Shown piece by piece: positions 1 through 48,626 of a stretch of 48,626 bases of DNA. Positions within the stretch are counted from its first letter, which is position 1. Every line of letters starts with the position of its first letter. The position numbers and the translations under genes were made by a program. Origin of the DNA: Rickettsiales bacterium (GTDB taxonomy: Bacteria; Pseudomonadota; Alphaproteobacteria; Methylaequorales; Methylaequoraceae); the NCBI GenBank assembly GCA_028407765.1, contig JAOOJU010000003.1, positions 1 through 48,626 of the forward strand, read 5' to 3'. Below the pieces are notes generated by a model. That model saw nothing but the letters and a program-made list of their open reading frames with translations. It had not been told where the DNA came from and ran no database searches.

Positions 1-1405
1 AAAGATGAAATCGCAAATAATATTTCTTTGATATTTTTTGATAACCTTTGTTTGATCTAGATAAACAATCTTGACCTCTAATTATTTTTTTCTCTGCATC
101 AATATGTATCTTTCTTGAATGAATAAGCCCAAAAATATCTTTATAACCAGAATGGGCAGCATTAATCCAATGGTAATTTTTTTCTTTTTTTCTCTGTGAC
201 CATACATTTGCTATTCGTGAATTTTTTTGCTTCTTGTTAAAAAAAATATCTGAAGAATTTATATTATCAACTGATAGGGTGCTATGTGCTGCAGTAGATT
301 TCATCGCCTCTGTCCAGGTTTTATTGTTTATATATGGAGAGCCGCAATTTACAATGATTGGATTTTTACCAATTGATAATTCAAATGATAAAGATCCTGC
401 ATATGTATCTTCTTTTACTGGGGGGCCACAATCCATGAAGAAATTAATTTTGTTCTGTGATACTTTCTGAAAACCAGAACAAGATAATGATTCTGGAATT
501 TTAAGCTTAGAGTTAGCTCTTAAAATTATTTGATTTAATAGCTTTTTATCAATGCTTTTCGAGTTATTGAAAGTTGCCAATGTTTCCCCACTAATTTTAT
601 AAAATTTCAAAACTGATGCCATAATTAAAATACATTCGTTTATTTTTTTTGGGGTTTTATATTTCGCTTCTGCTAGATAACTTCTAATATCTATTAAATT
701 TTGTAAGAATTCTGAATGTTTGCTTGGAGACTTTAAGTAATGACTGCCATCATTTAAAACTTGATTGTTTATTTCAGTTAAAAGAAGTTTAATTGCAAAA
801 TCTATATATTCATTAAATTTAGTATATGTAATTGAGACAGCTATTAAGCCTTTAATGGCGAAAATCCTTTCATATCCATGTATGTCCTGTAGTTTATTTT
901 TAATTAGGTGATTTCCTTGTTTAAAAAGACTCTCAAGCACTAGTTTTTGAAAATCATTTTTGGCACTTGAATAAAAAAAACTGAAATTTCCTAACAAAGA
1001 ACATACTCTTTTCCCAATTATATCGCTTCTCCATTCTGTCAAACTCCATTTATTATATTTCAAAACCCAATCATAAGTTGATTTTCTCAAGAAAGATCTT
1101 GCTTTATTCGTTCCAACAGCCCTTAAATCTCTAACCCAACTAAAACTATGAAGTTCTTCTTTCCATAAGTTCGTAGAAATATTTTTTTCCCATATAGAAT
1201 TTTTATAGTTGATTGTTTCTCCAAAAAAAGAAATATATCCTTGTAAAATATCATAACCTATTTGAGAATCTCCTTCCCATGTGTCGTCAAATATATTTGA
1301 TATTTCCGTCGATAAACTATGCTTGAGAATAAAATCATATATTGGGGTTTTATAATACAATAAATGCAATGATTTTTTTAATATTGTGGTATCGATAAGT
1401 TTCAT
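1..1405 (-). CDS. Heparinase II/III-like family protein (C-terminus truncated by window edge)
   Basis: Not in the ORF track because it runs off the edge. Manual translation of the minus strand from ATG at 1405 gives MKLIDTTILKKSLHLLYYKTPIYDF...WKEELHSFSWVRDLRAVGTNKARSFLRKSTYDWVLKYN..., and near the window start ...SRKIHIDAEKKIIRGQDCLSRSN...YLRFHL, the conserved RFHL end region of heparinase II/III-like proteins. Lies directly downstream of rsmB. Confidence 0.85.
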   Translation of the reverse strand, partial: MKLIDTTILKKSLHLLYYKTPIYDFILKHSLSTEISNIFDDTWEGDSQIGYDILQGYISFFGETINYKNSIWEKNISTNLWKEELHSFSWVRDLRAVGTNKARSFLRKSTYDWVLKYNKWSLTEWRSDIIGKRVCSLLGNFSFFYSSAKNDFQKLVLESLFKQGNHLIKNKLQDIHGYERIFAIKGLIAVSITYTKFNEYIDFAIKLLLTEINNQVLNDGSHYLKSPSKHSEFLQNLIDIRSYLAEAKYKTPKKINECILIMASVLKFYKISGETLATFNNSKSIDKKLLNQIILRANSKLKIPESLSCSGFQKVSQNKINFFMDCGPPVKEDTYAGSLSFELSIGKNPIIVNCGSPYINNKTWTEAMKSTAAHSTLSVDNINSSDIFFNKKQKNSRIANVWSQRKKEKNYHWINAAHSGYKDIFGLIHSRKIHIDAEKKIIRGQDCLSRSNKGYQKISKKYYLRFHL

Positions 1406-2700
1406 TATACTTCAATTTTTTCTATGCACGCAACAAAAAAACCGTCCATTCCACCTTTGTAATCATAGTCATCAGGTTTAATTGTTAACATTCCGTTAGA
1501 AAGTTTGTATTCTAGACCCTCTAAAATTTTTTTTGAGATTTCTTTTATTTTGAAACCCTTATTATTTTTAAGAAAGTTTTTAATTTGATTTTTTCCTTCA
1601 TCGGAAATCAAAGAACAAACGGTATAGACTATTATGCCTTTAACTTTTATGAGACTTGAGCATTTTTCTAAAATCTTCATTTGTTTATTTAATAACTGTT
1701 CTAGCAAATCCTCTTTTTTTCTTATTAGAATATCAGGGTTCTTTGATATAATTCCTGATGCAGAACACGGAGAGTCAATCAAGATGGAATCAAACTTTTG
1801 ATCTGTATTAAAACTTAAGATGTCCAAATTGATTATTTTTGGAGAGAAATTTAATCTTTGAAGGTTTTCTTTCAGTAATTTTATTCGTTTATCCGAGACC
1901 TCAATTGCAGTTACGTTATAATTATAGTCGCATAGTTGGCATGTTTTACCTCCTGGAGCAGCACCAACTTCTAAAACGTGAATTTGTTCTTTTAATTTTT
2001 TCTCAAAAATTTTATTAATCACTTCAACTGGAATAGAAGCTGCAGCACTTTGAACCCACCAAAAACCATCATCAAAGAAAGGAAGATTTTTTATTTCTCC
2101 AAAATTTTTTAATCTTAATATTTTCTTAAAAAATAAATCTCCATTTAAAGCTTTTTCCCAATCTCTATCTTCAAACATTTTTTCTTTAATATTAATATCT
2201 AGCGGTGGTTTTTTTATAAATTGTCTTGCAAATTTTTCAGTTTTTTCTTTACCATAATTTTTAACCCAATTTCCCCTGATCCATTTTGGTAAGTTCATTA
2301 TAGGTTTTATTTCATCATGATGATTTATCTTGTTTTTAGAAATATTTCGTAATACTGCATTAACAAGACCTGATAGTTTCGGAAGAGTTTTTTTAGCGAG
2401 ATTAACAGAAATATTAATTGAAGAATAATCAGGTATATTTAAGAATAAAATTTGAGTTGTTCCGACTCTTAAAATATTCATAATTTTTTTGTCCAGGCTT
2501 TTTTTAAGATATTTCTTAATTATATGATCTATCTCTCCATTTCTTCTGAGAAAAGTTAAAATAATCATTCTAACCAATGATTTGTCTTTATATGAGAGTC
2601 GTCTGTAATCTGGATTATTATTAACAGCATTCTCAAATGATTGATCATTATATATTTTGCTGATGATTTGAACTGCAATCTCTCTAGTATTTTTGTACAA
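1405..2700 (-). CDS. rsmB: 16S rRNA (cytosine-C5)-methyltransferase, RsmB/NOL1/NOP2/Sun family
   Basis: NusB-like N-terminus, SAM motif LEVGAAPGGKTCQL, catalytic DSPCSASG and YTVCSL motifs. Confidence 0.93.
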   Translation of the reverse strand: MYKNTREIAVQIISKIYNDQSFENAVNNNPDYRRLSYKDKSLVRMIILTFLRRNGEIDHIIKKYLKKSLDKKIMNILRVGTTQILFLNIPDYSSINISVNLAKKTLPKLSGLVNAVLRNISKNKINHHDEIKPIMNLPKWIRGNWVKNYGKEKTEKFARQFIKKPPLDINIKEKMFEDRDWEKALNGDLFFKKILRLKNFGEIKNLPFFDDGFWWVQSAAASIPVEVINKIFEKKLKEQIHVLEVGAAPGGKTCQLCDYNYNVTAIEVSDKRIKLLKENLQRLNFSPKIINLDILSFNTDQKFDSILIDSPCSASGIISKNPDILIRKKEDLLEQLLNKQMKILEKCSSLIKVKGIIVYTVCSLISDEGKNQIKNFLKNNKGFKIKEISKKILEGLEYKLSNGMLTIKPDDYDYKGGMDGFFVACIEKIEV

Positions 2701-2751
2701 TGATTGACCAAAGGTTGTTGAATTTTAAAAAAAAATCTTTATTTGTAGAGT

Positions 2752-2889
2752 ATGACATTTAAAAACAAAAAAAAAATAATTACAAAAAAAAATAATAAAT
2801 CTAAAAATAAAGAGATTGGAGGTCCTGACGGACCTGAACCAACAAGATATGGTGATTGGGAAAGAAAAGGAATTTGTTATGATTTTTAA
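2752..2889 (+). CDS. DUF1674 / SdhAF4 (succinate dehydrogenase assembly factor 4)-like small protein
   Basis: 45 aa ORF below the ORF-track cutoff: [46 protein letters not shown]-terminal [25 protein letters not shown] is the DUF1674/SDHAF4 signature. Confidence 0.9.
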
Positions 2890-2894
2890 CTTTC

Positions 2895-4820
2895 TTAACC
2901 CCTATTCTTAATAAGTTCATCAACAACGGATGGTTCATTTAAAGTTGATGTGTCACCTATAGAGTCTTCTTCATTACATGCAACTTTTCTCAATATTCTT
3001 CTCATTATTTTTCCTGATCTAGTTTTAGGTAGACTAGGGGCCCATTGGATTTTATCGGGTGTTGCAATTGGCCCTATTATCTTTCTGACCCAGCCTAACA
3101 ACTCTTTCTTTAGCTCATGACTATATTTTTCATCTTTCATAAGAGTAACGTAAGCATAGATTCCTTGACCTTTAATAGCGTGAGGAAAACCAACAACTGC
3201 TGCTTCAGAAACTTTATTATGCAGGACTAAAGCACTTTCTACTTCAGCTGTTCCTAACCTGTGACCAGAAACATTTATTACATCGTCAACTCGTCCGGTA
3301 ATCCAATAATAACCATCTTCGTCTCTTTTACATCCATCTCCTGTAAAATATTTTCCATTAAATGTGGAAAAATATGTATTAACAAACCTTTTATGATCTT
3401 TATATAAAGTTCTCATCATACCTGGCCATGCATCAATCATACATAAATTACCTTCACACTTACCTTTCAATTCTTTTCCGTCATTATCAACTATCATTGG
3501 CTGAATACCAAAAAAAGGAAGAGTTGCTGAACCTGGTTTAGTAGGTGTTGCACCAGCAAGTGGACTAATTAATGCAGCTCCAGTCTCAGTCTGCCAATAA
3601 GTATCTACGATTGGGCAGTTTTTTTTTCCAACTACCTCATAATACCATTTCCAGGCTTCTGGATTTATAGGTTCACCAACAGTACCTAAGATTCTTAATG
3701 ATTCCCTACTTGTAGAGTTAACTAAATCATTTCCTAGTCCCATTAGTGCTCTAATTGCTGTTGGAGCAGTATAGAATATAGAAACTTTATGTTTATCAAT
3801 TACTTCCCAGAATCGTGATGCACTAGGATAGGTTGGCACTCCTTCAAACATAAGAGTTGTAGTCCCGTTACATAATGGACCATAAACTATATATGAATGA
3901 CCTGTAACCCAACCAACATCTGCTGAGCACCAGTAAATATCATTATCCTTTATATCAAAAATATATTTATGCGATAAGGATGAGTGTAGAAGATATCCAG
4001 CAGTGGTGTGCAATACACCCTTTGGTGCCCCTGTTGAACCGGACGTATATAGTATAAAAAGAGGATCTTCAGAAGATTGACTTTCAGGTTTACATTCTGT
4101 TGGTTTACCTTCGATAGCCTCATGATACCAAATATCAGTTTTTTCATTAAAATGATTAAGAGATTCTGTTCGTTTTACGACAAGAACATTTTTAATAAAG
4201 CTGAGATTTGAAATACTTTCTTTAACATTTTGTAATAATGGAATTTTTTTGTTTCCCCTTATGCCTTCGTTAGCAGTAATTATTGTTGTTGATTCACAAT
4301 CTTTTATTCTGTTTCTTAGCGATTCGGGAGAAAAACCTCCAAATACGACCGAATGAACGGCCCCAATTCTTGAACATGCTAACATTGAAATTGCAGCCTC
4401 TGGTATCATAGGCAAATAAATGGTGACACGATCTCCTTTTTTAATACCTAAATCTTTCATTGCATTAGCAAGTTTACATACTTCTTCATAAAGTTGTGTA
4501 TATGTATAAACTTTGCTTTTTTCTGGACTATCTCCTTCCCATATAATTGCTGGTTTAGATCCCTTATTTTTTAGGTGTCTATCAAGACAGTTATATGAGA
4601 CATTCAAAACTCCATCACTAAACCATCTAATACTTATTTTTTCAGAAAAACTAGTTTTTTTTACTTCTTTGAATTCTCTAATCCAAGTAAGAGTTTTAGC
4701 TTGTTCTCTCCAAAATTTATCAGGGTCCTCTATAGAGCTTTTGTATAGCCTCTCATATTCTGAAAAAGTTATATTTGCTTTTTCTTTTATTTTATTTGGA
4801 ACCAAATATTTATTTTTCAT
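2895..4820 (-). CDS. acs: Acetyl-CoA synthetase / AMP-dependent acyl-CoA ligase
   Basis: 641 aa; AMP-binding motif [56 protein letters not shown]-terminal [12 protein letters not shown]. Confidence 0.93.
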
Positions 4821-4885
4821 AGTTTTAGATACATCTCAATAATAATACCAATTGATTCCTTTTTGTTAAGTAAACTTTTTAAAAA

Positions 4886-5158
4886 TTAGAAAACTTTTTT
4901 AAACTTATTTATTAAAACCTTCTCAAAAAGACCTCCTAAAAAATAAGGGTCGTTTTTGGAAAAGTCGTCTACATCCTTCCTATTTGAAAACTTAACTACA
5001 ATCAGGCTTCCTAAAACATCTTCTTTTTCATTCATTATTGGCCCGGCAAATAAAATTAAGTTTTTAAAATTATTCAGATATTTAATGTGACTTTGCCTAA
5101 GATTATTTCTTTTTTTAGATGAATTAGGTATGTCATAACAAATAATAGAGTAGTACAT
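4886..5158 (-). CDS. YciI family protein
   Basis: 90 aa; R..H..YL and GPxxxxxxxxxGSLIVVxF pattern, DDFxxNDPYFLGGLF; located after gpsA as in many alphaproteobacteria. Confidence 0.85.
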   Translation of the reverse strand: MYYSIICYDIPNSSKKRNNLRQSHIKYLNNFKNLILFAGPIMNEKEDVLGSLIVVKFSNRKDVDDFSKNDPYFLGGLFEKVLINKFKKVF

Positions 5159-6138
5159 TACTTTTCAAATTGTAAAGGTCTAGATAATAATTTAGAAATT
5201 ATATTTGAAATTGAATTTCCTTCAAGAACTTCTTTAACAGAGTTACAAATTGGAAGGTTAATTTTATTTAATTTTCCTATTTCACATATTGAAGCGCACG
5301 AATTAATTCCCTCATTAAGAATATTACTTTTAATCAGAGTTTTAATAGATAGTCCTCTGCCAAGTTTATAACCAAGCATCATATTTCTAGATTTTAATGA
5401 ATTACATGATAGATTGAGATCTCCTAAACCAGATAAACCCTTGAAGGTTTCTTCTTTTGCTCCTAGCTTTACTCCAAGAGAGGTAATCTCTCTTAATCCT
5501 CTGGTTAAAATTGAAGCCCTGGCGTTTTCACCCAATTTTTTTCCAAGAACTATTCCACAAGCTATTGCAATAACATTTTTAAAAGAGCCACCGATTTGGG
5601 TTCCAATTACATCATCATTAAAATAAGGTCGAAAATTTTTACTAGAAATTGAATTCCCCAAAGAGCTTAATTCATTTTTATTTGTCGAGGATAGAACAAA
5701 TGCAGTTGGTAAATTTTTTGCAACTTCACTCGCGAAATTAGGTCCTGAAAGAATTATAACTTTATTTTTCGGAAGAACCTCATTAAAAACTTCAGTCATT
5801 AATTTATTGGTTTTTTTTTCAATGCCTTTTGAACATATTACAAATTTTTTAGAAATAATTTTTTTCCCCCTAATTAATTCTAAATTTTCCCTTAATCTCT
5901 GAGATGGTGTAACTAAAAAGATATAGTCATTTTCAATTATAAAATCCAACTCATCGGTTAATTTTATTTTTCTTGGGATTTTTATTTTAGGTAAATATTT
6001 AGAAACTCTTGTTTTTTTTAGTTCCATGAGTTTTTTGTTTGAATTTATCCAGACAGCAACTTGAGAGTTAGATCTGTTGATAGCAAATGATAGTGCTAAT
6101 CCCCAAGAACCGCTTCCTATTATACCTATCTTACTCAT
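5158..6138 (-). CDS. gpsA: NAD(P)-dependent glycerol-3-phosphate dehydrogenase
   Basis: IGIIGSGSWGLALS Rossmann motif, LSGPNFASEVAKNLPTA, GLSGLGDLNLSCNSLKSRN. Confidence 0.95.
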   Translation of the reverse strand: MSKIGIIGSGSWGLALSFAINRSNSQVAVWINSNKKLMELKKTRVSKYLPKIKIPRKIKLTDELDFIIENDYIFLVTPSQRLRENLELIRGKKIISKKFVICSKGIEKKTNKLMTEVFNEVLPKNKVIILSGPNFASEVAKNLPTAFVLSSTNKNELSSLGNSISSKNFRPYFNDDVIGTQIGGSFKNVIAIACGIVLGKKLGENARASILTRGLREITSLGVKLGAKEETFKGLSGLGDLNLSCNSLKSRNMMLGYKLGRGLSIKTLIKSNILNEGINSCASICEIGKLNKINLPICNSVKEVLEGNSISNIISKLLSRPLQFEK

Positions 6139-7168
6139 TACTTAATTTACTTAATGACCATCTTGGTGATGGTACAATTGCAATGTCATTAGATTTACTA
6201 TTACACAAAAGTTTTTCTATTCCTGCCCATGCTACCATGGTTGCATTATCAACACATAATTCTGGCTTGGGAGAAAAAAATTCCATCCCTTTTTTTTTAC
6301 TCAAAATTCTAAGTCCTTCTCTTAAGAATTGATTTGATGCAACACCACCTGATAAAATGAAATGGCCATTTTTATGGTTTTCTTTAAACAAGTCCATTGC
6401 TTTACCACACCTATCTTTTAAACATTCTAATACTGTATATTGAAAATCATAAGCAAGATTATATTTTTGCTCTTCTGTTATTCCAGATTCAATAATTCTT
6501 CTGATTGCTGTTTTTAAACCTGAAAAAGAGAAATCTAAATTATTTTTTTTAAATAATGGTTTGGGAAGGTTAAAAGTATTTTTCTTATTATGTTTTAGAG
6601 CATATTTTTCAATTTCAGGTCCTCCGGGATATTTTAAGCCAAAAAGCTTCGCAGTTTTGTCAAAACTTTCTCCTAGAGCATCATCAATACTTTCTCCTAA
6701 TAGCTCAAATTCATTAAATTTTTTGGCTATTAGTAGTTGGGTATGTCCTCCGGAAATTAGAAGTACCAAAAAAGGAAAGAAAAGTTCATAGTCCATTCTT
6801 GAAACTAAAATGTGAGCTTGTAGATGATTAATTGCCAGAAAAGGTTTATTATTTGCAATGCTTAAAGCTTTTGCGAAATTTGAACCTATTAATAATCCAC
6901 CAAGTAAACCTGGCCCTAATGTTGCTGCTATTGCATCTAATTCTTGAATTTTAATTCTAGATTGTTTAAGAACTTGTTTAGTTATTTTATCTATGAATCG
7001 TATATGCTCTCTCGATGAAAGTTCAGGAACTACTCCTCCAAAAGGAATATGATTTTCAACTTGTGAATAAATAATTTCTTTTATTATTTTACCTTTACTT
7101 TTTTTTTTCTTCTCAACTATAGCGACAGCCGTTTCGTCACAACTACTTTCGATACCCATTACTAACAT
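6131..7168 (-). CDS. tsaD: tRNA N6-threonylcarbamoyladenosine transferase
   Basis: MGIESSCDETAVAIVE, SGGHTQLLIA, LSGGVASNQFLR, Kae1/TsaD signatures. Confidence 0.96.
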   Translation of the reverse strand: MLVMGIESSCDETAVAIVEKKKKSKGKIIKEIIYSQVENHIPFGGVVPELSSREHIRFIDKITKQVLKQSRIKIQELDAIAATLGPGLLGGLLIGSNFAKALSIANNKPFLAINHLQAHILVSRMDYELFFPFLVLLISGGHTQLLIAKKFNEFELLGESIDDALGESFDKTAKLFGLKYPGGPEIEKYALKHNKKNTFNLPKPLFKKNNLDFSFSGLKTAIRRIIESGITEEQKYNLAYDFQYTVLECLKDRCGKAMDLFKENHKNGHFILSGGVASNQFLREGLRILSKKKGMEFFSPKPELCVDNATMVAWAGIEKLLCNSKSNDIAIVPSPRWSLSKLSNE

Positions 7169-7244
7169 TTATAAACCTACTAATTTTCTCTACTTTATAA
7201 TTATACATAGCATTTAAAATACTATCGTAATAATATTTTAATAA

Positions 7245-8156
7245 ATGTTTAATACTAGTAAAAAAATTACAATTGGATCTCGAAAAAGTCCCCTTGCAAA
7301 AAAACAGGTAGAAATTTTTAAAGATATTTTCTTCCAAAAGTATAAAAATCAAAAGATAGACTTTTTCAAAGAAATTTATATTACAACCGAGGGAGATCAA
7401 ATTCTTGACAGAAAATTATCAGATGTCGGTAATAAAAGCCTTTTTACTAAAGAAATAGATCAGGCTCAATTAGATCATAAAATTGATATTTCTATACACT
7501 CCTTAAAAGATCTCCCCTATAATCTACCAAAAGGACTTTTTATATGTTCTTATCTTAGGCGAGAAGACTACAGGGACGCAATTGTATCAAGAAGTAATCT
7601 ATGTCTCTCAAAATTAAGTAAGGGTTCCGTGATAGGAACCTCTTCAATTAGAAGGGAAATTCAACTAAAGAATTTAAGACCGGATCTTAAAATTAAACTA
7701 ATAAGAGGAAATGTAGAGACAAGAATTAATAAAGTACTCGAAGGTGAATATGATGCAACTTTATTAGCAATGGCAGGCCTGAATCGTTTAGGGATCAAAA
7801 AACATGTTAAACCATTGAGTACACAAGAGTTTTTGCCAGCGGTTGGTCAAGGAATAATTGCGGTTATTGTTAGAGAAGATGATGAAGACATAATAAAACT
7901 TTTAAATGTAATATCAGACAAGCAAACTAATATTCAAGCAACATGTGAACGTTCTTTTATGAACGGAATTGACGGTTCTTGTCAAATGCCGCTGGGTGCT
8001 TTGGGCATTGTATTGGATAAAAAAGTGAATTTTAGTTATTTTGCGGCAAATAGTGATGGCAGTATCGTGAAAACTGGAAAAAAAATAATGCTTATAGAAG
8101 ATGCTACAAAAGAATGTTTTGAACTTGGGAAAAAAATGAGAGAGATATTATATTAA
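7245..8156 (+). CDS. hemC: Porphobilinogen deaminase (hydroxymethylbilane synthase)
   Basis: ITIGSRKSPLAKKQ, IHSLKDLP, GTSSIRREIQLKNLRPDLKIKLIRGNVETR, ERSFMNGIDGSCQMPLGA. Confidence 0.96.
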   Translation: MFNTSKKITIGSRKSPLAKKQVEIFKDIFFQKYKNQKIDFFKEIYITTEGDQILDRKLSDVGNKSLFTKEIDQAQLDHKIDISIHSLKDLPYNLPKGLFICSYLRREDYRDAIVSRSNLCLSKLSKGSVIGTSSIRREIQLKNLRPDLKIKLIRGNVETRINKVLEGEYDATLLAMAGLNRLGIKKHVKPLSTQEFLPAVGQGIIAVIVREDDEDIIKLLNVISDKQTNIQATCERSFMNGIDGSCQMPLGALGIVLDKKVNFSYFAANSDGSIVKTGKKIMLIEDATKECFELGKKMREILY

Positions 8157-8172
8157 AGTAGAGGCCTTTTGT

Positions 8173-8877
8173 ATGAAAATTTTATTGACTAGACCGGATA
8201 TTGACTCAAAAAATTTAGCCTTTAAATTAAAAAATTTAAGACATACTGTTGAGATCACTCCATTAATCAGAATAAATAAAGTGAAATCTAATAAAGAGAT
8301 TAATTTTGGCGATTTTGACGTTGTGGTTTTTACGAGTAAAAATGGAATAAAGTATTTAGAAAGCAATTCTCTTAAAAAAAAACTAATATTTACGGTGGGT
8401 GAAGGTACTTATAATGAAGCAAAGAAAAAAGGTTATAGAAACATCAAGAACACAAATGGAGATGCTGTAAATTTGATCAATTGTATTAAGAAAAAATTTT
8501 ATCAAGAAGAAATAAACTTGTTACACGTAACTTCTTTAGAACCAAATAAAAATTTTGTTGGTGGTTTTAGTAATACAAATATCAGTTATGAAACTTTATC
8601 AGTTTATGAAAGTAGAAAAATTGATTTTTTTAAGTTGAAAGTTGAGAAATTTTTAATTCAAAATAATGGAGTTTTAACATTTTTTTCATCAAAAACCGCA
8701 GAATCATTCCTTGATATAGTTACCCAATTGAAATTGCATAAATATTGTACTAGGCAGATTATCATTGTTTTAAGTAATCAAATAATCAATAGATTAAAGA
8801 ATCTGAAATTTAAAAAAGTATACATAGCAGAGAAACCTAATGAAGAAAGTTTACTAGGCATTATTAATAATTTATGA
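8173..8877 (+). CDS. hemD: Uroporphyrinogen-III synthase
   Basis: Position directly after hemC; ILLTRPDIDSKNLAFKL start, VVVFTSKNGIKYL and FFSSKTAESFLDIV motifs. Confidence 0.8.
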   Translation: MKILLTRPDIDSKNLAFKLKNLRHTVEITPLIRINKVKSNKEINFGDFDVVVFTSKNGIKYLESNSLKKKLIFTVGEGTYNEAKKKGYRNIKNTNGDAVNLINCIKKKFYQEEINLLHVTSLEPNKNFVGGFSNTNISYETLSVYESRKIDFFKLKVEKFLIQNNGVLTFFSSKTAESFLDIVTQLKLHKYCTRQIIIVLSNQIINRLKNLKFKKVYIAEKPNEESLLGIINNL

Positions 8878-8899
8878 TTAAAACTAAGGTTTTTAAATA

Positions 8900-9928
8900 A
8901 TGGAGAAGAATAATAAAGAAACAAAAAAAGCAGATTTTATTGATTTAGACAAAAGCCAATTTAGAAAAAAACCGTCGATTTTCATTTTTTTATTCTTTGG
9001 TTTATTCGTTATTGTCGTCATTTGCTCATATTTTTTAAAAGAGAGGTATCAGAGTTTTACTGAAGAAATTAAAAATTTAAAGATTTCTTTGGAAGAGAGT
9101 CAAAATAATTTAAAGAATTATCAAACATTAAATGTTAAACAGGAAGATGTTAAAAAAAATTCTAAAATAGCAGATGATATTTTCTTAGAATCATCCAAAG
9201 GCTCTAATCGAGACACCCTTGATGAAATTAAACAGGAGTTTTTAAGAATAAAAGATACTATAGAAAATGATTTTTCACTGGAAGAAAGAAATAAATTGAA
9301 AAGTATAATTCAAGATGTAACTGATAAACAAAATAAACTCTATACTTTCATCATTTTCAAAAAAAAAATTATAAATGACGAATCTTTTGAAAGGGAGATT
9401 AATAGTCTAAAAGATTTTTTTTTAAATGATGAAGAAGTATTTAAATTACTTGATTTTTTTTCTAATACGCCAGCTTCAAAAAACTTAGTTACGTTGTATA
9501 AACAATTGGATATGGTTACCAAAGGTAGAGAGGTTCAAATAATTGAACTATCAAGAGATGGAACTAAAAATCAGGAAGAAACGATATCAAAAAGATTATT
9601 TTTTTCCAAAGAATCAATTGAGACTTATTTTAAAGATATTTTGAATTCAAACTTTAGAATAAAGAAAATAAACAAGGAATCAGATTTAAGTGATTACAGT
9701 GACTTGGATAATGACGGAATTTTTGATTTTGAAAATGCTTTAGACAATGCAAAAAAATCTCTAATTCTTAAAGATATAGAAAGTGCAATAATTGAAATTG
9801 AAAGCATTTCTTCTCCTTTAACTTACGGTATCGAAAAATGGATTATAGATGCACAAAAACTCCAAGAACGTAATATTAAATTAGATTTCTTGGAAGAAAA
9901 AATATTAGAACATTTAATAGATAATTAA
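8900..9928 (+). CDS. Mitofilin/Mic60-like inner membrane protein
   Basis: N-terminal TM segment, coiled coil, C-terminal LTYGIEKWIIDAQKLQERNIKLDFLEEKIL; position between hemD and hemY as in other Alphaproteobacteria. Confidence 0.7.
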   Translation: MEKNNKETKKADFIDLDKSQFRKKPSIFIFLFFGLFVIVVICSYFLKERYQSFTEEIKNLKISLEESQNNLKNYQTLNVKQEDVKKNSKIADDIFLESSKGSNRDTLDEIKQEFLRIKDTIENDFSLEERNKLKSIIQDVTDKQNKLYTFIIFKKKIINDESFEREINSLKDFFLNDEEVFKLLDFFSNTPASKNLVTLYKQLDMVTKGREVQIIELSRDGTKNQEETISKRLFFSKESIETYFKDILNSNFRIKKINKESDLSDYSDLDNDGIFDFENALDNAKKSLILKDIESAIIEIESISSPLTYGIEKWIIDAQKLQERNIKLDFLEEKILEHLIDN

Positions 9929-11200
9929 ATGATAAGAATTTTTAAGACTTTTGTTCTAATACTACTTTTTATCATTCCTATTGTATGGCTTTCTAATTAT
10001 CCGGGAGAAGTGAAAATTCTTTGGGGGGATTATTTTATAGAAACCAGTTTCACTTTATATATTTCAATTCTTATATTTATGTCATTTTTATTGAGTTTTA
10101 TATATTTACTATTTAAAAAAATTATTAGTTTTCCAGAAAATTATAAACTTAAAAAAAATACTCAAAGATTAGAAATTATTAAAAATTCATTAAATGAGAT
10201 TACTAAATCTATAAATTCTGGAAATAAAAAGAAAATTGATTTAAATGCAAGAAGAATTAAGAAGCAAATAGGCAGCAATTTTTTTTCAACTTATATTTTA
10301 TCACAGAATGCAATATTAAATAGTGACTTTGTAAAAGCAAAGAAATACATGAAGTTATTATTAAACGAAGAAGAAGGAAAATTCATAGGCTTAAAGGGTC
10401 TTTCATTAATTGCATTGAAAGAGAACTCTTTGAAAGAGGCACAATATTATTTGGAAGAAAGTCTTAAAATTGAACCTGATAATTTATGGTCTTTAGATAA
10501 ACTTTCTAATCTTTTAGCACAATCTGAAAAATGGGAGAAAGCTGCAAAATTATTAGAAAGTGTAAAGAGCAATAATAATGAAAAGGTCATTGAAAATAGA
10601 GCAAATTTTCTAATGCAATCTGGTGCTTCTCCTTTAGAAGTATGGAAACTTTCCAAAAATATTATACCGATTGTCATTAAAATTATCAGACATTATATAA
10701 ATGAGGATAAAGAAAAAAAAGCATATGAGGTCTTGGAACAAACATGGGAAAAATTACAATATGTCGGTTTGGTCAAAGAATTTATTTATACCAAGAAGCC
10801 AAATACTAAAATCTCTTTAAGAAGGTTTAAATTAGTTCTAAAAGCATTAAAGCCAAGTTTAGAATCAAATGAAACTAAACTAGGTTTAGCCATTGCAGCA
10901 TTCCATGCGTCATTGTGGGGAGAAGCAAAAAAATATTTAGAGAAAATTAAACAAGAAGATTGGGATAGTAGGATAATTGATTTATGGAAAAAGCTGGAAA
11001 ATAGTAGTGACAGGCTAGAAATACCTGATATGCCAGAAATAATAAAAACTGAACCGCAATGGATTTGTAAAAACTGCGATAAACTTACTGAATCTTGGTG
11101 TATAAAGTGTAAAAATTGTGGTGAAATAGGCCAAGTAATCTGGTCAAGAAGTAAATTGGAAAAGACAAAGAAAAAATTTCTTGAAAACTTATTTGATTAA
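9929..11200 (+). CDS. hemY: HemY-like TPR membrane protein with C-terminal zinc-ribbon-like motif
   Basis: Two N-terminal TM helices, TPR region (EAQYYLEESLKIEPDNLWSLDKLSNLLAQ), C-terminal WICKNCDKL..SWCIKCKNCGEI; hemCD-mitofilin-hemY synteny. Confidence 0.85.
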   Translation: MIRIFKTFVLILLFIIPIVWLSNYPGEVKILWGDYFIETSFTLYISILIFMSFLLSFIYLLFKKIISFPENYKLKKNTQRLEIIKNSLNEITKSINSGNKKKIDLNARRIKKQIGSNFFSTYILSQNAILNSDFVKAKKYMKLLLNEEEGKFIGLKGLSLIALKENSLKEAQYYLEESLKIEPDNLWSLDKLSNLLAQSEKWEKAAKLLESVKSNNNEKVIENRANFLMQSGASPLEVWKLSKNIIPIVIKIIRHYINEDKEKKAYEVLEQTWEKLQYVGLVKEFIYTKKPNTKISLRRFKLVLKALKPSLESNETKLGLAIAAFHASLWGEAKKYLEKIKQEDWDSRIIDLWKKLENSSDRLEIPDMPEIIKTEPQWICKNCDKLTESWCIKCKNCGEIGQVIWSRSKLEKTKKKFLENLFD

Positions 11201-11787
11201 TCACAAACTTTCCAAAGGTGGAGTGCAAGAATAGATAAATAAGGTGAAAATATTTTTTTATAATTAATAGAAACTTTCTCCTTTTCATTAATTATTTTAA
11301 TCATCTTTTTAATTACAAAGTCTTTTTCTGGCCAAATATTATAATTTGTTAAATAGAATATTTCTATCATGTCTAAAGTCCATGCTCCAATTCCTCGATA
11401 TGAAAGTAGTTTTTTTTTTAGATTTTGACTATTTAGAGTTGACATTTTAACTTCATTTATTTTTTTTTGAGAAATGGCTAAGTCAAATTCCTTTATATAG
11501 CTTAATTTCTGTCTGGAGATACCAATATCACTTAATTTATTTTTTTTTAATAATTCACTTAGACTTAGATTTTCTAATTTACCTATTTTTATAACATTTT
11601 TCCAAATACTAATTGCTGCTTTATTTGAGATTTGCTGGGATATTATTGTTTTACAAACAAATGAAAGTAAGTCTAAATTAGTTTTTTTCTGAATAATTAT
11701 TCCATTTACGATAATTAAATCTTTTAAGAACGGAAAAGGACTAGCTTTTTTTATCAATAGAGAATGTATTTTTTTAAAATCTTTCAA
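11197..11787 (-). CDS. HhH-GPD DNA glycosylase, AlkA-like DNA-3-methyladenine glycosylase
   Basis: VCKTIISQQISNKAAISIW and HhH-GPD motif LLSYRGIGAWTLDMIEIFYL...WPEKDFVIKK. Confidence 0.87.
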   Translation of the reverse strand: MKDFKKIHSLLIKKASPFPFLKDLIIVNGIIIQKKTNLDLLSFVCKTIISQQISNKAAISIWKNVIKIGKLENLSLSELLKKNKLSDIGISRQKLSYIKEFDLAISQKKINEVKMSTLNSQNLKKKLLSYRGIGAWTLDMIEIFYLTNYNIWPEKDFVIKKMIKIINEKEKVSINYKKIFSPYLSILALHLWKVCD

Positions 11788-11793
11788 CTTACC

Positions 11794-12102
11794 CTATAAT
11801 TTCATTATATCACTTGGATCTGACTGTTTCTTTTTATTCTTCTTTCCTTTTTTAATAAGATAAAGATTTCTTGCATAGATAAGGAAACCACATGATTGAC
11901 CTACAATAAAAACAGGATCCTCTTTATGAATGGCATAACTTAAAAGAACAAAACTTCCTAATATACTAATCCACCAGAATATATTAGGTATTATGCTCTT
12001 GGATGCCCTTTCACTGACTATCCATTGAATTAGAAAACGCGAGGCAAAGATAGTTTGACCAATGAAACCAATTATAATCCACATTTGACTAGTGAAAACC
12101 AT
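11794..12102 (-). CDS. Lipid-A-disaccharide synthase N-terminal (LAB_N) domain small membrane protein
   Basis: WIIIGFIGQTIFASRFLIQWIVSERASKSIIPNIFWWISILGSFVLLSYAIHKEDPVFIVGQ, typical LAB_N domain. Confidence 0.88.
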   Translation of the reverse strand: MVFTSQMWIIIGFIGQTIFASRFLIQWIVSERASKSIIPNIFWWISILGSFVLLSYAIHKEDPVFIVGQSCGFLIYARNLYLIKKGKKNKKKQSDPSDIMKL

Positions 12103-12105
12103 ATA

Positions 12106-12801
12106 TTACTCCTTTTTTTTATTAATTAGTAAACGTACTTTTATTAAATCAGTAATACCAACCCAAAAACGATTATTAAAATTATATTTAGAAACCCCTA
12201 CCAACCTGGGTCTATCAGAAACTGGAATATTAATAATTCTTGATTTTTTCATTTTAAAAAGAGCAGGAAGAAATCTGTGCATATTATCGATGTAAGGAAG
12301 TTCTAAAAATTTTTTCTTCCTAAATACTTTTAATGCACATGCTGTATCAAAGCAGTCATCGTTTAATATATGTTTCCTGACTTTATTCGCAATTTTTGAG
12401 GAAATTCTTTTGATCAAAGTATCCTTTCTATTTACTCGATGTCCACATATCAATATGCATTCTTGATTATTTTTATGCCAGCATTCTAATAGTTTTCTTA
12501 TTTCTGAGGGAGGATTTTGACCGTCTCCGTCCATTACAGCTATAACATCATTTTTTGAATATTTTACACCTGTCTGCATTGCTCTGCATTTTCCTAGATT
12601 TTCCTTGTGATTTATAACTTTAACATTCTTGTTAACGATTTTTTCTTTGAAAGTATCCCTAAATTCATCTGTGCTTCCGTCATTGACTATAATAACCTCT
12701 GGTTTTTCTATTTCAAACTCGGATATAATTTCATCAATTAATGAGAAAATTGCTTCAACTTCATTGTAAATAGGGATAATTATAGTAAATTTTAAATTCA
12801 T
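12106..12801 (-). CDS. Glycosyltransferase family 2 (dolichol-phosphate mannosyltransferase-like)
   Basis: FTIIIPIYNEVEAIFSLIDEI, EVIIVNDGSTDEF, VIAVMDGDGQNPPSEI. Confidence 0.92.
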   Translation of the reverse strand: MNLKFTIIIPIYNEVEAIFSLIDEIISEFEIEKPEVIIVNDGSTDEFRDTFKEKIVNKNVKVINHKENLGKCRAMQTGVKYSKNDVIAVMDGDGQNPPSEIRKLLECWHKNNQECILICGHRVNRKDTLIKRISSKIANKVRKHILNDDCFDTACALKVFRKKKFLELPYIDNMHRFLPALFKMKKSRIINIPVSDRPRLVGVSKYNFNNRFWVGITDLIKVRLLINKKKE

Positions 12802-12842
12802 AGGATGCTATATATACCTAAATAATAAAGAAGGTTCAAATT

Positions 12843-14492
12843 GTGAGTAGAATTAAATCCCAAAATAAAAAAATATATTTTTTTATTTTCTTCGCATTAA
12901 TTATTTTTTTGCAGGGTATTTTTTTAATTCCTCCATTGGATAGAGATGAATCAAGATTCGCCTCAGCATCAAAGAATATGATTGAAACTAATGACTATAT
13001 TGATATTAGATTGGAAAACGAATCAAGATATAAAAAGCCAGTGGGAATTTATTGGGCTCAGTCACTCACCACAATTTTACTAGGAAAACCACCATATGAT
13101 AAAATATGGACTTATAGAATACCTTCTTTATTTGGGATTTTATTAAGTATAATCTTAATTTTTTTATCTATTAAGAAAATTTTCAATCAGGACATTGCGC
13201 TTCTAACTTCTTTCTTTCTCTCAACGTCCTTACTTTTAATAAGTGAAATTAATCAAGCAAAATCAGATGGATTATTATTCTTATTTATAAATATATGTAA
13301 TCTGATAATTTTAAAAAATATCTCAAGATATGAAAATAATAAATTTTATGATCAGTCTAATTTAGATAATCTTATTTTTTGGTGTTCACTTGGGCTTGGC
13401 ACTCTCATTAAGGGTCCAATAATCATAATATTTGTCGGTGTTCCCTTACTCTCGTTTTGTCTAATTAAAAAAGACTTTTATTTTGTCAAATCACTTCATT
13501 CATTTTCTGGCTATTTAGTATATTCTTTAATTGTTTTTCCATGGTTTATATTAATCACTATCAAATCTGGAAGTTCTTTTTGGCATGAATCGGTGATTAA
13601 TGATCTCCTAAATAAGGTAAAATCAGGACAGGAGTCTCATGGTTTTTTCCCAGGTTATTATACTCTACTTTTATTTTTATTTTTTTGGCCTGGATGTACT
13701 TTCTTAACAACTACAATTAAATCAATTTTTTTAAATTTTAGTAATGACTATAAAGGAAATTTGAAGCTTTTATATTTAATATGTTCTTTTTTACCATGTT
13801 TTTTGCTATATGAATTAATTCCAACGAAGTTGCCGCACTATGTTTTACCCGCATATCCAGCTTTAAGCATTTTAACTAGTATTTTTATTATTGACGCTAT
13901 TAGAGAAAATAAGGACTTTCTTTATTCGAAAGTTAACACTTTTTGTTTATTGTTATACCCAATAGCTTTTATATCTTTACTATTAATTGCGATTATCCAA
14001 TATTCAAAATTTGAATTTTCAACAATGATTATTTCCTTATACCTAATGGCAATTACTTTGTTTATTGCATATCAGTTTTTCTTGAAAAAAAATATTAAGA
14101 AATTCTTTATTTCGTGCTTTGTTTTTCAGATTTCAGTATATCTCTGCCTTGTTCATTATATGACACCTAAACTTGAAACATTTTGGATTGCAAAAAAAAT
14201 AAATAATATTATCGAAATAAACTCCGAAGAACTTGAAAATATTTATCATTATGGTTTTAATGAACCTAGTCTTGTTTTTATGATAGGACATAAATCCCAG
14301 AGGCTAATACCAGAGGTTATGTTAAAAAAAATAAGGAATTTTGAGGAGGGTTTGTTTGTTTTAACTGAGAAAGAGGCGAGTATTTTTGACGATCTTTTGC
14401 AGAATGATCAGCAACTTAAATTATTAAATTCATTTGAGGGGTTTAACTACTCTAAAGGAAAGAAAATAAAATTTTATATTTTTAAGAATTAA
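12843..14492 (+). CDS. ArnT/GT39-like polyprenyl-phosphate glycosyltransferase (GTG start)
   Basis: LIPPLDRDESRFASASKNMIETNDYIDIRLENESRYKKPVGIYWAQS, multi-TM, PTKLPHYVLPAYPALSIL; ArnT family hallmarks. Confidence 0.9.
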   Translation: MSRIKSQNKKIYFFIFFALIIFLQGIFLIPPLDRDESRFASASKNMIETNDYIDIRLENESRYKKPVGIYWAQSLTTILLGKPPYDKIWTYRIPSLFGILLSIILIFLSIKKIFNQDIALLTSFFLSTSLLLISEINQAKSDGLLFLFINICNLIILKNISRYENNKFYDQSNLDNLIFWCSLGLGTLIKGPIIIIFVGVPLLSFCLIKKDFYFVKSLHSFSGYLVYSLIVFPWFILITIKSGSSFWHESVINDLLNKVKSGQESHGFFPGYYTLLLFLFFWPGCTFLTTTIKSIFLNFSNDYKGNLKLLYLICSFLPCFLLYELIPTKLPHYVLPAYPALSILTSIFIIDAIRENKDFLYSKVNTFCLLLYPIAFISLLLIAIIQYSKFEFSTMIISLYLMAITLFIAYQFFLKKNIKKFFISCFVFQISVYLCLVHYMTPKLETFWIAKKINNIIEINSEELENIYHYGFNEPSLVFMIGHKSQRLIPEVMLKKIRNFEEGLFVLTEKEASIFDDLLQNDQQLKLLNSFEGFNYSKGKKIKFYIFKN

Positions 14493-15271
14493 TGAAACAT
14501 TTAGAACAAAAATTTGAATTACTATTATCTGTTAAATTATTCATTTTGATTGTTATTTTCACGTTATTATTTTTCCATTTTATTGATTTACCGCTTTATG
14601 AATACTCAAGATCTTTAAATGAAGTATTTTTTTTTTTTTTTCAGGAAATTATTGACCCTTTTTCAGATATCGTTGATCCAGGCAATGTAATAGTAATTTG
14701 TATTTTTTTATGGTTGATGATAAATCAAACTAGAAAAATTTTAAATGAGCCAAAAAAAATTAGAATCCTAACGGAGAAACTTGGTTTTAAAAAAGAGTGT
14801 ATTGTTGAGTCAATGAGATATTATTTATTGATAATTAAACATATAATTTCATCGATTCTGATAACTGGAACTATCCTTCATATTTTGAAGTATATATTGG
14901 GCGTGGCAAGGCCTAAGTATTTCTTTTTAAAAGGATACGAAAGACAAGATTTCTTTAATTTTGAGCATAAAGTTAATTCATTGCCGTCGGGTCATACTCA
15001 AGCTGCATTTACAATAGCTATACTTTTTATATTATATTTTAACAGGTATAACTTAATTATTTTGACCATTGCTTGTTTATTGGGTTTGGCAAGAATTTTT
15101 ATGAGTGCACATTTTCCAAGTGATATAATTCTAGGAGCATACATTGGATCTTTTTTTCCAATTATTATATACAAACTTTATTTCCTTGATAAATTTAAAG
15201 ATTTAGATGGTGAAAAAATTTTTGATTTTAGGAATTTTTTAAAAATGTTATATTTAAAGATTTTAGTATGA
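14492..15271 (+). CDS. PAP2 superfamily membrane phosphatase
   Basis: KYILGVARPKYF, LPSGHTQAAF, ARIFMSAHFPSDIILGAYIG: PAP2 motifs I-III. Confidence 0.92.
   Translation: MKHLEQKFELLLSVKLFILIVIFTLLFFHFIDLPLYEYSRSLNEVFFFFFQEIIDPFSDIVDPGNVIVICIFLWLMINQTRKILNEPKKIRILTEKLGFKKECIVESMRYYLLIIKHIISSILITGTILHILKYILGVARPKYFFLKGYERQDFFNFEHKVNSLPSGHTQAAFTIAILFILYFNRYNLIILTIACLLGLARIFMSAHFPSDIILGAYIGSFFPIIIYKLYFLDKFKDLDGEKIFDFRNFLKMLYLKILV
14627..14641 (+). repeat. Homopolymer T15 inside PAP2 coding sequence
   Basis: GAA GTA (T)15 CAG, encoding EV-FFFFF-Q; read directly from the sequence. Confidence 0.95.
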
Positions 15272-15600
15272 AAACGAAATATTTCTTTTGCCTTTTGTTT
15301 CTAAGTTTCTTTCCACTAAAAGACTCTCTATCGGCTAATTGGTGTAAAGCAATATACCCATTTAGTAAAGAAGCTTTTGATGGTGATTTTAATAAACAAT
15401 TATCACTATGTAAAAACAATGATAATTTATTTTTATCTATCCATTCAAGATATGATAATGCATTGCATTTACTTCACACAAGTATTGCTAGTTTTTGTGA
15501 CTTGTCAAAGCAAGTTATTAAATCAGAAGTGAAGAAGAATGATTCTTCTTTCTACTCTTCTGTATGTGTATTTAGAAGACATAAATTAAGAGAAGAGTAA
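15268..15600 (+). CDS. Small secreted protein of unknown function, predicted signal peptide
   Basis: 110 aa; MKTKYFFCLLFLSFFPLKDSLSA signal-like N-terminus, 4 Cys in the mature region; start overlaps the upstream PAP2 stop. Confidence 0.7.
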   Translation: MKTKYFFCLLFLSFFPLKDSLSANWCKAIYPFSKEAFDGDFNKQLSLCKNNDNLFLSIHSRYDNALHLLHTSIASFCDLSKQVIKSEVKKNDSSFYSSVCVFRRHKLREE

Positions 15601-15644
15601 ATTTATTAAAGCTAAACTATTTCATAATATGTCGTTTATGATTT

Positions 15645-15809
15645 ATGCTTAGTTTAATATCGAATATAAGACTCAATAGAATCAAAGAAGATAGACTTGT
15701 TGGATTTAAAAAAGAAATTAATAATTATACAACTTCAGAATTAGTCGGGCAAACTGACGATGGTTTGAACAATTTTACTTCAGAGGTTTGGTTAGCCCTA
15801 TATAGATAA
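15645..15809 (+). CDS. Putative small ORF (54 aa), unknown
   Basis: MLSLISNIRLNRIKEDRLVGFKKEINNYTTSELVGQTDDGLNNFTSEVWLALYR; ends immediately before a strong terminator hairpin; no clear Shine-Dalgarno. Confidence 0.45.
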   Translation: MLSLISNIRLNRIKEDRLVGFKKEINNYTTSELVGQTDDGLNNFTSEVWLALYR

Positions 15810-15810
15810 C

Positions 15811-15841
15811 AATAAAACCCTGTTTAAATCAGGGTTTTATT
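15811..15841. terminator. Intrinsic (potentially bidirectional) terminator hairpin
   Basis: aataaaaccctg-tttaaat-cagggttttatt: 12-bp perfect inverted repeat with 7-nt loop, A/T-rich flanks on both sides. Confidence 0.85.
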
Positions 15842-15849
15842 GGAGGAAA

Positions 15850-15924
15850 TTAAAATAGACTAGAGATTAATAAGAAAAAGAATATTGAACTAAGGCTAAT
15901 TGCACAAATTCTAGTTAAATACAT
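15850..15924 (-). CDS. Putative 24-aa single-TM microprotein
   Basis: Minus strand: ATTGGAGATTAGT-ATG; MYLTRICAISLSSIFFFLLISSLF, Shine-Dalgarno-like GGAG 6 nt before ATG; hydrophobic. Confidence 0.35.
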   Translation of the reverse strand: MYLTRICAISLSSIFFFLLISSLF

Positions 15925-16031
15925 ACTAATCTCCAATTATACAATATATAGATTATAAATATTCAAGTCAATCAATATATAGTTTTTTTTTTCTTTAATT
16001 TACAAATAATTTTCCTATTATCATATGGATT

Positions 16032-17306
16032 ATGAAAAAAAAAATGAAAATTGCCGTAGTTGGTAGTGGGATAAGCGGACTATCTTCTGCATGGTTGATA
16101 TCAAAAAAATATGACGTTTGTTTGTTTGAAAAGAATGATTATTTGGGTGGACATTCAAATACTCAAACAATAATAACTAATTGTGAAAAAAAAAAAATAA
16201 ATGTAGATACCGGTTTTATAGTTTTTAATGAACAAAATTACCCTAATCTTAAGGAGTTTTTTAAACTTTTAGAAGTTGATACATATGAGAGTAATATGTC
16301 TTTTTCAGTTTCTATGTTTAATAAAAAATTTGAATATGGAGGCGAAAATATAAACTCACTTTTTGCCCAAAGGAAGAATATTATTAGTTTAAACTTTTGG
16401 ATTATGATATTTGATCTGGTAAGGTTTTACAATAATGCATCTATCGATATGTTTAAGTTTCAAAACATATCTGTTGGAGAATATTTATCAAAAAAGAAAT
16501 ATAGTAAAACTTTTATTTATAAGCATTTATATCCAATGGCTGCAAGTATATGGTCATCAAATGTCAATGAAATTGAGAATTTTCCATTTCCATTTTTTAT
16601 AAGATTTTTCAAAAATCATGGTCTCTTAAGTTTAAGAGAAAGGCCTAAGTGGAGGACAGTAAAAAATGGTAGTAAGTCATATGTTAAAAAAATACTCGAA
16701 AAATCTAAAATTAAAATACATAAATCTGAAGCCGTGATAAATATTTCAAGAGCCAATAGAAGAGTTCATTTACAAACTAATAAAAATAAATACATTTTTG
16801 ATCATGTCGTACTAGCATCTCATCCAGATGAATCACTCAAACTGTTAAACGATCCGAGTAAAGATGAACAAACATCATTATCAAAAATAAAATACCAAAA
16901 AAATACTGTGTATTTACATAGTGATAATAAATTTATGCCAAAAAACAGAAAAGTCTGGTCAAGTTGGAATTATATTGATTTTAATGAAAAACCTAATCAA
17001 GATCTCTGTGTGACATATTGGATGAATAATTTACAAAACTTAAATACAGGGGATGAAATTTTTGTATCCCTTAATCTACCAGAATTACCGGATAAAAATA
17101 AGATCTTTAAAACAATTCATTACTCACATCCATTATATTTATGCGACACTATCTCTGGGCAAAAAGGACTATCAAAAATACAAGGCCATAATAATACTTG
17201 GTATTGTGGAGCATATTGTGGAATGGGTTTTCATGAAGATGGAATAAAATCTGGCTTGACTATTGCCGAAAAAATAACAGATACCAAACGACCATGGATA
17301 AAATAA
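16032..17306 (+). CDS. FAD-dependent amine oxidase-like protein (COG2907 type)
   Basis: KIAVVGSGISGLSSAWLISKKYDVCLFEKNDYLGGHSNT; VDTGFIVFNEQNYPNL; C-terminal WYCGAYCGMGFHEDGIKSGL. Confidence 0.92.
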   Translation: MKKKMKIAVVGSGISGLSSAWLISKKYDVCLFEKNDYLGGHSNTQTIITNCEKKKINVDTGFIVFNEQNYPNLKEFFKLLEVDTYESNMSFSVSMFNKKFEYGGENINSLFAQRKNIISLNFWIMIFDLVRFYNNASIDMFKFQNISVGEYLSKKKYSKTFIYKHLYPMAASIWSSNVNEIENFPFPFFIRFFKNHGLLSLRERPKWRTVKNGSKSYVKKILEKSKIKIHKSEAVINISRANRRVHLQTNKNKYIFDHVVLASHPDESLKLLNDPSKDEQTSLSKIKYQKNTVYLHSDNKFMPKNRKVWSSWNYIDFNEKPNQDLCVTYWMNNLQNLNTGDEIFVSLNLPELPDKNKIFKTIHYSHPLYLCDTISGQKGLSKIQGHNNTWYCGAYCGMGFHEDGIKSGLTIAEKITDTKRPWIK

Positions 17307-18049
17307 GTTTTGTTGAAGATAGTATTTATCGAGGTAAGGTTTTTCATAAACGCTTTATTCCTTTTGAGCATAGTTTTTCTTACAATCTATCCTATCTCTG
17401 GATAGACGTTCAAGTTAAGGAATATAGGTTTCTTAAATATAATAAAGTTTCTTTAATTAGTTTTTTTGATTGTGATCACGGTGAAGTTGGAAGAGATAAA
17501 GGAGAATCTCTGTTTTCGTATCTAAAGAAGGAATTGAGGAAAAAAAAAATTTATAATACTTTTTTCATTAAAGTCCTATGCTTACCACGAATTTTGAATT
17601 ACCAATTTAATCCGATTTCCGTTTTTGTATGTTTTTCCAAAAATAAACAACCTGTAGCAATAATTTACCAGGTATCTAATACCTTTGGAGAAAGGCATGC
17701 CTATATAAGAAAGTTACCCAGCAAAAATTTCAAGAGTTTAAAAAAATTCCATGTTTCGCCATTCTTCGGAGTAAGAGGTCACTATAAGATAAGTTTTGAG
17801 ATTTCAGAAGAAATGTTAAGATTAATGATTAATTACGGTATTAGAGAAAAAAAACTTCTTACTGCCAGTTTCAATGGAGAGGCCAAAACTATTAATGAAC
17901 TTAATTTATTAAAACTAATCTTTGTTAATTGCCTTCAAAATTTTAAAGTGACATTAGGAATTTATTATGAAGCATTGAAATTATGGTTCAAAGGTGCAAC
18001 TTATAATAAGAAACCAGGCAAACCAGAAAATTTTTCCACGAAAATATGA
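17294..18049 (+). CDS. DUF1365 family protein
   Basis: IYRGKVFHKRFIPFEHSFSYNLSYLWID, LPRILNYQFNPISVFVCF, FGERHAYI, KKFHVSPFFGVRGHYKISF; overlaps the upstream gene by 13 bp. Confidence 0.92.
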   Translation: MDKISFVEDSIYRGKVFHKRFIPFEHSFSYNLSYLWIDVQVKEYRFLKYNKVSLISFFDCDHGEVGRDKGESLFSYLKKELRKKKIYNTFFIKVLCLPRILNYQFNPISVFVCFSKNKQPVAIIYQVSNTFGERHAYIRKLPSKNFKSLKKFHVSPFFGVRGHYKISFEISEEMLRLMINYGIREKKLLTASFNGEAKTINELNLLKLIFVNCLQNFKVTLGIYYEALKLWFKGATYNKKPGKPENFSTKI

Positions 18050-19224
18050 CTAAAATTAATTCTTTAAACCTTTTTTTCTCTGTTTTATCGCAATCAAGTT
18101 ATGGTGAGATTTTTATACTGCATAATAAAAAATCCATATTCCATTTTAATGCAAAAGGTCGAGGACCGAGAGCAATTGTTAATATTAAAGATTTCAAATG
18201 TATAGAAAATTTTTTTCTGAAGGGAGATTTAGGTTGGGCAGAAAGTTATATCCAAGGTTTTTGGGAGACTACAAACCTATCTGATTTTTTAGAATGGGGA
18301 GCTAAAAATTTTCATAGTTTTTCAAACTTTATTAGGGGTAAGTGGTACATAATTTTATATTTACGTTTTAAGCATTATTTAAATATGAATTCTAAAAAGG
18401 GTTCACAAAAAAATATAAAATTTCATTATGACCTTGGAAACGATTTTTATAAAAGCTGGTTAGATGAATCAATGACATATTCCTCAGCTATTTTTGAGGA
18501 TAGTGATCAAAAGTTATTTGATGCACAAATAAATAAATTTAAAAATTTATCAAACCTCTGTGATATTAATGCAAACGATAAAGTATTGGAAATAGGTTGT
18601 GGTTGGGGTTCTTTTTCAATTTTTTTGGCAAAAACAATAAAAGCAGACGTAACAGCAATTACTATTTCAAAAAAGCAATACCAAGTAGTACAACAAAGAG
18701 TTTTTGAGGAAGAATTAAGTGATAAGGTGAATGTTAAACTTTTAGATTACAGAGATCTAAAAGGTACATTTGATAAAATCGTCTCCATAGAGATGTTTGA
18801 AGCGGTTGGGGAAAAATATTGGTCATTATATTTTGAAATTTTAAAAAATAATTTAAAAAAGAATGGAAAAATTGGAATTCAAACTATTACTATTAAAGAT
18901 GATTATTTTCAAACATATAAAAAATTTCCGGATTTTATTCAGACATATATATTTCCTGGAGGCATGCTACCTTCAATAAATTCATTAAGAAATACTTTAA
19001 ATAGAACAGGATTAAAATTGATTGATAAGAACCTTTTTGGTCAGCATTATGCGAAAACCTTATCTCATTGGAAGAAATCCTTTGAACATTCTTGGCATGA
19101 GATAAAAAAAAATGGATTTGATTCCGATTTTAAAAGATTATGGCAGTACTATTTAAGTTACTGTGAAGGCGGGTTTAGGTCAGGAAATATTAATGTTGGT
19201 CAATTTTTAATTGGAAAAGAATAA
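18046..19224 (+). CDS. Cyclopropane-fatty-acyl-phospholipid synthase family methyltransferase
   Basis: NIKFHYDLGNDFYKSWLDESMTYSSAIF, VLEIGCGWGSFSIFLA, VSIEMFEAVGEKYW; overlaps DUF1365 gene by 4 bp. Confidence 0.94.
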   Translation: MTKINSLNLFFSVLSQSSYGEIFILHNKKSIFHFNAKGRGPRAIVNIKDFKCIENFFLKGDLGWAESYIQGFWETTNLSDFLEWGAKNFHSFSNFIRGKWYIILYLRFKHYLNMNSKKGSQKNIKFHYDLGNDFYKSWLDESMTYSSAIFEDSDQKLFDAQINKFKNLSNLCDINANDKVLEIGCGWGSFSIFLAKTIKADVTAITISKKQYQVVQQRVFEEELSDKVNVKLLDYRDLKGTFDKIVSIEMFEAVGEKYWSLYFEILKNNLKKNGKIGIQTITIKDDYFQTYKKFPDFIQTYIFPGGMLPSINSLRNTLNRTGLKLIDKNLFGQHYAKTLSHWKKSFEHSWHEIKKNGFDSDFKRLWQYYLSYCEGGFRSGNINVGQFLIGKE

Positions 19225-19227
19225 TCT

Positions 19228-20517
19228 TTGAAAAAGTTATCTTTATCAAAGTTAATTTACTGCTCGCCTGCTTTTTCATTTGCTATTCCAACATTTCCTG
19301 TAATGATCTTGTTGCCACAAATTTATGTGACAGATTATAACCTTGCTTTTGCAACAATAGGAAGTGTACTATTTTTAGCAAAAATTATTGATATGTTTTC
19401 TGATCCTTTAATGGGATGGGTATGTGATAAAAATTTTTTGTCAAAAAAAAGTTGGATAGTAATTGGAACATTTATATCTGGGATAGCCTTTTATAAATTA
19501 ATCTTACCTGATGTTATACCTGATGCAATTTATCTATTTGTTTGGATCTCTTTATTGTATTTTGGTTATACCGTGTTTCAAGTATCATATCTTTCCATAG
19601 GTTATGATTTAGAAATTGATTATGAAAAACGAAGTAAGTTGAGCGCGGGTAGAGAATTTTTTGTAATATTAGGATTACTTTCATCAGTTTCTTTACCAGT
19701 ACTATTTAAAGACATTACAATAGCATCAGAGTTATTCCTTTTGTATTTAGCTCTTTTCTCTGGCTCGATCACAATACCTATGTTTTTGATGTTTATTAGA
19801 GAAACAAAAGGTGAAACATCAAAAGATTTAAAGTTTAATAACCTTTTAGTTGAACTCAGGGAAAATGAATCTCTATTTAAACTTTTAATTCCATGGTTCT
19901 TAAATTGTCTTGCAAACGCTTTTCCAATGCTGTTATTTGTCTTCTTTGTTACTTCAATTTTAAATGGAACAGAAGAAGAAAAAGAGCTAATTTTATTTTT
20001 ATATTTTTTATCGGCTTTACTTGGTATGGCATTTTGGGTTCTTCTCATAAAGTATATTGAAAAGAAAGATATATGGCGTTTATCAATGACCATTTCTTCC
20101 CTGGTGTTTGTTTTTGTTTTTTTCTTAGAAACTGGTAATATAATATATTTTTTGATTATTTCCTGTTTGACGGGTTTCTGTCTAGGGGCTGACTTGGCAA
20201 TTCCTCCCTCAATGCTTTCTGATGTAACAGATTATCATAAAAAAAAATTTAAAAGCGATATATCAGGGTTATTATTTTCCATGCTGATATTAATAAATAA
20301 ACTAACATTTGCTCTTGCAACGCTTGTTGCCTTTAGTATATTGGATTATTTTGACTATAATGCGGAAAAAACATCATCTGAAAATGCAAAATACATTTTA
20401 GTTTTTATGTATGCAGGTGTGCCAATAACATTAAAACTGATAATTGTGAATAATTTAAAAAAATTTTCCTTATCTAAAAAAGAGATGGCTAAAATCAGAG
20501 AAAATCTTTATGGTTAA
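19228..20517 (+). CDS. MFS transporter, GPH (MelB-like) family (TTG start)
   Basis: 12 TM; DMFSDPLMGWVCDK, GADLAIPPSMLSDVTDYHKKKFKSDISGLLFSM. Confidence 0.88.
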   Translation: MKKLSLSKLIYCSPAFSFAIPTFPVMILLPQIYVTDYNLAFATIGSVLFLAKIIDMFSDPLMGWVCDKNFLSKKSWIVIGTFISGIAFYKLILPDVIPDAIYLFVWISLLYFGYTVFQVSYLSIGYDLEIDYEKRSKLSAGREFFVILGLLSSVSLPVLFKDITIASELFLLYLALFSGSITIPMFLMFIRETKGETSKDLKFNNLLVELRENESLFKLLIPWFLNCLANAFPMLLFVFFVTSILNGTEEEKELILFLYFLSALLGMAFWVLLIKYIEKKDIWRLSMTISSLVFVFVFFLETGNIIYFLIISCLTGFCLGADLAIPPSMLSDVTDYHKKKFKSDISGLLFSMLILINKLTFALATLVAFSILDYFDYNAEKTSSENAKYILVFMYAGVPITLKLIIVNNLKKFSLSKKEMAKIRENLYG

Positions 20518-20543
20518 ATCAAATTTTTTTTTAGGTAACATTT

Positions 20544-21071
20544 ATGAAAAAACTTATAATACTTATCTTGCTGTTTGTAATCAGCGGTTGTGCAAAAGAA
20601 ATGAATATAGATAAATTTGTTAACAATAAACCTGAATTAATTCTTGAAAACTACTTTGATGGTAAAGTTGAAGCTTGGGGATTATTTCATGATAGATTCG
20701 GAAATCTCAAGAGACAATTTAAGGTAAGTATAATTGGCACTAGAAAAGATGATCAGATCATTTTAGATGAGAATTTTCTATATGATGATGGTGAGAGAGA
20801 CCAGAGAATATGGACTATAGATATATTGGGAAATAATAAATATAGAGGTAAAGCAGACGATGTTGTAGGTATAGCAAGTGGTGAGTCAAAAGGTAACGCA
20901 CTTAATTGGAAATATGAATTATTACTAAAAGTAAAAGATAAAAAGATAAAAGTGAGTTTTGACGATTGGATGTTCCTTCAAGAAAAGGGTGTGCTTTTAA
21001 ATCGTGCTGAAGTAAACAAGTTTGGATTAAATCTAGGTATTGTTAGTATAACATTCTTAAAAATTGAATAA
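20544..21071 (+). CDS. DUF3833 family lipoprotein
   Basis: Lipobox ISGCAKE; LENYFDGKVEAWGLFHDRFGNLKRQFKVSI...LDENFLYDDGERDQRIW. Confidence 0.88.
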   Translation: MKKLIILILLFVISGCAKEMNIDKFVNNKPELILENYFDGKVEAWGLFHDRFGNLKRQFKVSIIGTRKDDQIILDENFLYDDGERDQRIWTIDILGNNKYRGKADDVVGIASGESKGNALNWKYELLLKVKDKKIKVSFDDWMFLQEKGVLLNRAEVNKFGLNLGIVSITFLKIE

Positions 21072-21072
21072 T

Positions 21073-21471
21073 TTATTTGTGGATTTTTTTAAACAAAAAA
21101 CCAATTAAAGGTATTTCACAATAAAAGTTCTTCCCACTATCCCAATAATCAATATGTTTGATTATAAGATTATTTTTAATCTCAATTTCACTCACACCCT
21201 TAAAAGAAAATTTTTTCTTGTAAGTCCCAGAAAATGACCATTTGATGAAGAATACTGATTTATTTTGAGAAAAATTAATTATTTTAAATTTTGGATTTTT
21301 AATTTTTTTTAAAATATCATCAAAAAGACTTTTAAACTCTTTTTTACCTTTAATACTATTAAAAGGGTCTGAAAAATAAAAGTCTTTATCAAGGTATTCC
21401 ATGATTTCTTTTGCAGATGAAAGATTTATGTTTTCATAACATTTTATATATTTTTGAACTATTCTATTCAT
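21073..21471 (-). CDS. NTF2/SnoaL-like protein
   Basis: YDKDFYFSDPFNSIKGKKEFKSLFDDIL...GVSEIEIKNNLIIKHIDYWDSGKNFY. Confidence 0.85.
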   Translation of the reverse strand: MNRIVQKYIKCYENINLSSAKEIMEYLDKDFYFSDPFNSIKGKKEFKSLFDDILKKIKNPKFKIINFSQNKSVFFIKWSFSGTYKKKFSFKGVSEIEIKNNLIIKHIDYWDSGKNFYCEIPLIGFLFKKIHK

Positions 21472-22241
21472 TTTGGAGGTAATTTGACTGCATTATTTAG
21501 TATCTTACTCATGATAAAAAAGTAGATTCTGTATGGTAGTATACTCAATATTTTCATCGGAATTATTAATCTTTTCGGAAAATAAATTTCAAAATCGGAA
21601 GAGAATAATTTTTCATATATTCTTTTAGCTGCTTTCTGTGACGTCATTAAGAACGGCATCGGAAAGTTATTCTTGTCTGTCATTGGTGTTTTTATAAAAC
21701 CAGGATGAATAACTTGGACTTTTATTTCTGTTTTTAAGAGTTCTAAGAACATTGATTCTGCCAAGAATGTTAATGCTGATTTTGTTATTCCGTAAATCCC
21801 TGCATTGGGTAAACCTTTAAATCCTGCTGGTGATGATACAAAGACAATATGACCTGAGTTTCTTTTCTTCATAGATGGTAAAATAGAACTTATACAATTC
21901 ATTTGGCCCATTAAATTAGTATCCATTACATCTTTGATTTTTCTTAGGTTATTAAAGTTTAGATGCCCAGGGTTATAAGCCGCAGCATTAAGAATAATTA
22001 AGTCAATTTTATTGAATCTTTTCATTATTTTCATTGCAATATTTTTACAGGAAATTTCTGATGTAATATCAAGTTTGAATAAAGAAATCTTTTCTTTATT
22101 ATATTTCTTAATTTGACGTAATTTATCCTCTCTTCTCCCACTTATTGATACATTCCAACCATTATCAACCAGTATTTTAACTAACTCAGCACCAATTCCA
22201 GTGCCTCCACCCGTCACCCATGCTACTTTATCTTTTTTCAT
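21468..22241 (-). CDS. Short-chain dehydrogenase/reductase
   Basis: VAWVTGGGTGIGAELVK; YGITKSALTFL (YxxxK); HPGFIKTPMTDKN. Confidence 0.94.
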   Translation of the reverse strand: MKKDKVAWVTGGGTGIGAELVKILVDNGWNVSISGRREDKLRQIKKYNKEKISLFKLDITSEISCKNIAMKIMKRFNKIDLIILNAAAYNPGHLNFNNLRKIKDVMDTNLMGQMNCISSILPSMKKRNSGHIVFVSSPAGFKGLPNAGIYGITKSALTFLAESMFLELLKTEIKVQVIHPGFIKTPMTDKNNFPMPFLMTSQKAAKRIYEKLFSSDFEIYFPKRLIIPMKILSILPYRIYFFIMSKILNNAVKLPPK

Positions 22242-23022
22242 GATATTTATCTAAGAAATACTCGATTTCACTTCCATCTTTTACAAAAATCATTTTAACC
22301 CAATTTTCTTTATTATCATACCAAATATCGATATTAACATCTTCACCTGAAGATTCTTTGCCTTTTAATTTATATCTATCTGTCTCTAGTAAGTTATTAT
22401 AAATTTTTTCCTTACCTAAATTTTGAATTGTAAAATTAATTTTGCTACAATCCTGAGAATTAAAAACTATTTTTCTTTTTATAAGATCTGTCTCATTAAT
22501 TATCAGTGACTTTTTATTATATTCTCTTGTTACAAGTTGAAAATTCCAATAGCTTGTTGGAAAGGTATAGATATGAGAAAATGATGGTACGCTATTTTGA
22601 CTCCCTATCGCTGATAGTAAGTTAACACTTTCCTTTTTGTTTCTTTCAATTTTACAAGAGAATTCTGATCCATTTTTATTTGTTACTGAGTCAAGATATA
22701 ATAGCACTCTTAGATTAGTACATTTTTTACAAACATCACTTACTAATTCATTAGGTATTATTTCCCATATCTCGTTATTGGAGTGCTTATAGTTATATAC
22801 TGAAAAACCTAGGAACTTGACATCGAAATTTATTTCTATATTAGCTCTTATTTTACTTAACTCATTTTCGTTGGTTTCAAGAGAAAAATTTATTTTATGG
22901 AAACCAATTTTAGTGCCGTTTCTGTAAACATGAAAATATATATCCTCTGGGAGTAATATTCTACTGTAAGACTCCTTTGCAACTATTAACAAACAGACGA
23001 GAAAAAAAAAAAATTTCTTCAT
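22228..23022 (-). CDS. DUF6134-like exported protein
   Basis: Signal peptide; FHVYRNGTKIGFHKINFSLETNENELSKIRANIEINFDVKFLGFSVYNYKHSNNEIW. Confidence 0.7.
   Translation of the reverse strand: MKKFFFFLVCLLIVAKESYSRILLPEDIYFHVYRNGTKIGFHKINFSLETNENELSKIRANIEINFDVKFLGFSVYNYKHSNNEIWEIIPNELVSDVCKKCTNLRVLLYLDSVTNKNGSEFSCKIERNKKESVNLLSAIGSQNSVPSFSHIYTFPTSYWNFQLVTREYNKKSLIINETDLIKRKIVFNSQDCSKINFTIQNLGKEKIYNNLLETDRYKLKGKESSGEDVNIDIWYDNKENWVKMIFVKDGSEIEYFLDKYHEKR
23002..23013 (-). repeat. Homopolymer A12 (T12 in coding sense) at start of the DUF6134-like gene
   Basis: ATG AAG AAA (T)12 CTC in the minus-strand gene. Confidence 0.95.
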
Positions 23023-23025
23023 AAA

Positions 23026-23059
23026 TTTAGGTTGATTAAGTTTGTTTAACCAACCTAAA
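23026..23059 (-). terminator. Hairpin between the BI-1 gene stop and the DUF6134-like gene ATG; terminator or 5' regulatory structure
   Basis: tttaggttg ... caacctaaa 9-bp arms, one mismatch, then a further 4-5 bp (attaag/tttaac region) closing on a tetraloop; ends 3 nt before ATG at 23022. Confidence 0.5.
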
Positions 23060-23065
23060 AAATTA

Positions 23066-23800
23066 TTATCGTCTGTTCCCGAAGAGTTGAATGAGCATTA
23101 TAAATAAATTAATAAAGTCCAGATAAAGTCTCAAGGAACCCATTATAGCTTTTTTTCCTTGATTTGCATCACCTTCGAAATACATATTTTTAATTTGTTG
23201 TGTATCGTAAGCTGTTAAACCAGCAAAAACTAAAACACCAATAACAGAAATAGCAAATTGTAGGATACTGCTCGCCATGAATATATTAACTATTGACGCT
23301 ATAATGATACCTATTAAACCCATAAATAGAAATGAGCCCCATCCTGAAAGATCCTTTTTCGTGGTGTAGCCGTATAGACTTAACGCACCAAAAGAACCGG
23401 CAGTTATGAAGAAAACTCTCGCAACAGATTCTCCTGTGTACTGTATGAAAATACTACCAAGAGAAACGCCCATAACTGCAGCAAAAGACCAATACAATAT
23501 TTGCACTGTCGATTCTTTCATTTTATTAATTCCAAAGCTTATAGCTAGCATAAACCCAAGGGGTGCAAGAGCAATAATTAAACCTAAAGGGGAACCATAA
23601 ATAGATGAACCCAAAGGTGTGTATTGGTTTGTTTCAAAATTGAATGCTAATTGCGAAAACATGTGAGCGATAGTTCCAGTTAGAGCAAGTCCCACTGCCA
23701 TAAAAGAATAAACTTTATTCATGTAGGCTTTAAGCCCTAGATCAATGTCTGTCTCTGTTCTGACATTAGTACGAATATTTTTTTCAAAATCAAAAGCCAT
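23066..23800 (-). CDS. Bax inhibitor-1/YccA family membrane protein
   Basis: LGLKAYMNKVYSFMAVGLALTGTIAHM; FAGLTAYDTQQIKNMY; SLRLYLDFINLFIMLIQLFGNRR. Confidence 0.95.
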   Translation of the reverse strand: MAFDFEKNIRTNVRTETDIDLGLKAYMNKVYSFMAVGLALTGTIAHMFSQLAFNFETNQYTPLGSSIYGSPLGLIIALAPLGFMLAISFGINKMKESTVQILYWSFAAVMGVSLGSIFIQYTGESVARVFFITAGSFGALSLYGYTTKKDLSGWGSFLFMGLIGIIIASIVNIFMASSILQFAISVIGVLVFAGLTAYDTQQIKNMYFEGDANQGKKAIMGSLRLYLDFINLFIMLIQLFGNRR

Positions 23801-23905
23801 TAAAAATCTCCTAAATGTTATTTTGAAGCCAGTTTACAATATTATTACTGACTTTAATAGTATAAATATGTTACATTCTACTAAATTTCAACTCATTTAT
23901 AGAAT

Positions 23906-24946
23906 ATGAAGTATAAGAAGCTAGGTAACACTGAGATCGATGTGAGCCTTATATGTTTAGGAACAATGACATGGGGTGAACAAAATTCTGAGCAGGAGGC
24001 ATTTGCACAAATGGATTTTTCTTTGGATAAAGGAATTAATTTTTTTGATACAGCTGAGCTTTATTCTGTTCCCCCTAAAAAAGAAACATTTGGATCAACA
24101 GAAAAAATAATTGGAAATTGGTTCAAGGAAAGGAAAAATAGAGAAAAAATAATCCTAGCATCAAAGGTTGTTGGCCGGTCTGGGATGAAATGGTTTAGAG
24201 GTAAAGAGACAAGATTGAATAAAGAACAAATCTTGGATGCTGTTGAAGGAAGTTTGAAGAGGCTGCAGACCGATTATATAGACCTTTATCAAATACATTG
24301 GCCGGATAGAAAATCTAACTTTTTTGGAAAACTCGGTTACGAACATCACGAAGAACTAGATTTAATTAGTATTAAAGAACAATTAGAAACATTAAATAAT
24401 ATTGTTAAGAGTGGCAAAATTAGATTTATCGGACTTTCTAACGAAACACCTTGGGGATTAATGAAGTTTATTTCTTTAGCAGAACAATACAATTTGCCAA
24501 GGGTGGTTTCTATCCAAAACCCGTATTCTTTGTTAAATAGGAGTTTCGAGGTTGGTCTTGCAGAAGCATCGATCAGGGAAAAATGTGGACTTTTAGCTTA
24601 TTCTCCTTTGGGGTTTGGAATGCTGACTGGCAAATATGATGATGGACAAAAACCAAATGATGCAAGATTAACTCTTTTTGGTGATATGTTTACACGTTAT
24701 ACTAAACCAAAGGGTCGCAAAATAGCTTCAAAATTCAATGAATTAGCGAAACAAAATGGTCTATCCCCAGCACAAATGTCTTTATCTTATGTAAATAGTA
24801 GAGCGTTTGTAACTAGTAATATAATTGGTGCGACAACAATGGATCAGTTAAAAGAGAATATAGAATCTGTTGAAATAGAACTAAGTGAAGAAATTATCAA
24901 GGAGATTGAGAATATTCATCTACAAGATCCTTATCCTTGCCCTTAA
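23906..24946 (+). CDS. Aldo/keto reductase (Tas-like)
   Basis: MKYKKLGNTEIDVSLICLGTMTWGEQNSEQEAFAQMDFSLDKGINFFDTAELY; DYIDLYQIHWPDR; IRFIGLSNE. Confidence 0.94.
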   Translation: MKYKKLGNTEIDVSLICLGTMTWGEQNSEQEAFAQMDFSLDKGINFFDTAELYSVPPKKETFGSTEKIIGNWFKERKNREKIILASKVVGRSGMKWFRGKETRLNKEQILDAVEGSLKRLQTDYIDLYQIHWPDRKSNFFGKLGYEHHEELDLISIKEQLETLNNIVKSGKIRFIGLSNETPWGLMKFISLAEQYNLPRVVSIQNPYSLLNRSFEVGLAEASIREKCGLLAYSPLGFGMLTGKYDDGQKPNDARLTLFGDMFTRYTKPKGRKIASKFNELAKQNGLSPAQMSLSYVNSRAFVTSNIIGATTMDQLKENIESVEIELSEEIIKEIENIHLQDPYPCP

Positions 24947-25794
24947 CGGTTTTTTTTATGATAACTCTTCACCAAGAATGCAGAAAATAAAATAAAAATT
25001 GTCCCAATGAAGAAGTTTACATCAAGGTTTTCATTTAGTACTAAGAAACCTAATAAAAAAGAAAATAATACTCTTGTATACCCTGCAATTACGATAACAC
25101 TTGCTTCACCTGATTTATAACTCATTGTATTAAAAAACTGCCCTATTAAAGCTGTGATTGTTATCAAGGTTAGTGAAAGAAAGTCAGTAAAGTTGATTAG
25201 ACCAAGCTTTGTGTTAAATAGAACTAAACATATAAATGTTGAGAAAATTGAATGATAAAAGATAATTGTTATAGCTCTATGTTTTTTTATTAAAACTGAG
25301 GAACAGATAATTCCTCCTGCAACAAAAAAAGCCGAAATTATAGATAATGATGACCCATATAAGTTATTAAATTCTGTCGGATTTATTATTATAAAAATAC
25401 CAACAAAACCTACTAAAGATGAAATAAAAATATTTTTTCGTATTATTTCTTTTAAGAATAGAGTTGCCAAAATACTCACAAAAAAAACTTTTGTAAAACT
25501 TATTGTACTTGCTTGTGCTAGAGGAATTAAGTTTAGAGCAGAATAACCAAAGTACATAGCTATCGTCCCAAATAAAGCTCTAAGAAATTGAATATTTATG
25601 TTTTTTGTATAGAGGAGTTTTAAATCCTTTTCTTTAAAGATCACTATAAAAAAAATGATTACTGTTCCAAATAAACATCTATAAAAAACTATGTCTTCAG
25701 TGATTAATTTTTCCCCTAATATTTTTATCTCCATTCCCAGCACAGAGAAAAAAAACGAACTAATTATCTGCAAAGAAAAACTATTAACCTTCAT
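24943..25794 (-). CDS. EamA/DMT family transporter
   Basis: 10 TM; FYRCLFG, ALFGTIAMYFGYSALNLIPLAQASTISFTKVFFV; paralogous to the neighbouring ORF. Confidence 0.9.
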   Translation of the reverse strand: MKVNSFSLQIISSFFFSVLGMEIKILGEKLITEDIVFYRCLFGTVIIFFIVIFKEKDLKLLYTKNINIQFLRALFGTIAMYFGYSALNLIPLAQASTISFTKVFFVSILATLFLKEIIRKNIFISSLVGFVGIFIIINPTEFNNLYGSSLSIISAFFVAGGIICSSVLIKKHRAITIIFYHSIFSTFICLVLFNTKLGLINFTDFLSLTLITITALIGQFFNTMSYKSGEASVIVIAGYTRVLFSFLLGFLVLNENLDVNFFIGTIFILFSAFLVKSYHKKNR

Positions 25795-25798
25795 AATT

Positions 25799-26647
25799 TT
25801 ACTTTTTTGCTATTAATATATTACAAACTATTAACCCTAAACCACCGATGAAAGTAATTGGGCTTACTTCTTCATTAAAAAAAAAGAATCCTATAATAGT
25901 AGCAAAAATAAGTTTTGAAAAATCAAAAGGCATTATATTTGTCATTTGAGAAATGCTAATTGCTTTAGTCCAACAAAAATTCCCAAGTGTACCTATTACA
26001 GCAAGTGAAACTAGAGATAACCATATTTGAATATCATTTGGTAATTCCCAAACAAAAATCGCAGGAATAAATGTTATTGGAGTCATAAATAATATCATAT
26101 AGGTCATAATGGAAAAGATTGATTCCGTTTTTGTTAGGTCTTTTACCATAAGACCTGCTATCGCATGAGTGATCGCAGCGAGTAGGGCTATTAATGTTCC
26201 AAATTGAAAAGATGAATCAGGTCTAATAATAATAACAGTTATTAAAAAACCTAAAATTAATCCAAAAAGGCTCATTGGAGTTGGTTTTTCCTTAAAAAAA
26301 AAGATACTTCCAAAGAAAATAAAAAGTGGGGTTGTAAAGCTTATAACCATAGCTTGAGACAGAGGAATTAAAGTATAAGACCAAAAGAGAAGTAACATTG
26401 TTATTCCTCCAAATAAGCTTCTAATGACTAAAAATTTTTTTCTTTCAGATTTTATAGATTTCCTTTTGCGAGAAAATAGTAAAATTGGAACAAAGAAAAA
26501 TATACAAAAAAAGTTTCTAAAAAAAGCTTGCTCAAATGGATGCACTGCATTTCCAATAAATTTTATGACACCACCTAGTAACGAAAAAAAAAAACAGGAT
26601 GCAATCATTAGGAATATTGGAGAATATTTTAGATTCATTTGTTGCAT
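25799..26647 (-). CDS. EamA/DMT family transporter
   Basis: 10 TM; FFRNFFCIFFFVP, SLFGGITMLLLFWSYTLIPLSQAMVISFTTPLF. Confidence 0.9.
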   Translation of the reverse strand: MQQMNLKYSPIFLMIASCFFFSLLGGVIKFIGNAVHPFEQAFFRNFFCIFFFVPILLFSRKRKSIKSERKKFLVIRSLFGGITMLLLFWSYTLIPLSQAMVISFTTPLFIFFGSIFFFKEKPTPMSLFGLILGFLITVIIIRPDSSFQFGTLIALLAAITHAIAGLMVKDLTKTESIFSIMTYMILFMTPITFIPAIFVWELPNDIQIWLSLVSLAVIGTLGNFCWTKAISISQMTNIMPFDFSKLIFATIIGFFFFNEEVSPITFIGGLGLIVCNILIAKK

Positions 26648-26706
26648 TTTTTATTAGTAATTTCATGAACCCTTGCAATTTTGTTGGTATATGTGTAAAA
26701 AAAATT

Positions 26707-27237
26707 ATGGGTCATAAAAGAGTATATATTTTCAGGATTATTTTTGTATTCAATTTATTTTTTTGTCTTCTAAACTACAATGCTGTTCATTCAAAACAAC
26801 TTTTAAGTGTCAAAGACTGGAAAGCTTATTCAGAAGGAGAGGCAAAAAATAAGGCTTGTATGGTAGTTTCAAAACCATTGAAGCATGAGGGAAATTATAC
26901 AAAAAGAGGTGATATATTTGCTATTGTTACGCACTTACCAGGTCAAGAGAAATGGAATGAATTTAGCATTGTGGCAGGTTATAATTATAAAGCAGGAAGT
27001 AATCCAGATATCCAGATAGGTGATTTAAAGTTACAACTGTTTACATCTGGTTCTAGAGCTTGGAGTTTTAGTGTTAGGGATGACCTTAAGATCATAAATG
27101 CGATGAAGACTTCATTAAAGATGAAAGTTATTGGAACCTCCTCAAGAGGAACAATAACTACAGACACATATTCATTACTAGGATTCAGCAAAGCTTATCA
27201 AAGGATTAATGAAGAATGTAATAAGAAGAATAATTAG
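26707..27237 (+). CDS. Invasion-associated locus B (IalB)-like exported protein
   Basis: Start set to ATG 26707 (signal peptide MGHKRVYIFRIIFVFNLFFCLL), not 26599, which lies inside the divergent neighbour; AWSFSVRDDLKIINAMKTSLKMKVIGTSSRGTITTDTYSLLGFSKAYQRINEEC. Confidence 0.85.
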   Translation: MGHKRVYIFRIIFVFNLFFCLLNYNAVHSKQLLSVKDWKAYSEGEAKNKACMVVSKPLKHEGNYTKRGDIFAIVTHLPGQEKWNEFSIVAGYNYKAGSNPDIQIGDLKLQLFTSGSRAWSFSVRDDLKIINAMKTSLKMKVIGTSSRGTITTDTYSLLGFSKAYQRINEECNKKNN

Positions 27238-27249
27238 ATCGTTAAAATT

Positions 27250-28458
27250 GTGAGTATAGAAAAAATTGATAAGGTAGTTTTAGCATTTTCTGGTGGATTA
27301 GATACATCCATAATTCTTAAATGGCTTCAAGATAACTATAAATTTGAAGTTATAGCTTTTACTGCTGATATTGGTCAAGGAATTGAAGTTGAAGAAGCAA
27401 AAGAAAAAGCAAAATTACTTGGTTGTAAGCAAATTTTTGTAGAAAATTTGACAGAGGTTTTTGTAAGGGACTATGTGTTCCCAATGTTTCGAGCTAATAC
27501 ACTTTATGAGGGTTATTATTTGTTAGGAACTTCAATAGCTCGACCATTAATTGCAAAAAGACAAATTGAAATTGCTGAAGAAGTCGGAGCTAAATATGTT
27601 TCGCATGGAGCCACAGGAAAAGGAAATGATCAGATAAGATTTGAGTTGGGGTATTATGCGAATAATCCTAAAATAAATGTTATAGCGCCTTGGAGGGAGT
27701 GGGAATTAAATTCAAGAAATTCATTATTAGAATATGCAAAAAAACATAATATTGAAGTTCCTAAAGATAAACTTGACTCTCCACCTTATTCAATGGACGC
27801 AAATCTATTACATACTTCTTATGAGGGAAAAGTTTTGGAAGATCCTTCAAAATCCTCAGAAGAAAGTATGTTTACAAGATCGGTATCCCCTGAGAATGCA
27901 CCAGATCAATCTAAAGAAATTTTGATTGAATTTAAGAATGGAGATCCAGTTAAAATTGACAATGAAACTTTGTCTCCAGCAAATTTACTAAAGAAATTGA
28001 ATAAAATTGGAGGTTCTAACGGAATAGGTAGAATAGATATTGTTGAAAATAGATTCATTGGGATGAAATCAAGGGGTGTTTATGAAACGCCTGGAGGAAC
28101 AATCTTGCTTATAGCTAGAAGGGCAATTGAAAGTTTAACTTTGGATAAAGGTGCTGCACATTTAAAAGATGAGATAATGCCTAAGTATGCTGAGTTAATC
28201 TATAATGGTTTTTGGTTCTCTCCAGAAAGAGAGATGCTACAATCTTTGATTGATAAGAGTCAAGAGTTTGTTAACGGAAAAGTATTACTAAAATTATATA
28301 AAGGTAATGTTGAAGTATTAAGTCGGTCATCTGATTATAGTTTGTATTCAAATGAAATGGCAACATTTGAGTCTGATGAAATCTACAATCAAAAAGATGC
28401 TCTTGGGTTTATCAAGTTAAATGCCCTTCGTCTTAAATTATTGAAGCAAAGATCCTAA
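27250..28458 (+). CDS. argG: Argininosuccinate synthase (GTG start)
   Basis: [46 protein letters not shown]. Confidence 0.97.
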
Positions 28459-29337
28459 GTCTGGTTGTTGCATATTATTTTGGGAGTGTGTGGCATTTAA
28501 AGTATTTACCAAAAGACAAGCAATGGTCATTGGGCCTACTCCACCTGGGACAGGAGTAATTAAAGATGCTTTATCAATGGCTTCTTTAAAGTCAACATCA
28601 CCCACTAATTTAGTTTTCCCGGCGATTTCCATTCTATTGATACCAACGTCAATAACTACACAGTCTTTCTTGATCCATGAACCTTTAACCATTTCTGGAA
28701 CTCCTACAGCAGCTACCAATATATCAGCCTCTTTACATATACTTTCAATGTTTTTTGTTCTCGAATGAACTATGGTTACAGTTGCATTCATTTTTAACAA
28801 TAAAGAAGCCATTGGCTTTCCTACTATGTTTGATCTGCCAACAATTACAGCATTTTTTCCAGATAGATCGTTATAAATCTTTTTGATCATTATACTACAA
28901 CCAAGGGGTGTGCAAGGCACAAGTGCATCTAAACCAGACCATAATTTTCCAACATTCATTGCATGAAAACCATCTACATCTTTTTCGGGTAAAATTTTAT
29001 CGAGGACTTTATCGGAATTAATATGATCTGGAAGAGGAAGTTGTACAAGAATACCATTCACATCTCTGTTTTTATTCAAAGAATCAACTATATTTAATAA
29101 ATCTTCTTCAGTAGTATCAATAGGAAGTCTATGTTCAAAAGATTTGAAACCAACCTCTTCAGTTTGTTTAATTTTATTTTTTACATAAACTTTACTTGCC
29201 GGATGTTCTCCAATGAGAACAACTGCTAATCCCGGAGTAATACCTGTTTTTTTTTTAAAGTCATCACCTAAAAGTTTTAGCTTACTTCTGATCTCACTAG
29301 CAAGTTTTTTTCCATCGATTATCTTTTCATTTTCCAT
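28438..29337 (-). CDS. folD: Bifunctional methylenetetrahydrofolate dehydrogenase/cyclohydrolase
   Basis: [71 protein letters not shown]. Confidence 0.97.
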
Positions 29338-29339
29338 AT

Positions 29340-29618
29340 CTAAATACCATATTTCATTATTGATCTTTGAATTGTATCTACTATTATCAATAAAACAACT
29401 GGAGACAAATCTAAACTACCAAAAATGGGAATAATTTTTCTGATCTGAACTAATAATGGTTCTATCATTTTATATAAAGAGTCCATTATTATATTAATGA
29501 ATCTATTACTATCATTAATTATATTAAATGAAATAAAAATATTTATTAGTACATATGCTATGATTAAGTAACTGTAAACACCAAGAATTCTATATACAAA
29601 ATACCCTAAAATTGACAT
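29340..29618 (-). CDS. YggT family membrane protein
   Basis: YLIIAYVLINIFISFNII...LYKMIEPLLVQIRKIIPIFGSLDLSPVVLLIIVDTIQR. Confidence 0.92.
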   Translation of the reverse strand: MSILGYFVYRILGVYSYLIIAYVLINIFISFNIINDSNRFINIIMDSLYKMIEPLLVQIRKIIPIFGSLDLSPVVLLIIVDTIQRSIMKYGI

Positions 29619-29663
29619 TATATTAATATATATTTTTTTTAATCTTACTCAATAATTTCTTTT

Positions 29664-31097
29664 ATGAAAAATAAAGATGTCCAATTAGATTTTAATTTCT
29701 GTAGAAATCTAGATTTTCAAAAAAATCTAAATATCTCAACTATAAATGATTTTATATCCTTGATTTTTAAAAAAAATCAACTTGATTCATCTGTTATAAG
29801 AAAACATTTAAAATTCTTAATAATCGAACTTTTTTGTTGTTGGTATGAGGCTCAAGACCAATTCCTTGCAGTTTCTATGTCAAAAAGAGGTTACAGAGCA
29901 AAATCTAGATACAATCCAAATATGATCTCGTCTCATTGTATAAGTGCCATTAAATTATTGAGAAATAACAGTTTAATTGAATTTTATCCTGGCTTTTATG
30001 ATTATAAAAATGGATTTAGTAGACTCTCGAGGATAAAGGCGTCCAAAATACTGGTGAAAGAGTTTAAAAAAATTAATTTTAATATTTATGAAATATTAGA
30101 TTTAAAAAAAAGAGAAACTTTGATGTTATATGATAGAGAATCTAAACTGCAAGAATATGAAGACAATTTTGAAACACATGAGATTAGAGAAGTAGTTAGA
30201 AATTATAATAAGACATTAATCAAAACATTTTTTGATATTCCTAGTCTTGAAGACCCTTGTATTATAAGAGGAGACAATGCAAAAATACCTATTTCGCAAT
30301 TATGTATGATTTGTTCAAAAGACTATAGTATGAATTGGAGTTTGGGAGGAACTTTTTCAGGAAGTTGGTGGAATAAACTTGATATTAAATCAATATCATA
30401 TTTATCTCGACACATGCTGATAAATAATTCAGATACAAGTCACGTAGACCTATCAAATTTGTTTGTACATTTCTTATCAAAAAAAATAAGTATAAAAAAT
30501 TTAAATTTAAATTTTGACTTTTTTAGAAAAAGGATACAATTTATTTCTGAATTAGACCAACTTAATTATTTAATTTTAAAGGGTATAAATTCAAAAAATT
30601 TTTCCGGTTTTTTTAGATCTTTTTGTAATGATAAAAAAAAACTTGGTATAGAAAAAAAAATAACTAAACACGACTTACAAAACTTTATAGACTTAGTTGA
30701 AAGAACTAATAATCAAATTTTTAGAAGATTCTTTTCAAATTCTAATTTAAGTTGGGATATATTTGTTTCAAAAATTTTTTATGATTTGATGAGAAGTATA
30801 GGTACGACTAATATACCTTTAATTAAAGTTAAGGATAAGGTTTTTTTCCAAACAAAATTTGAAAAAAATATTATTGATAGATTAAGTGGTTGCTTAACAA
30901 AACTAATAGGAATTGATGATATTAATATAATTAGTAAAAAGTGTTTTAAATATGAATTCGAAAAGAAAAATTCCATACTCGATACATTTATTGGAAAAAA
31001 TCTGTCTTTTTCAAAAAGATATATTGAAAATAAGAAGAATTTTTTTAAATTAATAAAGACTAATAAAATTTTAATAAACCAAAGTTTAAAATATTAA
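29664..31097 (+). CDS. Conserved uncharacterised protein; divergent member of a 'GGRFYGGWWQ' family with possible polymerase-palm-like motifs
   Basis: 477 aa; SKRGYRAKSRYNPNMISSHCISAIKLLRNNSLIEFYPGFYDYKNGFSRLSRIKAS; LKLQEYEDNFETHEIREVVRNYNKTL; NWSLGGTFSGSWWNKLDIKSISYLSRHMLINNSDTSHVDLSNLFVHFL; IFYDLMRSIGTTNIPLIKVKDKVFF. Pattern matched from memory; function inferred only. Confidence 0.6.
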   Translation: MKNKDVQLDFNFCRNLDFQKNLNISTINDFISLIFKKNQLDSSVIRKHLKFLIIELFCCWYEAQDQFLAVSMSKRGYRAKSRYNPNMISSHCISAIKLLRNNSLIEFYPGFYDYKNGFSRLSRIKASKILVKEFKKINFNIYEILDLKKRETLMLYDRESKLQEYEDNFETHEIREVVRNYNKTLIKTFFDIPSLEDPCIIRGDNAKIPISQLCMICSKDYSMNWSLGGTFSGSWWNKLDIKSISYLSRHMLINNSDTSHVDLSNLFVHFLSKKISIKNLNLNFDFFRKRIQFISELDQLNYLILKGINSKNFSGFFRSFCNDKKKLGIEKKITKHDLQNFIDLVERTNNQIFRRFFSNSNLSWDIFVSKIFYDLMRSIGTTNIPLIKVKDKVFFQTKFEKNIIDRLSGCLTKLIGIDDINIISKKCFKYEFEKKNSILDTFIGKNLSFSKRYIENKKNFFKLIKTNKILINQSLKY

Positions 31098-31098
31098 G

Positions 31099-31509
31099 AT
31101 GAGTAGTTATTCAAAATCAGGTCTGGAACAATTGAAATTTTCAAGAGGTTCCAAAATTTATTCAAAAGGTGAAAAAGCTTTTTTTGCGTATTATGTTCAT
31201 TCAGGAAAAGTAAATATTTATAGTCCTGGAGGTTTACTACTTGGGCAGATCGGTGAAGGGGAAATTTTTGGTGAAAGAGGACCTTCTTTGAGTGAAGCAA
31301 GATCTGTGACAGCTGAAGCCGCTTCAAACTGTATCTTATTTCCTATAAGCGAAAAAACAATAAAGGAAAAGATCGAAAAAGCTGATCCAGTTATAAGGGC
31401 TATGGTAAGAAGTTTATTAATTCGGCTTAATGATATGAATGTAAAAGGTGAAGATTTCTGGAGAAATCTAAACATCATGACTTCTTTGACAGAAAAAATA
31501 GATAAATGA
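31099..31509 (+). CDS. Stand-alone cyclic-nucleotide-binding (cupin-fold, Crp-like) domain protein without HTH
   Basis: FSRGSKIYSKGEKAFFAYYVHSGKVNIYSPGGLLLGQIGEGEIFGERGPSLSEARSVTAEAASNCILFPIS; 136 aa, no DNA-binding domain visible. Confidence 0.85.
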   Translation: MSSYSKSGLEQLKFSRGSKIYSKGEKAFFAYYVHSGKVNIYSPGGLLLGQIGEGEIFGERGPSLSEARSVTAEAASNCILFPISEKTIKEKIEKADPVIRAMVRSLLIRLNDMNVKGEDFWRNLNIMTSLTEKIDK

Positions 31510-31527
31510 AACAATTTTTTAAAATAA

Positions 31528-32808
31528 CTAAAGTGTATTTTTTCCTTGTCTGTGAAGAGTATTATCTTCTCCATTAACTAAATTCCAAAACTGATCCATG
31601 TAATCTTTACCGAACCTATTAATTGAGAATTTTTTGTAGTTAAACTTTTCAGTAATATCCGGTTCATTTAGAATATTTTCCGCAATTGACTCTCCAAGTA
31701 GTGGTGAGTATTTCATAGCTTGTCCAGAACCCAAAATGTGAAATAGGTTTTTGTATTGACTATCATTTCCAAGAATAAATCTAAGATCAGGCGTTATGTC
31801 AAAAAAAGATCTATAACCATTAGAGTATACTGTATTATCAATATTAGAAAATCTTTTTCTCGCTATATCTTCATATGTTTTGATTTGATTATATGCTAAG
31901 CTTTGGTTCATAGGTTCATTTAAATACTCTCCGCCATTTACAGCACATAAATCATTAATGAAACTTTTTGCAATCTCGTATACTGAACGTTTTCTTGGCC
32001 TATGAGCATGGAGCTTATTTCCTCTCCATGATCTAAAATAACAAAGATTCACATAATCAGCTATTATGGGGTACTCATGTCTAATTTGTTTTGGACTTTC
32101 CATCCAATTTACAACGGAAACCGGTTCTATGGTTACTGGAATTTTAAGTCCTATTTTTTGGAAAAGTTGAGGGCTCCAAGCACCAACAGCATTAACAAAA
32201 TTTTTCGCAGAAAATTTTCCTTTATTAGTAATACATGTAGTAATATCGCTCGATTTATGAAGTATACTATCTACTTCCGTTTTTTCAAAAACATCTACTC
32301 CATTGAAATCTAATGCATCATAAATTGTGGATCTAAGGATACTTGGATCAATTTGAAGTGCTTCTGGCTCGAAATAATATGATTCATTCTCATTGACTAT
32401 AAGACTGTCACCACATAAATCTGATGCAATTACGTTGTCAATTTCTTTAAAAGAGACATTTATAGATTCCATACGTTTTGAAAGTTTATTCCACGCAATA
32501 TTCTTCCCGTCTTGATTTTTTTTTGCAATCCAAATGGCTCCAAATTGCTCCAAGTCCATATCTATTCCCCAAATGGATCCTAGGTTTTTCCATAGCTTAA
32601 TACTTTCGGTAGCCATTATTGATGCATCTTGATCTGCATTAGCTGCTCTAACTATGCCTGAGTGTCTTGATGACTCTGCTGCACATAGTACTGATTTATC
32701 AATCAAACAAACTTTCTCTTTTTTGTTTCGTTTATTTAATTTATGCTGTAAAGAAATAGCAGTTGATGCGCCTAAACAACCCCCACCGATAACTAAAGTA
32801 TGATACAT
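31528..32808 (-). CDS. FAD-dependent oxidoreductase (DAO family, sarcosine oxidase beta-like)
   Basis: HTLVIGGGCLGASTAISLQHKL; SSRHSGIVRAANAD; FVNAVGAWSPQL; FHILGSGQAMKYSPLLGESIAE. Confidence 0.87.
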   Translation of the reverse strand: MYHTLVIGGGCLGASTAISLQHKLNKRNKKEKVCLIDKSVLCAAESSRHSGIVRAANADQDASIMATESIKLWKNLGSIWGIDMDLEQFGAIWIAKKNQDGKNIAWNKLSKRMESINVSFKEIDNVIASDLCGDSLIVNENESYYFEPEALQIDPSILRSTIYDALDFNGVDVFEKTEVDSILHKSSDITTCITNKGKFSAKNFVNAVGAWSPQLFQKIGLKIPVTIEPVSVVNWMESPKQIRHEYPIIADYVNLCYFRSWRGNKLHAHRPRKRSVYEIAKSFINDLCAVNGGEYLNEPMNQSLAYNQIKTYEDIARKRFSNIDNTVYSNGYRSFFDITPDLRFILGNDSQYKNLFHILGSGQAMKYSPLLGESIAENILNEPDITEKFNYKKFSINRFGKDYMDQFWNLVNGEDNTLHRQGKNTL

Positions 32809-32858
32809 TTTCTACCCCTCTGACAAAAATATGATATAAAAAAAAATAAATACAAGCT

Positions 32859-34256
32859 ATGAAAAAAATAGAAAATAATGAAATAATTGGCAAAGGATTT
32901 TATATCAATTTTGTAACAAATATTGATATAAAATTTGATATTTTAGATTTTTTTGATTTAGACCCAGAAAAATACCCATTTTTACTTGAGAGTGTTGCAA
33001 AAGGAAACGAAAGAGCAAGATATTCAATACTTTTTAGGAAACCAAATATAATTTTAGAAAAAATTGGTAACCATTCAAAAAACTTCCTGGAAGATCTGGA
33101 TAAAGAAATAGAAAGAAAAAAAATTTTCCAAGAGGACGTTACTATAAATGGAAAAAAAATTGAACTTCCATTTCTCGGTGGATGGTTTGTTTATTTAGGA
33201 TATGAATTAGTTATGGAAATTGAAAAATCACTTAAACTTCCGAATTCTCCTCATCAAATCCCAACTGCCTTTGCCGCAAGAGTAAGCGCTGCAATAATTT
33301 ATGATAAAATTGATAGAATTTTATTTTTTATAACTGAAGGTTCAAAGGAAATTGCTAAAGACATGGCAAAGGATTATGAAAGAATAAACAAGAAAGTCAT
33401 CAAAACTTTTTCCAAAAAGAAAATTGAAGTCACAAAAAAAGGAACAGATAAACAACATCAAGATGATATAAAAAAATGTATTGAATATATTTTTCAGGGA
33501 GAGATTTTTCAGGCAAATCTGTCCAGACTATGGGAGTTTAAAATTGATACCAATCTATCTGATTCTGACATATATAGAGAATTAAGGAAAACTAATCCTT
33601 CACCATTTTCGGGTTTATTGATGTTAAAGGAAGGATCAATCATTAGTTCCTCTCCTGAGAGATTAATAAGTGTAAAAGAAAATGTTGTAGAAACAAGACC
33701 TATCGCAGGAACAAGACCAAGAGGCAAAAGTGGAATTACGGATGTAGAGCTTTCTAGAGAATTAATAAGTTCAGAAAAAGAAAGAGCTGAACATTTGATG
33801 TTAGTTGATTTGGAAAGAAATGATATTGCCAGAGTTTGCGAAGCTGGATCAGTTAAAGTAGACGAAATGATGGTAGTAGAATCATACTCACATGTACATC
33901 ACATTGTTTCAAATATAAAAGGAAGACTAAAAAACTCAATGAAACCTGGAAAAATAATATCTGCGGTTTTTCCTGGTGGTACAATCACTGGATGTCCAAA
34001 AGTAAAGTGTATAGAAATTTTAGGTGACCTTGAAAAAATTGGAAGGGGACCATATACAGGATCTTTTGGTTATATTAACCATAATGGAGATCTTGATTTA
34101 AATATACTAATTAGAACTTTGGTACGTGAAGATAATAAGTTATCTTTAAGAGCAGGAGGTGGGATTGTTGCTGATTCAATTCCAGAGAAAGAAACGCTTG
34201 AAACAGAAGCAAAAGCAAATGCAATGTTAAAAGCATTACAGAATCTTCGTTTTTGA
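32859..34256 (+). CDS. pabB: Aminodeoxychorismate synthase component I / anthranilate synthase component I-like
   Basis: [87 protein letters not shown]. Confidence 0.92.
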
Positions 34257-35123
34257 ATGGAACCTATATCCTTAATAAATGGAAAGTTTAGTGATAAGAT
34301 CTCTGTTTTTGACAGAGGTCTATCATATGGAGATGGCTTTTTTGAGACAATGATTTGGAAAAAAACAAATAATCAAGATGTTTTTTTTGTTGAGTTTTGG
34401 AGAAGGCATTTAAAACGTTTAAGTAATGGTTGTAAAATGTTGGCTATAAATCTTCCGCCTGAAATTATTTTAGAGAAATACAAAGATAAGATAATTAAAA
34501 GGGCTATTAAATTAGGTTATCATTCCGGTGTTATTAAAATAATAGTTACAAGAGGTTCTGGAGGAAGAGGCTACAAATATGAAGAAAATATGATTCCAAC
34601 AATTATTCTTATAATTTCAGCAATGCCTATCTATTCAGAAAAGAACTTGTTAAAAGGCGTAAATGTAAAATTTTGTAAAACTAAAATGTCAAATAATATT
34701 AATATAGCAGGTTTTAAGCATTTAAATAGACTGGACTCGGTATTAGCACGGTCAGAGTGGACTGAAAAGGAAATTTTTGAAGGTTTAATAACTGATAGTC
34801 AGAATAATGTGATAGAGGGTACAATGACAAATGTTTTTGCTTTAACTAACAACATTCTCTACACTCCAATTATTAACGAGATTGGTATAAAGGGTATTAT
34901 GAGAGAAATAGTAATAGAAAAATTTAGTAATTATTTTAGAGATATAGTCCAATGTCAACTATCAAAGAAACAATTACTTAATTCGGAAAGTGTATTTTTA
35001 ACTAACTCTGTCATAAAGATAGTTCCAGTTAGGAATATACAGGGAAGAATATTTAGAATTGACGAAAGAATTAAAAAATTAATGAAATCCATAAACAGTG
35101 TAGATTTTTTAAAGGGCAATTAG
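34257..35123 (+). CDS. pabC: Aminotransferase class IV (4-amino-4-deoxychorismate lyase-like)
   Basis: VFDRGLSYGDGFFETM; IIVTRGSGGRGY; KHLNRLDSVLAR; VIEGTMTNVFAL; directly follows pabB. Confidence 0.88.
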   Translation: MEPISLINGKFSDKISVFDRGLSYGDGFFETMIWKKTNNQDVFFVEFWRRHLKRLSNGCKMLAINLPPEIILEKYKDKIIKRAIKLGYHSGVIKIIVTRGSGGRGYKYEENMIPTIILIISAMPIYSEKNLLKGVNVKFCKTKMSNNINIAGFKHLNRLDSVLARSEWTEKEIFEGLITDSQNNVIEGTMTNVFALTNNILYTPIINEIGIKGIMREIVIEKFSNYFRDIVQCQLSKKQLLNSESVFLTNSVIKIVPVRNIQGRIFRIDERIKKLMKSINSVDFLKGN

Positions 35124-35125
35124 TT

Positions 35126-35725
35126 TTATCTTAACATTTCCAATTCTTTTATTATGTCCGGTTTAATATTTTTGGATTTTAAATTATCTATTAATTCTCT
35201 AAATTTTTCCTTGTTATCTGCATCAAAATAAAGTTGTGCTAAAAAAATTAAATTGTCAATGTCATTAGGATCTATTTGTCTAACTTTTTCTGAAATTTCT
35301 AGTGATTTAGTTAGATCATTATTATTTCTTTTAAAAAAGGCATATTCAGACAATAATTGAACATTTTCTGGTAACAACGCTAAAGCTTTGAGATAATATT
35401 TATTTGCTTTTTGTGTATATCCACTGAGCATGCATGTGCGAGCAAGAATCTTCCAACCCTCAGAGTCTTTTGGATTCTTGCTAAGCTCTTTTTCTAGAAA
35501 AAGTATTAATTTAGTGGTATCTAATTCAGAAGAGTTTTTTAGATCAATTGCTAACGAATCAGAATAACCAAATATTTCACTGTTACCTTTATAATTATAG
35601 ATAAGAAATAAAATTGAAATACTTATGAAGAAACTGATAAATATTTTTTTTTTATTTTTTCTGAATATATACCAGTTAAAAGAAAAGCATAAAATAATGC
35701 TAATCAAGAAAAATAGGATTTTCAT
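35126..35725 (-). CDS. ccmI: Cytochrome c biogenesis TPR protein (CcmI-like)
   Basis: N-terminal TM segments, DSEGWKILARTCMLSGYTQKANKYYLKALALLPENVQLLSEYA TPRs; last gene of the ccm operon. Confidence 0.8.
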   Translation of the reverse strand: MKILFFLISIILCFSFNWYIFRKNKKKIFISFFISISILFLIYNYKGNSEIFGYSDSLAIDLKNSSELDTTKLILFLEKELSKNPKDSEGWKILARTCMLSGYTQKANKYYLKALALLPENVQLLSEYAFFKRNNNDLTKSLEISEKVRQIDPNDIDNLIFLAQLYFDADNKEKFRELIDNLKSKNIKPDIIKELEMLR

Positions 35726-36111
35726 TTCTTTTTTTTCCTTCTAAAGAAGAAATAAATAAAGAAAGAAAACATGATAAAAGGAAAAGTCCACAGAAAAAGG
35801 GTGTCAATCCTTATGGGTGGTTTGTATAAAACATAGTCTCCATATTTAGAATGTATAAAAGATATTATCTGTTCATTAGTCTCTCCCTCTAATAACTTCT
35901 TTCTCACCAATAACCTCAAATCTCTTGCAATATCGGCATTAGAGTTATCGATATCTTCATTCTGGCAGACTAAGCACCTAAGTTCTTTGCTAATTTTTCT
36001 CGCTCTATCCTCTAAACTTTTATTTTTTAAAACTTCATCTGGTTCGATAGAATATCCAGGGTTAGAAAAAAAAGGAAAAAGCACTAATAGTAAAATAATC
36101 TTTTTATTCAT
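35722..36111 (-). CDS. ccmH: Cytochrome c maturation protein CcmH/CcmL
   Basis: LRCLVCQNEDIDNSNADIARDLRLLVRKKLLEGETNEQIISFIHSKYGDYVLYKPP. Confidence 0.95.
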   Translation of the reverse strand: MNKKIILLLVLFPFFSNPGYSIEPDEVLKNKSLEDRARKISKELRCLVCQNEDIDNSNADIARDLRLLVRKKLLEGETNEQIISFIHSKYGDYVLYKPPIRIDTLFLWTFPFIMFSFFIYFFFRRKKKK

Positions 36112-36628
36112 TCTTAAGTTTATAAATTATTTTTTCAATTTTTTCCATGTCTCGGTCCATTATTGGGCCTAAATGTTTATGTCTAATTTTTCCTTTTTGA
36201 TCAACAATAAATGTTTCAGGCAAACCATATACTCCCCAGTCAATACTTACTAAACCGTCTGGGTCACTTATAATAGAATGAAAAGGATCTCCCAATTCAG
36301 ATAAAAATTTTTTTAAGTCATCGGGGTTATCCTTTTTATTTATACCTAAAACCAAAAGATTTTCATCAATTGAAAGTTCTTGTAATTGAGGATGTTCAAT
36401 TCTACAAGGAGGGCACCAAGATGCAAAAAAATTAATAATTTTAATTTTATCATTCTCAATAAGAGTCGTTTTATCAAATCCTTTTTTCGAAGCAATGTTA
36501 TGTGTCGAGAAAGAAGGTATTTCTTGATCTATCAGATTCGAAGGAATTTTTTTGGGATCTTTGTATAAACCATTAAAAAATATATAAAGTAAAAAGCATC
36601 CTGAAAAAAATAAAAAAAACTTTTTCAT
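36104..36628 (-). CDS. ccmG: Thiol:disulfide oxidoreductase CcmG/DsbE
   Basis: IINFFASWCPPCRIEHPQL; GVYGLPETFIVDQKGKI; likely start MKKFF at 36628 rather than 36700, which is inside ccmF. Confidence 0.94.
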   Translation of the reverse strand: MKKFFLFFSGCFLLYIFFNGLYKDPKKIPSNLIDQEIPSFSTHNIASKKGFDKTTLIENDKIKIINFFASWCPPCRIEHPQLQELSIDENLLVLGINKKDNPDDLKKFLSELGDPFHSIISDPDGLVSIDWGVYGLPETFIVDQKGKIRHKHLGPIMDRDMEKIEKIIYKLKNE

Positions 36629-38565
36629 TTTGACTTTTTTGAACTTAATAATGAAATAGTACCACCAGTTGACATAAATAAAACACCCAGCCAGATCCAT
36701 AAAACAAATGGATTATACCAAATCCTTGTTGTCCAAGATTTTGGGTAACTTGAATTCGTGTTTTTGTCACCTATTGCAACATAGATATCACCAAATATAG
36801 TGCTATGGATAGCTGCTTCTGTGGTTACTTGCTTTCCTGCATTGTAATATCTTTTTTCGGGATGAATTGACTTAATAAATTTATTATCTTTATACAATTT
36901 AAAGGAAGCAAAGTCAGATTCATAATTTTTAATCCGTTTATTTTCAACACCGATAAATTCTAATTGATAATTGTCTATACTAATTTTTTCCCCAAAGGAT
37001 TGAAATTGTATTTTCTCTTCCTTTAATATAGATCCTCCTGTTGCTCCTATTATTAGAAAAGCAACTCCAAGGTGAGCAATAGATTGTGATAAAACTTTTT
37101 TTGGTATTCTCCAAAATTTAAAAAGATTATTTCTAGATCTAATTTTAATTTGACTAAATAATTCAAAAATAGAACCAGTAATGAGCCAAATAGCAAATGT
37201 AAAAGAAACTATTGCAAGCACTGGACCTTTATTTTGAAAATACCAAAAGCATAATGAAATAATAAAAATCATTAAAAGAAAAACTTTTAATCTCTTCATT
37301 AGTTGGTAGAAGTCATCTTTTCCCCACTTTAAGAAAGGACCAAAAATCATTCCTAGAACTAAGGGAAAAATAAAAGGTAAAATTACAGAATTAAAGAAGG
37401 GAGCTCCGACCGAGATTTTTTTATTGAACAAAACATCAGAGACCAATGGGTAAATAGTACCAATAAATATAGTTCCAGTAATAGTAACCATAAAAATATT
37501 ATTTAGTGATATTGCACCTTCTCGCGATAGTGGCTCAATGAATTTATTTTTATTGAAATTTTCTGAGTTTTTGAAAAAAATATATAAACCAAAACCACAA
37601 ATTATTGCTAGCAGTAAAAGAATAAAAAGTCCTCTTCCAGGATCATTTGCAAAAGCATGGACTGAAACTAATACTCCAGAACGTACTAAGAAAGTTCCAA
37701 GAAGACTTAAAGAGAAAGTTATTATTGCGAGAAGTAATGTCCAAGATATTAGTGAATCTTTTTTTTCTGCAACAATCACTGAATGAAGTAATGCAGTACC
37801 AGTCAGCCATGGCAGTAAAGAAGCATTTTCTACCGGATCCCAAAACCAGAAACCTCCCCAACCAAGTTCATAATAAGCCCACCAACTACCAAGGCCAATT
37901 CCACAAGTTAAAAATGTCCAGGATAAATAGATCCAAGGCTTCATAATAGTAATAAATTCTTTTGTGATTTTCTTTTTTATTAAGGCTCCAACTGCCATAG
38001 AATATACAATAGAAAACCCAACATATCCTAAATATAAAAAAGGTGGATGAATAGCTAAACCTGGATCTTGCAATAAAGGATTTAAATCTTTTCCTTCAAT
38101 TTGAGGAGGAAAAATTCTATCAAACGGATTAGATGTTAAAATAATAAATAAACTTATCAGAAAACAGAGACTTCCTTGAATAATAAGAATTATTTTCTTA
38201 AGCTCAGAATCTTTGATGTTGCTTTTAGACAGTAAATAATTAAAGAATGTCATCACTAACAACCATAAAAGGATAGATCCTTCGTGGTTTCCCCACACAC
38301 CAGTAATTTTGTATAATAAAGGTAACTCGCTATTAGAGTTTTGAGAGGTGATTAAAAGAGAGAAGTCAGACACAATAAAACTATAAGTAAGACAAAGAAA
38401 AGACAGTAAAGTCACAAAAAAAGTGGTATTTGCAAGTTTCATATAAATATCAAGATCGTCAAAAAATTTATAATTAAAAATATTTTGACTTAATGGTTGG
38501 AAAAGTTGAAAAAAACTGAATATCATTGAAAATACAAGAAATATTAAACCAAGTTCTGCAATCAT
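36625..38565 (-). CDS. ccmF: Heme lyase CcmF/NrfE family
   Basis: WGNHEGSILLWLLVM; WAYYELGWGGFWFWDPVENASLLPWLTGTALLHSV; TFLVRSGVLVSVHAFANDP. Confidence 0.96.
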   Translation of the reverse strand: MIAELGLIFLVFSMIFSFFQLFQPLSQNIFNYKFFDDLDIYMKLANTTFFVTLLSFLCLTYSFIVSDFSLLITSQNSNSELPLLYKITGVWGNHEGSILLWLLVMTFFNYLLSKSNIKDSELKKIILIIQGSLCFLISLFIILTSNPFDRIFPPQIEGKDLNPLLQDPGLAIHPPFLYLGYVGFSIVYSMAVGALIKKKITKEFITIMKPWIYLSWTFLTCGIGLGSWWAYYELGWGGFWFWDPVENASLLPWLTGTALLHSVIVAEKKDSLISWTLLLAIITFSLSLLGTFLVRSGVLVSVHAFANDPGRGLFILLLLAIICGFGLYIFFKNSENFNKNKFIEPLSREGAISLNNIFMVTITGTIFIGTIYPLVSDVLFNKKISVGAPFFNSVILPFIFPLVLGMIFGPFLKWGKDDFYQLMKRLKVFLLMIFIISLCFWYFQNKGPVLAIVSFTFAIWLITGSIFELFSQIKIRSRNNLFKFWRIPKKVLSQSIAHLGVAFLIIGATGGSILKEEKIQFQSFGEKISIDNYQLEFIGVENKRIKNYESDFASFKLYKDNKFIKSIHPEKRYYNAGKQVTTEAAIHSTIFGDIYVAIGDKNTNSSYPKSWTTRIWYNPFVLWIWLGVLFMSTGGTISLLSSKKSK

Positions 38566-38567
38566 AG

Positions 38568-39008
38568 CTAATTCCCTTCTACAAGATTTTTAATTTCAGG
38601 TGGAATATAATTCTCATCATGTTTAGCTAATACTTTTTTTGCGTTAAAAATTTTTTGATCTTTCATAAAAAATCCTTCTACTATAACTCCTTGTCCTTCT
38701 TTAAATAAATCTGGAAGAATTCCAATATATTTTATGTCTATAGCATTCTCTAAGTCAGTTATTCTAAAGTTAATCTCTTCTACTTGTTTTTCATTTCTTA
38801 ATATTAATTTTCTTTTGATACTTAAATCTTCAACGAGTCCACCGATTCTTGCTTTTTTGTTTAACTCATTTTCTTTCATTAACATTTCTGTTGGAGAATA
38901 AAAGTACACAAGATTATCTCTTAGATTTATAATTAAAACACTGAATCCGATAAAAAAAGATATTAATAATAGTGAAACAAAATAAAGTCTTTTATGTTTA
39001 CTTTTCAT
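38568..39008 (-). CDS. ccmE: Cytochrome c maturation heme chaperone CcmE
   Basis: YSPTEMLMKENELNKKARIGGLV; VIVEGFFMKDQKIFNAKKVLAKHDENYIPPEI. Start MKSKHKR at 39008 overlaps the ccmD stop. Confidence 0.94.
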   Translation of the reverse strand: MKSKHKRLYFVSLLLISFFIGFSVLIINLRDNLVYFYSPTEMLMKENELNKKARIGGLVEDLSIKRKLILRNEKQVEEINFRITDLENAIDIKYIGILPDLFKEGQGVIVEGFFMKDQKIFNAKKVLAKHDENYIPPEIKNLVEGN

Positions 39009-39165
39009 GATCATTGACCATTTCAAGGTATTTTTTTTTTATTTTTTTATTTTGTATTTTAGAACTTATTACTAAAAGAGCAATTATAAAAAATGCTATC
39101 AAATATGATGAAACAACATAGGGCAAGTGTTTTTCAGATTCTAAAAGTTCAAGAAAATATTTCAT
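38998..39165 (-). CDS. ccmD: Heme exporter protein CcmD-like
   Basis: 55 aa, absent from ORF track: MKYFLELLESEKHLPYVVSSYLIAFFIIALLVISSKIQNKKIKKKYLEMVNDHEK; single TM, KH.PYV..SY, basic C-term, located between ccmC and ccmE. Confidence 0.88.
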   Translation of the reverse strand: MKYFLELLESEKHLPYVVSSYLIAFFIIALLVISSKIQNKKIKKKYLEMVNDHEK

Positions 39166-39166
39166 T

Positions 39167-39883
39167 TTAATTATTTTTATTAATTCTTATTATTTCTATC
39201 TTTCTTTTTAAAATTTCCGATGAAATTCTATTTAATAAAATAGAGATAAATAGTAACATCATAGATAACGCCATAATCAAAAGAGGCTTTAACATTAGAG
39301 GATCGATCGAAGGACTAGAAAATTTGGTTATACTTGCTGTCTGATGAAGTGTGTTCCACCAATCAACTGACCATTTAATAATTGGAAGATTTATAACACC
39401 AATTAAAGTTAGTATAGCAGCATTCCTGTCTCCTTTTCTCACATCCTCAAAAGAATTCGATATTAAAATGTGCCCGAGATAGATAAATAAAAGAATGAGT
39501 TCTGAAGTTAACCTAGCATCCCATACCCACCATGTTCCCCAAGTTGGTTTACCCCAAATAGAACCGGTAATAAGTGTTATCAGAGTGAAGCATGCACCTA
39601 TGGGTGCACTAGAACGGGCAATTATGTCTGCCAGTGGATGTTTATAAACAATTGATATAAAACTACAAATAGCCATTATCAAATAAATTTGAAGCGATAA
39701 CCAGGCACACGGTACATGAATATACATAATTCTGACTGTTTGTCCTTGTAAGTAATCTGGGGGTGACTTAAAAAAAGAAAAATAAAGACCAATTGTAATT
39801 AAAATAAAAGAACTATAAAAAACCCATGGGTATATTGCTTGGGAGAAATTTTGGAATCTTTTTGGATTTGATAGATTAAACAT
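39167..39883 (-). CDS. ccmC: Heme exporter protein CcmC
   Basis: QTVRIMYIHVPCAWLSLQIYL; GSIWGKPTWGTWWVWDARLTSELILLFIYLG; WSVDWWNTLHQTASI. Confidence 0.96.
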   Translation of the reverse strand: MFNLSNPKRFQNFSQAIYPWVFYSSFILITIGLYFSFFKSPPDYLQGQTVRIMYIHVPCAWLSLQIYLIMAICSFISIVYKHPLADIIARSSAPIGACFTLITLITGSIWGKPTWGTWWVWDARLTSELILLFIYLGHILISNSFEDVRKGDRNAAILTLIGVINLPIIKWSVDWWNTLHQTASITKFSSPSIDPLMLKPLLIMALSMMLLFISILLNRISSEILKRKIEIIRINKNN

Positions 39884-39884
39884 T

Positions 39885-40562
39885 TTATTTATTTACTTCT
39901 TTTAAAGCATATCTTCCAGAAATTAATGTTATTGGTAATGTAATTAAAAAAATTGCAATTAAAACTAAAAAATTAGACTCGTTGTCATTTATTGACTGAG
40001 ATAATTTAACTGATCCAACGCCAAAGATGAGAATTGGAACAATGATTGGATAAACTAAAATTAAAAGAAGAACTTTGTTATTTTTTGATTGAAGGGTTAA
40101 CAAAGTCCCAATACTTGTGATTAATAAAATTGAAGGACTTCCTAGAATAATAGAAAAAACTAAAACTATAATCTCATCTGATTGCAATTGTAGCATTAAA
40201 GATAGTAAAGGCGTGAATAATAATAATGGTAAAATTAAGAAAATCCACATCACTAATACTTTAGATATTATTATACTCTCGGGTGAATAACCAATTATTT
40301 GTAATTCTTTGAGACTTCCGTCTAGAAAGTCTTTGAGAAAAAATTGTTCAGTACTCAAAATGATTGTAAATATAACTGTTGCCCATATTATTGCAGAACC
40401 GATATTTGACAATATTTCTGGATTTGGACCTAATGATAGAATAAAAATGATAATACTTATTAAAAAAAAAGAAAGGCTTATCATCAAATTTCCGATACTT
40501 CTGATGCCTATAAACATTTCTCTGTAAAACAGAGCAGAAAAATTTCTCATAGATTCTTCCAA
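39885..40562 (-). CDS. ccmB: Heme exporter protein CcmB
   Basis: SLGPNPEILSNIGSAIIWATVIFTIILSTEQFFLKDFLDGSLKELQ; likely start MRNFSAL at 40550. Confidence 0.93.
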   Translation of the reverse strand: MEESMRNFSALFYREMFIGIRSIGNLMISLSFFLISIIIFILSLGPNPEILSNIGSAIIWATVIFTIILSTEQFFLKDFLDGSLKELQIIGYSPESIIISKVLVMWIFLILPLLLFTPLLSLMLQLQSDEIIVLVFSIILGSPSILLITSIGTLLTLQSKNNKVLLLILVYPIIVPILIFGVGSVKLSQSINDNESNFLVLIAIFLITLPITLISGRYALKEVNK

Positions 40563-41200
40563 TTATTTGGGTTTATGTAGGTTTCTGCTTTTTTTACTAA
40601 TAAATCTAAGTCAATTTTTATAAATGACTTTAAAGTAAAATCAAGATGAGTTGTAATTAAAGTAGATCCATTTTTCTTTTGATGTTTTTTAATTAGAATA
40701 TTAAATTGATTTTGCGAATCTTTATCCAAGCTATTAGTAGGCTCATCCAAAATCCATAGGTTGCAATTCGAAAATAATAATTTACTGAGAGCAACTTTTC
40801 TTTTTTGACCAGCTGAAAGAAGATTTATTTGATGATCAAAAAGATGATTGATTTTAAAAAAACTTAATTTACTAATAATCTCTAAATCTTCAAAATACTG
40901 ATCGTTTAATTTTAACCATAATTTTATATTTTCTATTACAGTAAGCTCTTCTTTTAAACTATTATTATGCCCTATAAAAGTGAACAATTTACATGTATTT
41001 AGATTACTTTCTCCGTTTATTTTTATTTCTCCACTACTAAGTTCTAACATACCGATTATTGCTTCAAGTAAACTAGATTTTCCAATTCCATTCGAACCTT
41101 TTAAAATCATGATTTGAGATTTTTTTAAATTTAAATTAAGATCCTTAAATAAAAGTTTCTTATTTCGTTTTAAGGAGACTGATTTAACTTCTAATACCAT
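40547..41200 (-). CDS. ccmA: Heme exporter ATP-binding protein CcmA
   Basis: Walker A LKGSNGIGKSSLLEAI, signature LSAGQKRKVALSKLL, Walker B LWILDEPTNSLD; start at MVLEVKS (41200), since the tracked start overlaps divergent acnA. Confidence 0.93.
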   Translation of the reverse strand: MVLEVKSVSLKRNKKLLFKDLNLNLKKSQIMILKGSNGIGKSSLLEAIIGMLELSSGEIKINGESNLNTCKLFTFIGHNNSLKEELTVIENIKLWLKLNDQYFEDLEIISKLSFFKINHLFDHQINLLSAGQKRKVALSKLLFSNCNLWILDEPTNSLDKDSQNQFNILIKKHQKKNGSTLITTHLDFTLKSFIKIDLDLLVKKAETYINPNNWKNL

Positions 41201-41260
41201 AATTATTTTTTTTACGTTTTTTGAAAATAATAATTTAATATTATTAATAAAGGTAAATTC

Positions 41261-43885
41261 ATGAACAATCATTCAAATAATTTTAAAAGTTTGGATAAAA
41301 TTAATATATTAGACAAAGATTTTTGTTTTTATAACATTAATAATATCGATTTTTTGGAATCATTAAAGATAAAGAGTCTCCCTATATCTTACAAAATTTT
41401 GTTAGAAAACTTAGTTAGAAACTTTGATAATCAAACAGTTAGGAAAGAAGATATTGAAAATTTAATTGAGCGCAAAGTTGGTTCTGAAATTCAATTTAAA
41501 CCTTCAAGAGTTTTGATGCAAGATTATACAGGAGTCCCGGCAGTTTCTGATCTTGCAGCAATGAGGGACTCAGTAAAGGAGAGAAAAAAGGATCCTAAGA
41601 TAATAAATCCATTAGTTCCAGTTAGTTTAGTTATTGATCATTCAATTATTGTAGATAACTATGGGCAAGATGACTCTATTAGTAAAAATGTAGATAAAGA
41701 GTTTAGAAGAAATACAGAGCGATATCAATTATTGAAATGGGCTCAATCATCATTCAAAAATTTTAAAGTTTTTCCACCTGGCTCAGGTATTTGTCATCAA
41801 ATTAACTTGGAATTTTTATCAGATGTGGTAATTAAAAATAATGACTTTTTGTATTTTGATTCAGTTGTTGGAACAGATAGTCATACAACAATGATAAATT
41901 CTTTATCCATATTGGGATGGGGTGTTGGAGGTATTGAAGCAGAATCAGTAATGCTTGGACAATCCATTTCAATGTTAATTCCAGATGTTATTGGCATTAA
42001 ATTATCAGGAGAGTTAAACGAGGGGATAACTGCAACAGATTTAGTTTTATCAATAACTCAGAAACTTCGTAAACTCGGAGTAGTAGGAAAATTTGTAGAG
42101 TTTTTTGGGCATGGCTTGAAAAATTTATCATTGTCAGAAAGATCAACAATATCAAATATGGCACCTGAGTACGGAGCTACGTGTGGTATTTTTCCAGTGG
42201 ATAAAGAAACACTTGATTACCTAAAGCTAACTGGAAGAAACTTAGATGATATTAATTTGATAGAGAAATTTAGTAAAATTCAGGGAACTTGGATGGATGA
42301 TAAGTCATACCCAATAAGTTATGATAAAGTAGTGGAAATTAAACTTGACCAAATTAAAGCTGCGATGGCGGGGCCAAAAAGACCACAAGATAAAATTAAT
42401 TTAGAGGATGTAAAGGAAGTTTTTCTGGATCAATTATCTAGTACTGAGAATGAAAATTTAGAATTAATGAGAGAAGAAAATAAGGTAAAACATGGTTCAG
42501 TATGTGTTGCTGCAATAACAAGTTGTACAAATACGTCGAATCCTTCTGTACTAATTATGGCTGGCTTAATTGCAAAGAAAGCAATAGATCTTGGTATTAA
42601 AATTCCATCATGGGTAAAAACTTCTCTCGCACCCGGGAGTCAAGTAGTTGAGGAGTATTTAGAAAAAGCGAATTTGATTAAACCATTAAATCAATTAGGA
42701 TTCAATATCGTGGGTTACGGTTGTACGACATGTATTGGAAATTCAGGGCCACTTAGAAAAGATATAGAACAAGAAATAAAGACACGAAACTTAAATGTTT
42801 GTAGTGTAATTTCCGGGAATAGAAACTTTGAAGGCAGAATACATCCTTTAATCAAATCAAACTTCCTCGCTTCTCCGCCACTAGTTATGATCTATGCAAT
42901 TGCAGGCAAAGTAGATTTAAATATTTATTCTGAACCAATAACTTCAGTAAACGGTAATGATTTATATTTGAAGGATTTTTGGCCATTAATGAAAGATGTT
43001 AATGTAATTATGGAAACTGTTTTATCGAGGAAAATGTATGTAGATAAATATTCTAAGATTTTTGATGGAGATGAGAACTGGGAAAAAATTAAAACTGTTA
43101 ATTCAGAAACATATGATTGGTCGGTATCATCAACATATATAAAGAAGCCTCCATTTTTAGACCAAAATAGACAAAAAAAAACAACTATAACAAATGCAAA
43201 ACCTTTACTTATACTTGGTGACTCTGTTACAACAGATCATATCTCTCCTGCTGGTGTTATAAAAGAAGATAGTGCAACCGGAAAGTATTTAACAGAAAGA
43301 CAAGTAAAAAATTTAGATTTTAATTCTTTTGGTGCGCGTCGGGGTAATCATGAGATCATGGTTAGAGGAACTTTTGCAAATGTAAGAATCAATAACAAAA
43401 TGGTAAATAAAGAGGGTGGATATACTATTCACTATCCTAGTGGATATGAGGATGAAGTATACAATGTTGCCCAAAAGTATGAAAAAGAAGGAGTTCCATT
43501 AATAGTGGTTGCTGGGAAAGAATATGGTACAGGTTCTTCAAGAGACTGGGCGGCAAAGGGCACTAAGCTTTTAGGAATAAAAGTTGTCATAGCTGAGAGT
43601 TTTGAGAGGATACATAGATCAAACTTAGTTGGAATGGGTGTATTGCCACTTGAAATGATAAATAATACAGTTGAAGACCTAGGTTTGTTGGGTTCGGAAA
43701 GCTTTGATATTGGTGATTTATTGTCCTTTCAAAAAGAGCCAAATATAAGAAAGAGTATAACAATAAATTATAAAGATAAAACTTGTAAGAAAATAGAGGT
43801 TGTTTCAAGGATTGATACAGTCAATGAAATTAATTATTTCAGAGAGGATGGCATTTTACCTTATGTCTTAAATAAAATAAGTTAA
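41261..43885 (+). CDS. acnA: Aconitate hydratase
   Basis: QDYTGVPAVSDLAAMRD, VGTDSHTTMINSLSILGWGVGGIEAE, SCTNTSNPSV, YGCTTCIGNSGPL, GAGSSRDWAAKG-like GTGSSRDWAAKG. Confidence 0.97.
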   Translation: MNNHSNNFKSLDKINILDKDFCFYNINNIDFLESLKIKSLPISYKILLENLVRNFDNQTVRKEDIENLIERKVGSEIQFKPSRVLMQDYTGVPAVSDLAAMRDSVKERKKDPKIINPLVPVSLVIDHSIIVDNYGQDDSISKNVDKEFRRNTERYQLLKWAQSSFKNFKVFPPGSGICHQINLEFLSDVVIKNNDFLYFDSVVGTDSHTTMINSLSILGWGVGGIEAESVMLGQSISMLIPDVIGIKLSGELNEGITATDLVLSITQKLRKLGVVGKFVEFFGHGLKNLSLSERSTISNMAPEYGATCGIFPVDKETLDYLKLTGRNLDDINLIEKFSKIQGTWMDDKSYPISYDKVVEIKLDQIKAAMAGPKRPQDKINLEDVKEVFLDQLSSTENENLELMREENKVKHGSVCVAAITSCTNTSNPSVLIMAGLIAKKAIDLGIKIPSWVKTSLAPGSQVVEEYLEKANLIKPLNQLGFNIVGYGCTTCIGNSGPLRKDIEQEIKTRNLNVCSVISGNRNFEGRIHPLIKSNFLASPPLVMIYAIAGKVDLNIYSEPITSVNGNDLYLKDFWPLMKDVNVIMETVLSRKMYVDKYSKIFDGDENWEKIKTVNSETYDWSVSSTYIKKPPFLDQNRQKKTTITNAKPLLILGDSVTTDHISPAGVIKEDSATGKYLTERQVKNLDFNSFGARRGNHEIMVRGTFANVRINNKMVNKEGGYTIHYPSGYEDEVYNVAQKYEKEGVPLIVVAGKEYGTGSSRDWAAKGTKLLGIKVVIAESFERIHRSNLVGMGVLPLEMINNTVEDLGLLGSESFDIGDLLSFQKEPNIRKSITINYKDKTCKKIEVVSRIDTVNEINYFREDGILPYVLNKIS

Positions 43886-43890
43886 TTAAT

Positions 43891-46284
43891 ATGTTTGAAA
43901 AAATTTCAGCGATACTTGGTCCAACTAATACAGGAAAAACTTTTTTTGCTGTGGAGAAAATGCTTTCATATAAAAATGGAGTAATAGGTTTTCCGCTAAG
44001 ACTTTTGGCTAGAGAGAATTATGAATTAGTTGCTCAAAAAATTGGAAAAAACAAAGTTGCCCTAATTACTGGTGAAGAAAAGATTATACCAAAAGATGCT
44101 GAATACTTTTTTTGTACAGTAGAAGCAATGCCTGAAAAACAACAGTTTGAATTTTTAGCTATTGATGAAGTTCAACTAGCTGCAAATTTCGAAAGAGGGT
44201 ATCAATTTACTGATAAAATAATAAATTCAAGAGGAAGTTTAGAAACATTACTTCTAGGTTCTCTCTCAATTGAATCATTGTTGAAGAAAATTTTCCCTAA
44301 ATTGAAAGTTATAAAAAAATCGAGATTATCAAACTTAAAATATTATGGGTATAAGAATTTAACACGACTACCACCAAGATCAGCAATAATAGCTTTTTCA
44401 CAGATTGATGTATATTCAATTGCAGAAAAAATAAAAAAATTTAAGGGAGGCGTCTCAGTTATTACAGGCGCTTTATCACCAGATGCGAGAAATGCTCAAG
44501 TAAAACTATTCGAAAAAGGCCATGTTGATTATATTGTAGCTACAGATGCAATAGGATTAGGATTAAATTTAGCAATCAAGTATATATTTTTTACAACTCT
44601 AATAAAGTTTGATGGATTCAAGAGAAGATACTTAACTAATGATGAAATTTCACAAATAGCTGGGAGAGCTGGAAGATATGTTAATGATGGTTTTTTTGGT
44701 GTAACACAAAATTTAAAGGAGCTTGATAACGATTTAATAAAATTTGTAGAAGAACATCGGTACAGTGTGATTGATAGAATCTTCTGGAGAAATTCAAATT
44801 TAAATTTTAGTTCCAGTAAAACTTTAATAGAGAGCCTTAAAAAAAAACCAAAATCCAGTTACTTTATTTATAAAAAAAATGCTAATGATTTAAACCAATT
44901 AAATCTATTACTTCAAGATAAGCGAATAAAAAAACAAGTAACAAATAAAGTTCATCTCAAAGCTTTGTGGGAGATTTGTGGAATACCAGATTATATGAAG
45001 ACAATGGATGAATACCATACAAGATTTTTGATAAAGATTGCTAATTTTTTATTAATTGAAAAAAGCTGTATTCCTGAACCTTGGATTGATATGCAGGTTA
45101 AACAAATACAAAAAGTTCAAGATAAGATCTCTGTTATTAATATGAAGATTTCACAGATAAGGACTTGGTCTTATATTTCTTTTAAAAAAAGTTGGATAGA
45201 AAACTCTCAACAATATCAAATTAAAATAAAAAAGATTGAGAATTTTCTTTCTAATAAATTGCATGAAAATTTAGTTAATAAATTTGTTGATGAAACAATT
45301 AAAAACCCAAACCAAACATTATTTGAAAATGATCAAAATTTTGTTTATCTAAATAAAATGAATGATCTTTTCTTTAGTAAGAAGAAAATAGGTTTTGTGA
45401 AAGGGTTTAAGTTTTTTTTCGTAAATAAAAAATTAGAAATCAAAAAAAAATCTTTTTCATATAAATATATAAAAAACTCTCTCGCAAAGGTCACTGGTGA
45501 AATTATAAAAGGTTTCTTATCATCAGATATTAGTTCTTTAAATTTCAGTATAGAGGGAGAAGTTTTCTGGAAACATGAGAGAATTGCATGCTTTCAAAAG
45601 GGAGACGATATATTATCGCCAAAAATTAAAATCTTATCAGACAACTATTTTTCAAGTAAAGATAATTTGATGATAAAAAAAAAAGTTCAAAATTATTTAG
45701 ACATTATCATCAAACGTAAAATCAGAATTATTAAAGATATTTTTGACGATTCATTCAAAAAAGACTATTCCTCTTCATATAGAGCTATTTGTTTTGGACT
45801 ATACGAAAATATGGGTCATTGCCTAAAAAAGAATTATGAGTATTACTATAAAAACCTAAATAAGGATGAGATTTTTTTATTAAAAGATTATGGAATAACT
45901 AATGGAAATAATTTTTTATTCTTAAAAAATGAGAATTTAGCACTTTTAAACATAAAGCAGATGCTAATAAATATTTTTTATAACTTAAGAATAAAAAAAA
46001 AAATTGAAAGAAAGTTAATTTCAATAAATAAAATAAAGTTAGCAGGAAACATTCCAATAAACTTGTATAATAAAATCGGATATTATGAAATTGATGTAAA
46101 TAATGATTCATATCTTATTTACTACAACTTTTATGAGAAATTGATAGACTCAATATATTTTTCAAAGAAAAAGAAAATATCCTATAGCAAGAAAATACTA
46201 GAAGAATGTTCAAATGAAGAAGATTTCTTGAAAAATTGTTTTAAAAATCCTAGATTATTAGATTTAAAACCATCGATTATGTAG
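43891..46284 (+). CDS. SUV3-like DEAD/DExH RNA helicase (alphaproteobacterial/mitochondrial type)
   Basis: GPTNTGKTFFAVEKML, AIDEVQLA, VATDAIGLGLNLAIKYIFF, QIAGRAGRY. Confidence 0.92.
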   Translation: MFEKISAILGPTNTGKTFFAVEKMLSYKNGVIGFPLRLLARENYELVAQKIGKNKVALITGEEKIIPKDAEYFFCTVEAMPEKQQFEFLAIDEVQLAANFERGYQFTDKIINSRGSLETLLLGSLSIESLLKKIFPKLKVIKKSRLSNLKYYGYKNLTRLPPRSAIIAFSQIDVYSIAEKIKKFKGGVSVITGALSPDARNAQVKLFEKGHVDYIVATDAIGLGLNLAIKYIFFTTLIKFDGFKRRYLTNDEISQIAGRAGRYVNDGFFGVTQNLKELDNDLIKFVEEHRYSVIDRIFWRNSNLNFSSSKTLIESLKKKPKSSYFIYKKNANDLNQLNLLLQDKRIKKQVTNKVHLKALWEICGIPDYMKTMDEYHTRFLIKIANFLLIEKSCIPEPWIDMQVKQIQKVQDKISVINMKISQIRTWSYISFKKSWIENSQQYQIKIKKIENFLSNKLHENLVNKFVDETIKNPNQTLFENDQNFVYLNKMNDLFFSKKKIGFVKGFKFFFVNKKLEIKKKSFSYKYIKNSLAKVTGEIIKGFLSSDISSLNFSIEGEVFWKHERIACFQKGDDILSPKIKILSDNYFSSKDNLMIKKKVQNYLDIIIKRKIRIIKDIFDDSFKKDYSSSYRAICFGLYENMGHCLKKNYEYYYKNLNKDEIFLLKDYGITNGNNFLFLKNENLALLNIKQMLINIFYNLRIKKKIERKLISINKIKLAGNIPINLYNKIGYYEIDVNNDSYLIYYNFYEKLIDSIYFSKKKKISYSKKILEECSNEEDFLKNCFKNPRLLDLKPSIM

Positions 46285-46353
46285 GGAATATTTTATTATC
46301 TTGAAAATAAAAGAAATAGTGATATATAAAAATCATATTGATCACATAGTTTA

Positions 46354-46692
46354 ATGACATACATAGTTAAAGATAATTGCGTTAAATGTAAATTCATGGA
46401 TTGCGTAGAGGTTTGCCCGGTAGACTGTTTCTATGAAGGTGAAAATATGTTAGTTATTCACCCTGATGAGTGCATTGATTGTGGAGTATGTGAACCAGAA
46501 TGTCCCGCAGAGGCAATAAGCGATGACAACTGCGATGATGCTCAAAAGTGGATAGACATTAACCGAGAATTTTCTGAAAAATGGCCAAATATTTCCAGAA
46601 TAGGCGAACCTCCTAAGGATGCCGAAGACTGGAAAGGCAAAGAAAATAAGTTTGAAAAATACTTCAGTCCAAAACCGGGAAAAGGGAACTAA
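46354..46692 (+). CDS. fdxA: 7Fe ferredoxin FdxA
   Basis: [55 protein letters not shown]. Confidence 0.96.
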
Positions 46693-46744
46693 TAAACTGG
46701 TATTTTTTTTCTAGTCTAATGAAATTAAAATAATAAAATTATAA

Positions 46745-47269
46745 ATGGAGAAAAATTTGAAAAAAAGTAATGAGGACTTGAATCTAGAAGTAGGAGATTT
46801 AGTTGTTTATCCAACATACGGAGTAGGTCAAATTGAAGAATTTGATACTCATCATATTGATGGTGATGATCATGAATTTGTTATAATAAATTTCAAGCAA
46901 GACAAAATGAAACTGAGAATTCCTATGAACAAAACAGCAAATTCTGGTTTGAGAAAACTAAGTAATAAAAATAGGCTATCTAAAGCTTTAGAGGTGCTGG
47001 GTGAAGTTCCAAATCTAAAAAAAGATATGTGGATAAAGAGAGCTAAAGAATATGAAAAAAATATTAATAGTGGAGACCCTGTATTAATAGCAGAGGTAGT
47101 GAGAGATTTACATAAAACTGAGGAATCACTGGAGCAACAATCTTACTCGGAAAGACAAATTTATCTTACTGCCCTCAACAGATTAAGTAATGAATATGGT
47201 GCCGTTCAGGACATAGATAAGAAGGCTGCAAAAAAGAAACTTGAGGAACTTTTAAATAGTCCATCTTAG
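46745..47269 (+). CDS. carD: CarD family transcriptional regulator
   Basis: EVGDLVVYPTYGVGQIEEFDTHHIDG; RIPMNKTANSGLRKLS; C-terminal helical domain SYSERQIYLTALNRLSNEYGAV. Confidence 0.94.
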   Translation: MEKNLKKSNEDLNLEVGDLVVYPTYGVGQIEEFDTHHIDGDDHEFVIINFKQDKMKLRIPMNKTANSGLRKLSNKNRLSKALEVLGEVPNLKKDMWIKRAKEYEKNINSGDPVLIAEVVRDLHKTEESLEQQSYSERQIYLTALNRLSNEYGAVQDIDKKAAKKKLEELLNSPS

Positions 47270-48626
47270 TTATTAACTATAATTTTTACTTTTTGACCTA
47301 TTTGAAGTTTGCCTTGAATACTATTTATTAATTTAAAAATTTCTTCAGAATACTTTTTTTGAATACTCTGTCTTTTGTTTAAAGAATCAATCGTATCTCC
47401 AGGTTTCACTGTGATTATTTTAATTCTGTTTGGAAGTATTTTTTCAAAATATTTTGTATTTTTGACGTTAAAACTCGTTTTGATATCTGATATTTCTATA
47501 CTATATTTACTAAATTTTTTTTCACCGTCTGATAATAGAACAAATCGATAAAGAACTGACTTATTTCTTATAATTAATATTTTAATATTTTTTTCTTTGA
47601 CTTTTAAAATTGCTTCAGCTGTTTTTAATCCTGATACTATTGATTCTTTGTATTCAACTAGTTTTGAATTTCCACTCCATTTTTCAATGTAACTTCTTAA
47701 TTTATTGAAAGGAATTGTTTTTTTATCGATATCAAACACAATTTTAGCGTCATCATTTGATATACCTATCAAGTTTTTAGAAGTGTTGATAAAATAGAAA
47801 TTATCTGGAAGTTTAAATGAGATCCCTAGGTCTGAATGCAGAAAATAATTATTTTTTATTAACCCTTCTTCAATCTTCTCACCAAAGTCTAGTCCATCAA
47901 TTTTTTTTAAAAAAATTTCTTTTGCAATTATCGGATTAGAAACAGGCTTAGTTTTTGATTCATTTATAACTTCCAATATTCTTTTTGAGGATGATGGATG
48001 GGTCAATAGTAAGTCTGACCGAGAATTTCTACTCTTACGTTCCATTATTTTGCTCTGTAAAATAGAGTATTTTTCCATATTTTTAAGAAAATTAGACATT
48101 TCTCTTGGTTCAAAGCCTGCTCTTGTCATGTATCTTACAGATAATTTATCTGCTTCATATTCTTGCTTCCTGGAATAAGATAGTAGATAGAGACCAGAAG
48201 ACTGATTTAAAAAATTAGTAATAATTTGATTTTTACTTATGACACTCAGAATATTATTAAGTACCCCTACTCCTATTGATTTAGTATAACGATTTGCTGC
48301 ATGTCGAGCAGTAACGTGACCAATTTCATGAGCAAGAACTCCTGCAAGTTGGGCTTCATTCTGGCATATAGATAGTAAACCTCTGGTAATATATATATAT
48401 CCTCCAGGCAGTGCGAATGCATTTACTATTGGGGTATCAAGGAGGGTAAATGTAAACTCTAAGTTTGGTAATTCAGAAGTACTGACCAAAAAGGTACCAA
48501 TGGAATTTATATAATTTTGTAATTTAGCATTTTTATACTGACCACCATATTGTTTAATTATTTTTAAATGTTCTTCTCTACCTATCAATTTTTCTTCTTC
48601 ACTCGTCATTAGAGTTATTTCATTTA
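47266..48626 (-). CDS. M48 family Zn-metalloprotease with C-terminal LysM-like domain (N-terminus beyond window)
   Basis: GVLAHEIGHVTARHAANR (HExxH), EYEADKLSVRYM, C-terminal ITVKPGDTIDSLNKRQ...LQIGQKVKIIV; frame stays open (NEITL-MTSEEEKLIGREEH) to the window end, so the ATG at 48609 is probably internal. Confidence 0.92.
   Translation of the reverse strand, partial: NEITLMTSEEEKLIGREEHLKIIKQYGGQYKNAKLQNYINSIGTFLVSTSELPNLEFTFTLLDTPIVNAFALPGGYIYITRGLLSICQNEAQLAGVLAHEIGHVTARHAANRYTKSIGVGVLNNILSVISKNQIITNFLNQSSGLYLLSYSRKQEYEADKLSVRYMTRAGFEPREMSNFLKNMEKYSILQSKIMERKSRNSRSDLLLTHPSSSKRILEVINESKTKPVSNPIIAKEIFLKKIDGLDFGEKIEEGLIKNNYFLHSDLGISFKLPDNFYFINTSKNLIGISNDDAKIVFDIDKKTIPFNKLRSYIEKWSGNSKLVEYKESIVSGLKTAEAILKVKEKNIKILIIRNKSVLYRFVLLSDGEKKFSKYSIEISDIKTSFNVKNTKYFEKILPNRIKIITVKPGDTIDSLNKRQSIQKKYSEEIFKLINSIQGKLQIGQKVKIIVNN

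Follow-up and report, generated by a model that had tools for sequence, protein, structure and literature searches.

The 477-aa protein encoded at positions 29664..31097 (+ strand, stop included) of the window, i.e. the whole stretch of 48,626 nucleotides analysed here, is proposed to be a domesticated, catalytically degenerate descendant of the phage polymerase group divPolA2 (probability of about 0.8), which would most likely act as a DNA-binding polymerase fold together with a cNMP sensor. Computational analysis showed its descent from divPolA2, the loss of residues which are invariant in its relatives, its fixation in an order of bacteria, purifying selection and its coupling to a cNMP-binding gene. 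Its present function is probably a new one, other than polymerisation, next to that of this cyclic-nucleotide sensor. A sequence-only reading had suggested that the protein was domesticated or repurposed within an otherwise housekeeping locus, which was borne out by phylogeny, synteny and dN/dS. New are the order-wide fixation next to yggT and the cNMP gene, the origin from alphaproteobacterial copies with intact sites, the catalytic loss, the selection and the retention of PolA. To our knowledge, domesticated viral polymerases without catalysis are rare in bacteria; here, a divPolA2 descendant that is very likely dead has become fixed in a whole order of marine bacteria, which are abundant and have small, streamlined genomes.

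The window belongs to an alphaproteobacterial assembly of 1.13 Mb (66.7% complete), and its source order is the HIMB59/AEGEAN-169 group, AEGEAN-169 having been equated with HIMB59 (PMC10308909). In the ORF list of the window, the 477-aa frame starts with ATG, and the motifs quoted from it by the earlier reading were found in place. Its definition as a degenerate divPolA2-type (family-A-polymerase-fold) protein was obtained from the ORF list, homologues, AlphaFold and Foldseek. Profile searches detected the gene in 29 of 32 genomes and in all 12 genera of the order, each time in single copy, while the three genomes without it are 74–80% complete. Comparison of 28 GTDB contigs revealed an identical position in 28/28 loci, with the fixed order argG-folD-yggT-(477-aa gene)-cNMP-(amino acid oxidase-like)-pabB-pabC-ccmH, in which the amino acid oxidase-like label is derived from sequence. 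The divergent neighbour yggT (YGGT family, 29340..29618, - strand, Pfam E 1.7e-13), with folD beyond it, forms a left flank that is fixed order-wide. In one member of the order (L084), the amino acid oxidase-like gene (31528-32808, - strand, in the window) is absent and pabB directly follows the cNMP gene. No structured RNA was found in the window.

The identity between the copies of the order amounts to 36–50%, whereas folD, argG and the cNMP protein reach 65–84%. The 477-aa protein thus evolves faster than its neighbours, yet under clear purifying selection: dN/dS was about 0.08–0.15 in close pairs (dS < 0.9), alike in both halves of the protein; saturation of dS makes the values of distant pairs unreliable. 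None of the 29 ORFs, from genomes of the 12 genera, contained an inactivating stop or frameshift. The genomes keeping the gene are streamlined (1.0–1.4 Mb), and streamlined marine bacteria usually lose unnecessary genes. The distribution over 29/32 genomes, the low dN/dS and the conserved synteny demonstrate that this is a real gene and not a chance ORF. A pseudogene was rejected on the basis of dN/dS, and a recent prophage remnant confined to one genome on the basis of the order-wide synteny. Replacement of the host PolA was also rejected, since an ordinary PolA was identified in 29 of the 32 genomes. In one genome of the order, a weaker second DNA_pol_A gene (622-aa frame, G031:C26:9169-10320) is present in addition to PolA.

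DivPolA2, a variant of family-A polymerases, was described in 2024 (Yutin et al.) in Barbaviruses and other tailed phages (Caudoviricetes): its palm is active, a homologue of the thumb is missing, its N-terminal domain has no known relatives, and a role as repair DNA polymerase or as RNA polymerase was proposed (PMC11348598). The paper deals with phage genes only, with an intact palm active site (PMC11348598). In the literature searched, the name divPolA2 was found for one work only (preprint and article), and no inactivated or cellular divPolA2 was found. The group corresponds to about PHROG family phrog_4756. The window protein matched phrog_4756 with E 7e-7, the match covering residues 38-188 only, and 13 of the 18 members of the order's alignment gave a match to the same family, while a second, better phrog_4756 match was found in no member of the order. 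A tblastn match to plasmid pBEN of Paracoccus versutus (E 4e-22) covered residues 47-322. The alphaproteobacterial, plasmid and phage family named by the earlier reading is thus real, these two matches being joined by 286 phage records with a family member (Vibrio, Rheinheimera, Aeromonas, Shewanella and others, Barba phages included), but it is not uncharacterised as presumed, having already been named divPolA2 (PMC11348598).

The phage link required an intermediate relative, as the window protein itself gave no tblastn match in phages. Scans of viral contigs with single proteins were equally without success, while a scan with short motifs revealed 51 loci with a family member, a procedure which biases the viral members towards RFYGG[WF]W / LP[IV]HD[SA]F. 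Two profiles built from active members scored the window protein with 119 and 141 bits, and AUR84708, a published divPolA2 representative, with 142 and 113 bits; the same profile that gave 142 bits for the latter gave 119 bits for the window protein. None of 200 shuffled control sequences was reported, which excludes a chance match. The C-terminal tail SxRYxxxxxxF is common to the window protein and its active relatives. It is nearly certain that the 477-aa protein is homologous to divPolA2 over its full length and has a polymerase fold. The phrog_4756 profile also matched a genuine PolA (G244) with E 2e-4, and one phage member of the family matched a phage gene annotated as DNA polymerase with E 8e-5.

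Among 385 sampled alphaproteobacterial genomes, 32 carried the family, as a scattered accessory gene, and Paracoccus, Thioclava and Neorhizobium also have it on plasmids. Of the 22 alphaproteobacterial chromosomal loci, 12 contained a tyrosine-integrase cluster and six a serine-recombinase cluster, which places these copies on mobile elements. The window protein falls in the size class of known divPolA2 (400–600 aa), with the same succession of an N-terminal globular domain and a palm, and without a 3'-5' exonuclease domain. However, known divPolA2 is a patchy phage gene, encoded by the phage alongside its regular polymerase, whereas the window gene is a chromosomal, vertically inherited core gene of the order that almost certainly forms an operon with a cNMP-binding gene and has lost the catalytic residues. 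As an intact palm is part of the definition of divPolA2, the window protein was filed as a degenerate, domesticated descendant and not as a working divPolA2.

The structure of the window protein was predicted by AlphaFold without templates from 28 sequences, including four viral ones with about 15% identity, giving a pLDDT of 84.2 and a pTM of 0.85. In this model, Asp262 ends a strand (258-262) that is followed by a helix (263-275), and Asp391 lies in the turn of a hairpin (386-389/392-396) that is followed by a long helix. As modelled, the strand with Asp262 and the hairpin with Asp391 form the palm arrangement of a family-A DNA polymerase. Foldseek against the PDB opened with an unbroken run of about 34 family-A DNA polymerases, headed by apicoplast PolA (E 2.6e-5; probability of the top match 1.00) and also containing M. 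smegmatis Pol1, Taq, pol theta and pol nu; the TM-scores to these were low (0.16–0.31), as expected for a divergent fold. The fold match implies that the two Asp would lie close to each other in space. Against viral models, the list was led by divPolA2-type phage proteins, with E values from 1e-17 to 1e-12 and TM up to 0.61–0.66; one of these, from Rheinheimera phage Barba31A, bears the name DNA polymerase, and PolA proteins came after. A viral relative, modelled independently (pLDDT 81.6), gave family A in all 50 PDB matches listed, with a best E of 7.9e-6. The family-A polymerase-like character first suspected from the motifs is therefore supported by both structure libraries, and computation on the predicted model showed a polymerase-type fold for the C-terminal two thirds of the protein, the alignment of the palm half being uncertain away from the motifs.

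Like PolA (PF00476), the model of the window protein displays a palm-type strand and hairpin with two Asp, and the active relatives share with PolA the order of the TGR-like, A, B and C motifs. In contrast to PolA, the window protein has no exonuclease domain (no exonuclease family in the Pfam scan), no match above the Pfam cut-off of DNA_pol_A and no catalytic Arg, Lys or His. Single-subunit (T7/mitochondrial-type) RNA polymerases (PF00940) were considered as well: the motif C of T7 RNA polymerase is HDSF, as in the active relatives, and not HDE, a few relatives gave sub-threshold Pfam RNA_pol matches (E 0.11–0.15), and a mitochondrial RNA polymerase appeared at rank 48-49 in the Foldseek list of the window protein. 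However, there is no significant sequence match to these enzymes, the protein is far smaller, and DNA polymerases score better.

The motifs were located on the protein from alignments, the model and column counts. GGTFSGSWW (residues 228-236, 30345..30371, + strand) is the counterpart of GGRFYGGWWQ; its WW is invariant across the order, while the Arg invariant in active relatives is a Thr in the window protein. The motif A equivalent HVDLS with Asp262 (30441..30455, + strand) lies at the strand-to-helix transition described above, the motif B helix spans residues 297-309 (30552..30590, + strand), and the motif C hairpin, IKVKDKVFF with Asp391, spans residues 386-396 (30819..30851, + strand). 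HVDLSNLFVHFL begins at residue 260 and IFYDLMRSIGTTNIPLIKVKDKVFF at residue 371. The distance between Asp262 and Asp391 is 129 aa, and not about 185 aa as estimated by the sequence-only reading.

In order to assess the state of the active site, alignment columns of about 64 active sequences (8 sister, 14 other alphaproteobacterial and 42 viral) were compared with those of 26 sequences of the order. Invariant or nearly so in the relatives are the GGR Arg, a further Arg 14 positions downstream of it, the Glu two positions ahead of motif A, the motif A Asp, the Arg and Lys of motif B, and the His-Asp of motif C, which we take to include, judging by motif spacing, the equivalents of R668, D705, R754, K758, H881 and D882 of E. 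coli Pol I. The GGR Arg was found in 64/64 active sequences, while L, I, K or T occurs in the order and Arg is not among its common states. The Glu before motif A was present in 62/64 active sequences versus 0/26 of the order (Y/F/H), the motif B Arg in 63/64 versus 3/26 and the motif B Lys in 64/64 versus 0/26 (C/N/Y/F). The RxxxK signature of the dNTP-binding O-helix is thus replaced by L297 and N301 in the window protein. The motif C His was present in 63/64 versus 0/26 (K/R/Q/G; Lys390 in the window protein) and the motif C Asp in 64/64 versus 23/26 (E in 3), the 100% of the viral sequences at motif C being biased because patterns of this motif served in part to gather the set; no such bias affects the columns of the Arg, the Glu, motif A and motif B. 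The motif A Asp was found in 64/64 versus 19/26 (N in 6, S in 1). The earlier reading was right about the loss of the motif C His and of the residues after motif A, but the two Asp are not simply kept, and the loss, which extends to the GGR Arg, the Glu before motif A and both motif B residues, was understated. Very likely, normal polymerase activity was lost in the protein of the order, and the selection on the gene cannot be for polymerisation of the usual kind.

The phylogeny was calculated from 77 sequences with a quick method. All copies of the order formed one clade (SH-aLRT 100) with a long stem (1.67 changes per site), nested inside alphaproteobacterial copies of two groups (L033/L036/L037/L039/L042, support 95, and L032/L040/L041, support 97), all eight with intact motifs. 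This nesting and the intact motifs of the neighbours point to a single capture of an active copy that preceded the radiation of the order, and to the loss of catalysis on the stem. In this scenario, a mobile element would have brought the active copy into the site between yggT and the forerunner of the cNMP gene prior to the diversification of the order; later, the protein would have lost polymerase activity but kept nucleic-acid binding.

The N-terminal domain is probably a winged helix (residues 43-126, 29790..30041, + strand), as judged from the order of its modelled elements (helix-strand-helix-helix-strand-strand: helix 43-62, strand 67-71, helices 74-78 and 91-101, strands 105-113 and 118-126). 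The same order of elements was obtained in the model of the viral relative. The block SMSKRGY..SRYNPN.ISS within this domain is the most conserved part of the protein, and 23 of the 55 residues between positions 46 and 100 are invariant in the order's alignment (majority fraction 0.78). Pfam winged-helix matches of relatives were below significance. This domain is predicted to be probably DNA-binding.

Directly downstream and co-directional lies a gene for a 136-aa protein with a cNMP-binding domain and without DNA-binding domain (31099..31509, + strand, Pfam PF00027 E 4.7e-13), which starts 1 bp after the stop of the 477-aa gene. The gap between the two genes was -11 to +21 bp in 26/26 measurable loci, and they are thus almost certainly co-transcribed. 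The cNMP protein shows 74–84% identity between loci of the order, and in a comparison of 73% identity inside the order with at most 38% outside it is, as an orthologue, specific to the order. Its phosphate-binding cassette looks intact, with FGERGPSLxxxRS invariant or nearly so, and class III nucleotide cyclases were identified in 26 of the 32 genomes of the order. In one locus (G004:C20, L006/L073), the frame of the 477-aa gene runs into the cNMP gene, giving 608 aa; this apparent fusion lies in a stretch with many Ns and is probably an assembly effect.

From gene order and domain content, a cNMP-regulated DNA-binding role of the pair can be put forward tentatively. The window protein would be a non-catalytic DNA-binding protein made of the N-terminal winged-helix-like domain and the polymerase cleft, the HTH-less cNMP-binding protein would be its co-translated sensor or regulatory partner, and both would form a two-piece cNMP-responsive DNA-binding regulator. 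If both genes act as one unit, cNMP-binding and DNA-binding domains come together as in CRP/FNR regulators; unlike these, the pair consists of two separate proteins, and the DNA-binding part would be a pseudo-polymerase and not a CRP-type HTH. Somewhat more doubtful still is the view of the pair as an order-wide new type of regulator, in which a dead mobile-element polymerase binds DNA under control of a separately encoded cyclic-nucleotide sensor. The gene of the order connects an unexplained phage polymerase group, of which its discoverers could not tell whether it makes DNA or RNA, with a host lineage using the fold without the active site, so that binding and catalytic roles become separable experimentally. 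A core gene that had been only 'hypothetical' in the AEGEAN-169/HIMB59 clade also gains a name and a testable role.

A residual enzymatic role and an antiviral role are both less likely than a cNMP-responsive regulator. The protein might still be an enzyme, a rewired nucleotidyltransferase or polymerase using the two Asp and new basic residues (K306, K390/R390 and K392, nearly invariant in the order). As both Asp are kept in most members, some metal-dependent chemistry may be possible; K306, W364 and R452 are new invariant residues of the order, and the palm half is also under strong purifying selection. However, the motif A Asp is replaced in seven and the motif C Asp in three of 26 members, and the GGR Arg, the motif B Arg/Lys and the motif C His are lost throughout the order, which makes an enzyme unlikely. 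Slightly less probable again is an order-wide antiviral function, by which a dead relative of phage polymerases would block the replication of phages or mobile elements, switched by cNMP with a Pycsar-like logic. Descent from a phage and mobile-element family, fast evolution relative to the neighbours and the resemblance of the cNMP domain to those of Pycsar effectors (PADLOC E 2.9e-5) are in line with it, but this match is generic and expected of any cNMP domain, the partner is very highly conserved, and the fixed place in single copy across the order is unlike patchy defence genes. The 477-aa protein itself matched no PADLOC-DB model, and a known anti-phage defence gene was rejected on that basis.

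That the protein is unrelated to polymerases, with a chance motif match and only the N-terminal DNA-binding domain in common with the phage family, is very improbable. Searches of Pfam, NCBIfam, PADLOC and PDB sequences with the window protein gave no useful match and none to a polymerase, PDB profile searches with three alignments gave chance matches only, and the PHROG match is limited to the N-terminal part. Against this stand the extent of the Paracoccus match up to residue 322, the shared C-terminal tail and the Foldseek results led by family-A polymerases and full-length phage relatives. Least probable of all is a functionless, decaying remnant of an integrated element, to which the lost catalytic residues and the origin beside integrases might point; dN/dS of about 0.1 and retention in the streamlined genomes already refute it, and the 29 uninterrupted ORFs also speak against it.

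Several divPolA2-type genes were found in particular contexts. Contig G135:C14 (21,261 bp, L213/L214) contains about 2.3 near-identical head-to-tail copies of a unit of about 8.9 kb with an intact divPolA2-type gene, RepA_C, ParA, a resolvase, a D12 methyltransferase and Sel1 repeats; its make-up suggests a concatemeric assembly of a small plasmid (or tandem element). The divPolA2-type gene of this unit shows a Cro-type HTH match near its C-terminus; a role as replication initiator of the 9-kb plasmid was rejected, as the plasmid has its own RepA_C. Three alphaproteobacterial loci (L196, 7313-7834; L203; L204) have an RNase H gene next to the divPolA2-type gene, either as functional partner or as host gene at the integration site. 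Vibrio phage ICP1, a cholera phage, encodes a divergent divPolA2-type member annotated as hypothetical (L068, 5584-6888), with VYDE and not VHDS as motif C. In Shewanella phage KASIA (L069, 4662-6011), the divPolA2-type gene is located near genes annotated as RNA polymerase and AAA ATPase and is followed by the large terminase gene.
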